Positions 1 to 64,000 of a stretch of DNA of 64,000 nucleotides are shown here, in pieces (the stretch's first letter is position 1; each line of letters begins with the position of its first letter). The notes under the pieces are model-generated. The model was not told the origin of the DNA and did not search any database. It was given only the letters and a program-made list of their open reading frames with translations. Source of the DNA: Acidobacteriota bacterium (GTDB taxonomy: Bacteria; Acidobacteriota; Blastocatellia; UBA7656); NCBI GenBank assembly GCA_040754075.1, contig JBFMDH010000011.1, forward strand, positions 62,001 through 126,000. The letters are read 5' to 3'. The position numbers and the translations under genes were made by a program.

Positions 1-429
1 ACCTGGAAAGTTTCAATTGATGGCGGCGAACCGCAACCGTTGATTGAATCATTCACCGCATACCCGGCGGTTTCGCCCGACGGCAAATTGATCGCGTGTA
101 TTTATGCGGAAAACTATAGCGACCCCGGAAGGATTGCGCTTTTCCCTATTGCAGGCGGCGAGCCGATTAAAATTTTTCCAACGCCGGTGTTGCTCACACG
201 TTTGCGCTGGACGCCTGATGGACGCGGCATCGCATATTCGGAAAATCCCCTCGGCACAGCAAAAATCCTGATGCAATTTTTGGATAAAGAGCCGCCCGAA
301 AAATTGCTTGAATTTGAGAACGACCGAATCTTTGGTTTTGCGTGGTCACGCGACGGCAAGGCACTCGCCTGCGTGCGCGGCATCTGGGCAGGCAACGTCG
401 TGTTGATTAAAAATTTCAAGACCGATTGA
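1..429 (+). CDS. C-terminal part of a PD40 (TolB-like) beta-propeller protein
   Basis: The frame is open from base 1, so the gene begins upstream of the window and only its last 142 codons are visible. The fragment shows PD40/WD40-like blade signatures (PAVSPDGKLIACIY, LRWTPDGRGIAYSE, FAWSRDGKALACVRG) and ends in VVLIKNFKTD. That tail closely resembles the end of the complete winged-helix-PD40 protein at 51617-53992 (AVLIKDFK). By analogy the missing N-terminus is probably an OmpR/CadC-type winged helix followed by a membrane segment, giving a membrane-bound transcriptional sensor, but this part cannot be seen. The relationship to the 51.6 kb protein is observed; the role is inferred. Confidence 0.8.
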   Translation, partial: TWKVSIDGGEPQPLIESFTAYPAVSPDGKLIACIYAENYSDPGRIALFPIAGGEPIKIFPTPVLLTRLRWTPDGRGIAYSENPLGTAKILMQFLDKEPPEKLLEFENDRIFGFAWSRDGKALACVRGIWAGNVVLIKNFKTD

Positions 430-491
430 TTTGGGTTTAATTAATCGCCGCTTGCTGATTCGGGTTTTTATGAAAAATCAAGTTTATCTTC

Positions 492-907
492 TTAACTCAA
501 CTCTTCGAGGTATCGGCTGAGATAAAGCCTACCTTCGTAACCAACTAAACCAAGTCGCATACGATCAAGAAAACCCTGTCTGCCGAGAACATCACGGTTA
601 TAATCGTCATCAGCAGCAAAGCAGACGCCAATATCAAATTCATAGTCAAGCAATTTCAGAGTCACATAATGACGATAGGCAAGAAAATCACCGGTAGCTG
701 TAATAATACGAATGGGTTCTCCCTGTTCAATAGTTAATCCCAACGCTTCACCATGCCGTCGTGCAAAATACAATCGCTTGAACCGGTATCAAGTTTGGCG
801 GAAAACTCTGTTTTATGATTGGTGATTTGTAACGAAACGGTCAGCGAGATTCCCGGTTTGCCAGCATCATATTCAACCAGGTTTGCAAAGTTCAAAGTGA
901 AAGGCAT
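492..907 (-). pseudogene. Retropepsin-like aspartic protease, frameshifted
   Basis: Reading leftward from the ATG at 907, the first 46 codons encode a retropepsin-like N-terminal half with the catalytic motif AKLDTGSS (Asp40). That frame then closes. The family-like continuation (FARRHGEALGL, then VLGRQGFLDRMRLGL and ending YLEELS) is found one frame over, down to 492. The break falls in a short T run near 764-769, where restoring one T would rejoin the frames. The start overlaps the stop of the upstream DUF5678-like gene as TGATG, so the two were built as a translationally coupled pair. A sequencing error in the homopolymer is the alternative to true decay. Confidence 0.75.
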
Positions 908-1251
908 CACCAACCTCCCATCGAACCGACATAATCTATGGGCGGAAGAAAATCAACAAAAGCATTTTTCACACCCGCATCTCGCGCAAATGTTGCAGCT
1001 TCTGCATAGGTTTTACCGACGCCAAGCAGAACATCGCCATCAAGCGCCACATACATTCCCCCGTATTCTTCCCGATGGGACTTTAACCACTCCAACCGTT
1101 TTTGCCGTTTGCATTGAGAAGTTTCTGCTAACAGATTTTGCGAGGCTTCCTGCTCGACCTGTCTCAAAAGATAATTTGCCAAATGGGTTTTCTGTTGTGG
1201 CGTCAAAGCTGACAGTTGTTGTTTCAGCGCATCCAAATTTTCAGTGGTCAT
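907..1251 (-). CDS. DUF5678-like small protein
   Basis: A 114-residue protein with a helical, Gln-rich N-terminal half (LDALKQQLSALTPQQKTHLA) and a C-terminal half of the DUF5678 type: EYGGMYVALDGDVLLGVGKT followed by a helix and FVDFLPP. Such domains are commonly found next to small retropepsin-like proteases, as here, where the stop codon overlaps the start of the frameshifted protease gene. An AAGGAG ribosome-binding site lies about nine bases before the ATG. The function of the family is not established. An antitoxin-like or adaptor role is only a guess from its size and pairing. Confidence 0.7.
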   Translation of the reverse strand: MTTENLDALKQQLSALTPQQKTHLANYLLRQVEQEASQNLLAETSQCKRQKRLEWLKSHREEYGGMYVALDGDVLLGVGKTYAEAATFARDAGVKNAFVDFLPPIDYVGSMGGW

Positions 1252-1299
1252 CTGATTGACTCCTTAACTCCGCATTATAAACCCAAATCTAAAGCCATA

Positions 1300-2580
1300 T
1301 CATTTTTTCTCTACTTTGTCGGGTGCGATGTAGTTGGTAATGATGAGGTCTTCGTAAGTGGGATAGCGACCGGCATCGAAATCTTTTATAAAGACCGGCA
1401 TTGATTCAAGCAGAGTCACGGTCAAGCCATTGCCTACGGCGCTTGCCGGATGTTGATACAGCATCAGAAAAACCGCGCGAATGAACAGGCTTTTTTCACT
1501 GAGCGGCAATTTGCGAACATTGCCCACGAATGCCGTAAACGCCGTGCCGTCGAACAGGTATTGCTCGACATTCGAGGTATAAAACGCCGTCACCGTAAAA
1601 TTATTTTTACGCAAATAATCGCCAACCGCAGCAATGGCTTTCTTGCCGCCGAAATCGCCGACGACCGGAATGATCAGATTTTTGCGATGCAGGTCGCGCA
1701 CAAATTCAAAATCATCCACAGTCGCCAAAAAATTTCCCTGCCTGCCGTGCATATCGGTGGCTTCGAGAATTTCTCTCAACGTCGGGAAGTTCATGCCCCA
1801 CGAACTATCCATGCGATAGGAGATGCTCAATCCTTCGTCGCGAAAACTTTTATAGACATACGCAAGGCTGCGCTGGTCGTCCGGCGTTAGCGGAAATTGA
1901 AAATCCGCTTCAATGGTTTTGCGAATCAAGGCGAAATTTGCGTCATAGGTTTTATCATCTGCCGCAAGCCGACTGATGAAATTGAGTATCTCGGTTATCG
2001 GCGCATCGGCTGCGGGAATTTTTTCTTTCGGCAGCGGTCGGCTAAGCAATCGCGATAAAAATTCCAAACGATTATTCGCAAGATGAAAGACCGCTTTGTA
2101 CATCAAGTGTTGAATAATCGCCTGGCGACGAATATCGACAATGAACGCGATGCGCGGGCGAATTTTAGCGATGTAAGTGAAGTTCTGTTCGGGTCCGACG
2201 CCAATATACGCGCCGCCACTCGCGCCAAGTTGCCGGAGTTTATCCGTGACATAGAGATAGGACATTTCATTCGAGGTGAAATTGTCGGAGCGAAAATAGC
2301 CGCCGGGTTCCGAACATTCGCGAATGAGCCGCGAGAATTCCGCCGCCGGTAAACTGTCGATTTGGGTTGTGGTCGATGCAGGCGCAGGCGTTGGTGTAGA
2401 GGTTGGTGTAACGGTTTGCGAAAAACCGCTTATTGCAAAAAAGAGCAATAAACCTGCGGCGATTTGCAGATTCCGCAATCGTCGCCAGAGCAAGCGTTGA
2501 TGATGTAAACCGTGAATAACACCACGCAGATTGAAACGACTCTGCGCGGATAAACCGAAATCATATTTTTTATTCATCAT
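1300..2580 (-). CDS. Secreted LIC_10091-like protein of unknown function
   Basis: About 426 residues from the ATG at 2580, which has an AAGGC box seven bases upstream; an in-frame start at 2613 lacks one. The N-terminus is basic, followed by a hydrophobic stretch (IAAGLLLFFAISGFSQ) that looks like a signal peptide, then a Thr/Pro linker. The body contains GGAYIGVGPEQNFTYIAKI and PRIAFIVDIRRQ, a pattern I associate with uncharacterised LIC_10091-type proteins; this recollection is moderate. The alternating IAFIVDIR and VVGDFGGKKAI segments suggest a Rossmann-like alpha/beta fold, possibly methyltransferase-like, but no catalytic motif is secure. It runs leftward with no clear operon partner. 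Confidence 0.6.
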   Translation of the reverse strand: MMNKKYDFGLSAQSRFNLRGVIHGLHHQRLLWRRLRNLQIAAGLLLFFAISGFSQTVTPTSTPTPAPASTTTQIDSLPAAEFSRLIRECSEPGGYFRSDNFTSNEMSYLYVTDKLRQLGASGGAYIGVGPEQNFTYIAKIRPRIAFIVDIRRQAIIQHLMYKAVFHLANNRLEFLSRLLSRPLPKEKIPAADAPITEILNFISRLAADDKTYDANFALIRKTIEADFQFPLTPDDQRSLAYVYKSFRDEGLSISYRMDSSWGMNFPTLREILEATDMHGRQGNFLATVDDFEFVRDLHRKNLIIPVVGDFGGKKAIAAVGDYLRKNNFTVTAFYTSNVEQYLFDGTAFTAFVGNVRKLPLSEKSLFIRAVFLMLYQHPASAVGNGLTVTLLESMPVFIKDFDAGRYPTYEDLIITNYIAPDKVEKK

Positions 2581-2682
2581 CAATTGCCTTGCTTTGAAGA
2601 ATCTCTTGCTCAAGTCGAGGTCTCAATTTCCCTGAGGTTTGCTTATTCAAGAACCCACGCGCTATCGCAGGCGGCGCAAACT

Positions 2683-2761
2683 CTCCCCTTCTCCCTGTCT
2701 CCCCTTCTCCCCTTCTCCCCTTCTCCCCTTCTCCCTGTCTCCCTGTCTCCCCTTCTCCCCT
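2683..2761. repeat. Octamer tandem repeat, pyrimidine-rich on + strand
   Basis: About ten copies of an 8-bp unit CTCCC(C/T)(T/G)T lie just beyond the stop of the leftward enoyl-CoA hydratase-like gene. On that gene's sense strand the repeat is purine-rich (GGGAGAAG). The same unit appears near 16.3 kb and 56.0 kb. Confidence 0.85.
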
Positions 2762-2775
2762 GCTTCCGGTCTCAA

Positions 2776-3552
2776 CTACCGTCCGCGCCAACAAGCGGCG
2801 CGTTTTTCCAGAAATGCGCCCATGCCTTCCTGCGCGTCTTCAGCCATCGCGTTCATGCTCATCACCTCTTTGGTATAGGCATAGGCTTTTTGCTGGTCTA
2901 AATCAATCTGCGCGTAAAACGCCTGTTTGCCGATGCCTAAAGTCAAGGGGCTGGCTTCGGCAATTTCACGAGCCAACTTGAAAGTCGCTTCGCGCAAATT
3001 TTCAACGGGCACCACGCGATTGACCAGTCCCCAATCGGCAGCCGTGCGCGCATCAATCGCTTTGCCGGTCATCAACATCTCTAAAGCCCGTTTGCGTCCG
3101 ATGGCGCGGGTCAATGCCACCATCGGCGTACTGCAAAACAGCCCGATGCGCACGCCTGGCGTAGCGAATTTCGCCGTTTCACTTGCAACCACCAAATCGC
3201 AGGTCGCCACCAACTGACACCCTGCGGCGGTCGCCATCGCCTGGACTTCGGCAATCACCGGCTGCGGAATGCTTTGCAGGGTTTCCATCATCTCAACGCA
3301 GGCATCGAAAATTTCACGGTATTCATTAATCGCGCGCCCCATCATCTCTTTCAAATCATGACCGGCGGAAAACGCCGCGCCTGCGCCGGCGATAATTACG
3401 GCGCGAACCTCGCTGGAGCGACCCATCTCTTTTAAACAAGCGGTCAACTCGCGCATTAAAGCGAGCGATAAAGAGTTGCGTTTTTCGGGACGATTGAGGG
3501 TGATGCGCGCGATAGCGTCTTGGGTTTCAACCAGCAGGTTTTCGTATGGCAT
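2776..3552 (-). CDS. Enoyl-CoA hydratase/isomerase-family protein (ECHDC3-like)
   Basis: A crotonase-fold protein of 258 residues from the ATG at 3552, which follows a GGAGAA ribosome-binding site; an in-frame ATG five codons earlier is less well placed. The CoA-binding and oxyanion signatures are present (RPEKRNSLS, AFSAGHDLKEM, AAGCQLVATCDLVVAS, GLVNRVVP). The two glutamates that act in classical enoyl-CoA hydratases are not obvious: the usual GGGCELA reads AAGCQLVA, and the second position falls in GLFCSTPM. That pattern fits ECHDC3-like proteins, whose reaction is poorly defined. It probably acts on an acyl-CoA in the cytoplasm. The gene stands alone, leftward. Confidence 0.85.
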   Translation of the reverse strand: MPYENLLVETQDAIARITLNRPEKRNSLSLALMRELTACLKEMGRSSEVRAVIIAGAGAAFSAGHDLKEMMGRAINEYREIFDACVEMMETLQSIPQPVIAEVQAMATAAGCQLVATCDLVVASETAKFATPGVRIGLFCSTPMVALTRAIGRKRALEMLMTGKAIDARTAADWGLVNRVVPVENLREATFKLAREIAEASPLTLGIGKQAFYAQIDLDQQKAYAYTKEVMSMNAMAEDAQEGMGAFLEKRAACWRGR

Positions 3553-3626
3553 AACATTCTCCTTCACAGGCGGCGCAGTACCGCCGCCATTAAACGGTAC
3601 TGCGCATTATACACAAAAGCCTGTGA

Positions 3627-5690
3627 TTATTCCTTCGGCGCTTTCGCTTGTGGGTTTACGGTAGCGGCGTTCATCGATGAACGCAGATAGGCATCAAAGG
3701 TTTTTGCGGCTTTGCCAAATTGTTTATCGGCTTCGTAAATCAATCCGAGTTCGACATAAGCCGGAGTGTAGTTGGGCGCGATGCGAATCAACTCGATGGC
3801 TTCGCGTTCGGCATCAGCGAGTTTATCCGAAGCTCGCAGCATACGCGCCAACCACCAGCGCCCGGTTAAAAACGCCGGGTCGAGTTGCACAGCGGCTTTG
3901 AGTTCACGCGCCGCGCTTTCCGTTTTATTGCGCGAATAATACTGCAATCCCAGACGGTAATGCGGCAGCGACCAACCGGGCGCAAGCAATACGGCGCGTT
4001 TGAAAAAATCCATCGCTTTGTCGGCTTCGTTTGCCGCTTCATAAGCCGCGCCGAGAGCATTAAACGGACAAGCGGTTTTCGCATCTATCTGAATCGATTT
4101 TTCCAAAAGCGCGATGGCTTCTTTGGGTTTGCCTTCCACTAGCAACACGCGGGCGGCGGCAAACAAGCGCTTGGCTTCAACCTGCGGACTCGCGGGGTCG
4201 AGTTGTTTGAGCGCCGCAAACGCTAAACTAGCGCGGCGCAGTTGTTCAGGGTTGAAGGTCTTCGCGGAAGTCCGCACATAATTATTGACGCTCTGTTGTC
4301 CCACTTCATCAAGCGCGCCTTTCAAGTCAATCTCGATAGCGGCGCGTTGCGGTTCATCGGGAGTGTCGCGAATCAGTTGTTGATAAAGCGCCCACGCGCC
4401 ATCGGCTTCAACGATTTTGCCCTGAGTAATCGCTTCTTTGATTTGCGCGACGAGCGGAGAACTTTTCATCGCCGCCCGCGCCGGAATTGCCGTTGATAAA
4501 TCAAGCACCGTCTTTTCGGCATTGAGGGTTAAATTTTGTTTGAGGGTTTCACCACCCGGCGGGTCAACCGAAAGTTCTACATCGCCGTTTTGTAAACCAT
4601 CAATCAACAGCACGCCGCTTGGTCTGATGCGCCCTTTGTAAGCGGCATTCACGTAGACTTCGCTGCCGCTGATACCGCGCACTTCAAGGGTTAGCGACGC
4701 GGGAAGCGCAGCGGTATCGGCAGCCGGAGCCTGCGTTGAGGATAAAACGGCAAGTGGCAAACGCGCATCGAGATTGCCCGCGACGCGCGGATGCTGCAAG
4801 GCTTTGGTTTCATTCGGGACGATTTCGGAAAGATAGTTGACGACTTCACCGGCGCGCACGACACCATCGTTATCGCTATCGGCTTTGCCGCGCAAACTTT
4901 CGAGTAGATGGTAGGTGAAGACGCCGTGACCGCCGCCCCAGCGTGTGTCTTCATAGCTGCTTTCGCTGTCGCGTGAAGCCAGCAGTTTGAAAGACCCCGC
5001 GCCGCTTTTTCCCGATTCATCGAAATAGCGATTGATTAACGCCTCGGCGCTCGTGCCGCGTGACGTGAGTCCCAGTTTTCCCGAATGGCAGGCATCGGCA
5101 ATGATAACCTGCACCCGCGATTTCACACGCTCACTGACGATGCGGTTGAGTTCACCCACCGAAAGCGCCGTCGCATAAAGGTTCTGCGGGTCGGAATCGT
5201 GAGCCAGCAAATAGGCTTCATTATTTTCGACCACGCCATGACCTGCGAAAAATATGTAAACGATGTCATCGGCTTGGGCAGAGCGCGCAAGCCAGGAACC
5301 GAGCGCCGTGCGTATCGCCGCGACCGTCGCATTTTGATTTAATAGAAGTTTGATTTGACTTGAAGGAAAGCCGCCGCCTTCCGGGCTGCGCAGAAATTCG
5401 CCCATCGCTTCGGCATCGCGATGCGCGAATTTCAACTGGTCTTCGGGTTTTAAGTTTGGATAATTGGAAACGCCAATCACCACTGCCCAGAGTTTGCCGC
5501 GACCATCAGGCGCAACCCCGGTTTTAAATTCCGAAACCGAAATTTTGCGACTCGCCGTTTGTCCGATTTTCGGCTTCAACGGCTGCGGCTTCATTCTTAT
5601 ATCGGATTGAGCGAAGGTAATCGCCGAACAGATAATCAGTTGAAAAAGTAATTGAATATGGGTGTTTCTAAATCTTGACGGGTATTTCAT
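3627..5690 (-). CDS. Secreted caspase-like (C14) protease with PEGA-like and TPR regions
   Basis: A 687-residue protein. Residues 1-27 form a signal peptide (LLFQLIICSAITFAQ). A caspase-like C14 domain spans about 66-310, starting at LWAVVIGVSNYPN, with the catalytic dyad visible as FFAGHG (His151) and IIADACHSG (Cys201). A PEGA-like beta region follows (about 330-390, EVYVNAAYKGRIRPSG). The C-terminal third is TPR-like (PFNALGAAYEAANEADKAMDFFKRA, here split for reading, and PAYVELGLIYEADKQFGKAA). Metacaspase-like proteins with TPRs are widespread in large bacterial genomes. Substrate and role are unknown, though the signal peptide places it outside the cytoplasm. Promoter elements should lie in the 314-bp gap upstream. 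Confidence 0.9.
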   Translation of the reverse strand: MKYPSRFRNTHIQLLFQLIICSAITFAQSDIRMKPQPLKPKIGQTASRKISVSEFKTGVAPDGRGKLWAVVIGVSNYPNLKPEDQLKFAHRDAEAMGEFLRSPEGGGFPSSQIKLLLNQNATVAAIRTALGSWLARSAQADDIVYIFFAGHGVVENNEAYLLAHDSDPQNLYATALSVGELNRIVSERVKSRVQVIIADACHSGKLGLTSRGTSAEALINRYFDESGKSGAGSFKLLASRDSESSYEDTRWGGGHGVFTYHLLESLRGKADSDNDGVVRAGEVVNYLSEIVPNETKALQHPRVAGNLDARLPLAVLSSTQAPAADTAALPASLTLEVRGISGSEVYVNAAYKGRIRPSGVLLIDGLQNGDVELSVDPPGGETLKQNLTLNAEKTVLDLSTAIPARAAMKSSPLVAQIKEAITQGKIVEADGAWALYQQLIRDTPDEPQRAAIEIDLKGALDEVGQQSVNNYVRTSAKTFNPEQLRRASLAFAALKQLDPASPQVEAKRLFAAARVLLVEGKPKEAIALLEKSIQIDAKTACPFNALGAAYEAANEADKAMDFFKRAVLLAPGWSLPHYRLGLQYYSRNKTESAARELKAAVQLDPAFLTGRWWLARMLRASDKLADAEREAIELIRIAPNYTPAYVELGLIYEADKQFGKAAKTFDAYLRSSMNAATVNPQAKAPKE

Positions 5691-6004
5691 TACCTCTACC
5701 TCTCGTTGCGGTTCAGGTGAGCCGCATTAGGAAATTCGTGATAACTAAAGTTAAATCCCCGATTTTGCCCAAGACGTAGAGGCCAGGTGAGTTAAGCTGG
5801 AACCAGCCTTGCCTTCTAATTGCCTCGTTAGCTTAGTACCACAGAAGTCATCAAAATGTTCGCAGAAAATTGTTAAAAAGCCTGGCTAACCGGAAGGCGG
5901 TCAAAATTTTCGCCCTGATGAAGCCATCAAAAATCGGCAGGAGTGTCGCCATTGGACAAAGTGATTAAATAATCCGGCTGCCTGTATGGTTTACGGCTAT
6001 TGAG
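5691..6004. other. Intergenic region, no gene seen
   Basis: This 314-bp gap separates two leftward genes. It must carry the promoter of the caspase-like gene and the transcript end of the PAS gene. No convincing terminator, RNA gene or repeat was recognised. Confidence 0.5.
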
Positions 6005-7906
6005 TTATTCAACCTTTACCTGTTTTTTTCGTAAAAGCTCACTGTAGAAGTTTTCCAGGCAATCAGGGCAGACGCTGTGCGAGAACTCGGCTTCGGAGTG
6101 TTTCGAGATATAATCTTCAATCTGGTTCCAATAACCTTTATCGTCACGGATTTTTTTGCAGGAGGCGCAGATGGGCAGGAGTCCGCTCAACAATTTCACT
6201 TTGGTCAGCGCCTCCTGTAGTTGCGCGATTAATTGTTCGCGCTCGGCTTCGGCTTGTTTGCGACGGGTAATGTCGAGCGTGATGACCAGAACGCATTGCT
6301 GACCATTCACTTCGATAATTTCGGCAGTCAACAGCGCCACCACCTGCTTGCCTGAAGGCGTTCGCAGTTGGCATTCATAGTTGCGGACGGTTTTTCTTCG
6401 TCTGACTTCCTCCATGAAATGTTGGTAATCGGCAGGATTCACCCAGGTATCCAATTCGACAGGCGTGCGTCCTTGTATTTCTTCCAGGGTGCGACCGATG
6501 GCGCGCAGATAGGCTTCATTGGCATCCATAAACCGTCCGTCATCCAGGCGACGAATGGTCATGGGCAGCGGGCTGGATTGAAAAACCCGCGAGAAACGTT
6601 CTTCGCTGGCTTTGAGGGCGTACTCTTTGCGTTTGCTTTCACTAATATCCCGGGTCACCACCAGCACCGATTCGACTGTGCCATCAGCGGCAAATTCCGG
6701 CACCATATAAGCCTGACAATGAATATTTTCCTCCGCCCTCAGATAAGTGAATTCAACTTCGGCATGCTTGCCGGTTTCGCAGACTTTTTGATGCGCCTGA
6801 TTCCATAAGACAAGCTGCGAGGGAGGAAAACCGGAATCCCCGAACCGATTGCCGATGAAGGTTTCCGGTTCGAGTAGGGTGTATAGCTTGATTGCCGGAT
6901 TGACATACAGGTAACGCCGGTCTCTATCGAATCGGGCAATCACATCTCTGGCGTTTTCCACCAGCGTGCGAACTTTTGCTTCGGCTCTTCGGGTTGCCTC
7001 TTCTGCGACTTTGCGTTGGGTGACATCGCGGGCAACGGCATCGAAGCTAATGACTTGCTTGCCATCGGTAACCAGGCGCACGTTTTGTTCCAACCAGACG
7101 GTGGTTCCATCTTTGGCAATCGCCGGAAACTCATAATAGGTTTCCGGTATACGCTTAATAAATTGTCTGCTATAAAAGCGTTCGCCCGCTTCACGAAAAT
7201 CCGGGTGACACAGAGCCAAATAATGTCGCCCTAACAACTCTTCTTCGGTATACCCCAAAATGCGCGTAGCTGTAGGGTTGAACAGGATGATATTGCCCGC
7301 GGCATCGGCTTTATAAATGATGTCACCGGCATTATTGACCAGGTGGCGATAACCCGCTTCATTCTCTCTAATGGCTTCGCGTATGCGTTTACGTTCAGTG
7401 ATGTCTTCGATGATGTAACAGAAGCGGCTATGCCCTTCGCCAGTCTTACCGATATGAGAAACCGTCGCAGCTAAAATGCGTGTGCCTTTTCTCCCCGCCA
7501 GTTCATATTCAAATCGTAAGGGTTCGCCGGCGCGCTCGCTCTCCTTATACGCCGCAATCCAGATGTCTGCCAGTTCCGTTGTCGCCCCCAATTGACTTGC
7601 CAGTTTGCCGATAATGGCTTCTCGCGTGGTGCCGAAAAAATCGGCGGTCGCCTGATTAACCGAGATGTGCAACACATCATTGCCAAGCAGTTCGACAACC
7701 CCCATCATCATTGAGGCGCTGTCATAGAGACTGCGTAACGCCGCTTCGCTTTGGCGCAAAGTTTCCTTGGTCGGATTGATTTCGCCCTCGTCTTGAGAAG
7801 CAGAGCTTACCGTCGCAGAGGTTGCGGACTGCAACTGGTTCAGTTGGTTTCGCAACGTTTGCAATTCATCAAGGAGTTGCGCTTTGGATTTCTTTTCATC
7901 CTTCAT
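6005..7906 (-). CDS. Multi-PAS sensor protein with Cys-rich C-terminal tail, no kinase
   Basis: A soluble 633-residue protein. It begins with a coiled-coil-like segment (LLDELQTLRNQLNQLQS), followed by four PAS/PAC units at roughly 50-175, 180-300, 305-425 and 430-560. Their PAC ends are marked by EDITERKRIREA, DVTQRKVAEEA, DISESKRKEYA and DITRRKQAEAE. A coiled coil leads into a C-terminal module with LPICASCKKIRDDKGYW and SHSVCPDC, placing four cysteines at 580, 583, 613 and 616 in a zinc-site-like arrangement. No histidine kinase, GGDEF or other standard output domain is present. The cysteine tail is known from many signalling proteins but its function is undefined; it may bind metal or a partner. 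Monocistronic, leftward. Confidence 0.9.
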   Translation of the reverse strand: MKDEKKSKAQLLDELQTLRNQLNQLQSATSATVSSASQDEGEINPTKETLRQSEAALRSLYDSASMMMGVVELLGNDVLHISVNQATADFFGTTREAIIGKLASQLGATTELADIWIAAYKESERAGEPLRFEYELAGRKGTRILAATVSHIGKTGEGHSRFCYIIEDITERKRIREAIRENEAGYRHLVNNAGDIIYKADAAGNIILFNPTATRILGYTEEELLGRHYLALCHPDFREAGERFYSRQFIKRIPETYYEFPAIAKDGTTVWLEQNVRLVTDGKQVISFDAVARDVTQRKVAEEATRRAEAKVRTLVENARDVIARFDRDRRYLYVNPAIKLYTLLEPETFIGNRFGDSGFPPSQLVLWNQAHQKVCETGKHAEVEFTYLRAEENIHCQAYMVPEFAADGTVESVLVVTRDISESKRKEYALKASEERFSRVFQSSPLPMTIRRLDDGRFMDANEAYLRAIGRTLEEIQGRTPVELDTWVNPADYQHFMEEVRRRKTVRNYECQLRTPSGKQVVALLTAEIIEVNGQQCVLVITLDITRRKQAEAEREQLIAQLQEALTKVKLLSGLLPICASCKKIRDDKGYWNQIEDYISKHSEAEFSHSVCPDCLENFYSELLRKKQVKVE

Positions 7907-8242
7907 ATGACGACCGCCTATTGTGAGTCATCAGGAGCGGTAAGTCGGATTCGCGGGGTTCTCACCAATATCCATACCTGCGTGTTGGTTCTCTGGTTTT
8001 GGGGAGTTTTTATTGCACTCGGACTTGGAACATCAGTCTAAAACGACAGCCAGACAGAGTCAATCAGGTTTCGCATAACGCCCGCGTTCAGCAGGCGCGC
8101 GAGCAGCACTGGCAGGAACCATTCAAAACTCGCTTCGCGCACTCGGCTGCACGCGATTAGACCCGGCTTGAAAGGACAGAACATTCCGTTTTATTTCAAT
8201 TTGTGAATATTAAAGAATAGGGTATTGCTTTTGTATCGGGTA
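7907..8242. other. Intergenic region containing an attC-like palindrome
   Basis: This 336-bp stretch between the PAS gene and a small orphan ORF holds no credible gene. Its main content is the interrupted palindrome at 8073-8162, listed separately. Confidence 0.5.
8073..8162 (-). repeat. attC-like recombination site (possible relic integron cassette end)
   Basis: Read on the minus strand, this 90-bp imperfect palindrome begins GTCTAAT (six of seven to the R'' consensus RYYYAAC) and ends GTTATGC (six of seven to the R' consensus GTTRRRY). The inner arms pair well: CGCGTGCAGC on one side against GCGTTCAGC read from the other, then a GCGCG block, with unequal bases like attC extrahelical positions. 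It lies just downstream of, and in the same direction as, the orphan ORF at 8243-8545, which is how a gene cassette is arranged. No integrase gene is in view. Confidence 0.5.
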
Positions 8243-8545
8243 TCAATTCTCGCCGCACCAATAGCGCATAGTGTGTACAAGACATTCAAAGCGATCTTTT
8301 ATAAGCGCAGGCTTCCTTGATTTCTCTAAAACCTCGGCTCCAGTAATTTTGCTCTTTCCAGCAAAGAGTTTCTTTATATACTCGCAAGCCTCTTCGGAAA
8401 CGACGTTGAAGTTGTATGTATTCCTGCCTTTGTTTACTGTCACCAACACATAGTGCTCTACGCCTTCGTACACGTAATATGTTTGCTTTTTGCTTATGAC
8501 TTCGTTCACGAACCAAAGACTCGAAAGAACCTTTTTGGGATGCAT
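8243..8545 (-). CDS. Orphan 100-residue protein, possible cassette gene
   Basis: I do not recognise this family. The ATG at 8545 has an AGAGGAA ribosome-binding site about eight bases upstream. The protein is basic and rich in aromatic residues, with a regular beta-rich centre (QTYYVYEGVEHYVLVTVNKG) followed by EEACEYIKKLFAGKSKITGAEVLEKS. It has no signal peptide or membrane segment. Its AT-richer composition differs from neighbouring genes, and an attC-like palindrome lies downstream. Both fit a captured gene cassette. An overlapping frame starting at 8618 has less protein-like composition in the shared part. Confidence 0.6.
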   Translation of the reverse strand: MHPKKVLSSLWFVNEVISKKQTYYVYEGVEHYVLVTVNKGRNTYNFNVVSEEACEYIKKLFAGKSKITGAEVLEKSRKPALIKDRFECLVHTMRYWCGEN

Positions 8546-8712
8546 CAGCTAATTCCTCTCTTGAAAGTTGCTTTGTCTGAACGCGCATTGAAATTATCAC
8601 GTCATAGTCAATTGTCAAAAAATATATAGCTCTTCTGGGAACCCTCGCTAGTCCCGCGAGGGTCTAGCCGATGCTCAACCGAAAAGCCTATGGTGAAAGC
8701 GTTTTTGCCGGT

Positions 8713-10386
8713 CTACGGTTTTTTTTGACAAGCCGCCACATCGGGCATTGTGCCGTCGAGGAGTTGCCGGGCAATACATGCCCAGGCGGGCGCCAGATTA
8801 GAGCTTGCCGCATTGGTTTCGTGATAATGATTCGGCACTTTATTCTGTTTGCAAGGGTCTACGGCTTGCTGCATGCCTTTGAGTCCAAATGACGGCGGCA
8901 TGAAATCATAGCCCGGCACCAGGTAGCCGAATTCATCGGGGCAAAGTCCCAAAACGAATTTGTATTTTTTGGTCATACGGTCAATCACGCCGGGTTCCGC
9001 GGGGCGTCCGGTGTTGGCTTCGGGGCAATCTTTGCGCCCGTATTTTTCGACGCCATAGAAGACTTCGGGAAAGAGTTCGCCCGGCGTGGTGATGATTTGC
9101 GCGTCGCCCATGGTAATTAAATAAACCCAGGTTTGCACCTCTTGCCAATTGTCAGCCGGATTATCGAGCACACCTTTTTGTTGCAACAACACATAGCCTT
9201 TGTTATCCATCGGCACGCGAAGCTCGGCTTTCTTCAAATCAATTTTTGCGACCGCGCTCCATTCGCCTTTGTCGATAGCATAAATCGCGGCTTTGGCGAT
9301 GTCGCGCCCGATGGCATAGGTGCGTTCAATGGTGAATGCCGGACGATGGTTCGTCTCTTTGAGCGGAAAATCTTTGCCGTCGAAACGGATGCGGTCATGG
9401 TTTTTGGTATTCGAGTCGCCGATGATTTCCGCAGCCCCGATGTCGCCGCTGATGTAAAGACAGGTGCCGCCATATTTTTTTTCAACCGTCTCGCGCACCG
9501 CGTGCGGAAAGTCGGAAGTGATTAAGGTGTTTTTGTCTTCCATCGATTCCGGGTGAGTGTTCCATTGCACGATGGTTGCAATGGTTTTGTCGCGCATCTT
9601 GCCCGTGGTAGTGACAAATTGCATCACGCGCATCTCTTCATCGAAAAACACTGGCGGGCGTCCGTGGGTGCGGGTTTGCATGCCGGCAATCGCAGGCGAC
9701 TCTTGCGGATTGGTGCGACCAAGTTTCAACTTCGCGGGTTGCGTATGGCTTGCCGCCTGGGTGACAGCTTTGGCGATTTGCCGGTCAATGAAGCGCAGGT
9801 ATTTCGGATACTTGCCATCGCTTAGTCCGTGAACGCCCCACGCCCCGATGGTATCGGGGGCTTCGTGATTGTGCGTCGAGGTGATGAGAATTTCCGCGAT
9901 GCCGAGTTTTGGCGAAATCAGTTTCTTAATTTCTTCAAGCCCGTAATAAGCCATCTTCGAGTAGTAGCCGATGACATCAATCGAAACGATAGCCATGCGG
10001 GTTGCGCCCGATTCCAGGACGATGGCGCGCGCCCACAAATCATCGGCTTTGCCGGTGGCGATGCGATTGTCGCCAAAGCCCGCTAAAAAAATGCCGTCGT
10101 ATTTGCCTTTTGAACCGGCATCAAGCACCGTGTTGCCTTCGTCATCTTCAAAGGCTTCGCCCGCGTCCCAGCGATTATTTTTATTCAAGTCAGTAAAACG
10201 TTCGCCCCAGACGCCCGAATCGGTAATCGTGCCGTCCCACTCTGCGTTTTTTCCAAACGGCGTGATTGGGATAGCAGCAACCCCGACCTTCAAATCATCC
10301 TTCGCGGCATTCACCGGTTGCGAAGGAAACAACAGTTGCGCGACAACAAAAATAAAGACGATTGCACAGGCAATAAATTTCGACAT
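8713..10386 (-). CDS. Secreted neutral/alkaline ceramidase-like protein
   Basis: A 557-residue exported protein with signal peptide [20 protein letters not shown]. The body resembles the N-terminal catalytic domain of neutral/alkaline non-lysosomal ceramidases: a start with [12 protein letters not shown], then [12 protein letters not shown], and the histidine-rich zinc-site motif [16 protein letters not shown]. An EF-hand-like loop ([20 protein letters not shown]) near residue 70 suggests calcium binding. The true substrate could be a ceramide or another amide, and many environmental members are uncharacterised. It is monocistronic and leftward, with CGGAGAAAATA before the ATG. Confidence 0.7.
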
Positions 10387-10415
10387 TATTTTCTCCGATA
10401 CCTTTTAGATTTGAC

Positions 10416-11087
10416 TCAGGCGCATTGCCACAACAACTTTCCTCTTGTCCCATCTTCCGAAATAAAGGCATAGCCTATTCCAGCATCACCGAAATTTATA
10501 TAAAAAAACTTGTCATCAGGGTCTAGTTGCAAGAGCAAATTCCAATTCCCACCTTCAGGAAATTCATCGGATTGTATGAAGCCCGGCGTCCCGCCAATCT
10601 TGGTTCCTTCTAAAGCATGTTGATACGTTTCGCGCTCGTCTTCGGGTAATTCCCATAATTCCGACGCGGCAATGAAATCAGGGTCTTCCCCAATTTCCAA
10701 GGACGCTAAATATTCAACCGGTTTCCAGCCTTCGCTATTGGTCGAGTTTTGCAATGTTGGGCCTTCACTGAGAGGTTGGGTTTCAACTTCACAAATGCCA
10801 TCGGGTTGGATAATAACGGCATTTTCTCCAGCGTCAGGATTCCAAGTCTCTCCACTATTTTCTTCTTCATCACTTTTCATGAACACATAAGCCATTTTGC
10901 CAGGAATATCGCCAAACAATTCGTGCGCCAGCGCGATTTGACAAATAAACATCATTGGCACATTTGCTGCTCGGCTAATCGGCCATTGAGGTTCTGTAAG
11001 CCAAACCGGTTGTCCCCCGAATTTTGTTACATACTCTGTTATCGGGGATGAAGATGATTGAAAAGTGACTGAATATTTCTTTTTCAT
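10416..11087 (-). CDS. DUF1963 (YwqG-like) protein
   Basis: A 223-residue cytoplasmic protein starting at the ATG at 11087, 16 bases after the stop of the proline iminopeptidase gene. The two are probably co-transcribed. DUF1963 features include KFGGQPVWLTEPQWP near the N-terminus, MMFICQIAL, AYVFMK, and the C-terminal WNLLLQLDPDDKFFYINFGDAGIGY. YwqG-type proteins have no established biochemical role. The start was moved from an in-frame ATG five codons earlier because AAGAGAATC precedes the chosen one. Confidence 0.8.
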   Translation of the reverse strand: MKKKYSVTFQSSSSPITEYVTKFGGQPVWLTEPQWPISRAANVPMMFICQIALAHELFGDIPGKMAYVFMKSDEEENSGETWNPDAGENAVIIQPDGICEVETQPLSEGPTLQNSTNSEGWKPVEYLASLEIGEDPDFIAASELWELPEDERETYQHALEGTKIGGTPGFIQSDEFPEGGNWNLLLQLDPDDKFFYINFGDAGIGYAFISEDGTRGKLLWQCA

Positions 11088-11103
11088 GATTCTCTTGGCC
11101 AAC

Positions 11104-12051
11104 TTACAACTCTTTGAATTTATCTGTCGCTTCGATCAGCGCGCTGGTGTTGCCTTTTTCAAAAGCCGAATGTCCGGCGTCGGGAGTGATGTGGAGTTCG
11201 GCTTCGGGGAAGGCTTTATGCAATTCCCAGGCGCTCATCATCGGGCAGACCATGTCATAACGCCCTTGCACGATGACTGTTGGAAGGTGGCGGATTTTAT
11301 CGACATTTTTCAACAGGTAATCTTCCGATTCAAGAAAACCTTTGTTCAAAAAGTAGTGGCATTCGATGCGCGCCAGCGCGACGGCTTTTTCAGGCGCGCC
11401 GAAATCATTAATCAAATTCGGGTCGGGAAAAAGTTTCGAGGTGCTGCCTTCCCAGATGCTCCACGCGCGCGCCGCGGCAAAGCGCGTCGCTTCATCATCG
11501 CTCGTGAGGCGTTTGTAATAAGCCGCAATCATATCGCCGCGCTCCGATTCGGGAATGAAATCGACATACGACTCCCAAGCGTCGGGGTACACCGCGTCCG
11601 CGCCTTTTTGATAGAACCAGTCCAACTCTTTTTTGCGAAGCAGGAAGATGCCGCGAAGCACCAGGGCTTTTACACGTTCCGGGTGGGTCTCTGCGTAAGC
11701 GAGCGCCAGCGTGCTGCCCCACGAACCGCCGAAAACCACCCAACCGGCGATGCTCAAATGCCGGCGCAAACGTTCAATGTCGGCAACCAAATCCCAGGTA
11801 GTGTTTTCTCTGAGTTCCGCGTAAGGCGTGCTGCGCCCGCTGCCGCGTTGGTCGAACAGGATGATGCGATAGGCTTCCGGGTCAAAGAAGCGACGATAGT
11901 CGTCAGCCAGTCCGCCGCCCGGTCCGCCGTGCAAAAAGACTACCGGTTTGCCTTCCGGGTTGCCGCATTGTTCAAAGTAGAGGGTGTGCAAATCAGAGAC
12001 GCGAAGCATTCCGGTTTCATAAGGTTCAATCGGATCGTAAAAGGTTTTCAT
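11104..12051 (-). CDS. pip: Proline iminopeptidase
   Basis: An alpha/beta-hydrolase of 315 residues, the usual length for the S33 proline iminopeptidases, which remove N-terminal proline from peptides. Visible motifs are the oxyanion HGGPGGGLADDY, the strand ILFDQRGSGRSTP, the nucleophile elbow GGSWGS (Ser110), the acid in VQGRYDMVCP and the histidine in DAGHSAFEKG. The cap domain with WSIWEG is intact. Two further in-frame ATGs lie upstream, but the N-terminus MKTFYDPIEPYETGML matches the family best. It probably leads a two-gene operon with the DUF1963 gene. A supply of peptides would come from the many secreted peptidases in this window. Confidence 0.93.
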   Translation of the reverse strand: MKTFYDPIEPYETGMLRVSDLHTLYFEQCGNPEGKPVVFLHGGPGGGLADDYRRFFDPEAYRIILFDQRGSGRSTPYAELRENTTWDLVADIERLRRHLSIAGWVVFGGSWGSTLALAYAETHPERVKALVLRGIFLLRKKELDWFYQKGADAVYPDAWESYVDFIPESERGDMIAAYYKRLTSDDEATRFAAARAWSIWEGSTSKLFPDPNLINDFGAPEKAVALARIECHYFLNKGFLESEDYLLKNVDKIRHLPTVIVQGRYDMVCPMMSAWELHKAFPEAELHITPDAGHSAFEKGNTSALIEATDKFKEL

Positions 12052-12312
12052 AGGGCGCATTCTATAATTGCCGCTGAGGTTCGGCAATGAGGCTTGGCTG
12101 AGTTTTTTAACAAAAGATTAAACGCGCTCTCGAAATATTTGACGGTTGGTTATTTGAAGTTTTTTTCAGGTGACGGCAAATCCTTAAACGCCTAACGGCA
12201 ACGGCGAACTTTCAAATGCCCACGCTTAAACCGTCCATCTTGACAATGAATTTCCTGCGATGCTATTAAACCTCTGCCTTTCTAAAATCACCAGGCAGTA
12301 TCAGGAGTGGGC

Positions 12313-13998
12313 ATGTCACAAATCTCCCGTCTATTTTTGCGACATACGAAAGTCGTGTGTGTGCTAATGACGCTTGCGGTTTTTGTTTCGCTCATCACGC
12401 TTTCCAATTTCTCTGCGCGCGCTCAGTCAACCGCTCTCACCTTTGCGCGTACCAATTTGCAGGTGAAAGGACTGGGACCGCGCGGCATCACCGCAGAAGA
12501 TTTGAACGGCGATGAAATTCCCGATTTGGTGGTCGCCAACCTTGGCACCTACCAGCTCTATCAATCGCAAACCCTCGACGTGTTTTATGGCAAAGGCGAT
12601 GGCACGTTCACACTCGCGCAAACCTTGCCGGTAGGCGATGGCAATCAACCTTACGGCATCGCGGCAGCCGATTTGCGCAGCAATGAACGATTGGACATTA
12701 TCGTTCCCAATAAAGATGGTCGAACCGTTTCCGTATTTCTACAAAAAGAGGACGGCACCTTTGCCGAACCCGTAGCCTATGCCGCCAATGATGCATGGTC
12801 TTCGTCGGTTGCCGATTTGAATGGCGATACGATTCCCGATATTGCCGTGGCGAATTTCGATAGCTACGCCATCACCTTACTGATGGGCGTCGGCGACGGC
12901 ACTTTTTTTCAACCCACAGTGATTCCTGCAACCGCAGGCATGCAACCACGCGCCGTCGAATTCGGCGATTTCAACGGTGACGGGCGCAATGATATGGTAG
13001 TGCCGAGCGATACCTTTGACGGGCGCGTAGCGGTCTTTCTCAATAAAGGCGAAAAAAATGCTGCGAGCTTTGAGCCACCGCGCATCTATCGCGTCGGTCA
13101 ACTGACGGGCTTTGCCGTCGTTCACGATATAGATAGCGATGGCAAGTTGGACATCATCACTTCATCGGCTTATTCCAATAATATTTCGGCGCTTTTCGGC
13201 AATGGCGATGGAACGTTTACAGCGCCGCGTCAATACGGCACGGGCGACATCTGGCCTTTCGGTATCGTGCTCACGGATTTCGATGGCGATGGCAAATCCG
13301 ACATCATCGCGACAAGCGCCAAAGGCATGACCTGTTCGGTGCTTTTGGGTGACGGGCGCGGCGGGTTTTCGGCTCCGCAATTTTTTGAAACCGAAGGACC
13401 GTCAAGATGGGCGGCGGTTGCGGATTTCAATCTCGACGACAAGGTTGACATTGCGGTTGGCAATTATACCTTTTCGGGAAATTTTGAAACCGACCCTGGT
13501 CGTTTCTTTAATATCGTCAGCGTGATGTTGAATCATTCGACCATGCAATTGACACATCCGGCGTCGTTTCGCGTCAATTGTGGCGGTTCGCTGGTGCCGA
13601 TGGGTAATAATTTGCAATTTGCTGCGGACGGAAATTTTGACGGCGGCAAAGTAATTACCACTGACCAATTCATTAACGGCACCACCAATCAGGCGCTCTA
13701 TCAAAGCGCCCGACAAGGGACTTTCACTTACACGGCACAGGTCGCTGCCGGGCGCAGTTACACGGTGAAGTTGTATCTTGCGGAACTCTCGCAAAAATTC
13801 AGCAAGAAGCGGGCGCTAACGATTGCCATCAATGGCAAAACGATTTTGCAGAATTCCAATCTCTTGAAACAGGCTGGAATGCTCAATGCCCGTCCCGTCG
13901 CGCGTCGAAATGTGTGGCCGGACAGCAACGGACAAATCCGCATAGACTTTTCCGGTAAAAAAGGCGGGGCGATTTGTTCGGGCATTTCGATTTTTTAA
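12313..13998 (+). CDS. Secreted FG-GAP/VCBS repeat protein with C-terminal malectin-like domain
   Basis: The ATG at 12313 follows AGGAG; a GTG two codons upstream is inside that box. A signal peptide (LMTLAVFVSLITLSNFSARAQ) is followed by about seven FG-GAP blades with calcium-loop patterns such as DLNGDEIPDLVVAN, DFNGDGRNDMVV and DFDGDGKSDIIATS, through about residue 400. The last 150 residues (FRVNCGG, then YTVKLYLAELSQKF, AINGKTILQ and GGAICSGISIF) resemble a malectin-like carbohydrate-binding domain. The combination suggests an extracellular adhesion or glycan-binding role. A hairpin at 14001-14024 follows the stop. Confidence 0.85.
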   Translation: MSQISRLFLRHTKVVCVLMTLAVFVSLITLSNFSARAQSTALTFARTNLQVKGLGPRGITAEDLNGDEIPDLVVANLGTYQLYQSQTLDVFYGKGDGTFTLAQTLPVGDGNQPYGIAAADLRSNERLDIIVPNKDGRTVSVFLQKEDGTFAEPVAYAANDAWSSSVADLNGDTIPDIAVANFDSYAITLLMGVGDGTFFQPTVIPATAGMQPRAVEFGDFNGDGRNDMVVPSDTFDGRVAVFLNKGEKNAASFEPPRIYRVGQLTGFAVVHDIDSDGKLDIITSSAYSNNISALFGNGDGTFTAPRQYGTGDIWPFGIVLTDFDGDGKSDIIATSAKGMTCSVLLGDGRGGFSAPQFFETEGPSRWAAVADFNLDDKVDIAVGNYTFSGNFETDPGRFFNIVSVMLNHSTMQLTHPASFRVNCGGSLVPMGNNLQFAADGNFDGGKVITTDQFINGTTNQALYQSARQGTFTYTAQVAAGRSYTVKLYLAELSQKFSKKRALTIAINGKTILQNSNLLKQAGMLNARPVARRNVWPDSNGQIRIDFSGKKGGAICSGISIF

Positions 13999-14000
13999 TC

Positions 14001-14024
14001 CGGCAAATCTTTTTCGGTTTGCCG
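14001..14024 (+). terminator. Possible weak terminator hairpin
   Basis: A CGGCAAA/TTTGCCG stem with a T-rich loop sits two bases after the FG-GAP gene stop. It lacks a trailing T tract, so intrinsic termination is uncertain. Confidence 0.35.
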
Positions 14025-14150
14025 TCTTCGACCTTCGGGAAAACTATCAATTGATTTTCTTAAATTGTGACTTACCGGACTGCCAGGCGCTGTCAGGCGT
14101 CCTGAACCCGGATTAATGATGCAGTCATCAGTAAAAGATGGAGGACAGCT

Positions 14151-14867
14151 ATGGCAGTAAATCCGCTTCATAATGCCCGCGTTAAGGAACGCCGCTTATA
14201 CCTGAGTATTGCGATTCTCATTCCGCTTATCGTCCTGCTGGGGTTTGCCCGGACATACTATCTGAAAGGTTTGTTCGATAGCCCGGCATTGCCCGGCTTG
14301 CTGGTGCATGCGCATGGGATTGTGATGACCTTGTGGGTGGCGCTGTTTATCGCGCAGGTCTGGCTGGTCGCCGCCCGCCGCACCAGGTGGCATCAGCGAA
14401 TGGGAGTGGCAGGCGCGATTTTAGCCGCGCTGATTGTATTGGTAAGCGTGCTCACGGCAATTGCCGCGGCGGCGCGCGGGGCTTCTCCGGGTCCTCCGCC
14501 GCTCGTCTTTCTCGCCATCCCGCTGGGCGATATGGCGGTCTTTACGCTGCTCATCGCAACGGCGCTCTACTATCGTCGCCGCCTGGATACACACAAACGC
14601 CTGATGCTGCTTGGCGCAGTTAATCTGCTGACGCCGGCTATCGCGCGCATCCCGTTACAATTCATCGAAACCGGCGGGCCACTGGTGTTTTTCGGATTAA
14701 CCGATTTGGTTGTGCTTGCCTGTGTGGCTTATGACACCATCATGAATCGTCGGCTGCACCCAGCCTTTATATGGGGCACGCTGTTGATCATTGCGTCGCA
14801 ACCCTTGCGTTTAATGCTGGCAGGGACGGATGCCTGGATGCGGTTTGCGACCTGGCTGGTCAGTTGA
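14151..14867 (+). CDS. Multi-pass inner-membrane protein
   Basis: A 238-residue protein with about seven hydrophobic segments, beginning with LYLSIAILIPLIVLLGFA. The region HAHGIVMTLWVALFIAQVWL, followed by RRTRWHQRMG, resembles DUF2306-like and related small heme-associated membrane proteins in which paired histidines sit in adjacent helices. That link is tentative. A GGAGG box precedes the ATG by about six bases. No catalytic domain and no obvious partner gene are present. Confidence 0.75.
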   Translation: MAVNPLHNARVKERRLYLSIAILIPLIVLLGFARTYYLKGLFDSPALPGLLVHAHGIVMTLWVALFIAQVWLVAARRTRWHQRMGVAGAILAALIVLVSVLTAIAAAARGASPGPPPLVFLAIPLGDMAVFTLLIATALYYRRRLDTHKRLMLLGAVNLLTPAIARIPLQFIETGGPLVFFGLTDLVVLACVAYDTIMNRRLHPAFIWGTLLIIASQPLRLMLAGTDAWMRFATWLVS

Positions 14868-15071
14868 GCGGACAACCTGTGCCACTCAGCAAAACCTCAA
14901 GCAGCGATTCAAGGAGCAAATGGCTTCCGGTTTTTTGAACGACTACCGGCTGCCCAAGGGCAGCGGAACGTTCGCCGTACCAGGCTTTCTCAGCATCCTA
15001 GACTCACCAGACCGCGCGCTGCTAATATCTCGCTCTTCATATTTTATTGCTATAAAACAAGGGGAATCTTA

Positions 15072-16259
15072 ATGCGTAAGCGAATCACGCTGCTCTCATT
15101 GCTCATTGTCATTCTATTTACGGCTGCAAATTGTAAACAACAGCCAACCCAAAACAGCAATCAACAGAATCAACCAACTGCCAGAGCCGGGCGCTGGGTT
15201 GCCCAGTGGCGATCACCCGCCGCCAAAGGCGTTCAAGGGTTATATCTTGCAGCTTACACCTACACCTGTCTGGCGGTGCTGTCAACGAAAGTCGTCTACG
15301 CGGCGGGCGATGTTCCGAAACAACCCGACACCCGCGTCGGCATCTTCACACGCACCACAGATGGCGGCGCGACCTGGACGGAAAACGAAATCACCCGCCC
15401 CGATATGAGCATCCTGGGCATCAATGCCATGAGTTTCGTCAGCGAATCGACCGGTTGGCTTGTCGGGCTGAACAGTAAAAACGAAGGCGTGGTGTTAAAA
15501 ACCACCGATGGCGGTGTGAATTGGGATGCAATGAAACTGCCCATCAAATTGACTCCCAAAGCCGTCGGCTTCATTGATGAAAATAACGGCTGGATTGGCG
15601 GCACTTCGCTTACCCCGGAAGACGAAGAAGAGGAAAACGAAGACGACAAGAAACTCGTCGATAGCGACCCCAGCGATTTATTAGCCACAACGGACGGCGG
15701 CAAAACCTGGCAATCGGTTCGGCGTCTGGCGTTCAGCGTCGGCGATATTTATTTTCTCGACAAGACCACCGGCTGGCTCGCGGGACAAAAAGGTTCGATT
15801 TATAAAACCACAGACGCCGGGCGCAGTTGGGACGCGCAAAAAAGCGAACTCGAACCGGGCGAAGGCGCGCAACTCGATATTCTCGGTGAAGGCTCAAAAA
15901 AATTCCGCATCATCGGGGTGCAATTCCCTGATGCGGAAAACGGGTTTGCCGCAGCCATATCGGGTGATAACACCGAAGGGCGCATTCTTGCGACCAATAA
16001 CGGCGGCGCGACCTGGACGAAACGCCACATCGGTAAAAGTTTCGGCTTCAAAGATGTCTATTTCGCCAATGGCAAAACCGGTTGGTGTCTGGGTGATTAC
16101 GGACATTACATTTACTACACGGTTGACGGCGGCGAACGCTGGCTTTCGGAAACCACCGCTTTTGAACAGGACATTCCGTTTTTCAGAATTCAGGGAGCCG
16201 ATGAAAAGCATGTGTGGGTAGCGGCAGGCGGCGCAATCTTTTTCCGCACCGAGAATTAA
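15072..16259 (+). CDS. Ycf48/HCF136-like propeller lipoprotein
   Basis: A 395-residue lipoprotein: the signal peptide ends in a lipobox-like TAANC, with Cys21 as the acylation site, followed by an Asn/Gln-rich linker. The rest is a BNR/Ycf48-type propeller, with repeated TTDGGATW and KTTDGGVNW Asp-box turns paired with WLVGLNSKNEGV-type strands. An acidic insertion (EDEEEENEDDKK) interrupts about blade three. Outside photosynthetic bacteria, Ycf48-like folds are general beta-propeller scaffolds, so a photosystem role is not implied. A purine-rich repeat begins directly after the stop. Confidence 0.85.
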   Translation: MRKRITLLSLLIVILFTAANCKQQPTQNSNQQNQPTARAGRWVAQWRSPAAKGVQGLYLAAYTYTCLAVLSTKVVYAAGDVPKQPDTRVGIFTRTTDGGATWTENEITRPDMSILGINAMSFVSESTGWLVGLNSKNEGVVLKTTDGGVNWDAMKLPIKLTPKAVGFIDENNGWIGGTSLTPEDEEEENEDDKKLVDSDPSDLLATTDGGKTWQSVRRLAFSVGDIYFLDKTTGWLAGQKGSIYKTTDAGRSWDAQKSELEPGEGAQLDILGEGSKKFRIIGVQFPDAENGFAAAISGDNTEGRILATNNGGATWTKRHIGKSFGFKDVYFANGKTGWCLGDYGHYIYYTVDGGERWLSETTAFEQDIPFFRIQGADEKHVWVAAGGAIFFRTEN

Positions 16260-16260
16260 G

Positions 16261-16486
16261 CAGGGGGAAAGGGAGAAGAGGAGAAGAGGAGAAGAGGAGA
16301 AAGGGAGAAGGGGAGAAGGGGAGAAGGGGAGAAAGGGAAAGTATGTGGCTCGGTTTTCGATGTAAATCATAATGAGAAAATTTTGCGCACTTATAAAAGA
16401 AACGGAATATTTATTCTTTCCCTTTCTCCCTTTCTCCCTGTCTCCCCTTCTCCCTTTCCCCCTGTCTCCCTTTCCCCCTGTCTTCT
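16261..16486. repeat. Inverted pair of octamer-repeat arms
   Basis: The left arm (16261-16340) is a run of 8-bp units such as GGGAGAAG and GAGAAGAG. The right arm (16416-16486) is the same unit in inverse orientation (CTTTCTCC, CTCCCTGT). Near-perfect pairing between 16325-16340 and 16416-16431 would close an 80-base loop. The element fills most of the gap between the Ycf48-like and M14 genes. Confidence 0.85.
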
Positions 16487-16572
16487 TCAACGGTGGTAAA
16501 AATTTTTTCATCGCTTCGATTCAATGATCAGTGGACATATCTTTTGCAAATTTCAGAGCAAGGAAAATCTCT

Positions 16573-18951
16573 ATGCCGGTTTTATTGAAAAAGCTTTGTT
16601 TCTTTTTGACCATTCTGTTTTTCGCAGGCATTGCAACGAACCTCTCCGCACAGGCGCAAACCAAATCAACTACGGCGTCAAAAATCGTTGTACCTGCGCC
16701 GCGTGAGGTTATCGGCTTTACGCCGGGCGAGGATTACAAACTCGCAAGCTGGGCGCAGTTTGTTGATTATTTCAAAAAACTCGACGCGGCAAGCGACCGC
16801 GTGATGTTTGAAGAGTTGGGCAAAACGACGCTTGGGCGACCGTTTACGCTGGCGACCATTTCTTCGCCGGAAAATTTAAAAAAGCTGGCGCGTTATAAAG
16901 AGATTCAACGGCTGCTTGCCGACCCGCGAACTTTTAATAGCAACGATAGGGAAGCTGAAAAACTGATTGCCGAAGGGCGAACGATTGTTTTAATCACTTG
17001 CGGTATTCATTCAACCGAAGTCGGCGCCAATCTCGTTTCGATGAACATCGCTTATCGGCTGGCATCGAGTAATGAAGCGGAGGTGCGCGAGATTTTAGAC
17101 AAATGCATTATCTTGCTTGTACCGTCTTTGAATCCCGATGGCGTTGATATTGTCAAAAACTGGTATGACAAAACTCTTGGCACACCTGCCGAGGGCACAG
17201 GCCCGCCAGAGCTTTATCATCACTATACAGGCCACGACAACAACCGCGACTGGTACGCCTTTACGCAAGTTGAAACCCAACTGACGGTCGATAAAATTCA
17301 CAACGTCTGGCATCCGCAAATCGTCCACGACATTCATCAACAGGGGGAAACCGGTTCGCGATTTTTTATTCCGCCCTATGTTGAACCGTGGGAACCGAAC
17401 GTGCCGCCGCTCATTCAAGCGGGCGTCAATTTCATGGGCACGTCGATGGCTTGGGAGATGACCAGCGAAGGCAAAGCCGGTGTGGTGATTAACGGCGTCT
17501 ATGATGCGTGGACGCCTGCACGGGCTTATCAACATTATCACGGCGGTATACGCATTCTGAGCGAAACGGCATCGGCAAGGCTCGCATCGCCAACGACTGT
17601 GCCGTTTGAAAGACAAACCCCACAGGTCAATGTCGATACCAAAAAACGCAGTTGGAATTACCCTGTGCCGTGGTCGGGCGGCGTGTGGAAACTCGCAAAC
17701 ATCGTTGATTATCAACAATCGGGGGCGTTTGCTTTGATGAGAAATGCGGCGCGTTATCGCGAACGCTGGGTGAGCGATTTTTACAAAGTCGGCAAAGAGG
17801 CGGTGCGCGAACGCAAAGACAGCGAACCTTTTGCATTTTTGATTCCGCCTGTTGCTCAAGAAAATAATTGGAAACTTGATGGATTGGATAGAATGCTCGC
17901 AATTTTGGAAAGAGGCGCTGTTGAGATAATTAAAGCCAATTCAGCCTTTGTAGCAAATGATAAACAATATCCAGAGGGCACCTTAGTCATTCCAATGGCA
18001 CAGCCATATGGCGCATTCGCAAAAACATTACTTGAAAGACAACAATATCCTGACTTGAGACAATACCCAGGAGGTCCGCCAATTCGGCCTTATGATGTAA
18101 CAGCACACACTTTACCGTTGTTGATGGGAGTAAATGTTGTTGCGGTCAACAAACCTTTCACATTGCCTAAACAATCAAATATTGCTGGAGCTAGAGGACT
18201 AAATTCAATTCCTTCCAAAGCACGGGTCGCGCTTTACAAAAGCTATGCTGCCTCAATGGATGAAGGGTGGACGCGCTGGGTATTTGACCAGTACAAAAAT
18301 AAATTCACTTACAAATCATTACTCGACGCCGAGATTCGCGCGGGCAATCTGCGCGCGAAATTCGATTGCATTGTCTTCCCCGACCAGAGCGCCGCAGCAA
18401 TTTTCAACGGCTTATCCGCTTCGCGCTACCCGAAAGAACTCGCGGGTGGTGCAGGGAGTGTGGGTGTTGAATCGCTAAAGAAATTCGTCGAAGATGGCGG
18501 CACGATTATTACGTTGAATGACGCTTCGGAATTCGCTATCGAATATTTAAACGCGCCGGTTCGTAACGTCCTCGGTGGCATTCCTCCGAAAGATTTTTAT
18601 TGTCCCGGCTCGATCTTAAAAATCAAATTCGATGCGACAAGTCCGCTCACGGCAAACGCGCCGACGCTTGCAGGCACCACTGACGAAAGCATCGCCTGGG
18701 TAGAGACGGGTCCCGCATTTGAGGTCACCGGTGATGAAGCGAAAGTCGTGGCGCGCTTTGTCGATGCCAAAGAAATCCTGCTTTCGGGATGGTTGCTCGG
18801 CAATGAAAAGATTGCCGGTAAAGGAGCAATCGTTGAAGTTCGACGCGGCAAAGGGCGCATCGTGATGTTCGCGTTTCGCCCGCAATATCGCGGTCAAAGC
18901 GTTGCCACGCTTCCCTTCCTGTTCAATGCTATAATGACCAGCGGAAAATAA
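16573..18951 (+). CDS. Secreted M14-family zinc carboxypeptidase-like protein
   Basis: A 792-residue exported peptidase. The start at 16573 puts AAGGAAA upstream and begins directly with a signal peptide (LCFFLTILFFAGIATNLSAQ). The M14 zinc site is visible as CGIHSTEVG (His and Glu near 145-148), with NPDGVDIV, HHYTGHDNNRDW and VHDIHQQ further on. A C-terminal domain (about 560-792) contains FDCIVFPDQS, GGTIITLNDASE and FAFRPQYRGQS and resembles a glutamine-amidotransferase-like fold. It is a paralogue of the M14 protein at 48.2 kb. Bases about 17855-18240 are clearly AT-richer, with AGA, CCA and TTA codons uncommon elsewhere in the gene. Confidence 0.9.
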   Translation: MPVLLKKLCFFLTILFFAGIATNLSAQAQTKSTTASKIVVPAPREVIGFTPGEDYKLASWAQFVDYFKKLDAASDRVMFEELGKTTLGRPFTLATISSPENLKKLARYKEIQRLLADPRTFNSNDREAEKLIAEGRTIVLITCGIHSTEVGANLVSMNIAYRLASSNEAEVREILDKCIILLVPSLNPDGVDIVKNWYDKTLGTPAEGTGPPELYHHYTGHDNNRDWYAFTQVETQLTVDKIHNVWHPQIVHDIHQQGETGSRFFIPPYVEPWEPNVPPLIQAGVNFMGTSMAWEMTSEGKAGVVINGVYDAWTPARAYQHYHGGIRILSETASARLASPTTVPFERQTPQVNVDTKKRSWNYPVPWSGGVWKLANIVDYQQSGAFALMRNAARYRERWVSDFYKVGKEAVRERKDSEPFAFLIPPVAQENNWKLDGLDRMLAILERGAVEIIKANSAFVANDKQYPEGTLVIPMAQPYGAFAKTLLERQQYPDLRQYPGGPPIRPYDVTAHTLPLLMGVNVVAVNKPFTLPKQSNIAGARGLNSIPSKARVALYKSYAASMDEGWTRWVFDQYKNKFTYKSLLDAEIRAGNLRAKFDCIVFPDQSAAAIFNGLSASRYPKELAGGAGSVGVESLKKFVEDGGTIITLNDASEFAIEYLNAPVRNVLGGIPPKDFYCPGSILKIKFDATSPLTANAPTLAGTTDESIAWVETGPAFEVTGDEAKVVARFVDAKEILLSGWLLGNEKIAGKGAIVEVRRGKGRIVMFAFRPQYRGQSVATLPFLFNAIMTSGK

Positions 18952-18969
18952 GCATGTGAGGTAAAACTT

Positions 18970-19194
18970 ATGAGCGCAACAAGTTTTGAATCCGTGTTAA
19001 ATGCAGCGCGTCAATTGCCTGTAGAGCAACAGCAGCAACTCATTGATGAATTACGTCAAGAGCTTCAAACAGCTGATGATGAGAAAAAGCGGCAAGCGTT
19101 AGATGCAGTTGAGCGGACACGGGGAAGAATTAAAGGGTTAGACAGGGAAACCATTATCTGGTTAGCCGAAGATGAGGAATTGTGTGGATATTAA
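18970..19194 (+). CDS. Small antitoxin-like protein
   Basis: A 74-residue, mainly helical protein: ARQLPVEQQQQLIDELRQEL resembles the addiction-module components that precede PIN toxins, and the C-terminus is acidic (IIWLAEDEELCGY). Its last codons overlap the start of a PIN-domain reading frame, the usual arrangement of a type II toxin-antitoxin operon. Since the toxin is broken (next entry), this antitoxin may be an orphan. It starts 18 bases after the M14 gene stop, behind a GTGAGG box, and may be co-transcribed with that gene. Confidence 0.7.
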   Translation: MSATSFESVLNAARQLPVEQQQQLIDELRQELQTADDEKKRQALDAVERTRGRIKGLDRETIIWLAEDEELCGY

Positions 19195-19562
19195 ACTGAT
19201 TCCAGCATCCACATCACTATTAATAGACGCCAATATTTTCCTGTATCACCTCAGCAATTCTTCCGCTGATTGCACAGGTTTTTTGAGGCGGGTGGCTCGC
19301 AACGAAGTAAATGCTCAGGTGACTACTACAATTCTTGCAGAGGTCTTACATCGGCGTATGACCAGCGAAGCTTTGACTAAAGGTCTAATTTCTGCCGGAC
19401 AGCCGATTAAAAAGCTAAAAGCAAATAGGGTACGGGCTTTTTGTTAATGATTCAATCAACCTCGCTTGCGCTCAAAGATTTGGCATTGCAAACATCGTCA
19501 CCCACGATGCGGATTTCACGAATGTCAACAGCATTACTGTTTGGCAACCGACCGATATTTAA
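19172..19562 (+). pseudogene. PIN-domain (VapC-like) toxin with internal frameshifting deletion
   Basis: The first part encodes a PIN N-terminus: LLIDANIFLYHL (catalytic Asp19 in the longest frame) and TTILAEVLHRRM (Glu57). It then runs out of frame after KKLKANR and stops at about 19447. The PIN C-terminus follows immediately in another frame: [19 protein letters not shown], then VTHDADF with the remaining acidic residues, ending WQPTDI at 19562. Compared with normal PIN proteins of about 130-140 residues, some 30 or more residues between the halves are absent, so a deletion caused the shift. Start could be ATG 19172 or GTG 19184. Confidence 0.8.
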
Positions 19563-19584
19563 AACACTGGAGGCAAACCATCAC

Positions 19585-21324
19585 ATGAAACGATTCATTC
19601 TTTCGGCATTTTCAATTCTGTTGATTTTCACATTGACGCTATCAGGCGTAGCCCAAAAACGCACAACCAGGAGCGCACCGCCACAGGTGATTCCGCCGAT
19701 TCCGCAGGCGGCTTATGATGCCATCTCCGCCGAAGATTTGCTCAATCACACGCGCACCCTCTCTTCGGATGAATTTGAAGGGCGCGCGCCGGGAACACAC
19801 GGCGAAGAGATGGCTGTGGGTTATCTGCAACGCAAAAGCGAAAAGTTCGGGCTTGCGCCCGGCAACCCCGATGGCACTTACATTCAAAAAGTGCCGCTGG
19901 TTGGCATCACCACGCCGCAGACCGCGCGGCTTAAAATTCATAACGCTTCGACAAGCTGGCACCTCAATGGCGGCGACGAATTCATCGCCCGCACGGTTCG
20001 CGTCGTTGAATCAACCGGTTTCGATGCAGCCGATATGGTTTTCGTCGGCTACGGGGTGGTTGCTCCCGAATATGGCTGGGACGATTACAAAGGCATGGAT
20101 GTGCGCGGTAAAGTTTTAGTCATGCTGGTCAATGACCCTGCGGTTGCTGACCCGCGCGACTCGTCGAAACTCAATGACAAAATGTTTAAAGGTCGGGCAA
20201 TGACCTACTACGGTCGCTGGACTTATAAATATGAAATTGCCGCGCAAAAAGGCGCAGCGGGAATTTTCATCGTTCACGAAAATGGCCCGGCGGGTTATCC
20301 GTGGTCAGTGCCTAAGGGTAGTTTCTCTTCGGAAAATTTCGACATCGTTTCCAAAGATAAAAATATGTCGCGCGTCAATGTCGAAGGCTGGATTACTACA
20401 GACGCAGCCAAACGCTTGTTTCGCGCCGCAGGTCAGGAATTTGATGATTTGAAAAAAGCCGCCACTCGTCGCGATTTCAAACCTGTCGATTTGAAGGCTC
20501 AGGCGTCGCTTAAAATTGAACAGCAACTGCGCTACATCAATTCGGCAAATGTCATTGGCAAACTCGAAGGGTCGGATGCGAAACTCAAAAACGAATATGT
20601 TATCTACACCGCGCACTGGGATCATTTCGGCATCGGCGAAGCCAATGAAAAAGGCGACAAAATTTATAATGGCGCTTTGGATAACGCGACAGGGTGCGCG
20701 GCGCTTCTGGAACTCATTCAGGCATTCAAAGCCTTGCCTGCGCCGCCGAAACGCTCGATTCTCTTTTTGTTCGTCACCGCCGAAGAGCGCGGTTTGATTG
20801 GCTCGAAATACTATGCCGAAAATCCGCTTTATCCTTTGGAAAAGACCGTCGCCAACATCAACATTGACGGACTCAATCAATGGGGACGCACCAAAGATTT
20901 CACGGTCATCGGGCTTGGCAATTCGACGCTCGATGATGTGTTGAAACAGGCGGCGGCGGAAAGGGGCAGATATTTGAGACCCGATGCCGAACCTGAAAAA
21001 GGCTTTTACTATCGCTCCGACCATTTCAATTTTGCCAAGCAGGGGGTGCCTGCGCTCGACCCCAGCGAAGGTATCGAATTCATCGGCAAACCCGCAGATT
21101 ACGGCATGAAAAAACGCGAAGAGTACACGGCAAACGATTATCACAAACCCACGGACGAGGTAAAACCGGATTGGGATTTGTCGGGCGCTGTCGAAGATGT
21201 GCAGTTGTTGTTTACTGTCGGACTTCGGGTAGCGAACACTTTAAAATTCCCTGAGTGGAAACCGGGAACCGAATTTAAAGCTAAACGCGATGCGATGCTC
21301 AGGAAAGCTGCGGCACGTCGTTAA
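19585..21324 (+). CDS. Secreted M28-family zinc aminopeptidase with PA domain
   Basis: A 579-residue exported metallopeptidase. The ATG at 19585 has GGAGG 11 bases upstream and is followed by a signal peptide ([21 protein letters not shown]). A PA-like domain occupies about 130-300 ([28 protein letters not shown]). The M28 catalytic domain follows with zinc and acid residues in [37 protein letters not shown] and [16 protein letters not shown]. It probably degrades extracellular peptides from the N-terminus. A strong bidirectional terminator lies 22 bases beyond the stop. Confidence 0.92.
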
Positions 21325-21346
21325 GGGTTATGGAAATTGCCAAGAG

Positions 21347-21383
21347 AAAAGGCTGCCAGCGTTTTATTGCTGGCAGCCTTTCT
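21347..21383. terminator. Bidirectional intrinsic terminator
   Basis: AAAGGCTGCCAGC pairs with GCTGGCAGCCTTT around an eight-base loop, flanked by A-rich sequence on the left and T-rich sequence on the right. It sits between the convergent M28 and SYLF genes. Confidence 0.88.
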
Positions 21384-21402
21384 TTATTTTTCTGCGATAA
21401 AT

Positions 21403-22101
21403 TTATTTGGTTTTTCTCGGTGATTCGTGAGCAATAGCCGCGGCAAGCGGTTTGGCTTCTACAGGCATTGGCACCGTGTTATCGAACAAAATGGCTTTGG
21501 CATCCATCTCTTTGCCATAAAAATCGCGGTTATCGTCTTTGTCCTGCTTAACGACCGCGCCATTGAGCGTCAGTCCCGCGAATAATCCTTTAGAACGTCC
21601 GTAAGTTAAAATTTCCGCATCCAGTCGAACATTGGTTTCCGCAGAGACATTGCGCCCGACGGGTCCAGCGGCAGCAGAGGCATCCGCGCCCACCGTGAAT
21701 TTATCGCCAACCAAGCGTTCCATGCCGCGACGATTCATGATTAACATCACCACATCGGTTTGTTGAAAGCCGATTTGCAAGCCGATGCTGCCGCCTTCAA
21801 CCGTAAGAAAAGATGGCGCGCTCCATTTTCTCGTAGCGGTTCGGCACATCACTAAACCTTTGCCATATTTGCCGCCGATGCCGAGTCCGCCTTTTTTCAA
21901 TCCGGGCACGATGGCAACACATTCGGCGCGGTCAAGCAGATCATCGGGAATAGCTTTATCGGGCGTTTTCATTATTTCTTTGAAAACTTCTGTGGCGCGT
22001 TTCAATCGTTCGACCTCATCTTTGCGCCCTTCTGCGGAAGCGGCAATTGCCGCAAAGGATAACAACAACATCAGAGAAAACAAGTTGGTAATAATTTTCA
22101 T
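21403..22101 (-). CDS. SYLF (Ysc84-like) lipid-binding protein, exported
   Basis: A 232-residue protein. The ATG at 22101 follows a GGAGG box and opens a signal peptide (LFSLMLLLSFAAIAASA). The SYLF domain covers most of the rest: AECVAIVPGLKKGGLGIGGK, then GLVMCRTATRKWSAPSFLTV, GGSIGLQIGFQQTDVVMLIM and SKGLFAGLTLNGAVVKQD. SYLF/Ysc84 proteins bind phosphoinositides in eukaryotes; bacterial members are periplasmic and of unclear role, probably binding lipid at the envelope. Monocistronic, convergent with the M28 gene. Confidence 0.9.
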   Translation of the reverse strand: MKIITNLFSLMLLLSFAAIAASAEGRKDEVERLKRATEVFKEIMKTPDKAIPDDLLDRAECVAIVPGLKKGGLGIGGKYGKGLVMCRTATRKWSAPSFLTVEGGSIGLQIGFQQTDVVMLIMNRRGMERLVGDKFTVGADASAAAGPVGRNVSAETNVRLDAEILTYGRSKGLFAGLTLNGAVVKQDKDDNRDFYGKEMDAKAILFDNTVPMPVEAKPLAAAIAHESPRKTK

Positions 22102-22357
22102 GAGTTTTCCTCCAGAAGAATATTGAACTGAGAATTCCAACGCTGGAAAGAATCATCCTTGAAACTCTATTTAGGGGGAAAAGCTTAATTGAATTCTAAA
22201 CAGCGCCCTTGCTTGTGCGACTCATTTATCATACGTTACCAGCGTAGTTGCCGCAATTTCGTCGAGGGTAAAATTTTTCCGACTTTTTACATCGGCTTAC
22301 AGTCTATAAAGCTGTAGCGGATGGTGTTTAAGAAATTCAGACAGGTGGCGCGAGAAC

Positions 22358-22921
22358 TTGGATTTAAGCGATACGCAAATCATTGAGCGCACTCTTGAAG
22401 GGGAACCCGAAGCCTTCAATGTTCTGGTTTACCGTTGGGAACGCCATATTTACGGGTTGACTTTCCGTATGCTGGGGCGCGACGAAGAGGCTAAAGACGC
22501 AACTCAGGAGACTTTTTTATCGGCTTATCGCAATCTCTCCAAGTTTCGCGGCGAGGCTAAATTCTCTTCGTGGATTTATCGCATCGCGCTCAACATTTGT
22601 AACACCAGATTGCGCGGGCGCAGCAAGTCTGCGCTTTCCATCGAACAGGAACGCGAAGAGCACGGCTTTGAAGTCGCCATTGAAAATTATGATTTAAGCG
22701 AGGATATTCAACGCGAACAAATCACCACGCAGGTGCGTCGCGCCTTGCAGGGACTGCCGCCGGAAATGCGCCAGATTATTGTGATGAAAGAATACGAAGG
22801 ATTGAAATTTCATGAGATTGCCGAAATTCTCGGCATCCCGCTTTCGACCGTCAAGACCCGTATGTACACCGGACTCACGGAACTAAGAAAGCGTCTTGCC
22901 CATTTGCGCGAGGCTGTTTAA
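22358..22921 (+). CDS. ECF-family RNA polymerase sigma factor
   Basis: A 187-residue group 4 sigma factor. Sigma2 is visible as [20 protein letters not shown] with [20 protein letters not shown], and sigma4 as [20 protein letters not shown] followed by the helix-turn-helix [20 protein letters not shown]. No ATG is available in frame; the TTG at 22358, behind an AGGTGG box, gives the normal N-terminus [20 protein letters not shown]. The downstream zinc-finger membrane protein is its probable anti-sigma factor, 84 bases away in the same direction. The pair probably responds to envelope stress, since the partner is membrane-anchored. Confidence 0.93.
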
Positions 22922-23005
22922 ACGGCTTTTGATTAACGCTTTGCTTCAAGCCTTGTGCCTCGCGCCAGCGATGCAGGAAGTTTTGAAAAAAGGAAGTGAC
23001 CAACC

Positions 23006-23770
23006 ATGACTCAAGAAAAAAACACCACGCCATGCAATATGCGCGAACTGCTCGTGACCTATCTTTACGGCGAATCAACACCCGAAGAGAACCTGCGATT
23101 TGAGTCGCACGTTTTAGAATGCGCCGCCTGCAAACAGGAACTTTCGGCTTTTGAAAGCGTGCGTCAGTCTTTGCAACTCTGGCAAATCACTGAAGCGCCA
23201 AGCGTCCGCGCATCGGTCTCGGAATCCATTCAACCGAAACGTTCGTTCCTCTCCGTATTAAAAGAGTTGTTGCTGGTCATGCCGCTGTGGGCAAAAGGGC
23301 TTGGCGCAGTGGCGACGGCGCTGTTGATTTTCGCGGTGCTCGGCATCAATATCAGCATCGGTCAAAACGGCTTTTCATTCACTGCCGATATTTTGCGAAA
23401 AAACCAGGCGATTGCGGCAAACGGAAATACCAATATCCCAGGCAATCCACCGTCAACTTTAGCTAAAGTTGACGCGGCGCAAATCGAAGAACTGCGCGCC
23501 GGGCTTTTAGCGCAGGTGAAAGCTGAAATCGAAAAGAGCGATGCCGCCAACCAGGATGCACTCAAGATGCAACTCGTCAGTTTGCAGACCCAACTCAAAG
23601 ATATGCGCGCCCTCGATGTCTTGAAAATTGCCACGCAGGTGCAGGCACATCAAGCCAGGATTCGCGCCATCGAACGCGATATTGACCGGCGCGAAGGTTT
23701 TGGACTGAACGATATTTTCAGCGAAGTCACTGCGCCGAAATCCGATAGCGGCAGTGGCAGCGAGGATTAA
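23006..23770 (+). CDS. Membrane-anchored zinc-finger anti-sigma factor
   Basis: A 254-residue protein with an N-terminal ZAS/zf-HC2 module: SHVLECAACKQEL gives the His35-x3-Cys39-x2-Cys42 zinc motif, with Cys10 as a possible fourth ligand. A single membrane segment lies at about 94-116 (AKGLGAVATALLIFAVLGIN). The C-terminal half, probably periplasmic, is a long helix with coiled-coil character (DAAQIEELRAGLLAQVKAEI). It should hold the ECF sigma factor encoded just upstream until a signal releases it. AAGGAAGTGACC precedes the ATG. Confidence 0.88.
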   Translation: MTQEKNTTPCNMRELLVTYLYGESTPEENLRFESHVLECAACKQELSAFESVRQSLQLWQITEAPSVRASVSESIQPKRSFLSVLKELLLVMPLWAKGLGAVATALLIFAVLGINISIGQNGFSFTADILRKNQAIAANGNTNIPGNPPSTLAKVDAAQIEELRAGLLAQVKAEIEKSDAANQDALKMQLVSLQTQLKDMRALDVLKIATQVQAHQARIRAIERDIDRREGFGLNDIFSEVTAPKSDSGSGSED

Positions 23771-24117
23771 TTGAATTTGGACACCAGCCCGAAAAAGCCT
23801 TTCGGGTTTGGTGGCGCGCGAGATACCGCAGCGGCTGTTGAAGTTGGTAGACGATGCGCGTGGATTGGGGAGAGTTCACGCGCAATTCTATCCAAAACCT
23901 TCAACCCCGTTGCGGTTTTATTTTTGTAAACAATTACGAAGCGCCAGGCAGCGATTAAAAGCAGAAGCTTTAAACTTTTGGCGTTCCGCATTGCTTTTCC
24001 GCATTCTTAAATTTCATTTTCCTTATTCATCGCCGGTAAACTTTTTTCATTTCGCTCGAAGATGATAAATGGGCTACAATTCGCCTTCGCATTTCTTGAA
24101 TTTGAGAGAGACTGAAC
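23771..24117. other. Intergenic region, no convincing gene
   Basis: This 347-bp gap between the anti-sigma and pta genes contains short open frames on both strands, but their translations are basic and irregular and lack family features. A CCCGAAA/TTTCGGG hairpin at about 23789-23808 may mark transcript ending, without a T tract. Confidence 0.5.
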
Positions 24118-25128
24118 ATGAGCATTCTTGATAAGATTCGCGCCCGCGCTGCCTCCGACCCGAAACACATCGTCTTACCAGAAGGCGAAGATGAACGCAC
24201 CATTCAAGCGGCAAGCCTGTGTCTTGCAGACCGGCTGGCGCGGCTTACGTTAATCGGTCGGGAAGCGGTTATTCGCGAAAAAGCCGCGCAAATCGGCGCC
24301 AATCTCACAGGCGTTTCCATCCTTGACCATCGCCGTTCAAGTGATGTTGAAACTTATGCGGCGCGTTATCACGAAGCCCGTCGCGCCAAAGGCGTTACTT
24401 TGGATGAAGCGCATGAGCAGATGCGCGACCCGCTCTATTTCGGCAATATGATGGTGCGCGAAGGTCGCGCCGATGGCAGCGTTTCAGGCGCGACGCATAC
24501 CACCGGTCACACAGTAAGTTCGGCGCTGCGTTGCATCGGACCCAAACCGGGTCTCAAAGTGGTGTCGAGTTTCTTTTTGATGGTGCTTCCCGAAAACCAA
24601 TTCGGCGAAGCGGGCGCGCTCATCTATGCCGATTGCGCCGTGATTATCAACCCGACGGTTGATGAACTGGCGGAAATCGCTATTGCGGCGGGCGATTCGG
24701 CGCGCGCCCTGCTTGGCGTCGAAGCCCGCGTTGCCATGCTTTCGTTTTCCACCAAAGGCAGCGCCAAATCGCCCCTCGCAGATAAAGTCATCGAAGCCAC
24801 CAAGACCGTGCAGGCGCGCGCGCCGCACCTGTTGATTGACGGCGAATTGCAGGTCGATGCGGCATTGATTCCGGCGATTGCTGAAAGTAAAGCGCCCGGC
24901 AGTTTTGTTGCCGGTCGTGCCAACACTTTGATTTTCCCTAACCTCGAAGCCGGAAATATCGCTTATAAAATCACCGAACGACTGGCAAACGCGAGCGCCA
25001 TCGGACCCATCTTGCAGGGACTTGCCAAACCCGCCAATGATCTGTCGCGCGGTTGCAAAGCCGAAGACATACGCGATGTCATCGCTATCACAGCAGTTCA
25101 GGCACAGGCAGCGTCTTCAAAAAGGTAA
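24118..25128 (+). CDS. pta: Phosphate acetyltransferase
   Basis: A 336-residue enzyme of the short, single-domain phosphotransacetylase type, converting acetyl-CoA and phosphate to acetyl phosphate and CoA. Diagnostic stretches include [76 protein letters not shown] and the C-terminal [17 protein letters not shown]. The length matches the family without an N-terminal DRTGG extension. A GAGAGAG box precedes the ATG. No acetate kinase gene is adjacent, so the partner reaction must be encoded elsewhere. Confidence 0.95.
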
Positions 25129-25181
25129 TCAAGCTTTTTACCCTAAGAAAAAGAAATCTTGAGAAATTTTTGCCGCCAAAG

Positions 25182-25317
25182 GTTAATACATTGGAAACTA
25201 AGTTAGTTGATATTGCTTTAGCGTTCAGAGTTACGCATTTATGCGTGAATCGCTCTTCTCTCACGCCTGAAGGCGTTACTCTGAACCTCAAGAAATTTAG
25301 TTTCCAATGTAGTTAAT
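25182..25317. repeat. 136-bp nested palindromic element
   Basis: Outer arms 25182-25201 and 25297-25317 pair except for one indel (ACATTGGAAACTAA against TTAGTTTCCAATGT). Inner arms 25223-25236 and 25273-25286 (GTTCAGAGTTACGC against GCGTTACTCTGAAC) pair with one mismatch, and GCGTGA/TCACGC nests further in. It lies between pta and the groES promoter. It could be a small non-autonomous insertion or a large structured RNA end. Confidence 0.75.
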
Positions 25318-25436
25318 CTTTCTTAAAAAACAACAATAAAACCCTCATAAATCTGCCGATGTTCCTGTTCACTCCATAAAATCCCACATTTCTGACAATA
25401 TCGTTATCAAGTTTTCAGATATTTTTATCAACATGA

Positions 25437-25465
25437 TTGACACACTGATAAGCGCTAAATATAAT
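25437..25465 (+). promoter_or_regulatory. Consensus sigma70-type promoter for groESL
   Basis: TTGACA at 25437-25442 and TATAAT at 25460-25465 are both perfect consensus hexamers with the ideal 17-bp spacing. The -10 box touches the left arm of the CIRCE operator. About 100 bases separate it from the groES start. Confidence 0.9.
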
Positions 25466-25491
25466 TAGCAGTCTTTGAAAAGGAGTGCTAA
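25465..25491 (+). promoter_or_regulatory. CIRCE operator (HrcA binding site)
   Basis: TTAGCAGTC, nine bases, then GAGTGCTAA: this matches the CIRCE consensus TTAGCACTC-N9-GAGTGCTAA with one mismatch in the left arm. It overlaps the -10 region end of the groESL promoter, so HrcA binding would block initiation and heat stress would relieve it. Confidence 0.93.
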
Positions 25492-25568
25492 CAAAATTAT
25501 TTCCAACATAGCGCTCAAGCCAATTTATCCACGTTCTATTACATTTCAGAAAGGAGTAAGAAAATCAG

Positions 25569-25889
25569 ATGGCAAGCATCAGACCACTTCACGATAGAGT
25601 GATTATCAAACGCATTGAAGAAGCCGAGCAGATTCGTGGCGGCATCATCATCCCGGATTCGGCGAAAGAAAAACCGCAAGAGGGCGAAGTCATCGCCGTC
25701 GGCAAAGGCAAAAAACTCGATAGCGGCGAATACGCTGCATTGGATGTTCAGGAAGGCGACCGCGTCCTGTTTGGTAAATATTCCGGCACCGAAATCAAAC
25801 TCGATGGCGAAGAATATCTCATTATGCGCGAAGATGAAATTCTCGGCGTAATCGAAAAAGCCGAAAAAGCAAAAGGCAAAGGCAAATAA
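25569..25889 (+). CDS. groES: Co-chaperonin GroES
   Basis: A 106-residue Cpn10 protein. Typical features are [40 protein letters not shown], the mobile-loop region, [20 protein letters not shown] and the end [10 protein letters not shown] short Lys/Gly-rich tail ([10 protein letters not shown]) extends the usual length of about 96. It caps GroEL during protein folding. It is the first gene of the CIRCE-controlled operon, with GAAAGGAG upstream of the ATG, and lies 31 bases before groEL. Confidence 0.97.
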
Positions 25890-25914
25890 ATTTTTACAGG
25901 AGATAAAGGAGTAA

Positions 25915-27546
<1,632 letters not shown>

Positions 27547-27570
27547 TTCAATCCATTCTTCCGAACATCG

Positions 27571-27610
27571 GAAAAAGCTCTGCTTCACAAAGCAGGGCTT
27601 TTTCTTTTTC
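27571..27610 (+). terminator. Intrinsic terminator of the groESL operon
   Basis: GAAAAAGCTCTGCTT pairs with AAGCAGGGCTTTTTC around a short loop, followed by a T-rich run to 27609. It starts 25 bases after the groEL stop. Confidence 0.9.
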
Positions 27611-27868
27611 AACTGACAAAAACACGCGCCACCCGATAACTTATCCTTAGCACGGTCGTCTTAACCGCGCACTCCGTCGGTCAGAGATCGACGCTCAACC
27701 TCATAAAGGGTTAGTCCATCTGCCCTGCTGATTCGCCAATCCATACAAGTAGTGCTATGCTGCTTTTTCAAAGACGAAAGAAAATCAGTAACCGTTAAAC
27801 CAGCAAAGCGGTACTCTGTTTTTAGCCACATTTTGAGACATCACGAATTTATTATTATCGGAGGAACT

Positions 27869-29590
27869 ATGTTTAGAAGATATGCGACTGTCGCTTTATT
27901 AGTCGTCAGCTTTCTGCTGCCCGGTGCAGCCTTGCAAGCGCAATCGGTCGCGCCGCAAGAGAAGGTTGACCTTGAGGCGATAACCAAAATTAAAGATGAA
28001 GGCACAAAAAATTCCAAAGTCATGGAATTTTTAAGTTATATGACAGATGTGCATGGCCCCAGGCTTACGGGTTCACCGCAACTCAGAGGCGCGCAGGAAT
28101 GGGCGAAAAAGAAATTTACCGAACTCGGTTTACAAAATGCCCGGCTTGAATCGTGGGGACCATTCGGGCGCGGTTGGTCACTCGAAAATTTCCAAATCAG
28201 TATGCTCAAACCCACCTTCAGCCCGGTTATCGCTTATCCGAAAGCCTGGTCAGGAAGCACCAAAGGCACGGTGCGCGGCGAAGTCGTTTATCTCAATATT
28301 AAAAACGATGCCGATTTTGAAAAGTACAAAGGCAAACTCAAAGGCGCGATTGTCCTGCTTGGCTCGGCGCGCGAAGTGAAAGCTCACTTTGAACCCGAAG
28401 GCGCGCGTATGACCGATAAGGATTTGCTGGAAATGGCAAACGCCCAACCGGCAGGCGGCGGACGCGGCGGCAATCAGGCTTTCCAGTTGAGTCCCGAACA
28501 ACAGGCGCGCTTTGAACGCATGCGCGCCGAGCAGGCGTTGAACAACAAGAAATTGCTCTTCTGCGTTCAGGAAGGCGCAGCCGTCGTTCTTGAACCCGGT
28601 CGCGGCGATGGCGGCAACCTGTTCGTTCAATCCGCCACTCTGCCTTATCCGCAGGATACGCCTCCGAATCAGCGTAAAAATGTTCGTGACAAAGATGCGC
28701 CTGAAGTCATTCCGCAAATCGTTGTCTCGGTCGAACATTATAACCGCATGGCGCGCGCCATCGAAAAAGGCACGCCTGTGCAAATGGAGGTCAACGTTGC
28801 GGCAAAGTATTATGACCAGGATTTGAACGATTACAACGTTATCGCGGAAATCCCCGGCACCGATTTGAAAGACGAAATCGTGATGCTTGGCGGGCACTAT
28901 GATTCATGGCACGGCGGCACTGGCGCTACCGACAATGCCGCGGGCTGCGCTGTGGCAATGGAAGCGGTTCGCATTATCCTGGCTTCGGGACTCAAACCCC
29001 GTCGCACGATTCGCGTGGCACTCTGGAGCGGCGAAGAGCAAGGACTGCTTGGTTCACGCGCTTATGTTGCGCAACATTTCGGCAGACGCACGGACGCCGG
29101 AGCCAATCAATTCGGCGGACCTCCGGGCGCAGGCGGCGGGCAGGCGCAACCTTCAACGCCGACTTTTGAAATCAAACCCGAACACGACAAATTCGCGGGC
29201 TATTTCAATCTCGACAACGGTACGGGCAAAATTCGCGGCGTCTATATGCAGGGCAATGAAGGCGTCCGCACGATTTTCCGCGCCTGGCTTGCGCCGTTCA
29301 AAGATATGGGCGCATCGACGCTAACGATTTCCAATACCGGCGGCACAGACCACTTGGCTTATGATGCGGTAGGACTTCCCGGATTCCAGTTCATTCAAGA
29401 CACGGTTGAATACGACACGCGCACCCATCATTCGACACAAGACGTTTATGACCGCATTCAGGAAGACGATATGAAACAAGCCGCAATCATTATGGCGGCG
29501 TTCGTCTATAACACAGCGATGCGCGACCAGAAGTTGCCGCGCAAACCTTTACCGGGTCAGGTCGTGAATGCCAAAGCCGCAGGCAATTAA
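27869..29590 (+). CDS. Secreted M28-family zinc peptidase with PA domain
   Basis: A 573-residue exported peptidase. The ATG at 27869 follows GGAGGAAC and opens a signal peptide ([18 protein letters not shown]). The N-terminal region contains [20 protein letters not shown], a PA-like insertion spans about 120-320, and the M28 domain shows zinc-binding residues in [43 protein letters not shown] and [14 protein letters not shown]. Gly/Gln-rich loops ([18 protein letters not shown]) extend it. The arrangement resembles plasma glutamate carboxypeptidase-type M28 enzymes. It is a second M28 enzyme, distantly related to that at 19.6 kb. Confidence 0.92.
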
Positions 29591-29632
29591 ACCTCGCGGT
29601 AATTAAAGCACGATTGTTTGAGCCACAGATTA

Positions 29633-29824
29633 CCTGGCGCAAAGTAAATTGGCGCGTTTGAATTTCGATTGAATTTTCAAGCGTGAAAATTTATGAAGCG
29701 TGAGGTAAGCTGTGGCTTAAATTTTTGAATCGGCGTTGGATTTTGCAGGAAAGCCGACAGATAGGTTATGAGCGTTTTCCTCTGCGTGTTCTCTGCGCCT
29801 CGGCGGTGAAATCGCCTGGCGCAA
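29633..29824. repeat. Intergenic repeats: CTCTGCG units and CCTGGCGCAA copies
   Basis: A run of CTCTGCG-type units lies at 29779-29812, and the 10-mer CCTGGCGCAA occurs at 29633-29642 and 29815-29824. Similar CTCTGCG units recur at 41230-41257. The rest of the gap between the M28 and amidohydrolase genes shows nothing recognisable. Confidence 0.6.
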
Positions 29825-29882
29825 GCGTAACTTCAACCTCACAGGATTTGCTATGAATTATCCTGCGAATCAGGAGTAATTT

Positions 29883-30737
29883 ATGCCAAAAGCGATTGAT
29901 ATGCATGTGCATTTGCCGACGGGCAGTTTTTTGGATGGGGCGATTCGCACCTTCAAACTCGCTGCCGAAAAATTCTTTCGCACCACGGTTCCGGTGCGCG
30001 ATATGAGCGAGGTTGCCGCCAATTATCAAGCTCTTGATCTTCTCGGCGTCTTGCTCGCCTGGGATGCCGAGACTGCAACCGGACTTCCGCCGCTTACCAA
30101 TGATGAAGTCGCAGAGATCGTCAAAACCTACCCGGAACAGTTTGTCTTTTTCGCTTCGGTTGACCCCTGGAAAGGCAAACGCGCGGTTGAAGAGATCGAA
30201 CGCGCCGTTAAAGAACTCGGAGCCATCGGCGCGAAATTTCATCCCGGCGTGCAAGGATTCTATCCGCACGAAACCAGGTTTTATCCGCTCTATGAAAAGA
30301 TTACCGAACTCGGCATCCCGGCGCTTTTTCATACGGGGACGAATGGACTCGGTGCGGGTGTGCCGGGCGGCATGGGCATCAAGATGGATTACACACGCCC
30401 GATTTATTTAGACCATGTGGCAGCGGATTTTCCTGAGCTTACAATAATCGGCGCGCACCCATCCTGGCCCTGGCACGAAGAGATGCTTGCCATCATCGGT
30501 CACAAAGCGAATGTGTTTATGGATTTGTCGGGCTGGTCGCCGCGCTATATTCCGGCGACGATACTCGATGAAGCGCGCACCCGTTTGCAGGATAGAATTC
30601 TCTTTGGCAGCGATTATCCGTTCATCACGCCTGAACGCTGGCTCAAAGATTTCGACAGGCTAGAAGACTTTTCCGACGAGGTGCGTCAAAAAATTCTCCA
30701 CCACAATGCAAAACGGATTTTGAAATTGAATGAGTGA
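29883..30737 (+). CDS. Amidohydrolase (metal-dependent TIM-barrel hydrolase)
   Basis: A 284-residue member of the amidohydrolase-2 family. Metal ligands are visible in IDMHVHLP (His8 and His10), AKFHPGVQGFYPHE, LFHTGTNGLG, GAHPSWPWHEEM and the terminal-acid motif ILFGSDYPFITPERW. Family members act as hydrolases or non-oxidative decarboxylases on ring acids and amides; the substrate cannot be read from the sequence. No signal peptide, so it is cytoplasmic. CAGGAG precedes the ATG. The next short reading frame (interrupted by an amber codon) starts four bases after its stop. Confidence 0.88.
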   Translation: MPKAIDMHVHLPTGSFLDGAIRTFKLAAEKFFRTTVPVRDMSEVAANYQALDLLGVLLAWDAETATGLPPLTNDEVAEIVKTYPEQFVFFASVDPWKGKRAVEEIERAVKELGAIGAKFHPGVQGFYPHETRFYPLYEKITELGIPALFHTGTNGLGAGVPGGMGIKMDYTRPIYLDHVAADFPELTIIGAHPSWPWHEEMLAIIGHKANVFMDLSGWSPRYIPATILDEARTRLQDRILFGSDYPFITPERWLKDFDRLEDFSDEVRQKILHHNAKRILKLNE

Positions 30738-30740
30738 ATT

Positions 30741-31064
30741 ATGCAGGAAAACTTTGTAAAAATTATGGAGAGAATTTCTCTTGCCTTTGCGGCAAAGTAC
30801 AGTTTACCACCCAAAGTTTGTAAAGATATTGGCTTTCATATGGTTGATTAGCTTGATGATTATGAGCAACTGGGAAGGGTTTTTGATATTTCTCAAACAC
30901 TCAGTAATGAACAGACTTGCCAGATTATCGCGAAATTTCTAATCCATGCTACAAATCAGGTTGCCGCTGCTAAAAAATTAGCAGGCTATGGACCGATGGA
31001 AGATATCTTTAATGTTGGTATTTTGGAAGAAGATGATTTTGAAGAAATAACCAATGAAGAGTGA
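30741..31064 (+). pseudogene. Short unknown gene interrupted by an in-frame TAG
   Basis: The frame from ATG 30741 reads a plausible helical protein of 107 codons (MQENFVKIMERISLAFAAKY, then KVCKDIGFHMVD) but meets TAG at 30849-30851. The same frame then continues protein-like (LDDYEQLGRVFDISQTLSNE, then AAAKKLAGYGPMEDIF) to TGA at 31064 with an acidic end. A single G-to-A change in a TGG (Trp) codon would explain it. The family is not recognised. The gene lies directly behind the amidohydrolase and converges with the nucleotidyltransferase-like gene, five bases away. Confidence 0.65.
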
Positions 31065-31069
31065 CTTCA

Positions 31070-31699
31070 TTATTCACCCGGTCTTGTGCCTGCTACTGCC
31101 CGGTAAAGTTCAAGAAATTTATTCCGCACAGAAGCATCAAGCTTTTCGGCAAAAGCTGCATCAAGCGATTTTGCTTTAATCATTTCCTGAACATCCGCAA
31201 GGTCTTTCAAGCGGTCAGGCGCAGTCATTCCCGATGCAAGTTTCAATTCAATCAGTTTTTCAAGCGTGATGGTTTTCACTCCGTCAATCATCACAAGGTG
31301 TTCTTCGGGATTGGGAAACTGCACAGATTTCGGAAGCCCATCGCCTGGATATTCGTCAGTGGTGATAATTTCAATCGGCACATTCTCTTCTGATGTGCGA
31401 AATTTTTTTGTCGAACCTTCAAACGCTGGACGATAACCTAAACCAACCAATTCATCACGAAATTTTTGCAAACCTTCTTTGGTGAGCAATAAATCGATAT
31501 CTTCGGTAAATCGCCGATAACCATATTGATTCAAGGCAATCGCGCCAATCACCAGATAATCAATGCCATGTTCATCCAAATCATCGGCAATACGTCGCAA
31601 CGCATTATTTAAAAGGCTTTTACCCATAAAAAACCTCAAACCCTCTTCATAGGCTTCGGTTGGCGAAGACAGTATTTGTTGAAAATCTCTGGTCAGCAT
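31070..31699 (-). CDS. Nucleotidyltransferase-like protein
   Basis: A 209-residue cytoplasmic protein. The central motif YLVIGAIALNQYGYRRFTED followed by IDLLL is the nucleotidyltransferase-fold signature (GA/GG helix, then the DxD-type acidic pair). KTITLEKLIELKLASGMTAP, with RLKDLADVQEMI, matches the C-terminal helix of AbiEii/DUF6036-like enzymes. Related proteins serve as toxins of abortive-infection systems or as tRNA- and antibiotic-modifying enzymes, but no antitoxin partner is obvious here. GGAAT precedes the ATG. The window's most accessory-looking block starts here. Confidence 0.75.
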   Translation of the reverse strand: MLTRDFQQILSSPTEAYEEGLRFFMGKSLLNNALRRIADDLDEHGIDYLVIGAIALNQYGYRRFTEDIDLLLTKEGLQKFRDELVGLGYRPAFEGSTKKFRTSEENVPIEIITTDEYPGDGLPKSVQFPNPEEHLVMIDGVKTITLEKLIELKLASGMTAPDRLKDLADVQEMIKAKSLDAAFAEKLDASVRNKFLELYRAVAGTRPGE

Positions 31700-31848
31700 A
31701 TTCCATCTTCCAATCTGGTTGCCTTATCATACCACAGCCCAAGAACTGAACATCAAAATAAAAAAATCCGCCAGTATGCATTTTTGTTTGCAAACTAGCG
31801 GAGGAAACTATGGCAACGTTGATTTTTCGCTAACCGAAAACTTGCGGC

Positions 31849-32406
31849 TTATACGGCTTCTTTCAAAAATGTTTCTTCGTGCGCTTGATGGGTATTCCAA
31901 TGATGGAACAGCCAGTCTTCAAAGACGCGGGCTTCGGCAAGTTTGCCGCTAAAACGCGCGCGGTTGCGACCAATCAAAGCCAACACTTCCGCGTGATGCT
32001 GGCCGGCGCGGTCGCCCAGTCGCCCGAAATAATCGTAAAGCGCCGCGATGCGCGCAACTGAATCTTTTGCCGCCTGGACATTTTTAAAGCTCAAGGCGTT
32101 TCTAAAAAATCGGCTGTAGAGATTTTGTTCAAGCGCCGTTGTGGTATACAAATCGAAGTAGCCGCTGATTAAGCCTGCCGATTGCAGCACGCTTGCCACA
32201 TAACTCGGTTTGGTGCTGACCTTTTCCGCAATTTCACCGATTTCCGTTAAGCCCGATTTGAAAAGTTCAAGTATCTGACTTTTCTTTGAGGGCAGGGGCG
32301 CTTTACGAGTCGTGGTTCCCTTTTTAATTTGGTTTACTGAAACATTCGGCAAATCCGGTTGAAACGGCAGCACATTTGAATTAGTTAAAATTTCTTTTTC
32401 CTGCAT
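31849..32406 (-). CDS. Winged-helix-like protein of the Rad52/XRE locus
   Basis: A 185-residue protein from the ATG at 32406, which has an excellent AAGGAGGG box; an ATG nine codons upstream lacks one. Residues about 45-95 form a helix-turn-helix-like unit (KKSQILELFKSGLTEIGEIA then KVSTKPSYVASVLQSAGLIS). The C-terminal half is helical, with aromatic and His-rich ends (DWLFHHWNTHQAHEETFLKE). I do not recognise the full-length family. It lies 157 bases downstream of the SWIM-Rad52 gene on the same strand, and the two share a 13-bp upstream motif, suggesting joint regulation. Confidence 0.7.
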   Translation of the reverse strand: MQEKEILTNSNVLPFQPDLPNVSVNQIKKGTTTRKAPLPSKKSQILELFKSGLTEIGEIAEKVSTKPSYVASVLQSAGLISGYFDLYTTTALEQNLYSRFFRNALSFKNVQAAKDSVARIAALYDYFGRLGDRAGQHHAEVLALIGRNRARFSGKLAEARVFEDWLFHHWNTHQAHEETFLKEAV

Positions 32407-32474
32407 ATCATTTCCCTCCTTTGTGGAGAGCACATTCTTTACTAACGTCGATCAAAGACCGACTTCTCAACAAA

Positions 32475-32487
32475 TCTTGTTGACAAC
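32475..32487 (-). promoter_or_regulatory. Shared 13-bp motif upstream of the winged-helix gene
   Basis: The minus strand reads GTTGTCAACAAGA. An identical 13-mer lies at 33699-33711 upstream of the SWIM-Rad52 gene. The core GTTGTCAAC is a perfect odd palindrome. It sits 69-81 bases before the start at 32406. Confidence 0.5.
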
Positions 32488-32504
32488 TCTCATCTCCCAG
32501 TAAG

Positions 32505-32543
32505 CTTATTTGAGAGGCATTAATGTTCCACCTCTCAAACAAG
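32505..32543 (-). terminator. Hairpin after the SWIM-Rad52 gene
   Basis: CTTATTTGAGAGG (32505-32517) pairs with CCTCTCAAACAAG (32531-32543), 13-bp arms with one mismatch and a 13-base loop. It lies 21 bases beyond the SWIM-Rad52 stop. There is no T tract, so it may be a processing or attenuation hairpin. Confidence 0.5.
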
Positions 32544-32563
32544 TTACTTATTCTTTGCGAAAT

Positions 32564-33604
32564 TTATCCCGCCTGACGGAGTTCACCATCGTCTGAACTT
32601 TTGGATTTCAAATAATCAATCATGGCGCTGGCGGCGCGGCGCGATAATTCTTCGGGTTTGCAATTCAATAGTTCCTTGCATTCGGCTTCCGCATCAATCT
32701 TCTGTGAATTGGCAATGGCGCGAATCGCGACCAACTGGCGCGGGGTAACCAACTCCGCCATGGTTTTGGCAATCGGCTCTTTCGGAAAGCTGACTTTACT
32801 TGCGGTCGCTTCAATCTCCTCTTCTTCTTTGCGATAGAGTTCGCGGGCAATACCGAATTTCACCGCAGCGCGTTTCAAGGCATCGTGTTCGGCTTTCTTG
32901 ATTCCGGTTTCATCATAAGCGGTGCCGGTGCCGATGCCCTGGCGGGTGACGCCTTGAATGGTAAGCGAAGCGGTCACGGCAACCAAATCGCCAATCTGTT
33001 TGATGCTCACCACTTCATGCGACCAGTCAGGGCAGATGCGGTCAAGTAAATCGGCGACGGTGTGCCATTCGACATAATCGACTTCATGTTCACGCCCCTG
33101 GCGGTCGCGCCAACCGACGCGCTGTTTGACCATTTCGGGTTCTACCGATTGGGAAAGTTTTTTGAGCAATTGTTCAAACGGCAGCACGCGACCGGCGCTT
33201 GCCTGTCCGTTGACGAGATGAATATTGGCGTTTTCGTTCTGTGTCATTGGTGAAACAACCTCCTGCGTTTCGGTTTCTGAAATAACTGGGGTTTCTTGCA
33301 CCCCAATCATTTGGTTACGGGGTTGGTGATGACCGGCGTTTGCTTCCTCGGCTTCGAGGTGAAACTTAACGGCTAAAATATGTTCACAGCGAAAGCGCGG
33401 TTCGCGCACCGTGCGTTCCTGAAACTGCGCGCAACTGCATTTCACGCGCCCGTCTTCATCTTTCCAGACGCGAAAGGTCTCTTTGCGAAATCCCGGCGCG
33501 GTCACGTTGAACCCTTCAAAATCGCGCCCCACCAAACCCATTGCCGCAATTGCCTTAGCGCGACCGATAGCCGAATTGTTGTGTTCCGGTGCGTTATGAA
33601 TCAT
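32564..33604 (-). CDS. SWIM zinc finger fused to a Rad52-like strand-annealing domain
   Basis: A 346-residue cytoplasmic protein. The N-terminal SWIM-type finger has Cys56, Cys58, Cys73 and His75 (KCSCAQFQ and RCEHILAVK). A flexible linker follows (about 85-140). Residues about 140-260 form a Rad52/Rad22-like domain: LLDRICPDWSHEVVSIKQIG, AVTASLTIQGVTRQGIGTGT, KKAEHDALKRAAVKFGIARE. The tail (about 270-340) is a small helical module (VTPRQLVAIRAIANSQKIDA). Rad52 and DdrA-like proteins anneal single strands and protect DNA ends, and SWIM domains bind DNA or partners in several repair complexes. The domain assignments come from motifs; the joint function is inferred. The gene is divergent from an XRE/IrrE-like pair. 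Confidence 0.82.
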   Translation of the reverse strand: MIHNAPEHNNSAIGRAKAIAAMGLVGRDFEGFNVTAPGFRKETFRVWKDEDGRVKCSCAQFQERTVREPRFRCEHILAVKFHLEAEEANAGHHQPRNQMIGVQETPVISETETQEVVSPMTQNENANIHLVNGQASAGRVLPFEQLLKKLSQSVEPEMVKQRVGWRDRQGREHEVDYVEWHTVADLLDRICPDWSHEVVSIKQIGDLVAVTASLTIQGVTRQGIGTGTAYDETGIKKAEHDALKRAAVKFGIARELYRKEEEEIEATASKVSFPKEPIAKTMAELVTPRQLVAIRAIANSQKIDAEAECKELLNCKPEELSRRAASAMIDYLKSKSSDDGELRQAG

Positions 33605-33654
33605 TGTGTGTCTCTCCTAACTTCTTTACTCATGCCAACCGGCGTTTGATACAT

Positions 33655-33721
33655 CGCAAAGCGCGTTGCTCGAAGAAAACCCCGTACCCTCGTCCGTTTC
33701 TTGTTGACAACGCGCTTTGCG
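33655..33721. repeat. Perfect 14-bp inverted repeat in the SWIM-Rad52 leader
   Basis: CGCAAAGCGCGTTG (33655-33668) and CAACGCGCTTTGCG (33708-33721) are exact inverses, 39 bases apart. The right arm overlaps the shared 13-mer at 33699-33711. The element lies 51-117 bases upstream of the SWIM-Rad52 start. Confidence 0.75.
33699..33711 (-). promoter_or_regulatory. Shared 13-bp motif upstream of the SWIM-Rad52 gene
   Basis: Minus strand GTTGTCAACAAGA, identical to 32475-32487. It is placed 95-107 bases before the start at 33604. Confidence 0.5.
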
Positions 33722-33779
33722 AATCTTTTTAAGTTGCCAGCCGCCTTATCATTTCCTTGTACGTTCAAAAATCTTATCG

Positions 33780-33797
33780 TGTTTCATACGTGAAACA
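33780..33797. promoter_or_regulatory. 18-bp palindromic operator in the divergent region
   Basis: TGTTTCATACGTGAAACA has perfect 7-bp arms around TACG. A further half-site TGAAACA lies at 33855-33861, inside the predicted promoter of the XRE gene. The placement suits autoregulation by the XRE protein and control of the divergent SWIM-Rad52 gene. Confidence 0.65.
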
Positions 33798-33840
33798 ATG
33801 TATCATAGCCCTGTGACTGTTGCAAGAATAAAATAAAGTG

Positions 33841-33869
33841 TTGCGTGCAATACTTGAAACATGTTATAA
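33841..33869 (+). promoter_or_regulatory. Likely promoter of the XRE gene
   Basis: TTGCGT (33841-33846) and TTATAA (33864-33869) with 17-bp spacing, 35 bases before the XRE start. A TGAAACA half-site lies in the spacer, where a bound repressor would block polymerase. Confidence 0.55.
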
Positions 33870-33904
33870 AAAGACCGGTAAAACAGCAGGAAGGAGTGTC
33901 TACA

Positions 33905-34327
33905 ATGAACATCGAACCCACATTAAACATCGTTGAGTTGGGCGAGTACGTGAAACGCAAACGCGAAGATGACAAGTTGTCTTTGCGTGAAGTGGCAAAA
34001 AAAATCAACGTCAGCGCCTCGACGCTCTCGCGCATCGAAAATGGCATTGGCGTGCCCGACAGCGCCACGCTTGCGCGGCTCGCCGCCTGGCTTGGCATAC
34101 CGCTTGAGCGATTGATGAAAGGGTCTTTGCTCAGCGAACATTTAACCAGAGATGCGGCACAGGCTGATGATTGGGCAGAGCCTGTGATATATTTTCCCAC
34201 GGAATCCACGCCGAATATTGTTGAAGCTCACTTGCGCGCCGACCGCAAATTGAACCCCGAAATGGCCAAGGCGCTCGCAGAGCTTTTCCGTGTCGCGTAC
34301 AAACAGTTCGCCGACAAAGAGAAATAA
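33905..34327 (+). CDS. XRE-family transcriptional regulator
   Basis: A 140-residue protein. The ATG at 33905 follows AAGGAG; a longer frame starting at 33845 lacks such a box. The lambda-repressor-like helix-turn-helix spans about 12-70: LGEYVKRKREDDKLSLREVA, NVSASTLSRIENGIGVPDSA, LARLAAWLGIPLERLM. The C-terminal part is helical (NPEMAKALAELFRVAYKQFA). It is followed 87 bases later by an ImmA/IrrE-like gene. In such pairs the peptidase normally cleaves the XRE repressor after a DNA-damage or stress signal. The palindrome at 33780 is its most likely operator. Confidence 0.9.
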   Translation: MNIEPTLNIVELGEYVKRKREDDKLSLREVAKKINVSASTLSRIENGIGVPDSATLARLAAWLGIPLERLMKGSLLSEHLTRDAAQADDWAEPVIYFPTESTPNIVEAHLRADRKLNPEMAKALAELFRVAYKQFADKEK

Positions 34328-34414
34328 CTGGAATTGTTCAACCGCGAGTAAAAACCGGGTTGACTATTTGTTGAACAGTTTCATTCATTGCATCATCAGT
34401 CGAAAGAAGTTGGT

Positions 34415-35044
34415 ATGGAAAACGAAACCGCAGAACAGCCCTTTTCGCTCGAAGACTTGTTGCCGCCGACCGCCAAACGTCGCGTACACGAACGCATCGC
34501 CCTCAAAATACGCGAATTTGCCGGTGTCACAATCGATCAGATATTGAACCCCTGGGAACTCGCCCCTTACGTTAAACTCCGGGTCGTCAATATACGCGAT
34601 GTGAAAGGACTCTCTGAAGAAGCCCGTAAACAACTGCTCCGCATGGATGGCAAAGGATGGTCGGGCGGCGCAAGTCGCCCGTTACCCGATGGCTCGCGTT
34701 TGGTATTTTTAAATCCCACCCACGGCAAAGAACGTCAGGCTGCAACCTTGATGGAAGAGGTCTGTCACGTCATCCTGGGTCATTCGCCGACCAGCATTCG
34801 CACCGAGCATTCCGACGAGCAGATCAATTTCCGCAACTTCAACGAAAATCAGGAAGAGGTCGCTTATGCGGTTGGCGCAGCCGCTTTGGTTCCCTTCTTT
34901 CCCTTAAAGCTCGCGGTTGATGAAGGCTTCTCATCAAATCGAATCGCTCGTCGTTTCGGCGTCAGCCGCGAACTGGTTGAGTACCGCATCAAAGTGTGCC
35001 GTTTGTGGGAAGCCTACAAACAGAAACAAAAGAGCGTGAGTTAA
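34415..35044 (+). CDS. ImmA/IrrE-like protein with altered zinc motif
   Basis: A 209-residue protein starting at ATG 34415 behind AAAGAAG. The family architecture is clear: an N-terminal helix bundle, a beta segment ending RLVFLNPTHGKERQAATLME, the motif region EEVCHVILGH, the second conserved helix EEVAYAVGAAALVPFFPL and the end helix IARRFGVSRELVEYRI. In place of the HExxH zinc motif it has Glu114-Glu-Val-Cys-His118, so the first ligand histidine is a glutamate. The nearby His123 could contribute. It may be a metal-independent sensor or use a modified site. It should act on the XRE protein encoded upstream. Confidence 0.8.
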   Translation: MENETAEQPFSLEDLLPPTAKRRVHERIALKIREFAGVTIDQILNPWELAPYVKLRVVNIRDVKGLSEEARKQLLRMDGKGWSGGASRPLPDGSRLVFLNPTHGKERQAATLMEEVCHVILGHSPTSIRTEHSDEQINFRNFNENQEEVAYAVGAAALVPFFPLKLAVDEGFSSNRIARRFGVSRELVEYRIKVCRLWEAYKQKQKSVS

Positions 35045-35078
35045 ATAGCGCAAGCCTCGACTTAATTTCATTTCCAAA

Positions 35079-35720
35079 ATGAATCCGTTTATGCCAAAAG
35101 CCACGACTAAGAAGAAGTCTGTCTACGAGGTTCATCCAAGCGTAGCAATGGTGAAAGATTGGATAGAACGTTTACCGGAAAAGACCGGTAGAAGTTTGGA
35201 CGAATGGGTTCAGTTGGTAAAAAGCGCAGGTCCCACCTCTGAAAAAGAACAACGCCGGTGGCTTAAAGAAACTTATGGACTTGGCACCAATTCCGCCTGG
35301 TGGATTGCCGAACGCGCCGCAGGTAAAGGATTGGAAGACGGTGACCCTGAAACCTACCTCATTGCTGCCGAAAAATATGTTGAGGACATGTTTGCAGGCT
35401 CCAAAACCAAACTAAAACCGCTCTACGACGCGCTCTTGAAACTCGCCAAAAGCATCGGCAAAGAGGTCAAAGCCTGTCCCTGCAAAACCATCGTGCCGCT
35501 TTATCGCAAACACGTCTTCGCGCAAATCAAACCGACGACCCGCACCCGCATTGATTTCGGCTTCGCGCTCAAAAATACCCAACCGACGAAAAGGCTCCTA
35601 TCAACCGGCGGTTTTGAAAAAGGCGACCGCATCACCCACCGCATCGAAATTACTTCGCTTACAGACATTGATGACGAGGTGAAACAGTGGTTACGGAAAG
35701 CCTACGAAATGGACGTTTGA
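35079..35720 (+). CDS. DUF4287-DUF5655 protein
   Basis: A 213-residue cytoplasmic protein. A DUF4287 unit is at about 18-65 (HPSVAMVKDWIERLPEKTGR, then RWLKETYGLGTNSAWWIAER), and DUF5655 is at about 110-200 (YDALLKLAKSIGKEVKACPC, VFAQIKPTTRTRIDFGFAL). The two domains are often found fused. DUF5655 resembles an endonuclease-associated or nucleic-acid-binding fold, but no role is proven. It follows the IrrE-like gene by 34 bases and may be in the same operon. A second ATG four codons in is equally possible as the start. Confidence 0.8.
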   Translation: MNPFMPKATTKKKSVYEVHPSVAMVKDWIERLPEKTGRSLDEWVQLVKSAGPTSEKEQRRWLKETYGLGTNSAWWIAERAAGKGLEDGDPETYLIAAEKYVEDMFAGSKTKLKPLYDALLKLAKSIGKEVKACPCKTIVPLYRKHVFAQIKPTTRTRIDFGFALKNTQPTKRLLSTGGFEKGDRITHRIEITSLTDIDDEVKQWLRKAYEMDV

Positions 35721-35753
35721 TTTCTTTCCCATAGCACCGTAACGGAAAATTTT

Positions 35754-36128
35754 ATGAAAGGCAGAATTTTTTTATTTCAATGGGATGAAGTGAGCGCCGC
35801 AAAACGCGCCGAAGCCTTACGCACCAACGGTTGGCAGGTTGACTATGAAGCCGAAGATGGCGCACGTGGCGGCAAAAAAGTTCTCGAAAATCCTCCAGAC
35901 ATCGTCTTACTTGATTTAGCTCGTCGCGCTTCGCATTCACGCGCAACCGCCGGTGGCTTGCGCGGCTATAAAGCCGGACGATATCTCAACCTGCTCTTTA
36001 TTGATGGCAAACCGGAAGACCTTGAAAAGACCCGTGCCAAAGTAACCGCCGCGCAATTTACGACTTCGTTAGAATTGCTTAAAACACTCGACCAATTTGC
36101 CAATATAGGTTTGCGCCAAACTTCTTAA
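35754..36128 (+). CDS. Degenerate response-regulator-receiver-like protein
   Basis: A 124-residue protein with a CheY-like beta-alpha layout: IFLFQWDEVSAAKRAEALR, WQVDYEAEDG, NPPDIVLLDLARRASHSRAT, LNLLFIDG. The acidic pocket of a true receiver is reduced: the phospho-acceptor position falls in LLDLARR. The C-terminus keeps a helix but not the usual Thr/Lys motif. It may act as a phosphorylation-independent partner. It lies 33 bases after the DUF5655 gene, in the same direction. Confidence 0.65.
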   Translation: MKGRIFLFQWDEVSAAKRAEALRTNGWQVDYEAEDGARGGKKVLENPPDIVLLDLARRASHSRATAGGLRGYKAGRYLNLLFIDGKPEDLEKTRAKVTAAQFTTSLELLKTLDQFANIGLRQTS

Positions 36129-36282
36129 ACCGATTTCAAAGGCTTTTTCAACTTTTCAACTCTCGCATTGTCAATCGCGTCTCAGAGTTGACGCGCTGAA
36201 AATCGCAGACTAGGCTTTTACAGAGTAATTTCTTCAACTACTCAGCCGACAAACTCTATTTCAAGCTCGGAGGAAATTCGCG

Positions 36283-37521
36283 ATGAAGCGTTTATTCGCA
36301 TTTTCCATAGTGTTTTCGCTACTCTTCTCACTATCGAATGCCGATACAACACCCAAATTGCCCGACTGGTCGCAATGGCGTGGCAATGAGCGCACCAACA
36401 TCTCCACCGAAACCGGACTGCTGAAATCCTGGTCGGGAGCGCCGCCCACTGTCTGGTCGATTCAAGGATTGGGTCCCGGTTACGGCTCGCTTGCCATCAA
36501 AGACGACCGCATTTTTGTGCAGGGCGGAAAAGATAATCAAAGCACGGTTTTCTGTTTAAATCGCGCCGATGGCAAAACCGTTTGGACAACTGCGCTGGGT
36601 CCGCTTCTTGACCAAGATCGCGGCGATGGGCCACGCGGCACGCCGACCATTGATGGCGACCGAATTTATGTGCTTTCGGAAAATGGCGACCTCGCCTGTT
36701 TGCGCGCCAAAGATGGCTCTGCCATTTGGAAGAAAAATATTCTCAAAGAATATAACGGCAACAATATTATCTGGCACATCAGCGAATCGCCTCTGGTTGA
36801 TGGCAACAATTTGATTGTCATGCCCGGCGGCAATCAGGCTTGTCTGGTCGCGCTCGATAAGATGACCGGCAAAACTGTCTGGACAACCAAAGAGTTGAGC
36901 GACCCTGCCGGTTATGCTTCCTGCATTGTTGCCAATGTTGATGGTGTGCGAACCATTGTCGGATTTACCGCCAGAGCCTGTGTCGGCGTTCGCGCTGCGG
37001 ATGGCAAGTTGATGTGGCGCAATTCTTCGGCTTCAAATAACACCGCTAACTGTTCGACGCCGGTTTTTTATAACAACAAGGTTTTCTACACCTCGGCTTA
37101 CGGAACCGGTTGCGCGTTACTTGATTTAAGCGCCAGCAATGGGACGGTTTCCGCCAAGGAGGTCTATTTCAATCGCGAGATGCAAAATCATCACGGCGGG
37201 GTTGTGTTGTTGAATGGTTATCTCTATGGCTTTTCCAATTCGATTCTCACCTGCATGGAATTCGCAACGGGCAAAGTCATATGGCGCGACCGCAGCGTCG
37301 GCAAAGGCTCACTTACCGTTGCAGACGGACATCTCTACCTGCTGAGCGAGAAAAACCTGGTCGGACTTGCCGAAGCAACTCCCGAAGGCTACAAAGAGAA
37401 AGGGCGATTTTCTATCCCTGACCAGGGGCTTGATAGCTGGGCATACCCCGTAGTTTGTGGCGGCAAACTTTACATTCGCAATCAAGGCACACTCACCTGT
37501 TATGATGTGAAGGCGAAATAA
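36283..37521 (+). CDS. Secreted PQQ-type beta-propeller protein
   Basis: A 412-residue exported protein with signal peptide LFAFSIVFSLLFSLSNA. Repeated blades with the W/G dockings of PQQ/BamB-like propellers follow: GYGSLAIKDDRIFVQGG, DGKTVWTTALGP, AKDGSAIWKKNIL, TGKTVWTTKELSD, ATGKVIWRDRSVG. No PQQ-ligand residues of a dehydrogenase are evident, so it is likely a scaffold or binding protein of the periplasm. CGGAGGAAATTCGCG precedes the ATG. It stands alone, with a hairpin following. Confidence 0.88.
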   Translation: MKRLFAFSIVFSLLFSLSNADTTPKLPDWSQWRGNERTNISTETGLLKSWSGAPPTVWSIQGLGPGYGSLAIKDDRIFVQGGKDNQSTVFCLNRADGKTVWTTALGPLLDQDRGDGPRGTPTIDGDRIYVLSENGDLACLRAKDGSAIWKKNILKEYNGNNIIWHISESPLVDGNNLIVMPGGNQACLVALDKMTGKTVWTTKELSDPAGYASCIVANVDGVRTIVGFTARACVGVRAADGKLMWRNSSASNNTANCSTPVFYNNKVFYTSAYGTGCALLDLSASNGTVSAKEVYFNREMQNHHGGVVLLNGYLYGFSNSILTCMEFATGKVIWRDRSVGKGSLTVADGHLYLLSEKNLVGLAEATPEGYKEKGRFSIPDQGLDSWAYPVVCGGKLYIRNQGTLTCYDVKAK

Positions 37522-37548
37522 AAATTTCAGAGAAGTATGGTTACACTT

Positions 37549-37624
37549 AAGCTGGCAATTTAGAGTTCGGATTTTCAGTTGATGATTTTGAACCAACAAA
37601 AAAACCGAACTCTAAATTGCCAAT
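37549..37624. repeat. Inverted repeat after the PQQ-propeller gene
   Basis: GGCAATTTAGAGTTCGG and CCGAACTCTAAATTGCC are exact 17-bp inverses separated by roughly 40 bases. The arms are not tandem repeats, unlike most intergenic elements here. It may serve as a transcript end. Confidence 0.75.
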
Positions 37625-37767
37625 TGTTTAAATCTCAGCAAAATCCTGTCTGATTCTTCCTCAATGTAAATTTTTGCGGGTCGCGCAGCACACCTTTATC
37701 CATCTTTTTGCCATCACACTAGCGCAGAGGGGTCAACAGCTACTTTCAAGAATAAGGACAAACGTAT

Positions 37768-38271
37768 ATGAAAATGGAACACATCAAAAAAGGCATTGCC
37801 GGAGCCTTCATTGCCCTGACACTCATCCTCAGTGTTGGCGTCATGACAGAAAGCACGGCGCAAGCGCAAGACCGCCGATGGTCGCGTGACCGCGATGATC
37901 GTAATGACCATCGTTATAATGACCGTAATCGTGACTGGCAACGGCAACGCGAATGGGAGCGGCAACGCGAAATCGAACGCCGACGCGCCTGGGAACGCGA
38001 ACGCGCCAGACGCGAAGCCTATCGTTATAGAAGTTATCCAAACGGCGGGTATGGCAATTATGGCGGTTATAATAACAACAATTATAATAACGAATTGCAG
38101 AAAGGTTATCGCGACGGGTTTAAGGAAGGAAAGGATGATGCGAAGGACCGCAAATATCCGAATCCGAACTATCACGGCAAATTCCGCAATGGCAATTATG
38201 CTTATCGCGAAGGCTTCCAAAGAGGCTATGACCAGGGCTATCGCCAGTATGCCTCTTATCGCCGCTGGTAA
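37768..38271 (+). CDS. Secreted Arg-rich low-complexity protein
   Basis: A 167-residue exported protein: signal peptide GAFIALTLILSVGVMTESTA, then a strongly charged Arg/Asp/Asn/Trp segment (about 35-95, for example RDWQRQREWERQREIERRRA), a Gly/Tyr/Asn-rich stretch (GGYGNYGGYNNNNYNNE), and two related motifs, YRDGFKEGKDDAKD and YREGFQRGYDQGYRQY, that form a short repeat. The end motifs resemble those of other acidobacterial secreted proteins. No enzyme domain is seen; it could interact with nucleic acid or polyanions outside the cell. A perfect-palindrome terminator follows. Confidence 0.7.
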   Translation: MKMEHIKKGIAGAFIALTLILSVGVMTESTAQAQDRRWSRDRDDRNDHRYNDRNRDWQRQREWERQREIERRRAWERERARREAYRYRSYPNGGYGNYGGYNNNNYNNELQKGYRDGFKEGKDDAKDRKYPNPNYHGKFRNGNYAYREGFQRGYDQGYRQYASYRRW

Positions 38272-38294
38272 CGCTTAAAGTTAATACAAAAACC

Positions 38295-38328
38295 AAAAAA
38301 GCGAATTGAATATTCAATTCGCTTTTTT
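38295..38328. terminator. Bidirectional intrinsic terminator, perfect palindrome
   Basis: A 34-bp perfect palindrome centred on GAATATTC, with a run of six A on the left and six T on the right. It lies between the convergent Arg-rich and SAM-adenosyltransferase genes. Confidence 0.9.
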
Positions 38329-38375
38329 ATTTTCGGTTAACCTTTTTGCGGTTTTACAATTTTTTGACTTTTCAA

Positions 38376-39173
38376 TCAGGGAACCATGACTTCAACTTCA
38401 ATGCCGCGTCGCGCTTCCGTCAATCGCGCAGCGCTTTGTTTGCTTACCGCGAGTTCCAGAAATCCGGTGCTGCCGAAATAGGCAAACAGTTCATTGGTCG
38501 TCGCTTCAACATAATGCGTGAGAATGCGTTGCGCTTCAAATTTACCGACCCGCACGCGCGCATTGGCTCTTAAAAATTCGTCGGTCAATTCATTCTCGGT
38601 GATATTGGTGATGAGGTTGCCGAACCGGTCTACGTGAATCACATGCCCGCGAATCTGTTTACCGGAAACCACCGGAGTAGGAGTATTAAATTTCACATAA
38701 TCGGTTACCTCTTCGCCCATCCGTCGCCAGTCAACCGCTTTGGAAACATAAGCCGCAGCCGGGGCAAAAATATCGCGACCATGAAAAGTATTGGAAATTT
38801 TCCAGCGAAAATAATGGGTTTCGGTCAAATGCACCACGCGATTCACATTTTCGCGTTGATAGATATAACTGAAAATGCCGTTATCCGGGCCAATGAAATA
38901 ATATTCGTCGGTCATCACCAGAAGCGGACGTCGCTGCGAACCCACACCAGGGTCGACAACCGCAACATGAATTGTCCATTTGGGAAACTCCTGATAACAG
39001 CACATCAAGGTAAACGCCCCCGAATAAATATCGTGCGGCGCGATTTGGTGGGTTAAATCAATGATGTCAACTTCGCGATTGACCGCGTAAATTGCTCCCT
39101 TCATCGCAGGGACAAAATAATCGGCTTCACCGAAATCCGTCAGCAGGGTAATCATTGGTCGCTTATCAGCCAT
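38376..39173 (-). CDS. SAM hydroxide adenosyltransferase
   Basis: A 265-residue member of the DUF62/fluorinase-chlorinase superfamily, whose common bacterial form converts S-adenosylmethionine to adenosine and methionine using water or hydroxide. Visible motifs are ITLLTDFGEADYFVPAMKG near the N-terminus, VVDPGVGSQRRPLLV, YFIGPDNGIFSYIY, FHGRDIFAPAAAY and VDRFGNLITNI in the C-terminal beta domain. No halogenase-specific loop was recognised. The protein is cytoplasmic. It is probably a single-gene transcript ending at the shared terminator. Confidence 0.93.
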   Translation of the reverse strand: MADKRPMITLLTDFGEADYFVPAMKGAIYAVNREVDIIDLTHQIAPHDIYSGAFTLMCCYQEFPKWTIHVAVVDPGVGSQRRPLLVMTDEYYFIGPDNGIFSYIYQRENVNRVVHLTETHYFRWKISNTFHGRDIFAPAAAYVSKAVDWRRMGEEVTDYVKFNTPTPVVSGKQIRGHVIHVDRFGNLITNITENELTDEFLRANARVRVGKFEAQRILTHYVEATTNELFAYFGSTGFLELAVSKQSAARLTEARRGIEVEVMVP

Positions 39174-39240
39174 TGTGCTCTTTCTCCAAAATTAAATTCG
39201 CCAAACATTTTCATTCTACCGCACCAAGCAATCATCGCCT

Positions 39241-39651
39241 TCAGCTAAGCTCTTCGAGCTTTTCACGGTCGCCATCATAACTCAGTTTTTTACGCGCTTC
39301 ATCCAGGCTGCACCATTTCGCTTCATCAGTTTCCGTGCCATCGGTAAACAGTTCGCCGCCCGTCACCTTCATTAAAAAATAATGTACGACTTTAGGTTTG
39401 ATTTCGCCTTTGCGTGTCGTGTACGCATACCGTGTGTTCGACAACTCGCGGATGAGTTCACATTCCAGTCCGGTCTCTTCGCGTACTTCTCTGAGCGCCC
39501 CAGCTTCAATGGTTTCGCCCTCATCGAGTTTGCCTTTCGGGAATGACCAATCATTATAACCGGGACGGTGCACCAGCAAAACGCCTCCCTCATCATTTAC
39601 AATCACGCCACCCGCGGCAACAATTTCCGATTTTTCAACTGTCTCAGTCAT
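39241..39651 (-). CDS. Nudix hydrolase
   Basis: A 136-residue enzyme. The start at 39651 (MTETVEKSEI) is preferred over a longer frame that overlaps the divergent thioesterase gene. The Nudix box is complete: Gly40, Glu46, Arg54-Glu55, Glu58-Glu59 and Gly61 in the pattern G-x5-E-x7-R-E-U-x-E-E-x-G-U. Context GGVLLVHRPGYNDWSFPKGK suggests a nucleoside-diphosphate or diadenosine-polyphosphate hydrolase of the MutT/Ap4A type. Its substrate is not determined by sequence. Confidence 0.92.
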   Translation of the reverse strand: MTETVEKSEIVAAGGVIVNDEGGVLLVHRPGYNDWSFPKGKLDEGETIEAGALREVREETGLECELIRELSNTRYAYTTRKGEIKPKVVHYFLMKVTGGELFTDGTETDEAKWCSLDEARKKLSYDGDREKLEELS

Positions 39652-39717
39652 AGGCGAAAAATAGCATAGCTTCGGTTGAATTGACACGGCTTTGACGGAC
39701 GGGCTAGGCTCAACCCT

Positions 39718-40119
39718 ATGGAAGAAACCAAGACTCATCACCCCGATGCCGACCCGGCGATTCGCGTCGTATTAATGCCCAAGGACACCAACGCTCATGG
39801 CACGATTTTCGGCGGCGTGATTCTCAGTTACATAGACATCGCTGCGGCTATCGAAGTCCGCAAACATACTATAAAAAAGATTGTCACCAAAGCCATGCAC
39901 GAAGTGGTTTTTGTCGCACCGGTGTTTGTCGGCGATATTGTCAGTTTTTATACGGAACTGGTGCGCATCGGCAATACTTCAATCACCGTGCGCGTCACCG
40001 TTGAAGCCGAGCGCGTCCTGAATCCTGCGGACGTTGCCCGCGTCACCGAAGCCGAAGTGGTATACGTCGCGGTCGATGATAACCGCCGTCCGATTCCTAT
40101 CAGAAATAGTAATGAGTAA
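39718..40119 (+). CDS. Hotdog-fold acyl-CoA thioesterase
   Basis: A 133-residue hotdog protein of the YciA/BFIT type that hydrolyses acyl-CoA to free acid and CoA. Key segments are [20 protein letters not shown] with the catalytic Asp in [14 protein letters not shown], then [20 protein letters not shown]. Its last three codons (Ser-Asn-Glu) and the stop are supplied by a repeat arm that begins at 40108. It is divergent from the Nudix gene with a 66-bp gap. Confidence 0.93.
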
Positions 40120-40186
40120 TGAGTAATGAGTGATGAGTCGGATGAGGGGCTTATCATTCATTACTCATTATTCATCGCTCATCACT
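40108..40186. repeat. Inverted arms of TAATGAG-type repeats
   Basis: The left arm (40108-40138) is TAATGAG in four degenerate copies; the right arm (40157-40186) carries TTACTCA-type inverse copies. The left arm includes the thioesterase stop codon; the right arm ends four bases before the next gene. Confidence 0.85.
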
Positions 40187-40190
40187 GAAA

Positions 40191-41090
40191 ATGCGAGCAT
40201 TTCATTCCAATCAATACGTCATTGAGTTGCCGGAAAATCATACCTTCCCGATTATCAAATATGGGGAGATTCGCAACCGTCTGGTCAGTGAAGCGACGCT
40301 TGCCGACAATCAAATTACCGAACCGCAACTGGCAACGCGCGATGAAATTTTGCTGGTACACACAGCGGATTATTATGACCGCTTCATCGCAGGCGAACTC
40401 ACTGAGCGTGAACTTCGGCGTCTAGGGTTGCCTTATTCTGAGGTTTTGGTGCGGCGTTCGCGATTTTCCGTAGCCGGGACGATTCACGCGGCACGCGCCG
40501 CCATGCTTGAAGGCATCAGCGCCAATTTAGGCGGCGGCACCCATCACGCTTTCAGCGATCACGGCGAAGGTTTCTGCGTGTTCAATGATATTGCAGTCGC
40601 CATTAATCTACTGCGCGCCGAAGGTCGCATTCATCGCGCCGCAGTCATCGATTGCGATGTCCATCAAGGCAATGGCACGGCGGCGATTTTTGCTACCGAC
40701 CCGGAGGTCTTCACGCTCTCGCTGCACGGCGAGAAAAATTATCCGCTCATCAAACAATCAAGCACCATTGATGTGGCGCTTGCCGATAACACCGAAGACG
40801 AAGAATATCTCGACCGGCTCGAACAACATCTCGCGCCGGTGCTTGACCGCTTTCGTCCCGACATCGTGTTTTATCAAGCAGGGGTTGACCCGCTCAACAC
40901 AGACCGGCTCGGTCGTCTCGCGCTCACCCACGAAGGCTTGATGCGCCGCGACGCGCTGCTATTCAAAGCTTGTCTTGCGCGGTCATTGCCTTGCGTCATC
41001 ACGCTTGGCGGCGGCTACGCGAAAAACGTAGAAGATACCATCGAAGCGCATTGCAATACGATTCGCACAGCCAACGAAATCTATTCCTGA
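40191..41090 (+). CDS. Histone deacetylase-family (acetoin-utilisation type) hydrolase
   Basis: A 299-residue zinc hydrolase of the arginase/HDAC fold. Motifs: GGGTHHAFSDHGEGFCVFND (with the tandem catalytic histidines), IDCDVHQGNG with zinc ligands, DIVFYQAGVDPLNTD with the third ligand, and the GGGY loop at LGGGYAKNVED. It probably removes acyl groups from proteins or small molecules such as polyamines. The start is immediately after the repeat element, without a clear ribosome-binding site. It may be co-transcribed with the thioesterase. Confidence 0.93.
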   Translation: MRAFHSNQYVIELPENHTFPIIKYGEIRNRLVSEATLADNQITEPQLATRDEILLVHTADYYDRFIAGELTERELRRLGLPYSEVLVRRSRFSVAGTIHAARAAMLEGISANLGGGTHHAFSDHGEGFCVFNDIAVAINLLRAEGRIHRAAVIDCDVHQGNGTAAIFATDPEVFTLSLHGEKNYPLIKQSSTIDVALADNTEDEEYLDRLEQHLAPVLDRFRPDIVFYQAGVDPLNTDRLGRLALTHEGLMRRDALLFKACLARSLPCVITLGGGYAKNVEDTIEAHCNTIRTANEIYS

Positions 41091-41427
41091 TGAATCATTA
41101 AACAGACGACGGAACAAACGGAAATAACCGAACAAACGGAAGACGGACAGTTCGATAGGCGTTGATGTCAAATAAACCGCACAAGACTTAAAGGTTTTAG
41201 AAATGCGCGCAGAGCAACCCCAAAGAACGCTGCGCCCTCTGCGTCCTCTGCGGTTTCAAACTTTCCGGAGTTTTATTCAAGCGCGCGGTGTCACCTACGC
41301 TTAAAGCTTTTCCGTTTGTTCCGGTTTTATTCCGTCTGTTCCGTAGTTTAAAATAAGTTTTCGCGTTGTAACCTTTCCCCGGAAAGGCGCGTTTACTCAG
41401 ATACAAAAATTTATTGGAGGCTAGATA
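41091..41427. repeat. Repeat-filled intergenic region with inverted arms
   Basis: Left arm 41104-41150 and right arm 41309-41344 are built from CGGAACAAA-type units and are inverses of each other. Between them lies a CTCTGCG-type stretch at 41230-41257, like that at 29.8 kb. No gene is seen in this 337-bp gap. Confidence 0.8.
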
Positions 41428-41829
41428 GTGAAATCCCGTTTATCCGTTTTACTTTTTTCTTTAACCTTATTACTGGCAATTGCCGTCGATGCGCGAACCT
41501 TGCAGGATAAAAAACCGAAACTGTTTATCGGTTCATTGGAATATTCATTCGGCACAGTTTCAGCCGGTACGCCTTTGAATTACAGTTTCAAACTGCAAAA
41601 TATCGGTGATGGCAATCTCGAAATTAAAAATGTCGAACCCGCCTGCGGTTGTACCGCAAGCGATTACGATAAAGTGATAGCGCCGGGCAAAGAAGGCAAA
41701 ATTTCGCTTTCCATCAAAGACACCGAAAGCTATAACGGTGATGTCGTGAAAACCGCAACCGTAACCACCAATGACCCTGCGCGTCCAACCTTCACATTGA
41801 CGCTTCGGGCAACCTTCACCAGAGATTAA
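41428..41829 (+). CDS. Secreted DUF1573 protein
   Basis: A 133-residue exported protein: signal peptide LLFSLTLLLAIAVDA, then one immunoglobulin-like DUF1573 domain (FGTVSAGTPLNYSFKLQNIG, VEPACGCTASDYDKVIAPGK, TVTTNDPARPTFTLTLRATF). The Cys-Gly-Cys motif is typical of the family. DUF1573 proteins are periplasmic and possibly structural; their function is unknown. GGAGG stands before the start codon GTG or TTG region at 41428. A terminator follows the stop. Confidence 0.88.
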   Translation: MKSRLSVLLFSLTLLLAIAVDARTLQDKKPKLFIGSLEYSFGTVSAGTPLNYSFKLQNIGDGNLEIKNVEPACGCTASDYDKVIAPGKEGKISLSIKDTESYNGDVVKTATVTTNDPARPTFTLTLRATFTRD

Positions 41830-41894
41830 ATTTCATCGGTCAATTTTCGCGCGGCAATCTCAACTTGCTTTGCGCCGAGTGGTCGAATAACTTG

Positions 41895-41935
41895 AATAGG
41901 CTGGGGTTTCGTGAAAACCTCAGCCTATTTGCTTT
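41895..41935 (+). terminator. Intrinsic terminator
   Basis: AATAGGCTGGGGTTTC pairs with AAAACCTCAGCCTATT around a short loop, followed by TTGCTTTT. It lies about 65 bases after the DUF1573 gene. Confidence 0.8.
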
Positions 41936-41999
41936 TGAAACAGTCGCCGGTTCTATTGCGTATGAATTGGCGATTCAATAATCAGCAAGGAGCAAAACC

Positions 42000-43067
42000 A
42001 TGTCGAGCAAGTTTGATGAATTGAGAAAGCGCGTCACCGATACCGCCCGCGATTTAGATAAAAAATTCGAGATTACCGATAAACTCAATCAAGGCGCAAA
42101 AGCCGCGACCGACGCATTGAAAAAAGGCGCGGACGTTGCCACTTCGGCAATTGACGCGGCGCGCGAAGAAGCGGCGCGCATCAACCGCGAGCATAAAGTC
42201 ACCGAAACTGTAAGTGACGCCGCCAAGCGAACCGCAAGCGCCGCAAGTGATGTCGCCAAAAGCGTGGTGAGCACGGCTGACGAAGTTGCCGAACAAAGCG
42301 GCGTAAAAAAAACGGCAACTGACGTAAAAGATAAAGTCGGCGAAGTCGTCGATGATGCCTCAAAAAAAGCCGGAGAGGTTTTTGACGAAGCAAAATCCAA
42401 GACCGCAGATTTATTCGGTGAAGCAAAAAAGTTTTATGATAACGCCTCGGGCGCAGCGCAGACCGGCGTGTCAGCAGCACGACTTCCGGCATCGGTGCTC
42501 GGCGCGGTGGCAAGCGCCAGGAAATGGATAACAGAAAATCCCGGCAAAACCGCTGTCGTATCGCTTGCCTTCATCGCGGGCACACGCGCCGGCGCGGCGT
42601 TCTCAACGCTTGATGTGGCGCTTCTGGGCGCAGGCGGCGCGGGTAACTGGTTTTTTCATTCGGCAATCGTGCCTTATGGACTCAGGAAACTTTCCGAAAA
42701 ATACGAAGCCTATTTGAAAAAACAGGAAACCTTAATCAATGAAGGCAAGCTCACCGAAGCGGAAACTTCACGAGTGAAATTTGAACGCGATTTGGCAAAA
42801 TATGTCGGCGCGCCATTGCTTGGCGCATTTTCCGTCGCCGCAGGCGCAGGACTTTTGTATGAAGCCTTCACCGGCGGCGTGGTCGGCGGCTTTCCGATTA
42901 ATTTAGTTTTAGGCGGCAACCCCATGCTTTCGAGCATCTGGTTATTCGCCAATGGCATGATCTGTTTTCATAACGGCTACAAATTTTTCATGATGGCGCT
43001 TGCCGACCAGGAAGATGTGGCTCGCGTCGTGCGCGACATCAAAGGCTTGCTCCCCGCGAATGTGTAA
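42000..43067 (+). CDS. LEA-like amphipathic-helix protein with membrane C-terminus
   Basis: A 355-residue protein. Residues 1-155 have the charge pattern of late-embryogenesis-abundant or apolipoprotein-like helices (ATDALKKGADVATSAIDAAR, VKKTATDVKDKVGEVVDDAS, GEVFDEAKSKTADLFGEAKK). The rest contains hydrophobic segments (TAVVSLAFIAGTRAGAAF, LGAFSVAAGAGLLYEAF, MLSSIWLFANGMICFHNG). A role in membrane protection during desiccation is plausible but unproven. Its final 38 bases (43030-43067) are duplicated after the mazEF pair at 43671-43708. GCAAGGAGC precedes the ATG. Confidence 0.75.
   Translation: MSSKFDELRKRVTDTARDLDKKFEITDKLNQGAKAATDALKKGADVATSAIDAAREEAARINREHKVTETVSDAAKRTASAASDVAKSVVSTADEVAEQSGVKKTATDVKDKVGEVVDDASKKAGEVFDEAKSKTADLFGEAKKFYDNASGAAQTGVSAARLPASVLGAVASARKWITENPGKTAVVSLAFIAGTRAGAAFSTLDVALLGAGGAGNWFFHSAIVPYGLRKLSEKYEAYLKKQETLINEGKLTEAETSRVKFERDLAKYVGAPLLGAFSVAAGAGLLYEAFTGGVVGGFPINLVLGGNPMLSSIWLFANGMICFHNGYKFFMMALADQEDVARVVRDIKGLLPANV
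43030..43067 (+). repeat. Left copy of a 38-bp direct repeat flanking mazEF
   Basis: Begins TGCGCGACATCAAAGGCTTG and ends with the LEA-like gene's stop. It matches 43671-43708 at 36 of 38 positions. Confidence 0.9.
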
Positions 43068-43084
43068 GTAAAATCAGAGGTGTT

Positions 43085-43327
43085 ATGCAAGTAAAATTAG
43101 AGAAATCAGGTGAAGACATCGCATTAAAAATTCCTAAATCAATCGCCGCGAAATCGAAAATCAAGCAAAGTTCAGTAGTCAACTTATCGGTTGTTGACGG
43201 CAACATCATTGTTAAACCGGTGACTGAAAAAGAGTACACTCTTGAAGAACTCTTAAAGGGCGTAACGCGAAAAAACATTCATAAAGAAACAGATTTTGGG
43301 AATCCCGCAGGCAAAGAGTTACTATGA
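43085..43327 (+). CDS. mazE: AbrB/MazE-family antitoxin
   Basis: An 80-residue swapped-hairpin protein with KLEKSGEDIALKIPKSIAAK and SSVVNLSVVDGNIIVKPVTE, then the acidic tail expected to bind the toxin (EYTLEELLKGVTRKNI). It should neutralise the MazF toxin and repress the operon. It begins 17 bases after the LEA-like gene's stop, and its own stop overlaps the MazF start. Confidence 0.9.
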   Translation: MQVKLEKSGEDIALKIPKSIAAKSKIKQSSVVNLSVVDGNIIVKPVTEKEYTLEELLKGVTRKNIHKETDFGNPAGKELL

Positions 43328-43662
43328 CGGCAACTTATGTTCCTGAGCGTGGCGATGTGGTATGGATTGAATTCAATCCACAAGCAGGCCACGAACAAGC
43401 AGGCAGACGTCCGGCGCTGATTCTTTCACCCTCAGTTTATAATGGCAAAGTTGGGTTAGGGATATTCTGCCCCATCACCAATCAGGTTAAAGGCTATCCA
43501 TTTGAAGTTGCCATTCCTAAAGGGCTTAAAATAAGTGGCGTAATTTTATCTGACCAGGCGAAAAGTTTAGACTGGAAGGCGCGAAAGATTACGTTTATTT
43601 GCAAACTGCCAATGGCAATCGTTGATGACGTGTTAAAAAAGTTGAACACGCTATTAAGATAA
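43324..43662 (+). CDS. mazF: MazF-family mRNA interferase toxin
   Basis: A 112-residue PemK/MazF endoribonuclease. Signature stretches are VPERGDVVWIEFNPQAGHEQ, AGRRPALILSPSVYNGKVGL, CPITNQVKGYPFEVAIP and GVILSDQAKSLDWKARK, retaining the catalytic Arg and Ser/Thr region. The ATG overlaps the MazE stop as ATGA, giving translational coupling. The pair is flanked by 38-bp direct repeats of the LEA-like gene's 3' end, which suggests it arrived as a unit. Confidence 0.93.
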   Translation: MTATYVPERGDVVWIEFNPQAGHEQAGRRPALILSPSVYNGKVGLGIFCPITNQVKGYPFEVAIPKGLKISGVILSDQAKSLDWKARKITFICKLPMAIVDDVLKKLNTLLR

Positions 43663-43670
43663 TTGCGATA

Positions 43671-43708
43671 TGCGCGACATCAAAGGCTTGCTCCCTGTGA
43701 ATGTGTAA
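43671..43708 (+). repeat. Right copy of a 38-bp direct repeat flanking mazEF
   Basis: 36 of 38 positions match 43030-43067; the two differences are C-to-T. It lies eight bases after the mazF stop and includes an out-of-context copy of the LEA-like gene's stop codon. Confidence 0.9.
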
Positions 43709-43752
43709 TGCAAAATACGACCATTAAATTTGCTTTATGCGGAGCAAGCAAA

Positions 43753-44232
43753 ATGGCTGAGGCAACCAAAGCGCGGAAAATAGGAAAAGCCGACCTTTTT
43801 ATATTCAGTGTTTTCCTACTACTGATCGCCGGTGAGGTTCTTGCCAGCTTCGGGCTAAATAAGTTCTTAGCTTTTTTTATTACCGGCTCATTTGGTCTGC
43901 TTATCGCTTATCCAGCGCTCAGAAAACCCAACGAGAAATTTTTAAAATACGCTGTTAAAACGGAATGTCGTATGAGCATTCTCCTGATTGTCGGTGTGCT
44001 TACAAAATATCTGCCTAATCCAACTTTTTCCGACAAGGTATCAAAATTTTTGGGAATAGGGTTACTCGCTGTTGCGGTGGCGCTCTGTCTGTTTTTGGGT
44101 ATTAAAGAGTTTTATAAACTGAACCCATTACAGCGGCAAAGTTTGGTAAAATGGACAATAAAATTTTATGCAAAGATGTGTGGGGTTGCTGCCGTAGGAT
44201 TTCTGATTCTGGCAATGATTTTGGGAATGTAA
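43753..44232 (+). CDS. Small four-helix membrane protein
   Basis: A 159-residue protein from the ATG at 43753, with GGAG upstream; longer frames would start within the duplicated repeat. It has about four membrane segments (IFSVFLLLIAGEVLASFG, FLAFFITGSFGLLIAYPAL, FLGIGLLAVAVALCLFLG, MCGVAAVGFLILAMILGM). No domain is recognised. It could belong with the cassette or with the ancestral neighbour. Confidence 0.6.
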   Translation: MAEATKARKIGKADLFIFSVFLLLIAGEVLASFGLNKFLAFFITGSFGLLIAYPALRKPNEKFLKYAVKTECRMSILLIVGVLTKYLPNPTFSDKVSKFLGIGLLAVAVALCLFLGIKEFYKLNPLQRQSLVKWTIKFYAKMCGVAAVGFLILAMILGM

Positions 44233-44321
44233 AACATTTAAGCTTATTCTGTAATTGTCTTGTTCTTATAAATGTGTAGAGCGAAATTTGTCTTAGTATA
44301 AACCCTGCCCGGCAAAATAAT

Positions 44322-45356
44322 ATGAACTCCATCAATATCGCGCTTCTCGGTTTTGGCAATGTCGCTCAGGCATTTGTTCGCTACATTAATGCAAATCATC
44401 CTGAAATCAACATTCGCGCGGTTAGTGATTCAAGTGGCGCGTTGATGCTTGAATCCGGCGAACAACTCAACGCTTTACTCGCTCATAAAGCATCAGGGAA
44501 AACGCTTCGCGAATTTTCATCGGGCATGATTACTAATCATCCATCCGCGCTCATCAACACTCTCAAATCAGCGGGCGTTTCCTGCATCGTTGAATCATTG
44601 CCAACCAATATCACCGATGGACAACCGGCGTTTGATTTACTGAGGCAAGCTTTATCGCAGGGCATTTATGTCGTCACTGTTGATAAAGGCTCGCTGGTTC
44701 ATGGCTTCACTGCGCTTCAACAAATCGCCGCAAATACCAATGTGCAACTGGGGTTCACAGGCACAACCGGCGTGGCGATTCCTGATGAACTCGGCGGTCA
44801 ATCGGTATTGGAAATTCGCGGCGTCTTAAACGGCACCTCGAATTTCATCCTCTCAGCCATGCAGGAGCAGGGGCTTTCGTTTAACGAAGCTTTGAGCATC
44901 GCTCAACGCGATGGCATCGCCGAACCCGACCCGCGCCTCGACATTGAAGGCTGGGACACCGCCTGCAAAATTCTCATTCTCGCGAAAGCCTTGATGGATA
45001 ATAAAAACAACCGGGACGCCACACTCAATGACGTTGCGCGCATCGGCATCAGCGCGGAAACCGAAAAGCTTATCGAAGCGGCTCGCAAAACCAACCGACG
45101 GGTTCGCCTCGTCGGGCGGGCGCGCATCTGGCAAGGCCGGTTGCGCGTCAGTGTCGCGCCAAAACTTGTCCAACCGGATTCGCCCTTTTATGCAGTAAGC
45201 GGCACATCGAAACTCGCGGTGTTCAGAACCGCTGAACGCGGCGAAATTATTTCACAAGCGCGTTCCGGTCGCGACGCCATTTCGCAAATCATTGTCGAAG
45301 ATATTTTGCGCATAACAAGTCTGGAGTCTGGAGTCCGGCGTCTGGAGTCAGAATAA
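44322..45356 (+). CDS. hom: Homoserine dehydrogenase
   Basis: A 344-residue enzyme reducing aspartate semialdehyde to homoserine in threonine and methionine synthesis. The Rossmann start is ALLGFGNVAQAFVRYI; family motifs are VVTVDKGSLV, FTGTTGVAIP, IRGVLNGTSNFIL and DPRLDIEGWDTACKILILAK. There is no C-terminal ACT domain, so threonine feedback of the usual kind is not expected. The last twelve residues (SLESGVRRLESE) are encoded by a tandem repeat that reaches past the stop. Confidence 0.93.
   Translation: MNSINIALLGFGNVAQAFVRYINANHPEINIRAVSDSSGALMLESGEQLNALLAHKASGKTLREFSSGMITNHPSALINTLKSAGVSCIVESLPTNITDGQPAFDLLRQALSQGIYVVTVDKGSLVHGFTALQQIAANTNVQLGFTGTTGVAIPDELGGQSVLEIRGVLNGTSNFILSAMQEQGLSFNEALSIAQRDGIAEPDPRLDIEGWDTACKILILAKALMDNKNNRDATLNDVARIGISAETEKLIEAARKTNRRVRLVGRARIWQGRLRVSVAPKLVQPDSPFYAVSGTSKLAVFRTAERGEIISQARSGRDAISQIIVEDILRITSLESGVRRLESE
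45318..45351. repeat. GTCTGGA tandem repeat in the hom 3' end
   Basis: Four degenerate copies of AGTCTGGAGTC-type units run through the final codons of hom. No inverse arm lies nearby. Confidence 0.75.
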
Positions 45357-45370
45357 GAAACGTTGGGTTG

Positions 45371-45694
45371 TCAGTCTTCACCTGTAAACAAAGAAAGTTG
45401 CGGGTCAGGCTCTTCGGCGTGAGTTGAATGATGCTGTGGGTGGTCGTTGGTGTGCGAAGCCCGAAGCGCGTGTTTGACATCTTTCAAATTAAATCGAATC
45501 AACCGGTCGGTGAGCATCACCGCAGGAATTTTCCCTGCGCGTCGCAGTTTATGGATGGTTGATTCGCTGATTTGTAAAATCTGCGCCAGTTGTTTGGCGG
45601 TCAGATACTCAACGCGCTTCGGCTCAGCAGATTCCGCTTCGCCCGGTTTTTCGCGGGTTTCCTGAACTATGATTTTTTGATGTTCAGTTGCCAT
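45371..45694 (-). CDS. Excisionase-type helix-turn-helix protein
   Basis: A 107-residue protein with one MerR/excisionase-like DNA-binding domain: VEYLTAKQLAQILQISESTI, HKLRRAGKIPAVML, RLIRFNLKDVKHAL. The N-terminus is Glu/Lys-rich, and the C-terminus is His/Asp-rich and probably disordered. Such proteins are used as small regulators as well as phage or transposon excisionases; no integrase is nearby. It converges with hom, the stops 14 bases apart. Confidence 0.85.
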   Translation of the reverse strand: MATEHQKIIVQETREKPGEAESAEPKRVEYLTAKQLAQILQISESTIHKLRRAGKIPAVMLTDRLIRFNLKDVKHALRASHTNDHPQHHSTHAEEPDPQLSLFTGED

Positions 45695-45726
45695 TCATTT
45701 AATCATCGCCCGTTATTAAATTCAGC

Positions 45727-46311
45727 TTAATCCATTTCATGTTTGATTGGCGTTTTCTTCATTGCTTTGATGATTTGCTTTCTAGTGTTAGAAAGAACCT
45801 GGGCGCTGCTATAGGATTCCCAGAGAAGATAAGCAGCCAACCCCAAAACAACAACCGTAATCGTCAGAGATGCACAAACTGAAATCGAGTAAACCCAATT
45901 CAACCAAAATAGTCCGATGCTAAACAATATCAACGCAGGAGCCATCGAAAGTTCAAACTTCATTCGCGTCAAAAATGTTTGTAAATATCGTTGACCGACT
46001 ATTTCATCTTTTAATTTTAATCGAAGATAGTTATTCCAATTCTCTTCATGAGTAGCATCTTGTTTTTTCAGTAGCTTATCCCACCCTACTTCAATGCGTG
46101 AACCTACATCCTCAAGAATCAACCCCACAGCAAGGGCGCAGATAGTGATAATGACAACAAAGGCTGACGGCTGACTTTCTCGAAAAAATTTAACTTGCGG
46201 AATGTAATGTCCAAGCAACAAGGCATACGGACTACTCGCAGTCACGCCCGGTATGAATAAGATAATCAGCGGGCGGAACAGTTCGCTTTTGAGAGCAGAG
46301 ATAATGTCCAT
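45727..46311 (-). CDS. Hypothetical membrane protein
   Basis: A 194-residue protein with three or four membrane segments (LIILFIPGVTASSPYALLLG, AFVVIITICALAVGLILEDV, WLNWVYSISVCASLTITVVV or the neighbouring helix). Between them lies a soluble region, about 70-115 (WDKLLKKQDATHEENWNNYL). The family is not recognised. It starts 31 bases after the downstream edge of the next leftward gene's stop; operon membership is possible. Confidence 0.7.
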   Translation of the reverse strand: MDIISALKSELFRPLIILFIPGVTASSPYALLLGHYIPQVKFFRESQPSAFVVIITICALAVGLILEDVGSRIEVGWDKLLKKQDATHEENWNNYLRLKLKDEIVGQRYLQTFLTRMKFELSMAPALILFSIGLFWLNWVYSISVCASLTITVVVLGLAAYLLWESYSSAQVLSNTRKQIIKAMKKTPIKHEMD

Positions 46312-46342
46312 AAGCGTTCTTCAACCTTATCGGTTATCCTAA

Positions 46343-46975
46343 CTACTCTTTCACAGGTTCAAGAGTAAACGCGAGCGGCACGGATTCATCTTCACCGACA
46401 TCCACGGTTTTGGTTTGTGGTTTGTAGCCGCTCAGAATCGCCGTCACCTGATAGCGCGCGCGAACCGGCGGCAGACGAAAAGCGAATTCGCCGCGACTGT
46501 TGGAAATATATTCCATTTTCACCGAATCGATTTTTTTATTCTCCCTGGCTTCTTCATCATTACGAATGCGCTGCAATTTCAAGCGCACGCCTTGCAGCGA
46601 AAAGCCCTGCTCATCAAATACCGACCCGCGCAATAAAGATGTCCGACGGGCTTTCGGCAATTGATAAGTTTTCACTTTGGTTTCTTTGCCCTCTTCGACC
46701 TGCTGCATCACGCGAAGCGTGCCGCCTTGTCGTCCTTCGGCATCAAAACTCAAAGTGTAAGAATCGGCGTCCAACTCAAAAACATAGTTGCCATCCTTGT
46801 CGGTCGCGGTCTCTTGCACTTTGCGTGTGCGGCTGCTCATCACGCGCACCTCTGCGCCGACAATCGGTTTGCCTTTTTCGTCTTCGAGTTTGCCTTTGAG
46901 AGTGCCTTTTTGCTGCGCAAATGCGGTGAGTGAAAATATCGAAATCAACGTTAAAATATAAAATAGCTTTTTCAT
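46343..46975 (-). CDS. Secreted carboxypeptidase-regulatory-like domain protein
   Basis: A 210-residue exported protein: signal peptide LFYILTLISIFSLTAFAQ, then two beta-sandwich CarboxypepD_reg units (LKGKLEDEKGKPIVGAEVRV and RGSVFDEQGFSLQGVRLKLQ), each continuing with YVFELDADSYTLSFDAEG- or FAFRLPPVRARYQVTAIL-type strands. It probably acts as a surface adhesion or scaffold module. The start at 46975 skips three codons of the longest frame to reach MKKLFY. A large inverted repeat precedes it. Confidence 0.82.
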   Translation of the reverse strand: MKKLFYILTLISIFSLTAFAQQKGTLKGKLEDEKGKPIVGAEVRVMSSRTRKVQETATDKDGNYVFELDADSYTLSFDAEGRQGGTLRVMQQVEEGKETKVKTYQLPKARRTSLLRGSVFDEQGFSLQGVRLKLQRIRNDEEARENKKIDSVKMEYISNSRGEFAFRLPPVRARYQVTAILSGYKPQTKTVDVGEDESVPLAFTLEPVKE

Positions 46976-46993
46976 TAAACACATTCCTGATTT

Positions 46994-47112
46994 GAGTCTC
47001 GCGAGTCTTGCGAGTTTTGCGAGTCTGGCGAGTCTAAATAGTCAACTCCCACCGAGCATTGGAAGTGGCATTGACTAATGAGACTGGCAAGACTCGCAAA
47101 ACTCGCAAGACT
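46994..47112. repeat. Inverted arms of GAGTCTTGC-type 9-mers
   Basis: The left arm (46994-47036) has units like GCGAGTCTT and GCGAGTTTT; the right arm (47080-47112) has the inverse (AAGACTCGC, AAAACTCGC). TAGTCAA and TTGACTA close the centre, so the entire 119 bp can fold. It lies between the divergent carboxypeptidase-regulatory-like and rsmD genes. Confidence 0.88.
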
Positions 47113-47172
47113 TCCCGGTTGATTTTGCTTTTTCGCTTCAACAAAAGTCAACCGCTGGCTTATGATGCGAAG

Positions 47173-47733
47173 GTGCGAATCATCAGCGGCATCCATCGCG
47201 GCAGAAAATTAAAAACCGTTGCGGGACAAGAGGTACGCCCGACCTCTGACCGATTGCGCGAAACCCTGTTCAACATTCTCGCGCCTGATATTCGCGACGC
47301 CCAGGTTTTAGACATCTGCGCCGGGTCTGGAGCCATTGCTATTGAAGCATTAAGTCGCGGCGCTGCAAGTATCACCTTGATTGACCAGTCGCGCCGCGCC
47401 TGTCAAATTATTCAAGAGAATCTGCGCGCGCTTGGCATCAACGACGAAGCCCGCGTTTTAAACCGCGATGCGCTTGCCGCCATCAAACAACTCGAAACCG
47501 AAAATCAGGCATTCGATATTGTTTATTTCGACCCGCCTTATGCGTCACCGCTTTATGCGCAAGTGATGAATCAACTCGGCGCGAGTTCAATCATTCACCC
47601 GCATTCAATCGTCATTGTTGAACACCACACCAAAACGCCGATTGAAAAGGAGTACGGCAAATTAAAAATTTACCGCGAACTCAAACAGGGCGAATCGGCG
47701 CTAGGGTTTTATTCGGTAGCCGGTAATCGGTAG
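47173..47733 (+). CDS. rsmD: 16S rRNA (guanine966-N2)-methyltransferase RsmD
   Basis: A 186-residue SAM-dependent enzyme modifying G966 of 16S rRNA. Landmarks are RIISGIHRGRKLKTVAGQEV, RPTSDRLRETLFNIL, LDICAGSGAIAIEALSRGAA, and the catalytic DPPY in IVYFDPPYASPL. The GTG at 47173 (VRIISG) fits the normal N-terminus; a longer frame from 47059 would translate the repeat arm. The C-terminal residues after GFYS are supplied by another repeat (VAGNR), so the enzyme end has been replaced. Confidence 0.93.
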   Translation: MRIISGIHRGRKLKTVAGQEVRPTSDRLRETLFNILAPDIRDAQVLDICAGSGAIAIEALSRGAASITLIDQSRRACQIIQENLRALGINDEARVLNRDALAAIKQLETENQAFDIVYFDPPYASPLYAQVMNQLGASSIIHPHSIVIVEHHTKTPIEKEYGKLKIYRELKQGESALGFYSVAGNR

Positions 47734-47747
47734 CCGGTGGTCGGTTG
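47713..47747. repeat. CGGTAGC tandem repeat in the rsmD 3' end
   Basis: Degenerate TCGGTAGCCGG units run through the final rsmD codons and stop. No inverse arm is present before the hicA stop at 47760. Confidence 0.75.
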
Positions 47748-47759
47748 TTACCGCATATT

Positions 47760-47945
47760 TCAGGGTCTGGGAATTCCCAAATCATCGCAAATTTTATTCG
47801 CGAGATGGTTTTTAATTTCTTTATGTCTGGGCACCGTTGAATACGCCCCGTTCGCAGGATTTTTATAGATGGTATGCTTGCCGCCTTCGCGTACAAACAG
47901 ACATCCATGCGCTTCCAGATGACGAATCAAATCTGCGCGGTTCAT
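47760..47945 (-). CDS. hicA: HicA-family toxin
   Basis: A 61-residue dsRBD-like mRNA interferase. The active-site histidine is visible in REGGKHTIYKNPA (His24), and the core is LIRHLEAHGCLFVRE and VPRHKEIKNHLANKICDDLG. It lies six bases after the hicB stop, so it is translated as the second gene of the operon. Toxin second is one of the two known orders of HicAB modules. Confidence 0.9.
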   Translation of the reverse strand: MNRADLIRHLEAHGCLFVREGGKHTIYKNPANGAYSTVPRHKEIKNHLANKICDDLGIPRP

Positions 47946-47951
47946 AGATTT

Positions 47952-48188
47952 TCATGCGGCATGCAATATCAAACTTTCGCGCACAATCCTGGCATTAGCA
48001 GGGAGCTTTTGCTCGGCAGCTTGGCGATTTGCTTCAAGGATTAATTGCATCGCTTCAAGCAAATTTTCTCTGGTCTCTTCCAGAGTTTCACCCTGCGTAT
48101 TGGCTCCCGGCAACTCTGCAATATAGCCAATGTAACCGCCTTCTTCCGCTTCTGCGTAAATCGCCGTAAACGTGATTTCTGTCATCAT
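47952..48188 (-). CDS. hicB: HicB-family antitoxin
   Basis: A 78-residue antitoxin with the partial RNase-H-like fold: FTAIYAEAEEGGYIGYIAEL, PGANTQGETLEETRENLLEA, MQLILEANRQ. It lacks a separate DNA-binding domain, so operon autoregulation may be weak or indirect. GGAGGAATG precedes the first ATG. It should neutralise the HicA toxin encoded downstream. Confidence 0.88.
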   Translation of the reverse strand: MMTEITFTAIYAEAEEGGYIGYIAELPGANTQGETLEETRENLLEAMQLILEANRQAAEQKLPANARIVRESLILHAA

Positions 48189-48232
48189 TCCTCCTGCGTT
48201 TGGTCAACTATACCAATGATTGATTTCGCATA

Positions 48233-50962
48233 TCAATTCTTCATTCCGCCAAGCAGTATTGAATTGAAAATCAATTTAAAGGTGCCCCAGGTCTGTCCGC
48301 GATGTTGCGGGCGAAAACCGAATAACACGACGCGACCTTTGCCTAAGCTCACATCGACGAGGGCGTTTTTACCGGCAATGTATTGCGGGCCAAGCAGCCA
48401 GCCCGAACGCAGTGGGTTGCCGTCAACATAACGGGCAACAACACGAACTTTCGTCGGGTCGGTTATCTCAAACGCCAGGGCGCGGACTTGCGGGGCGCGC
48501 GGGCGTTCGGGTTCCTGCGGGGTGGCTTGCGGATTGCGGTTGGCATCGGGTTGCGCGTCATCGCCAAAACCGCCGCGCCTTGATGCAGTGAAATAGACAT
48601 CGGCTTCCGCAGGCATTCCCCAGGCGATGGGGTGCGTCGTATCAATCACGGCGCGAAAGATAGAACCGGGGGCATAGAACTGATCGCTTGCAAGTCCCGC
48701 GAGGGCGTTTTTCACCGGCAAATTGAATTTCTGCATGGCGAGTTCCGAAGAGGAATCGAAACAGATGAGCACGCCACCCGCTTCAACAAAGGCTTTGAGT
48801 GCAGCGACGCCTTCTTCGCCGATGCCGCCGGTGTATTCGTCCGGTAGTGACCCTTTGCGATTGCCGTTGATGATTTGCGCGGCGCTCATATCGGGCAGGA
48901 TGATGACATCGAATTTGTCGCGGAGATTTCCGCCGCGAATCTCGGCATCAAAGAGGCTCTTGTAATCGAAGTGGAATTGTTCAAGCACGAAGCGCGTCCA
49001 GCCTTCATCCATCGAACCCGTCCACGATTTATAGAGCGCAAGACGCGGACGAGCTATTGGTTCTGCAATTGAATTCATATCTAATGTGGCTTGTGGGTTG
49101 GGCTGAGGAGACTTTTTATTATTTTTTGGTTGCTGACTTACAGTTGAAGTTAACGGATTAAAAACAAATGAACCAAGGGGGTAAGTTTTCCCATCAATGA
49201 TGGTTTCTTTCTTGAGCCGCCAATTCAAGATTTTATTGTGCGGTATCGATGATAATGAAAGCGCAACATCGAACATAGCATTTACCAGAACATACGCACC
49301 GTTGGAAGTTGAAGGAATATAAATTCCTTTTGACCTGCCTTTCACAACAGCTTGTTTGTCAGCAGGGTTCACTGGAGCAATCATTTCTAACAAATCATCT
49401 TCACCAATCTTCTGCAAATCTGCATCGAATCGCTTGCTTGCTTCAACATAATTCACACCCATTTGCATGGGCAAAGTCCAACCTGCGACATCGTAAGGCG
49501 GTTCGGCGGGACCTCCGGGATAGAGTCTTCTATCGGGATATTTCTGCGCTTCAAATAAACATTTCACGTTAGCGCGATAGGGTTGCGCGAGCATCACCAC
49601 GTAACTGCCCGCGCCATATTTTTTGCCATCAATTTCAAATTCGTTTTTGGCGCGATGCACTTCGACGCCTTGCTTGAGCAAAATATCAATCATTTGATTA
49701 GCAGTCGGTTTGTCGTGTTGTTCAGCCGGAATCACATAGGCATAAGGCGACTGCGCCTTGCCCGCTTCGATGGCGCGTTCGGCAATACCGACGAAATTGC
49801 CGATTAACTCTTCGCGATGCAGCGCGGCTTCTTCCAAAGCCGCGCGGGTGGTGATGAGTTCCATATTGGCGATGTCACGCATACGCCACCAGCCGCCTTC
49901 CCACGCTTCGGGAAAATTCGTCGCCGTCACCAAGGGGTTTGGCAAGCCTCGCGTCGGCGAACGCAGTTGTTCGCGTCGAATCTCAATCGGCGTTCCAAGT
50001 CTTACCGATGCCGCTTCCGTCAAGATGCCAATCGCATTGTGATAATAAGGCGCTGAGCGCAAGCCGCCGTGCCACCACATATCATAAGTCGAATTGGTGA
50101 CGATGCCCTTAAAGCCTGCGGCTTGTAAACGGGTCGCCATGCGCATGCCGATGGTCCCGGTCTGACGGACAATCAGCGGGTCGATGTTGGGATTATGCGG
50201 GTCAAAAAACGGCGGCACGCACATACGCGAACCATTCGAGCCTTGTTGATGCACATCATAGACAAGTTCGGGAAACCACTCTGTCCAAAAAAGTTTCGAG
50301 AGCATCTGCGTCTCAACCTGCGTCAGCATAAACCAGTCGCGGTTGTTATCGTGGCCGGTGAAGTGATGATAAAGCTCAGGCGGGCTGGTGCCTTCGTATT
50401 TGGTGCCGAGGGTTTTGTGATACCAGTGATTGACAATGTCTATGCCATCGGGATTAACCGAAGGGACCAGCAACAACAACACGTTATCCAAAATCTCGCG
50501 TGTGGCTTTCGACTGCTCGCTTGCCAGGCGGTAAGCGAGTTCCATTGACATTTGTGTAGCGACCACTTCGGTTGAATGAATCGAACAGGTGATGGCGACA
50601 ATCGCGGGCGTTTCGCTGATTAAGCGTTGGCGTTCAGCATTGCTTGTTATCAAGCGCGGGTCTGCGAGTTTGCGTTGATTTTCCTGAATGCGCCCCAGGT
50701 TTTTGATATTGGCTTCGGATGAAATGAACGCCACCAGAAACGGGCGTTTCAATGTCGTCTGTCCAAGCTCGCGAAGTTCGACGCGAGCGGACGCGGCATC
50801 GAGTTTTTTGAAATAGTCGGTGACCTGCCCCCAGTCCGCGAGTTTGCGGTCTTCGGCAACTTCAAAGCCCAGAACTTCACGCGGTTGCGGTATGGATTGC
50901 GCGGCTGCCGCAAGCGCAAGAATCAGTAGTAAAATCAACGTAGATAATAAACGTTTGCTCAT
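48233..50962 (-). CDS. Secreted M14-family zinc carboxypeptidase-like protein, second copy
   Basis: A 909-residue exported peptidase paralogous to that at 16.6 kb. The ATG at 50962 follows GAGGTG, giving signal peptide STLILLLILALAAAA. The zinc site is CSIHSTEVV, with NPDGIDIV, HHFTGHDNNRDW and VYDVHQQG. The C-terminal amidotransferase-like domain contains FDVIILPDMS, GGVLICFDSSSE and FGFRPQHRGQT. An insertion around 560-640 (GIYIPSTSNGAYVLVNAMFD and a Lys/Asn-rich stretch) is absent in the paralogue. Bases about 49060-49440 are AT-richer than the rest. Confidence 0.9.
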   Translation of the reverse strand: MSKRLLSTLILLLILALAAAAQSIPQPREVLGFEVAEDRKLADWGQVTDYFKKLDAASARVELRELGQTTLKRPFLVAFISSEANIKNLGRIQENQRKLADPRLITSNAERQRLISETPAIVAITCSIHSTEVVATQMSMELAYRLASEQSKATREILDNVLLLLVPSVNPDGIDIVNHWYHKTLGTKYEGTSPPELYHHFTGHDNNRDWFMLTQVETQMLSKLFWTEWFPELVYDVHQQGSNGSRMCVPPFFDPHNPNIDPLIVRQTGTIGMRMATRLQAAGFKGIVTNSTYDMWWHGGLRSAPYYHNAIGILTEAASVRLGTPIEIRREQLRSPTRGLPNPLVTATNFPEAWEGGWWRMRDIANMELITTRAALEEAALHREELIGNFVGIAERAIEAGKAQSPYAYVIPAEQHDKPTANQMIDILLKQGVEVHRAKNEFEIDGKKYGAGSYVVMLAQPYRANVKCLFEAQKYPDRRLYPGGPAEPPYDVAGWTLPMQMGVNYVEASKRFDADLQKIGEDDLLEMIAPVNPADKQAVVKGRSKGIYIPSTSNGAYVLVNAMFDVALSLSSIPHNKILNWRLKKETIIDGKTYPLGSFVFNPLTSTVSQQPKNNKKSPQPNPQATLDMNSIAEPIARPRLALYKSWTGSMDEGWTRFVLEQFHFDYKSLFDAEIRGGNLRDKFDVIILPDMSAAQIINGNRKGSLPDEYTGGIGEEGVAALKAFVEAGGVLICFDSSSELAMQKFNLPVKNALAGLASDQFYAPGSIFRAVIDTTHPIAWGMPAEADVYFTASRRGGFGDDAQPDANRNPQATPQEPERPRAPQVRALAFEITDPTKVRVVARYVDGNPLRSGWLLGPQYIAGKNALVDVSLGKGRVVLFGFRPQHRGQTWGTFKLIFNSILLGGMKN

Positions 50963-51411
50963 AAATGCAGACACCTCGATTGGCAAATTGGAGTCGGCTG
51001 AAACCGGCAAATGCTTCATTCGCTCATTCTCCGGTTATCGGTTGAAGCATACCGTTGTGCTGGCAACTCCATCAAACTCCGTTTTTATGATTGGCTGTTC
51101 CACTGTTGATGATGCATTGAACAAATGCATTTTTGACAAAGCGCCATCGGCTTGTGTGATTTTAAGCTGCGGCTCACAAGCTCTGTGCTTCTCAGTTCAA
51201 AGGTAAATCTTTCGACAATCCAAGCTCTCTTCATACGCTGTTGTCGTCGCGCAACTATAGCACAAAATCGTTTCGACGAAAGCCATCATCGAAGTTTTGA
51301 ATTTTGTGAACCGGGACTTTGTTATTAGCGATGCAAAATCAATGATGATGAGTGCTGAATCAGCAGGATTGGCGCATTGCGGTAATCAAACGGCAGACGC
51401 AGGTTTCTATT
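50963..51411. other. Intergenic region, no gene seen
   Basis: Roughly 450 bp between the M14 gene start and a PD40 remnant. No repeat, hairpin or family-like frame was recognised. It should carry the M14 promoter. Confidence 0.5.
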
Positions 51412-51616
51412 TCATCTGAAATGTTTAATCGGTACGACATCAACGAATGAATTACTGCGAGAAAAAAAGAGATGCGCGTTTGGTTGTGTGTGTAAGCGAA
51501 ATTCCAGATATTGCCGCTCGAAAAGTTGGTGAGTGGTTGTGGCGCGCTGCCTGATATTGACTGTTGCCAGAGATTGAAAACGCTGTTTTCGCCGCTGATG
51601 AAAACCGAACAAAACC
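51412..51616 (-). pseudogene. C-terminal remnant of a second PD40 protein, frameshifted
   Basis: Directly beyond the stop of the full-length winged-helix-PD40 gene, the minus strand continues with a PD40 tail: SGENSVFNLWQQSISGSAPQ, then LTNFSSGNIWNFAYTHNQTR. It breaks frame, and the end FFSRSNSFVDVVPIKHFR follows in the next frame. That ending is the standard C-terminus of this family, yet is different from that of the intact neighbour. It is best read as the leftover 3' end of a tandem paralogue. Confidence 0.75.
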
Positions 51617-53992
51617 TCACTTGAAATCCTTAATCAACACGGCATCGCTGATTAAGCGGCCGCGGGTGAAGGCAAAATATTTGCCATCGCGTGACCACTC
51701 GTAAGGGAACGCCTCTTCTTCCGGCAAGCCGGTAAGCCGTTGCGGCGCGCCACCTTTGATCGCTTGTCGCCAGATACCGTTTACCAGGTCTCTATAACAG
51801 ACCGCTTCGCCGTCAGGCATCCAGCGTATTCCATCAGCAAATCTTGCAGAGCGCGGCACAGCAAATAACTTGACGAGTGTGCCGTCTTCAATCTTCACCA
51901 GCGCGAGTTGCTCGGCGGCACCTGCTTCGGCTCTGTAACCACAAGCTATGAGCTTGCCGTCGTGTGAGACGCGAGGGTAAGAAGATTCTTTGTCGGTGAC
52001 GCGCACCGGCTCACCTCCTTCGACGGGCACGCGGAAAATGAAACTCTTGCCATCCCGAGTTGAACTATAAACGACCCAGCGGCTATCGGGCGTCGGATGA
52101 GGGGCAGAATTGCCTCCGCCGGTCGTCAGTTGTTTGAGATCGCCGCCATCCACACGGGCACGCCAGATTTCATTGCTGCCGCTACGATTCGATTGAAAGA
52201 TGATGAACCGACCATCCGCCGTTACTCTCGGTCGCTGGTCATGGAACCCCGCAGAGGTGAGTTGTTTGATGTTGCTGCCGTCCGTCTCCATAGAATAGAT
52301 GGCAAGTGTACGGTCAATGCCAGCCGTAAAGACCAATCGATTGCCAGGCAGCCAATCAAGCCCGTACCAACCCATGATGCCGTTGATGGAACTGAAGGTG
52401 AGTTGGCGCGCTTGCGACAAATTGTCAGCCGGGGCAATCCAGATATTGCTCTCCTGTCGAATTTGTACAGCAGTGAGCGAATCTCCGTCGGCGGAGATAC
52501 TCAACGATGAGCCGTAGCTGTCGGTATCGCGTGAAAGTCTTTGCGCCTTGCCGCCCGGATAATCAACTCGCCAGAGATGTCTGCGGGCCTCGCCCTTGTC
52601 GGTGGCGACGATGATCAACCCTCGCCCATCACGCAGCCAAACCAGATTTGACATGGCAACCCATTCGAGCGCGGTTAATTGTTCGAGATGCCCATCGGTT
52701 ACTCGCACCGTAAAGATTTCGCGGCTCTCTTTTAAGCTATCGCTGATGGCAACGACCGCAAGTAATGAGCCGTCGGGCGACCAAGCCACACGTCCAGGGG
52801 AAAAAGGCTTGTCGGGCGGGCGCGTCAGCAGTTCGCGCACCCCTGTGCCGTCAGCGTTGACGATGATTAAAGTGGAGACATTGGTTTCCTTGTGGGTACG
52901 AAAGAAGGCGAGCTGATTTCCGTCAGGCGAAAGGGCGAAGTAATCGCTGACCTCACTGGATAGCTTTTCCGCCACGCCCCCTAAAACGAGCATCTTGAAC
53001 AGCCCGTTTTGCGATGCTTCCTTGCCCGTCAAGGTAAAATAGAGCGTTCTGCCATCCGGCGAAAATGCCAAACCTGAATAGGTAACCTCATCCGGCGAGC
53101 GGAGCAGGATGTCGTGGCTGCCGTCGGTCTGTCCCAACCACAGGCTCTCTTTGTATTCGCCTCGTTCGCTTAACGTGTAGGCATAAAACTTGCGGTCAGG
53201 TGAGAGCACTGCCCAGCGAACTTGACCTTTAGTTGTCAACTGTTTGATTTGCACTTCGGCGAAAGGGACGACAGTGGGGCGGTCTTGATTCAGACGCTGC
53301 AAATTAAAGCGCCAGAAAACCAGCCCACTGACAAGGATCAGTGCCAAAATGAAGCCACCCGACCAGAGAAGCAAGGTGTGAGGTTGTCGAAGACCTTTCG
53401 CGCCGGCTTCCGATACCGCCTTCACCGTTGCAGCCGTCACTATCCTACCCTTTGTATCAGCGGCAAATTCTTCCTCCTTTGAAAGCCTCCGGGTTTCCGC
53501 CGGGGTCACAAAAGTTAATCCCGGCTTGACGATTTTCAAGTCGCTCTCGTCAAGCGGAAGAGACGCAACCGCTTGATATGAAGGCTCGCTCTCTTCAGCT
53601 TTTTCGATAACCAGGCGCGAGACGGTTTCGGTTTCTATTAAAACATCCGCGTCTTCGCCCGGACTGAACACCTCGCCGAGGAAACGATACCCGTGACCGG
53701 GAACCGTCATAATGTAGCGCGGATGGTCGCGGCGTTCGCCGAGGGCTTTACGAAGCGCCGACATCTGCACCGTCAGATTCGACTCTTCGACCACTTGATT
53801 CGCCCACACACGACCGTAGAGTTCTTCCTTCGTGACCAACTGCCCGCCACTTTCGACCAGCACGAACAACAGGTCAAAGGCTTTCGAGGAAAGTTGAACA
53901 AATTCGCCATCGCGCAATAGCTGACGCCTGGCAACATCGAGTCGAAAGTTATCGAACTCGTAAATCTGCTGCTTGAGTTTGCTCATGGTCGC
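51617..53992 (-). CDS. Winged-helix DNA-binding protein with membrane segment and PD40 propeller
   Basis: A 791-residue one-component sensor. Residues about 8-110 form an OmpR/CadC-type winged helix (YEFDNFRLDVARRQLLRDGE, LSSKAFDLLFVLVESGG, NLTVQMSALRKALGE). A membrane segment is at about 215-237 (LLLWSGGFILALILVSGLVF). The C-terminal half is a PD40 propeller with many blades such as LSPDGNQLAFFRT, VAWSPDGSLLAVVA and PRVSHDGKLIACGY, ending AVLIKDFK. A periplasmic propeller with cytoplasmic DNA-binding is the expected topology. Starts at 54040, 53992 and 53983 are all possible; no clear ribosome-binding site decides it. Confidence 0.9.
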   Translation of the reverse strand, partial: ATMSKLKQQIYEFDNFRLDVARRQLLRDGEFVQLSSKAFDLLFVLVESGGQLVTKEELYGRVWANQVVEESNLTVQMSALRKALGERRDHPRYIMTVPGHGYRFLGEVFSPGEDADVLIETETVSRLVIEKAEESEPSYQAVASLPLDESDLKIVKPGLTFVTPAETRRLSKEEEFAADTKGRIVTAATVKAVSEAGAKGLRQPHTLLLWSGGFILALILVSGLVFWRFNLQRLNQDRPTVVPFAEVQIKQLTTKGQVRWAVLSPDRKFYAYTLSERGEYKESLWLGQTDGSHDILLRSPDEVTYSGLAFSPDGRTLYFTLTGKEASQNGLFKMLVLGGVAEKLSSEVSDYFALSPDGNQLAFFRTHKETNVSTLIIVNADGTGVRELLTRPPDKPFSPGRVAWSPDGSLLAVVAISDSLKESREIFTVRVTDGHLEQLTALEWVAMSNLVWLRDGRGLIIVATDKGEARRHLWRVDYPGGKAQRLSRDTDSYGSSLSISADGDSLTAVQIRQESNIWIAPADNLSQARQLTFSSINGIMGWYGLDWLPGNRLVFTAGIDRTLAIYSMETDGSNIKQLTSAGFHDQRPRVTADGRFIIFQSNRSGSNEIWRARVDGGDLKQLTTGGGNSAPHPTPDSRWVVYSSTRDGKSFIFRVPVEGGEPVRVTDKESSYPRVSHDGKLIACGYRAEAGAAEQLALVKIEDGTLVKLFAVPRSARFADGIRWMPDGEAVCYRDLVNGIWRQAIKGGAPQRLTGLPEEEAFPYEWSRDGKYFAFTRGRLISDAVLIKDFK

Positions 53993-54134
53993 CATTCGGA
54001 AGTTTTCGGAAAAAATTCGCCGCCAATTAAAGACTTTCACAACCCGTTGCCGCTAGGCTGGATGTCGGAGTGCAACCGGGAGTCGCCGGAAGTTTAAGGA
54101 GCTGATGCCTATTGCGACCGTCAAATTCTAACAA

Positions 54135-54428
54135 ATGATGCGAACGAAAACCAAAATTGAAATCACCATTGAGAACCGCCAGCGCGCGGCGATTCGCTTG
54201 CGCCATCAGCGCGCACAATGGTGCGAAGCCTGCGCGGCACGAGTTTGGATGCTGGTGCCAAATGAAGCGGCAGCGATGCTGCAAACCACGGCGCGCAACA
54301 TCTATCGGCGCGTCGAAGCCGGCGAAGTTCATTTCCTGGAGACCGAAGACGGCGTCTTGCTCATCTGTCGCAACTCGCTCGCACAAGGTCTACTCATTGC
54401 CGACTGGGAAAATATCAAGCGCCCATAA
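54135..54428 (+). CDS. Small helix-turn-helix-like protein, divergent from the PD40 sensor
   Basis: A 97-residue basic protein. Residues about 38-75 resemble an excisionase-type winged helix (MLVPNEAAAMLQTTARNIYR, RVEAGEVHFLETEDGVLL), preceded by CEACAAR, a CxxC that may bind metal. I do not recognise a named family. It is transcribed away from the winged-helix-PD40 gene across a 142-bp gap and could co-regulate with it. The following SUMF1-like gene is 110 bases downstream. Confidence 0.7.
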   Translation: MMRTKTKIEITIENRQRAAIRLRHQRAQWCEACAARVWMLVPNEAAAMLQTTARNIYRRVEAGEVHFLETEDGVLLICRNSLAQGLLIADWENIKRP

Positions 54429-54538
54429 AAATTTATTTCAGGTAATGGTAATACGGCGTCTGGTATACGTCACCTTATTGTTGATAAGGCGACAAAGCCG
54501 GGAAGCGAAGTTGAAGGTTATTGGTAGGAGAAACCTGT

Positions 54539-55531
54539 ATGCAAAAGAACCATAGAATAAATCGGAAGAACAAGGGGTATGCGTGGCAGGCGCTGGCGCT
54601 GCTGTTGGTGTTCTCACTCGCGGTCGCAGTCACCTGTCAGACCAAGCGACGTCCGAGCGAGCCGCAGATGCTCGGTTTCGAGTTTGAAACCGTGACCATG
54701 AATTTAGACGGGAAGCTTGCCAACCGCCGAAAAGGGCAGGCGCGCTATTTCGTCGAAGACCTCAAAGGGGTCAGGCTTGAGATGGTTGAAATACCGGCAG
54801 GTACGTTCCTGATGGGAACCAGCCGCGCTCAGGCTGATCAGGAGAAAGCGATAGGCCAAAAGCCGGAGGGCGGTCCATACTCGTCCTGCGTCTGGGAGAT
54901 GCCACAGCACGAAGTTGCGGTGCCGTCGTTTTACATGGGCAAGTATGAGGTGACGCAAGCGCAATGGAAAGCCGTCGCCAAGTTGCCCAAAGTGAGTCTG
55001 AAACTGGATCCCGATCCGTCACAGGCGGAAGGCGATAACCGGCCGGTCGAACAAATTTCCTGGGACGAGGCGATTGAATTTTGCGCGCGACTATCTAAAG
55101 CGACAGGCAGGAGGTATCGCTTGCCTTCGGAAGCCGAATGGGAGTACGCCTGCCGGGCAGGAACCACAACCGCATTTGCGTTTGGCGAAAATGTCACAAA
55201 TGGGATGGTGGTGAGCACGTTAGGAAAGAGTAGTCCTGTGGGCACGACCGGAATAGCTAACAATTTCGGCTTATACGATATGCATGGAAGTGTGCAGGAA
55301 TGGTGTCAGGACTACTGGCACGAGGATTACAATGAAGCGCCGACAGATGGCAGTGCCTGGGAAACCGGACGCAAACCGCCAGGGCGAGTAGTGCGTGGGT
55401 ACTGGGCAGGTGGGGGGGCTTGGGTAGCTGACCGCGACCGAGGTCGCTCAGCCAGCCGCCTATACCTATCGCCGAATACAAGAAACGACGGGACGGGGTT
55501 TCGCGTGGTGGTCAATGCGCGAAATCGTTGA
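54539..55531 (+). CDS. SUMF1-fold protein without formylglycine-generating cysteines
   Basis: A 330-residue protein. The ATG at 54539 follows GTAGGAG; residues 13-35 form a signal or anchor segment (WQALALLLVFSLAVAVTC). The formylglycine-generating-enzyme fold is clear: MVEIPAGTFLMGTS, FYMGKYEVTQAQWKAV, VEQISWDEAIEFCARLSKAT, RLPSEAEWEYACRAGTTT, NNFGLYDMHGSVQEW, TGFRVV. In true FGE the stretch after RGG holds two active cysteines; here it reads GYWAGGGAWVADRDRGRSAS with none. It is therefore more likely a binding protein of this fold. A gingipain-family remnant follows. Confidence 0.85.
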   Translation: MQKNHRINRKNKGYAWQALALLLVFSLAVAVTCQTKRRPSEPQMLGFEFETVTMNLDGKLANRRKGQARYFVEDLKGVRLEMVEIPAGTFLMGTSRAQADQEKAIGQKPEGGPYSSCVWEMPQHEVAVPSFYMGKYEVTQAQWKAVAKLPKVSLKLDPDPSQAEGDNRPVEQISWDEAIEFCARLSKATGRRYRLPSEAEWEYACRAGTTTAFAFGENVTNGMVVSTLGKSSPVGTTGIANNFGLYDMHGSVQEWCQDYWHEDYNEAPTDGSAWETGRKPPGRVVRGYWAGGGAWVADRDRGRSASRLYLSPNTRNDGTGFRVVVNARNR

Positions 55532-55583
55532 CCTGCCCATTTTACCCTTCTGCTCACCCGAAATAGCACGAATAAACGAGAGG

Positions 55584-55991
55584 CAGTGCCAAAATTACTC
55601 AGGCCACGGGTCGCCGACCGGTTGGCGCGGCAATCTGCTTACGGCTACGGAAGCGCGCGGTCTGATCAGTGAGTCCTATGCAATTTTTATATTGATGAAT
55701 TGTTTGAATGGTTATTTTCAGGATGCCAATCTGGATTCGCTTGGCGAAGCATTGATGAAAGCCGAGCGTGGCGGCGCGTTGGCAGTCTGGGCATCATCAG
55801 GATTGACTTTACCAATGGAGCAAACGCTAATGAATCAGGCGCTCTATGGCGAGCTATTCAATCCAAGTCTTGCGGGCAAAGCAGGCATCACACTCGGCGA
55901 AGCTACGCGACAAGCCAAGACCAAAATCAATGACCGGGATATTCGCCGCACCTGGATACTGTTTGGCGACCCGACGCTGAAAGTAAGATGA
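55584..55991 (+). pseudogene. C-terminal remnant of a C25 (gingipain-family) peptidase
   Basis: About 135 codons with the C25 catalytic end: NYSGHGSPTGW (catalytic His region), FILMNCLNGYFQ (catalytic Cys region), GALAVWASSGLTLP and RTWILFGDPTLKV at the end. The N-terminal half of the domain, signal peptide and any start codon of its own are absent. The frame merely runs back to 55515 into the end of the SUMF1-like gene. A deletion joining the two genes would explain it. Translational read-through as a functional product cannot be excluded. Confidence 0.78.
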
Positions 55992-56011
55992 TTGATAAAC
56001 GAATGGAAAAG

Positions 56012-56206
56012 AGAGAAAGGGAGAAGGGGAGAAAGGGAGAAAGAGTGATTAGCGTGTGTGGAGTTTACCAAAACCTGCAATCAATTGCTTTGAATATCAA
56101 TCAATTGGTGATGGCTGCCATCTCGTCAACAGGATGAAAACGGCTACAGGAGTCAGTTTCACGCCACCTGCTCATAGCTTTCTTTGTCTCCCCTTCTCCC
56201 TTTCTT
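56012..56206. repeat. Inverted arms of GGGAGAAG-type repeats
   Basis: The left arm (56012-56045) is purine-rich on the plus strand; the right arm (56177-56206) is pyrimidine-rich and inverse. The pair lies between the convergent gingipain remnant and the propeller gene, each of which sees a purine-rich sense strand after its stop. Confidence 0.85.
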
Positions 56207-56217
56207 CAAACGAGCAT

Positions 56218-59200
56218 TTACTTCACCGCCGCTCCGGTGACGATGTGCGGGCTGCTGCTCAATTTGTCATTCACGCGCTTAACGGAACCCGCGATGAGGG
56301 CATTCAAATCGGCGATGACTTTACCCACTTCATCGGTGATTTCGCGCATACGCAGTTTCTGCCCTTCCGTGGGTTCAGCAATCGGCGATGAAATGCCATT
56401 CATCAATGAGTTCGCATCTTCGCGAAGTTTTCCCGGACAGCGATAACCGAAATTGCATTCGCGCACCAGACGGGCGCGCAACTTCCTGAGTTCATCGAGC
56501 GCCGCGTTGATATCTGCCTGAACATTGGCTGCCCCGTTTGGCGCGTTCTCTTCACTCATCGCCACACTCACATCTCTTCGCAAAGTGGTTTGCAAGGTGG
56601 TGAGTTGTTGGGTGAGGTCATCAACTTTGGCAATGACCTGATTGAGACGCGATACCAACTCGCGCATTGCAAGCGCGGCATTGAGTTGCGCGGTTAATTC
56701 CGCTTCACTCACTTTCAGGCGCGGGTCGAGTTCGACTTTTACACTCTTGGTCATCGGCGGTTTATTGCCGACTTTCAACGTCACGTTGTATTCACCGGGT
56801 AGCACTGCGGGTCCGCCGCCAAATCCGAAACGCGCGGCGATTTCGGCAACCTCCGCGGGCGCGGCTGTGGCTCTTGCGCCTGCGCCTTGACCCAAGCCTT
56901 GACCGCCACCTGCACCACCTCGACCGCCTGCGCCTTGACCGCCACCACCGAAGCCGCGTCCGCCGGCTTGCGCGCCGGGAGCCTGCCGCGCGCCGTCATA
57001 ACGCAAATCCCACATCACGCGATTGATCCCGGCTTTGTTGCCTTGATTCGGCAGTTGGCGAATCGCGCGAATCACTTTGCCGCTTTTATCGGTAATGGTA
57101 ATGGTGATGGGTTCGCGGGTCTCTTGTTTCAAATAGTAATCAATCATCGCGCCCGGCGGCAGATTTTGCCCGGTAAAAATTTTGCTGCCTAAATTGGAAT
57201 CTTTACTCCAGGTTTGCATACGCATCGCCGGACGAATGTCGAACAACATGGCTTCGACCTGCTGCGCCTGCGCGAGATTTTGCAAAGGCGTGAGGTTATC
57301 CAAAATCCAAGCGCCGCGCCCATGCGTGCCGATAATCAAATCATTCTCGCGTGGATGAATCGCCAAATCATTTACGGCGACCGGCGGCAGGTTATTGCGA
57401 ATCGACACCCAGCTTGCGCCACCATCCCACGACGCAAAGACGCCAAGCTCAGTGCCTGCATAAAGCAAATTTTTCACCTTGGGGTCTTCGCGCACCACAT
57501 GCACATAAGCTTTCGCGGGCAAGTTGCCTTGGATGGCTGACCAGGTCTGTCCGTAGTCCGTCGTCTTAAAGGCGTGCGGCGAAAAATCATCATCGCGGTG
57601 ACGGTCAACCGCTACGAATGCTGTCCCTGCATCGTGCGGCGAAGCGTCAATCATCGGCACATAAGAATTCGCGGGCAAGCCTTTGATGTTGGCAACCACA
57701 TTCGTCCAGGTTTTGCCATGGTCTTTGGTGATTTGAATATTGCCGTCATCAGTGCCGACCCAGATGACGCCTTTTTGCACAGGCGATTCGGCAATCGTCA
57801 AAATCGTGCAATGAAATTCGGCGGCGGTATTATCGGTTACCACCTGCCCGCCCGATGATTGCTGTTTGCTTTTATCATTGGTGGTGAGGTCGCCGCTTAA
57901 AACTTCCCATGATTGTCCGCGATTGGCGGTTTTAAACAACACGTTGCCGCCGAAATATATGGTCTTGGGGTCGTGCGGCGAACGCACAATCGGCGGATTC
58001 CAGTTGAAACGATATTTATAATCGGAAATCTGCCCGCCGGTTGAGCCGACCTCTTTCGGATAAGGATTGATGTTGCGCGACCAACCGGTGTTGGTATCAA
58101 TGACGCTAATCGTGCCGCCTTGCGAATCGGAATAAATGATGTTCGGTTCATCGAGTTCGGGCACCGCAAAAAATCCGTCGCCGCCGCTTACCGTCGCCCA
58201 GTCATCGGTGCGTATGCCTTCGCGAAAGTTGGTCGCCGAAGGACCAACCCAGTTGCCGTTATCCTGCAATCCGCCGTACACATAATAGAACGGACGCCGC
58301 ATATCATAAGTGATGTGATAGAACTGCGAGAGCACGAGGTTTTTGAAAATTTCAAAGGTGCGCCCTTTATCATTCGAGATTTGAAAACCGCCGTCGCTGC
58401 CGCTCAATATGCGATTGGAGTTCGCCGGGTCAATCCACAATGATTGATGATCGCCGTGAACATTTTGCGCAAGGTTATTAAAGGTTCTGCCGCCATCACC
58501 GGACATACTCAAACTGCCGCTCAGTGAATAAAGGCGTTCAGGGTCGTTGGGGTCTACGCGAATGTCGCTGTAATAGAACGGGCGGAAATTGATATTCGGG
58601 TTATCGTAAACGCTGCGCCAGGTCGCGCCCCGGTCATCGGAACGAAAGAGATTTCCTTCGCTTTTGGTTTCGGTAATCATATAGACGATGTTCGGATTGC
58701 TGCGCGCCACGGCAATGCCGATTCTGTCCATAGGCGTGCGCGGCAAACCGTTGGTAAGTTTCGTCCAGGTCTCGCCGCCATCTTTCGATTGATAGAGCGC
58801 GGTTGCGCCGCCGCCGCTGGTGAAATGCCAGGCTTTGCGCCGAAAGGTGTACATCCCTGCGTAAAGAATGCGCGGATTTTGCGAATCAATATCGAGGTCG
58901 GAACAGCCCGTGTCCTGGTCTATGTAGAGAACTTTTTTCCAGGTCTTGCCGCCATCTGTGGTTTTAAACACGCCGCGTTCTTCGTTTGCGCCCCAGGCGT
59001 GACCGAGCGCCGCAACCCAGGCGGTGTCGGGGTCGGTCGGATGGATGCGAATGCGTTTGATGCGTTCGCTGTCGGGGAGTCCAAGATATTTCCAGGTCTC
59101 GCCGGCGTCGGTCGAACGATAAACGCCGTTGCCGAAACTGGCGCTGTTGCGCGGATCGCCTTCGCCTGTGCCTACCCAGATGACGTTAGTATCAGAGGGT

Positions 59201-59511
59201 GCAATGGCGATAGCGCCGATGGAATAGACCGCTTGATTTTCAAAGATGGCGCGAAATGTGGTGCCGCCATTGGTGGTTTTATGAATGCCGCCATTTGCGC
59301 CCGCGACATAAAAGGTCGATGGGTCGCCCGTTATGCCGACGATGTCAGTGACCCGTCCGCCCATGTTTGCGGGACCTATCGAACGCCAGCGCAGTCCGGC
59401 AAGCGCCGCAGCCTCTTTCGGAAGACCCGCTGATTGTTGTGCGCCTTGGATGATGTTGGAAAAAGGCAGAGCCAAGGCAAGTAAAAGAGAAACCATGACC
59501 AATCGCTTCAT
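56218..59511 (-). CDS. Large secreted BNR/sortilin-like propeller protein
   Basis: A 1097-residue exported protein. The ATG at 59511 follows GAGGAGGC, with signal peptide MVSLLLALALPFSNIIQGA. The region of about 40-780 is a chain of VPS10/BNR-type blades with Asp boxes (TTNGGTTF, STDAGETWKYLG, TTDGGKTWKKVL, SKDGGETWTKL, SWDGGASW). A C-terminal part contains a beta domain (ITITDKSGKVIRAIRQLP), a Gly-rich linker (GGRGFGGGGQGAGGRGG) and a helical end. Such proteins are often labelled glycosyl hydrolases, but no glycosidase residues are evident; a scaffold or adhesion role fits better. Confidence 0.9.
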   Translation of the reverse strand: MKRLVMVSLLLALALPFSNIIQGAQQSAGLPKEAAALAGLRWRSIGPANMGGRVTDIVGITGDPSTFYVAGANGGIHKTTNGGTTFRAIFENQAVYSIGAIAIAPSDTNVIWVGTGEGDPRNSASFGNGVYRSTDAGETWKYLGLPDSERIKRIRIHPTDPDTAWVAALGHAWGANEERGVFKTTDGGKTWKKVLYIDQDTGCSDLDIDSQNPRILYAGMYTFRRKAWHFTSGGGATALYQSKDGGETWTKLTNGLPRTPMDRIGIAVARSNPNIVYMITETKSEGNLFRSDDRGATWRSVYDNPNINFRPFYYSDIRVDPNDPERLYSLSGSLSMSGDGGRTFNNLAQNVHGDHQSLWIDPANSNRILSGSDGGFQISNDKGRTFEIFKNLVLSQFYHITYDMRRPFYYVYGGLQDNGNWVGPSATNFREGIRTDDWATVSGGDGFFAVPELDEPNIIYSDSQGGTISVIDTNTGWSRNINPYPKEVGSTGGQISDYKYRFNWNPPIVRSPHDPKTIYFGGNVLFKTANRGQSWEVLSGDLTTNDKSKQQSSGGQVVTDNTAAEFHCTILTIAESPVQKGVIWVGTDDGNIQITKDHGKTWTNVVANIKGLPANSYVPMIDASPHDAGTAFVAVDRHRDDDFSPHAFKTTDYGQTWSAIQGNLPAKAYVHVVREDPKVKNLLYAGTELGVFASWDGGASWVSIRNNLPPVAVNDLAIHPRENDLIIGTHGRGAWILDNLTPLQNLAQAQQVEAMLFDIRPAMRMQTWSKDSNLGSKIFTGQNLPPGAMIDYYLKQETREPITITITDKSGKVIRAIRQLPNQGNKAGINRVMWDLRYDGARQAPGAQAGGRGFGGGGQGAGGRGGAGGGQGLGQGAGARATAAPAEVAEIAARFGFGGGPAVLPGEYNVTLKVGNKPPMTKSVKVELDPRLKVSEAELTAQLNAALAMRELVSRLNQVIAKVDDLTQQLTTLQTTLRRDVSVAMSEENAPNGAANVQADINAALDELRKLRARLVRECNFGYRCPGKLREDANSLMNGISSPIAEPTEGQKLRMREITDEVGKVIADLNALIAGSVKRVNDKLSSSPHIVTGAAVK

Positions 59512-59742
59512 GTGAGCCTCCTCGTCAAAAAGTTTTCCACTGGTTCGCTTAAAAGGTGTTGAGATTTTTAAGAAACAATTTAACAACGAATTTTAAATTG
59601 CGGCGCAATCTTATTGATTTCAGGGTGGACAAGCAAGACGCTGGCGCTGAACCCACGAACGGCTTCAACCGATAACTTGACATGGTTGGATGAGCATTGT
59701 ATAAGCCCGCCAAATCAATCCTTGAAAAAGGCGGTGAAAAGA

Positions 59743-61332
59743 ATGCGCTTGAATCATCGGAGTAAAGTTCAACAATTGCTGGCTCTGGGTGTCGGTTTAT
59801 TAGCGTTCGTGCAGATGATTGCAATGATCGCGCCTGCGCAAACTCGCGCGCCGCGCGCGTCACCTAAAAGCGCCTCCGCTGGTTTACGACTCGCGCGACT
59901 GCCGAAAACCAAACCGCGCAATATCATCTTCATTCTCACGGATGACCATCGTTATGACGCGCTCGGTTTTCTGCACAGTCAACCGTTTATCGAAACGCCA
60001 AACCTCGACGAGATGGCGCGCACCGGCGCGCATTTAAAAAATGCGTTTGTGACCACGGCGCTTTGCTCGCCGAGCCGCGCCTCCATTCTCACAGGACTCT
60101 ATGCTCATCGCCATCGCGTGGTTGATAACAACAATCCCGTACCGGCTGACCTCACCTTCTTTTCGCAATACCTGCAACGCGCCGGTTATGACACAGCCTT
60201 TATCGGCAAGTGGCACATGGGTGGCGAAATTGATCACCCGCAACGCGGCTTCAATCACTGGGTGAGTTTCAAAGGACAAGGCACTTATTTACCAAATCCC
60301 AACGGCTTGAATGTAAACGGCAAGCGCGTCCCGCAACGCGGCTACATCACCGACGAACTCACAGATTATGCGATTGATTGGCTCAATCAGCGTCGAGGCA
60401 ACCAACCCTTTATGCTTTACCTTTCACACAAAGGCGTGCATTCCGATTTCGTCCCCGCGGAAAGGCACCAGGGGCGCGGGCAAAATAAAACTTTCACGCC
60501 GCCGAAAACCATGTCAGCGGAACTAAGCAGAGGCTTTCCGATGTGGGTACAGAATCAGCGCAACAGTTGGCACGGCGTCGATTTCCCTTATCACAGCGAC
60601 CTCAATATCGGCGAATACTACAAGCGTTATGCTGAAACTTTGCTGGGCGTCGATGACAGCGTCGGGCGCGTGATGCAGTGGCTCAGAGAAAACCATCTGC
60701 TTGATTCGACGCTGGTGATTTATATGGGCGATAACGGATTCGCTTTCGGGGAACACGGCTTGATTGATAAACGCACGGCTTACGAAGAATCCATGCGCGT
60801 GCCGATGATTGCCCATTGCCCTGAATTATTCAAAGGCGGCGCTGAGATCAATCAGGTGGTTGCAAACATCGACATCGCGCCGACCATACTGGAAGCCGCA
60901 GCACTCAAAGCGCCCGCGAACCTGGATGGTCGAAGTTTTTTATCACTCCTGCAAAATAAACAGGTGAATTGGCGCGAGGCTCTGTTGTATGAGTATTTCT
61001 GGGAACGCAACTTTCCCCATACTCCAACCATGCATGCGTTGCGCACCGGGCGGTACAAATACATTCACTATCAAGGTATTTGGGACAGCGATGAACTCTT
61101 CGATATGCAGGCTGACCCGTTGGAAACCACCAATCTCATTAATCGTTCCGAACATCAAGGGTTAATCAGACAACTCAATCAACAGCTTTTCGATTTGCTT
61201 GATGAAACCAGAGGCATGTACATTCCGCTCTATCCTGACCGTGGAAGACAAGCGAACCTCCGTCGCAAAAGCGGCAGTCGCCCGGCGGATTTCCCTGCTC
61301 ATCTGATGCGCGAAAAAAACGACCGGCAATGA
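59743..61332 (+). CDS. Secreted sulfatase
   Basis: A 529-residue arylsulfatase-like enzyme. From the ATG at 59743, residues 12-33 form a signal peptide (LLALGVGLLAFVQMIAMIAP). Metal ligands appear in FILTDDHRYDALG (Asp67, Asp68); the formylglycine site is CSPSR with Cys108; then YDTAFIGKWHMGG, YMGDNGFAFGEHGLIDKRT and HYQGIWDSDELFDMQADPLE follow. The CxPxR motif needs a formylglycine-generating enzyme, and the SUMF1-like gene nearby lacks the required cysteines. Substrates could be sulfated polysaccharides of soil or aquatic origin. Confidence 0.92.
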   Translation: MRLNHRSKVQQLLALGVGLLAFVQMIAMIAPAQTRAPRASPKSASAGLRLARLPKTKPRNIIFILTDDHRYDALGFLHSQPFIETPNLDEMARTGAHLKNAFVTTALCSPSRASILTGLYAHRHRVVDNNNPVPADLTFFSQYLQRAGYDTAFIGKWHMGGEIDHPQRGFNHWVSFKGQGTYLPNPNGLNVNGKRVPQRGYITDELTDYAIDWLNQRRGNQPFMLYLSHKGVHSDFVPAERHQGRGQNKTFTPPKTMSAELSRGFPMWVQNQRNSWHGVDFPYHSDLNIGEYYKRYAETLLGVDDSVGRVMQWLRENHLLDSTLVIYMGDNGFAFGEHGLIDKRTAYEESMRVPMIAHCPELFKGGAEINQVVANIDIAPTILEAAALKAPANLDGRSFLSLLQNKQVNWREALLYEYFWERNFPHTPTMHALRTGRYKYIHYQGIWDSDELFDMQADPLETTNLINRSEHQGLIRQLNQQLFDLLDETRGMYIPLYPDRGRQANLRRKSGSRPADFPAHLMREKNDRQ

Positions 61333-61427
61333 AAAGACGAGGAGCGCCGATAAAATATCCGCACTCCTCAATTGCTCATCGCCTGAACACTGCCAGAGTC
61401 GGTCATTCGCCAGAACGGTTGATAATT

Positions 61428-63437
61428 CTAAAAGCGCGTCACTTTGATGGTGAGCGCCTGCGTATCGCTTGCCGGAACTGCCTGACTGTCACGCACACGC
61501 GCGACAAAACTCCACGTCCCTTTTTTCACTGGTGTGCCGCTGATGACACCGGTTGCCGAATTGAGCGTGAGTCCTTTCGGCAACGCGCCGGACGCCAGCG
61601 ACCAACTGTAAGGCGACACGCCACCGGTCGCCTGCAAGGTTTGCTGATAGGCGACTGCGATTTTGCCATTCGGCAAACTGGTTGTCGTGATGTTGAGCGT
61701 CGCAACCGGCGGCGCATTGACCACTAGAGAAAATTGTTTCGCATTCGTCGCCGGTGGCGTTTGCGCATCGCTCACCTGCACAGTGAACGTATAACTTCCC
61801 GTGGTGGTCGGCGTTCCATTCAATACGCCGGTCGCGGAATTCAATTGCAATCCATTTGGCAACGCGCCACTCACCACAGACCAACTGTAAGGCGTCACTC
61901 CGCCGGTTGCCGCAAAGGTCGTCGAATAGGCGGTATTGACGGTTCCCGCAGGCACGCTGGTCGTGGTAATCGTAAGTGATGCAGGCGGCGGTGGTGGTGT
62001 AGAACCCTGACGTTCAAATGCCCCGATGTCCAGGATGCCATCATTCAAACGGTCTTCGCCGCTTTGATGCTTGACGTATTGGCGCGTCAGGTTGTTGGTT
62101 AAAAACGCCCGTGAATGCAACTGCGCCCCGGCATTGAGGCAACCGGAAGTTGTTGCGAGGTGATAATCCTGTGTGGCTTCATCAACGAATCCCGGCGATG
62201 AACCAAGCACAGAGGTTCCGTCATTATTCACGGTTCCGGTCATGGCGCTGAATGAATTCACATATCCGGGCTTGAACCAGTTGCGTGTCATATTCAAAAC
62301 CCCGGTGTCATCCAGCAGCGACAAGGTATTTCCCGCAGCCGTCACATAGGTAATGTTGTTGCGAAAATCGCAGGTCTCTTCGTTGGTCGAAAGTCTCATT
62401 ATCGTCGTGCGGTCGGTGCGCGTTGACACAATCGTGTTGTTGTAAAAATACAAAACCCCTTTGCGATAATTTGCCGTCGCGCCGCTGTCGCCGCCGTAAT
62501 GGGCGATTTGCCGGTTGCCGGCTGCCGCCGGTTCAATCAACACATTGCCGTAAACAAAAGTTTCGCGGTAGCTCGCCTGACCGCGAATCAATGAACTGTC
62601 TTCGCCATCGACCAAATCGAGTTGCCGGTTGCCGCCTTCAATCCAGTTGTAACGCACCACCAGTCCCGCCGAACGGTCTTTGAGGTTGTTGCCGAGACAA
62701 CCGGCGCGCAAGGGACCGAAACGGTTGTATTGAAAAGTAATGCCGATGGCTGCCGTGTAGTTGTTGTGTTCATAGATGCTGTTGACATTGCCATTGTCGT
62801 AAATGTAGTTGCCTTCGACGAGAAGGTTTCTTGATGCCAGCGCGTCGCTTGATGCCACGAAAAAGCCATTGCCGCAATCGTGCAATGTGCAATTGCGCAC
62901 AGTGATATTTTCGCCCTTCTCGACATAAATCGAGGCGGCGTTATTGACATAAGCCTGCACTGCGCCGTTTGTCGCGGTGTAGGTGTAAGGCGGGCGGGCG
63001 CTGCGTATGTCGAGATTTTCAATGGTGATGTATTTCGGCAAAGTATCGGCGGGAACATTTGCGCCGCCGATTTTGATGACCGAGCGATTTTGATTCCAGT
63101 AATTCAATACCGAACGTGTGGTCGCGCCGTTGCCATCAAGGACGGGCTGTTCGCCGTTTGGACCCGAAACTCCGCGCACGGTGATGGGAGCCGCCGCCGT
63201 GCCTTGCCGACAGATAACAAATTTTTCTTTGTAAGGCGTCGAACGCCAGTAAATCAACACCGTGTCACCGGCTTGCAAACTCTCCCAGGGAACCGCGCCG
63301 ATTGAGGTGTAAGGTTTATCGGCGCCGACTTCGTAAACATTGCCCTGCGCTTTTGCGCCTGGATAAAAGAAACTAACGAAAAAGGCTGCGACCAGCGTAA
63401 ACAGAAAAAGTGTCGTTATTTTTTTCAAGGTAACCAT
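61428..63437 (-). CDS. Secreted beta-helix protein with two Ig-like domains
   Basis: A 669-residue exported protein. The signal peptide is TTLFLFTLVAAFFVSFFYPG. A right-handed beta-helix region (about 60-470) contains YITIENLDIRSARPP, ITVRNCTLHDCGNGFFV, LLVEGNYIYDNGNVNSIYEH and a closing LNDGILDIGAFERQG. A Pro linker leads to two putative Ig-like (He_PIG-type) repeats: TPYSWSVVSGALPNGLQLNS and SPYSWSLASGALPKGLTLNS. This architecture suits a polysaccharide-active or adhesive surface protein. The ATG at 63437 touches its GAGGAG box; a TTG three codons later would have better spacing. Confidence 0.85.
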   Translation of the reverse strand: MVTLKKITTLFLFTLVAAFFVSFFYPGAKAQGNVYEVGADKPYTSIGAVPWESLQAGDTVLIYWRSTPYKEKFVICRQGTAAAPITVRGVSGPNGEQPVLDGNGATTRSVLNYWNQNRSVIKIGGANVPADTLPKYITIENLDIRSARPPYTYTATNGAVQAYVNNAASIYVEKGENITVRNCTLHDCGNGFFVASSDALASRNLLVEGNYIYDNGNVNSIYEHNNYTAAIGITFQYNRFGPLRAGCLGNNLKDRSAGLVVRYNWIEGGNRQLDLVDGEDSSLIRGQASYRETFVYGNVLIEPAAAGNRQIAHYGGDSGATANYRKGVLYFYNNTIVSTRTDRTTIMRLSTNEETCDFRNNITYVTAAGNTLSLLDDTGVLNMTRNWFKPGYVNSFSAMTGTVNNDGTSVLGSSPGFVDEATQDYHLATTSGCLNAGAQLHSRAFLTNNLTRQYVKHQSGEDRLNDGILDIGAFERQGSTPPPPPASLTITTTSVPAGTVNTAYSTTFAATGGVTPYSWSVVSGALPNGLQLNSATGVLNGTPTTTGSYTFTVQVSDAQTPPATNAKQFSLVVNAPPVATLNITTTSLPNGKIAVAYQQTLQATGGVSPYSWSLASGALPKGLTLNSATGVISGTPVKKGTWSFVARVRDSQAVPASDTQALTIKVTRF

Positions 63438-63895
63438 CTCCTCAAACGAATGTGGGCAAAGAGAAAATTTCAAAATTATTCCCGTGAGGTTGATTAGCTG
63501 TTTGTCTTGTTGAATCAAATGCGGGAGCAAATTATTGATTCATTGGTTCAGCCCGGTGAGGAAAAGGCTTGCCCGGATTGTAACAAAAAGCCTGTAACAA
63601 ACAATAGAAATGATGCGCCTTTGAAATTATCAACAGCCCTTTGCCCGTTTGCTTAGGCGCGTATCTATGCCGCATTTTTTCGCCTTGCAATCACCTGCGA
63701 TTATCCGCAGCATCCGTTGTATCCGGTGGGAAGCCCACCTTAATTTTGCGCCGAAGCATTTTCTGAGAAAACCGTGATACCGATTCCGCTAAAATTTGCT
63801 TTCGCTTTCATGACACGCGGCAGTTTATTTGATAGGCTTGCGCCTCGTCGCTTGAGCATTTCCCGATTACATATTTGAGGTAGTGATTTTTACGG
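63438..63895. other. Intergenic region, no gene seen
   Basis: A 458-bp gap between divergent genes. It should carry both promoters. No repeat or RNA gene was recognised, and a short minus-strand frame at 63808-63996 is not credible. Confidence 0.5.
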
Positions 63896-64000
63896 ATGAT
63901 CGCTAAACTTCGCGGACTCTTTTTAGTCATTTTCTGGTTTACGGCAATTGCCCTCATCGGTCCCGTCATCATTCTGCTTTGTAAACTGACCGGCAATGAA
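63896..64000 (+). CDS. Start of a plsC-like acyltransferase (partial)
   Basis: The frame from ATG 63896 runs off the window after 35 codons. It encodes a basic start (MIAKLRGLFLV) and a hydrophobic helix (IFWFTAIALIGPVIILLC), then KLTGNE. This matches the N-terminal anchor common in 1-acyl-glycerol-3-phosphate acyltransferases, but the catalytic HxxxxD lies beyond the window. The identification is tentative. Confidence 0.45.
   Translation, partial: MIAKLRGLFLVIFWFTAIALIGPVIILLCKLTGNE

Follow-up and report, generated by a model that had tools for sequence, protein, structure and literature searches.

A conserved acidobacterial gene block couples a SWIM-Rad52 fusion to a putative DdrO-like repressor and its M78 partner

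Introduction

In Deinococcus, the IrrE protein cleaves the XRE-family repressor DdrO, thereby releasing a set of DNA-repair genes. IrrE carries a GAF-like domain within the same chain and responds to the zinc that oxidative stress sets free (PMC7907104). Pairs of COG2856 (M78) and XRE proteins are also common in phages and conjugative elements (PMC8072749), and for Rir and Crh of Streptococcus thermophilus the repressor is reported to be relieved by preventing its dimerisation, in the case of Rir without cleavage (PMC7907104). On the effector side, DdrA, the Deinococcus relative of Rad52, displayed no annealing in published tests (PMC515370), and CXC...CXHXXA is the SWIM signature described for the Shu2/SWS1 proteins (PMC6316741).

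Here we analyze a locus that brings these elements together, located in a 64,000-nucleotide stretch of an Acidobacteriota contig (JBFMDH010000011.1), which we refer to as the window. The gene block, its domains, its operator-like boxes, its conservation and its inheritance are established from the sequence. We lean toward the view that the M78 protein lifts the action of a DdrO-like repressor in response to stress, so that a Rad52-type annealing protein is made.

Results and discussion

Two divergent gene pairs

The window contains four intact genes at 31849-35044, all found at the coordinates and strands, and in the divergent arrangement, that a preliminary description of this DNA had reported:

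31849..32406, minus strand: wH, 185 aa; putative N-terminal (winged) helix-turn-helix (HTH) and helical domain; no Pfam family
32564..33604, minus strand: SWIM-Rad52 fusion, 346 aa; PF04098, 3.7e-14
33905..34327, plus strand: XRE repressor, 140 aa; HTH and conserved helical C-terminal domain
34415..35044, plus strand: M78 (ImmA/IrrE-like) protein, 209 aa

The XRE and ImmA/IrrE-like identities proposed earlier for the rightward pair were borne out by Pfam, where XRE matched HTH_3 (57.2 against a cut-off of 23) and its neighbour Peptidase_M78 (54 against 22). The C-terminal domain of XRE is strongly conserved. In the predicted model the HTH is confident and the C-terminal helices are of low confidence (pLDDT 63-77); a Foldseek search with this model returned DdrO (6jq1) as third best match, over 118-119 columns at low TM and with the C-terminal part being of low confidence. 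An Rfam scan of 31600-35200 yielded no match, and promoter and terminator scans gave counts not above those in shuffles. Membership of a PADLOC defence family was considered and rejected, as SWIM-Rad52, wH and M78 received no convincing score and the XRE matches reflected a generic HTH.

A Rad52 core joined to a SWIM domain

Two domains can be delineated in the fusion protein, both on the minus strand:

33356..33472, minus strand: SWIM domain, residues 45-83 (CSC...CEHILA)
32801..33178, minus strand: Rad52 core, residues 143-268; supported by Pfam, fold and an LKRA motif aligned with human RAD52

The Rad52_Rad22 family (PF04098) scored 53.4 bits against a gathering cut-off of 20.3. An AlphaFold2 model built with 13 homologues was confident for residues 6-90 (SWIM) and about 143-260 (Rad52 core, pLDDT mostly >80), and further comprised a helical tail and a long linker at low confidence. 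The best Foldseek matches of the model in the PDB were human RAD52 (4.4e-7) and yeast Mgm101 (5.7e-6), confirming the Rad52 fold claimed for the central domain. The zinc finger proposed for the N-terminal part stood with regard to its ligands, as the CxC...CxH pattern is unbroken in the window and in all eight SWIM-bearing sequences of the alignment, and the CxHxxA spacing that completes the signature is likewise present and kept in SWIM-bearing relatives; the Pfam SWIM score (PF04434) stayed below the gathering score of 19.6, reaching 14.6 bits in the window and 16.8 bits in a related locus (L231). As far as the searched libraries go, the fusion is a new Rad52 architecture, as had been suggested, and literature searches of open-access papers likewise retrieved no SWIM-Rad52 fusion. 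On the basis of these domains, we consider the protein a putative Rad52-type annealing protein. A candidate internal start at M120, preceded by a Shine-Dalgarno sequence, looked strong in the window and three relatives and was weak or absent in others; it was rejected on that account and because Glu-rich linkers yield Shine-Dalgarno-like sequences anyway.

The adjacent wH protein had been described as a winged-helix protein of no known family. It has no Pfam match and represents a conserved family, its DRAGQH and NRAR stretches being kept in eight aligned homologues, but its N-terminal HTH rests on weak matches, and a search of solved structures returned no reliable match. The wH gene adjoins the SWIM-Rad52 gene in six genomes; in L231 it has its own operator just upstream, and in another locus (L155) it is divergent from XRE, without Rad52.

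Paired operator-like boxes at the SWIM-Rad52 promoter

The region between the divergent pairs, together with the fusion gene itself, contains the following elements:

33781..33796, no strand assigned: O1, GTTTCATACGTGAAAC; operator-like, covering the site where SWIM-Rad52 transcription presumably starts
33819..33834, no strand assigned: O2, GTTGCAAGAATAAAAT; operator-like, 38 bp from O1, holding the presumed -35 TTGCAA
33797..33802, minus strand: SWIM-Rad52 promoter, presumed -10 (TACATT) at a distance of 17 bp from TTGCAA; read from sequence
33841..33869, plus strand: presumed XRE promoter TTGCGT-17-TTATAA; read from sequence
33845-33860: weak third operator-like site within the presumed XRE promoter
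33654..33722, minus strand: 15-bp perfect inverted repeat, loop of 39 nt; lies within the SWIM-Rad52 5' leader (presumed)
33241..33256, no strand assigned: operator-like sequence in the SWIM-Rad52 linker, 1 mismatch; encodes VSPMTQ

Alignment of the intergenic regions revealed GTTTCA-N4-TGAAAC palindromes, which form an operator pair of two GTTKCA-N4-TGMAAC boxes over the Rad52 promoter in a fixed 38-bp register that is kept across three families (f1, f3 and f8). Allowing for up to 3 mismatches, the two-box operator was found in 62 of 118 genomes of the class, nearly always once per genome and at the XRE gene, as compared to one match for the reversed control pattern. The palindromes noted earlier are thus real and conserved, and those of the window look like operators. 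With the presumed Rad52 -35 inside O2 and the -10 beside O1, O1 covers the presumed transcription start; given that these elements lie within or beside the two boxes, part of the 38-bp register reflects promoter constraint. The neighbourhood of the presumed -10 is conserved in relatives, and the inverted repeat of the leader is kept in G001 with two compensatory changes. The single linker site of the window was not significant (p=0.13), whereas arrays of such sites in L037 and L038 were.

Exact one-box sites are concentrated at the Rad52/XRE locus (6 of 7 in G033 and 5 of 5 in G056). As a definition of a regulon, the single box was rejected as too common, with 23 relaxed-pattern sites in the window's genome against 5 for the control, many of those inspected lying inside genes. 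No two-box operator occurs at recA in the window's genome, and recA was also discarded as a target (best site 10/12, unconvincing). Separately, an exact one-box site lies 2 nt before ruvA in one genome (G012).

Proposed mechanism

We infer repression, release by M78, damage induction, annealing, and roles for SWIM and wH. A DdrO-like XRE dimer would occupy the boxes O1 and O2, which overlap the SWIM-Rad52 promoter and lie close to that of XRE, holding expression of both genes low. Upon a stress signal, the M78 partner would lift this repression, either by cleavage, as IrrE acts on DdrO, or by binding. SWIM-Rad52 and wH would then be made, providing a burst of Rad52-type annealing protein. The Rad52 domain is expected to assemble into a ring, binding single-stranded DNA and annealing it, and the SWIM domain would probably serve as a zinc-dependent protein or DNA contact steering Rad52 to recombination partners, as in the eukaryotic Shu complex.

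An altered metal motif in the M78 protein

How repression might be lifted depends on the M78 protein, which bears EEVCH (34754..34768, plus strand) at the position of the IrrE HExxH metal motif. All 39 M78 sequences examined from the class (34 loci giving the full motif and five more from family f6) contain EExxH and never HExxH, while other families of the phylum provided two sequences with EExxH and three with HExxH. The M78 profile aligns with IrrE and the remaining metal-site residues are kept, the glutamate at the catalytic position, the second histidine and the third-ligand glutamate being invariant. Because the first of IrrE's zinc-binding histidines is missing from EExxH, peptidase activity of M78 is doubtful and cleavage of XRE uncertain. 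M78 might instead be a binding antirepressor that lost catalysis with EExxH and blocks XRE dimerisation. We regard this as a serious possibility, if somewhat short of an even chance; being a variant of the main reading, its confidence overlaps with that of the latter. The uniform EExxH of the class, the retention of HExxH in some distant pairs from the phylum's other families, and the Rir precedent of release without cleavage argue for it. However, pure binding would not obviously demand the three invariant residues, and a glutamate is able to bind metal.

The preliminary description had also proposed a different sensor, which holds in one respect, namely that M78 combines EExxH with the absence, by Pfam, of a GAF-like domain from its 209 residues. 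Most of the f3 loci examined have a GAF-SpoIIE gene adjoining the M78 gene or one gene away from it, a parallel to the GAF-like domain of IrrE that is no more than suggestive.

A possible second target and the nature of the signal

G000 and G001, both of the window's family, have another operator pair next to nnr, a gene for NAD(P)HX repair, and G003 has a weaker one; across from nnr, the pair is flanked by an AHSA1-like, VOC or DUF1579 gene. VOC and DUF1579 genes also occur downstream of Rad52 in f3. The other genes at operators or in the Rad52 operon (nnr, VOC/bleomycin-resistance-like, DUF1579) are repair- or detoxification-like. The nnr-linked operator pair and the recurring VOC and DUF1579 genes hint at a small stress regulon. 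The earlier notion of a self-contained module holds in part only, since the XRE/M78 pair is also found in genomes lacking Rad52, many genomes have M78 away from the locus, and there is the additional operator pair at another place in the genome.

The same genes bear on the inducing signal. Rad52 could serve natural transformation or routine replication-fork recombination, with the operator answering not to DNA damage but to a different signal, for example redox or metabolite stress. The second operator pair beside nnr, the recurrence of VOC and DUF1579 genes and the zinc response of IrrE fit this idea, which we nevertheless rate as rather unlikely, no competence genes having been seen nearby. 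As oxidative stress and DNA damage overlap, a non-damage signal would be compatible with the main reading.

Chromosomal inheritance across families

The full block, in which the wH/SWIM-Rad52 pair points away from the XRE/M78 pair, recurs in at least eight genomes from three families, namely the window, G001 and G003 (f1), G033 and G056 (f8), and G020, G435 and G449 (f3), in line with the expected co-occurrence of the four genes elsewhere. The divergent Rad52/XRE pair is found in many more genomes. Within f3, genus g11 usually has a SWIM-less Rad52 divergent from XRE and carries its M78 gene at another genomic location, and several other genera combine SWIM-Rad52 with XRE. XRE is present in 87 of 118 class genomes, in a single copy in nearly all. 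Among 396 Acidobacteriota genomes sampled, Rad52 of this type was detected in 28, all within one class, probably Blastocatellia, and each with an M78 orthologue (28/28); in six further class genomes, M78 is present but Rad52 is not. Where Rad52 is missing, the XRE and M78 genes still lie side by side. These cross-genome counts are not independent of one another and derive mostly from draft genomes, with genes called as simple ORF picks. The XRE and Rad52 trees are largely congruent with the families, requiring 7 family-label changes for XRE (minimum 5, shuffled mean 15.2) and 4 for Rad52 (minimum 3, shuffled mean 7.8).

An abortive or mobile-element recombination module had been named as the main alternative. 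In the form considered here, the chromosome would have captured the genes as a recombination module of a phage or mobile element, or as an abortive-infection system. Besides the frequency of COG2856/XRE pairs on such elements, this reading could draw on Erf-like PHROG matches, on Rad52 cores of 28-45% identity encoded on viral contigs, and on a SWIM-plus-tail paralogue in G001 that adjoins DUF932. Against this, flanking genes are common to different genera (the window and L035, and the many f3 loci flanked by a DAHP synthase-like gene), XRE is nearly always single, the trees follow the families, no mobility genes were recognised among the immediate neighbours, and the phage collection contained no M78 match, with Rad52 matches in phages and plasmids being weak only. 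Synteny, copy number and tree congruence disfavour this origin, which we judge highly improbable; the block is chromosomally inherited and not visibly mobile. Similarly improbable is a toxin-antitoxin pair with M78 as toxin, for which a zinc metalloproteinase/XRE pair of Brucella abortus, described as a putative type II system (PMC10538038), offers a precedent, because an addiction pair fits poorly with XRE and M78 being unlinked yet both kept in many f3 genomes and with an operator at a conserved gene unrelated to such systems.

The gene order and operator conserved across several families suggest that the class has inherited a response to stress or DNA damage that is distinct from the Deinococcus one. 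More speculatively, and with somewhat less than even confidence, the class may possess its own SOS-independent stress response: a DdrO-like repressor would be governed by an M78 protein whose metal site is altered (EExxH), and the chief effector, the SWIM-Rad52 fusion, would unite in one protein the kinds of Rad52 and SWIM-mediator function that are split in eukaryotes. If the proposed mechanism holds, IrrE/DdrO-type control of a Rad52 gene would reach beyond Deinococcus-Thermus into a large, poorly studied phylum. The locus would then allow one to ask, in a natural setting, whether M78 proteins can function when the canonical HExxH is missing, and offer a compact bacterial system for asking what SWIM domains do in recombination.

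Comparison with known systems

SWIM-Rad52 has the Rad52_Rad22 domain and the conserved LKRA region in common with DdrA and the phage Rad52/Erf annealing proteins, and adds to these an N-terminal SWIM domain and a long low-confidence linker. With the SWIM proteins of the Shu complex it shares the CXC...CXHXXA signature in a recombination context; whereas Shu2/SWS1 is partnered with a RAD51 paralogue, in the Acidobacteriota protein SWIM is fused to Rad52.

Regarding regulation, the locus resembles IrrE/DdrO in pairing an M78 protein with an XRE repressor, putatively of two domains and about 130-140 aa long, in its palindromic operator over the transcription start (presumed in Acidobacteriota), and in the presumed control of a Rad52-like gene, ddrA in the Deinococcus regulon. 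It differs in that IrrE has HExxH and a GAF-like domain while the Acidobacteriota M78 has EExxH and none, that XRE and M78 genes are adjacent, and that the Rad52 protein carries SWIM. Moreover, the IrrE/DdrO operator serves recA and about 20 genes, whereas here there are 1-2 operator pairs per genome, none at recA, counted as two-box sites to which single-box targets could add. The operator also looks different from the RDRM. Literature searches of open-access papers found no IrrE/DdrO work naming Acidobacteria. Like ImmA/ImmR and Rir/Crh, the Acidobacteriota pair consists of adjacent XRE and M78 genes, with M78 presumed to relieve repression. In contrast to these COG2856/XRE pairs, it is fixed in the chromosome across the class rather than residing on a phage or conjugative element, has an operator at a Rad52-type gene, and bears EExxH in its M78 protein.

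Operator sequences inside and outside the block

In two related loci, L037 and L038, copies of the operator palindrome (GTTKCA-N4-TGMAAC) lie within the SWIM-Rad52 gene itself, in the stretch encoding the linker between zinc finger and Rad52 core:

L037 aa 128-164; L038 aa 125-149: in-frame operator palindromes, assessed by codon-shuffle comparison

Each linker carries three to four palindromes, spaced 36 bp and translated into protein repeats resembling VSSMKQ, and their number exceeds that in codon shuffles (p≤0.003). These arrays may be a scar left by the fusion, may serve to control the gene from within, or may have grown by repeat expansion.

Upstream of the window's SWIM-Rad52 gene, the presumed leader contains a further symmetrical element:

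Window 33654-33722: 15-bp perfect inverted repeat

The repeat is kept in the family relative G001 with two compensatory changes, and an Rfam search of this region returned no matches.

Operators also occur away from the block:

L176 2867-2920; L185 2967-3020: second two-box operator, next to nnr (NAD(P)HX repair)
L057 1501-1516 (genome G012): exact one-box operator

In G012, 2 nt separate the box from a downstream ruvA-like start.

Neighbouring genes and a SWIM paralogue

Different genes adjoin the XRE/M78 pair at f6 family loci L137, L150-L152, L154 and L158: an ECF sigma factor at L151, an LptF/LptG permease at L150, or genes resembling these. The window block has its own neighbour, which shares no conservation with it:

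Window 31070-31699 (-): AbiEii-like nucleotidyltransferase

The SWIM domain also occurs apart from the Rad52 core:

L046 7159-7863 (-): paralogue with SWIM and C-terminal tail, lacking the Rad52 core

A DUF932 gene adjoins this paralogue, which is possibly located in a mobile element.

Follow-up and report, generated by a model that had tools for sequence, protein, structure and literature searches.

The mazEF cassette and its flanking repeats

The locus lies in the window, that is, the whole 64-kb stretch of DNA analysed here, and comprises a small cassette held between two copies of the 3' end of the gene upstream of it. Its features are as follows.

42000..43067, + strand: upstream "LEA-like" gene, 355 aa, intact, the source of the duplicated 3' end and kept across the class
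43030..43067, + strand: repeat copy 1, the terminal 38 bp of the upstream gene, TAA included
43068..43670, + strand: cassette between the repeats, 603 bp, 41% GC versus 50% for the window
43085..43327, + strand: predicted mazE antitoxin gene, 80 aa, with profile matches
43324..43662, + strand: predicted mazF toxin gene of the PemK/MazF family, 112 aa, with profile matches
43671..43708, + strand: repeat copy 2, 36/38 identical to copy 1, with CCC>CCT (synonymous) and GCG>GTG (Ala>Val)
43708..44232, + strand: orphan ORF, 174 aa, no family, 40% GC, termed a membrane gene in the first-pass annotation
44322..45356, + strand: homoserine dehydrogenase gene, placed immediately after the upstream gene in sister genera (the empty-site order)

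The upstream gene was present in 95 of the 98 genomes searched; it matched no Pfam family, and "LEA-like" is used only as a description. The mazE and mazF ORFs overlap by 4 bp, with the antitoxin upstream. MazF matched PF02452 (2.1e-27) and the NCBIfam equivalog PRK09907.1 (129.5 bits, cut-off 120), while the MazE score against PF04014 (23.2 bits) fell slightly below the cut-off of 24.7, and its match to PRK09798.1 (3e-10) was far under that model's cut-off. By these profiles, the cassette is a predicted type II mazEF toxin-antitoxin (TA) module in which the MazF assignment is secure. The 603-bp insert holds mazEF alone and no integrase, as had been remarked at first reading. None of the other 97 genomes searched had the orphan ORF, which is outside the ancestral gene order.

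The direct repeat (43030-43067 and 43671-43708) has a spacing of 641. Copy 1 ends exactly on the TAA (43065-43067) of the 355-aa gene, and copy 2 ends as TAATG, its TAA overlapping the ATG of the next ORF (43708). Copy 1 is followed after 17 bp by the mazE start, and the mazF stop codon (43660-43662) by copy 2 after 8 bp. The first-pass description of the site, namely, a 38-bp repeat with two differences that brackets mazE-mazF and leaves the upstream gene intact, was therefore accurate. When pairs with at least 36/38 matches at spacings of 250 to 1500 were sought in the window and in three shuffles of it, this pair was unique in the window, where it was also the top-ranked repeat, and the shuffles gave none. 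Likewise, the 25-bp core of the repeat occurred twice in the whole 7.58-Mb genome, as the two copies themselves, and the reversed core, used as a control, did not occur in it. The cassette ends carry no inverted repeats, and the insert with its 38-bp repeat does not qualify as a transposon (IS or MITE). A separate imperfect 17-bp direct repeat with a 23-bp period (TGTAAGTAAAATCAGAG / TGCAAGTAAAATTAGAG) spans positions 43063-43102, from the stop region of the LEA-like gene to the mazE start.

We then compared the locus with those of relatives. In five genomes of the same family, the LEA-like gene runs directly into the homoserine dehydrogenase gene; the locus has a single repeat copy there, and mazEF, the orphan gene, and the second copy are all absent from it. 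In a sister genus (G001, L003:2600-2760), a long palindromic, possibly MITE-like stretch stands right after the stop codon of the LEA-like gene and is followed by a DinB-like gene. Since the spot is empty in the five relatives and is occupied by the palindrome and the DinB-like gene in the sister genus, it appears to receive inserts, mazEF among them. Judged by gene order, mazEF is an acquired insert. The first-pass annotation had looked to relatives for an empty site in which one repeat copy is directly followed by the membrane gene. The five relatives supplied the first half of this, the LEA-like gene without mazEF; the order of LEA-like gene, one copy, and membrane gene was not found in the relatives searched, because the membrane gene occurs in only one of the 98 genomes. 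A donor order in which mazEF follows the LEA-like gene was found at none of 80 MazF loci.

Gene-end repeats around other TA modules

The same genome (G000) carries further MazF and VapC (PIN) modules between 40- to 124-bp repeats of the 5' or 3' ends of genes, the targets being pdhB (twice), an SDR gene, hemW, a dipeptidase gene, a peptidase gene, and a ydjC-like gene. A flanking-repeat scan of MazF loci returned two further MazF loci of this genome among its cases, and mismatched upstream/downstream pairs, run as a control, gave none at that score. In total, three of the four MazF loci of the genome were bracketed. Its PIN loci were bracketed in 4 of 27 cases, by repeats of 40 to 124 bp from the 5' end of the SDR gene and the 3' ends of the dipeptidase, peptidase, and ydjC-like genes; the other 23 had no gene-end bracket. 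At the pdhB-like gene (L053; G000:C1:273-276 kb), the initial ~80 bp of the gene occur three times, with a TA module between each copy and the next: one module is of the MazF/PemK type, and the other consists of UPF0175 and a putative PIN toxin. We read this arrangement as stacked acquisitions at one gene. A remnant resembling an antitoxin gene is also present at this locus.

The pattern extends beyond this genome, to sister genera and to Anaerolineales. Among PIN loci of relatives, 8 of 30 had flanking repeats, of which four were gene-end repeats (L326, L329, L334, and L342) and four were more complex. An Anaerolineales genome has a MazF of the same family flanked on either side by a copy of the terminal 29 bp of metA; as at the window locus, the stop codon is overlapped by the following gene as TAATG. 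Two further loci may be old cases, L063 (82%, SIMPL-like gene) and L068, and were left out of the count. We regard chance or an assembly artefact as a negligible explanation: nothing favours it beyond the reliance on a single genome assembly, such repeats are not expected by chance, 38 bp is shorter than a typical read, and the signature recurs in independent genomes.

Repeat length across loci ranged from 29 to 132 bp, and each locus had a different gene end and a different repeat. These features bear on whether the cassettes are micro-islands of an integrase, now lost or acting in trans, whose attL and attR are the repeats in the gene 3' end. Integrase sites typically show a gene-end repeat that restores the gene; against this, the gene differs from locus to locus, 5' ends are used as well, the repeats vary between 29 and 132 bp, and the cassettes are of 0.6 to 1 kb and hold TA genes only. 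We consider this origin very improbable and rejected it, as target, length, and gene end all vary between loci. Of the two routes proposed at first reading, site-specific insertion thus loses its support, given different gene ends, repeats of 29 to 132 bp, use of both 5' and 3' ends, and no integrase, and duplication gains it, as the pattern recurs at other TA loci; this wider pattern merits a systematic survey.

As a control, we examined 282 size-matched ORFs within 1.7 Mb of the genome. Repeats flanked eight of them: three lie in the CRISPR array of contig C1, one on C4 is presumably CRISPR as well, given its many repeats, one is a REP-associated transposase, and three are TA toxins. After the CRISPR-type, transposase, and TA toxin matches were set aside, none of 274 ordinary ORFs was flanked. 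Compared with these controls, the 7 bracketed loci among 31 TA loci gave a Fisher P value of 6e-8, or 3e-5 with the CRISPR and transposase matches kept as controls, in a scan that covered ~2 Mb of the 7.58 Mb in pieces partly picked for their TA loci. That ordinary genes go without the bracket and TA modules have it provides a lead on how these modules enter chromosomes. Three classical TA insertions of Escherichia coli (relA-mazEF-mazG, dinB-yafNO-yafP, and folA-ccdAB-apaH) showed no gene-end repeat; the signature is therefore not universal, or it is lost over time.

Boundaries of the repeats and their likely origin

Among 13 cases found via repeat searching, a count by eye gave 11 in which a start or stop codon lay no more than 6 nt from one edge of the repeat, and the opposite edge fell at an arbitrary point inside the gene. 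In three of the six 3'-end cases, the two copies had different stop codons and near-identical bodies (TGA/TAG at ydjC, TGA/TAG at the dipeptidase gene, and CAT TAG / CAC TGA at L342), and the two 5' copies at L334 read ATG GTG TTC and ATG AAT TTC. Elsewhere in the repeats, the ratio of synonymous to non-synonymous substitutions was 9.3 to 11.7, against an expectation of 22% synonymous, and this excess may weakly hint at two alleles with a homogenised core. If local DNA had simply been copied, one would expect neither edges at coding ends nor exchanged stop codons. Because the edges lie at start and stop codons and the stop codons differ, site-specific insertion or simple duplication alone seems insufficient, and the comparison of copies suggests that two gene-end alleles with a homogenised core fit better than a plain copy.

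These boundaries also bear on a strict duplication of a long target, in which no donor gene end takes part: foreign TA DNA would be joined where the target has a staggered break or a pair of nicks, the filling-in of which would duplicate the target, and the survivors would be those that kept the gene intact. The variable length of 29 to 132 bp, the lack of inverted repeats and of a transposase, the new target each time, and the precedent in restriction-modification (RM) systems all speak for such a process. However, its repeats should overrun the start or stop codon by random lengths, but they stop there, and neither copies with different stop codons nor a genome in which we found no Ku, and so no Ku-type end joining, is what it would lead one to expect. 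Overall, we rate it as the leading alternative to the reading preferred below, possible but on the unlikely side. Its version with staggered-break fill-in and Ku-type end joining was rejected, for want of Ku and because the boundaries misfit.

Two loci are informative on where the copies came from. At the dipeptidase locus, the distal fragment shares its TAG stop codon with the gene in G001 and has the conserved neighbour GH57 after it, while the functional gene beside the insert ends in TGA; this arrangement suggests that the final bases of the functional gene came with the TA module. At the ydjC locus, G001 has a repeat-free arrangement in which a homologous TA module (its PIN 76% identical) lies downstream of the same gene, an order resembling the donor that homology-anchored acquisition would need. 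In G000, a remnant of the gene between ydjC and the TA module can still be seen, and what follows the repeat resembles what follows the toxin in G001. The TA module here, being shared with G001, is older than the near-perfect repeat, which may be a later event or may have been kept young by conversion. Since the TA module predates the repeat in this case, repeat identity does not date an insertion.

The same ydjC observations, the homologous TA module without a repeat in G001 and the likeness between post-repeat and post-toxin sequence, could instead mean that the repeats are a later templated patch or a partial gene duplication (template switching) beside a resident TA module and not a footprint of arrival. 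A pgpA 5' fragment that stands next to a TA module and lies one gene away from its source agrees with this; its foreign-looking N-terminus, followed by 60/60 bp of identity to the resident pgpA, counts among the evidence for two alleles. Such patching leaves the occurrence at TA modules only and the coding-terminus edges unexplained, and sister genera have no TA module at most of the other sites, so we hold it to be improbable, behind strict target duplication. In the pgpA region itself (G000:C6:145297-147503), the order is RimO / TA / pgpA 5' fragment / Z / pgpA, compared with RimO / Z / pgpA in G001.

The reading that we prefer, with a probability of about one-half, is a homology-anchored acquisition that duplicates the gene end and is followed by gene conversion, with addiction acting against the reverse crossover. 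Under it, mazEF would have been horizontally acquired beside the upstream gene, as one instance of a recurrent type of acquisition associated with TA modules. Taking as observed the repeats, their recurrence and TA association, the coding-end boundaries, and the empty sites of sister genera, we infer recombination, conversion, and addiction in the following order. DNA carrying a TA module next to an allele of a gene end would pair and recombine with the resident gene end, through either the single crossover of a circle or a homology anchor paired with an illegitimate joint immediately beyond the TA module. The resident end would then persist as a fragment beyond the module, and the gene would stay whole. 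Subsequently, the two copies would exchange sequence by gene conversion, so that the selected coding part stays alike while the non-coding flanks and the last bases drift. Finally, any cell in which the copies crossed over would lose the TA module and be poisoned by the toxin, so the bracket would persist. The differing stop codons could also have arisen through independent joining and selection.

Relation to known insertions and to other repeats

The closest known relative of the pattern is, by analogy, the RM "insertion with long target duplication," which was reportedly described by Nobusato et al. 2000 (Gene 259:99) and Furuta et al. 2010. RM systems insert with long, variable target duplications on the order of 100 bp (PMC3874152; PMC1643837). 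As in that class, the insert at the window locus is absent from relatives and has a long variable repeat on both sides, although its cargo is mazEF and not an RM system. More broadly, the two patterns share an addiction-type gene pair, long variable repeats of host sequence, no need for a transposase, and recurrence within a genome. In a comparison made via reviews and citations, they differ in that the cargo here is a MazEF- or VapBC-type TA module and that the repeats consist of gene ends, have their limits at start or stop codons, and may differ in stop codon. The hosts differ as well, being Acidobacteriota relatives and an Anaerolineales genome.

Type II TA islets of E. coli (PMC7167474) likewise consist of a small TA module alone between otherwise adjacent genes, but the three loci checked lack the gene-end repeat. 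Integrative elements with an attB in the 3' end of tRNA or protein genes share a gene-end repeat that restores the gene; here, in contrast, there are no integrase, many targets, 5' ends as well, and sub-kilobase cargo. The deletion-coupled insertions of Haloquadratum (PMC3119063) replace host DNA at identical positions, with no gene-end duplication. A 2020 review describes the mechanism of TA integration as unelucidated (PMC7167474). We found no earlier report of gene-end repeats at TA modules in the open papers searched, which does not prove that none exists.

A more general proposal, which we put forward as doubtful, is that type II TA modules would act as integrase-free cassettes that carry a piece of a neighbour's gene end and recombine into the same gene end of a new host, where the reverse crossover would kill. 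If true, it would be one of the ways in which TA modules move in many bacteria. A footprint that marks TA modules, with coding-end edges and allele-like differences, turns the question of their entry into one for sequence and laboratory tests and links these modules to an older, little-followed observation on RM systems.

The 2-Mb scan also returned repeats of other kinds. Those at C1 242-249 kb, at the pilins of C26, and at C2 160 kb were judged to be paralogues or in-protein repeats and not acquisitions, and the REP/RAYT and CRISPR repeats were set aside. A 39/43 direct repeat surrounds a 229-aa ORF with no TA module seen (G000:C2:313019-313760), and a large CRISPR array with 37-bp repeats occupies G000:C1:304115-308224. 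At G000:C4:75244-76044, a REP-associated tyrosine transposase (RAYT-like) ORF stands between repeats identical at 79 of 79 positions.
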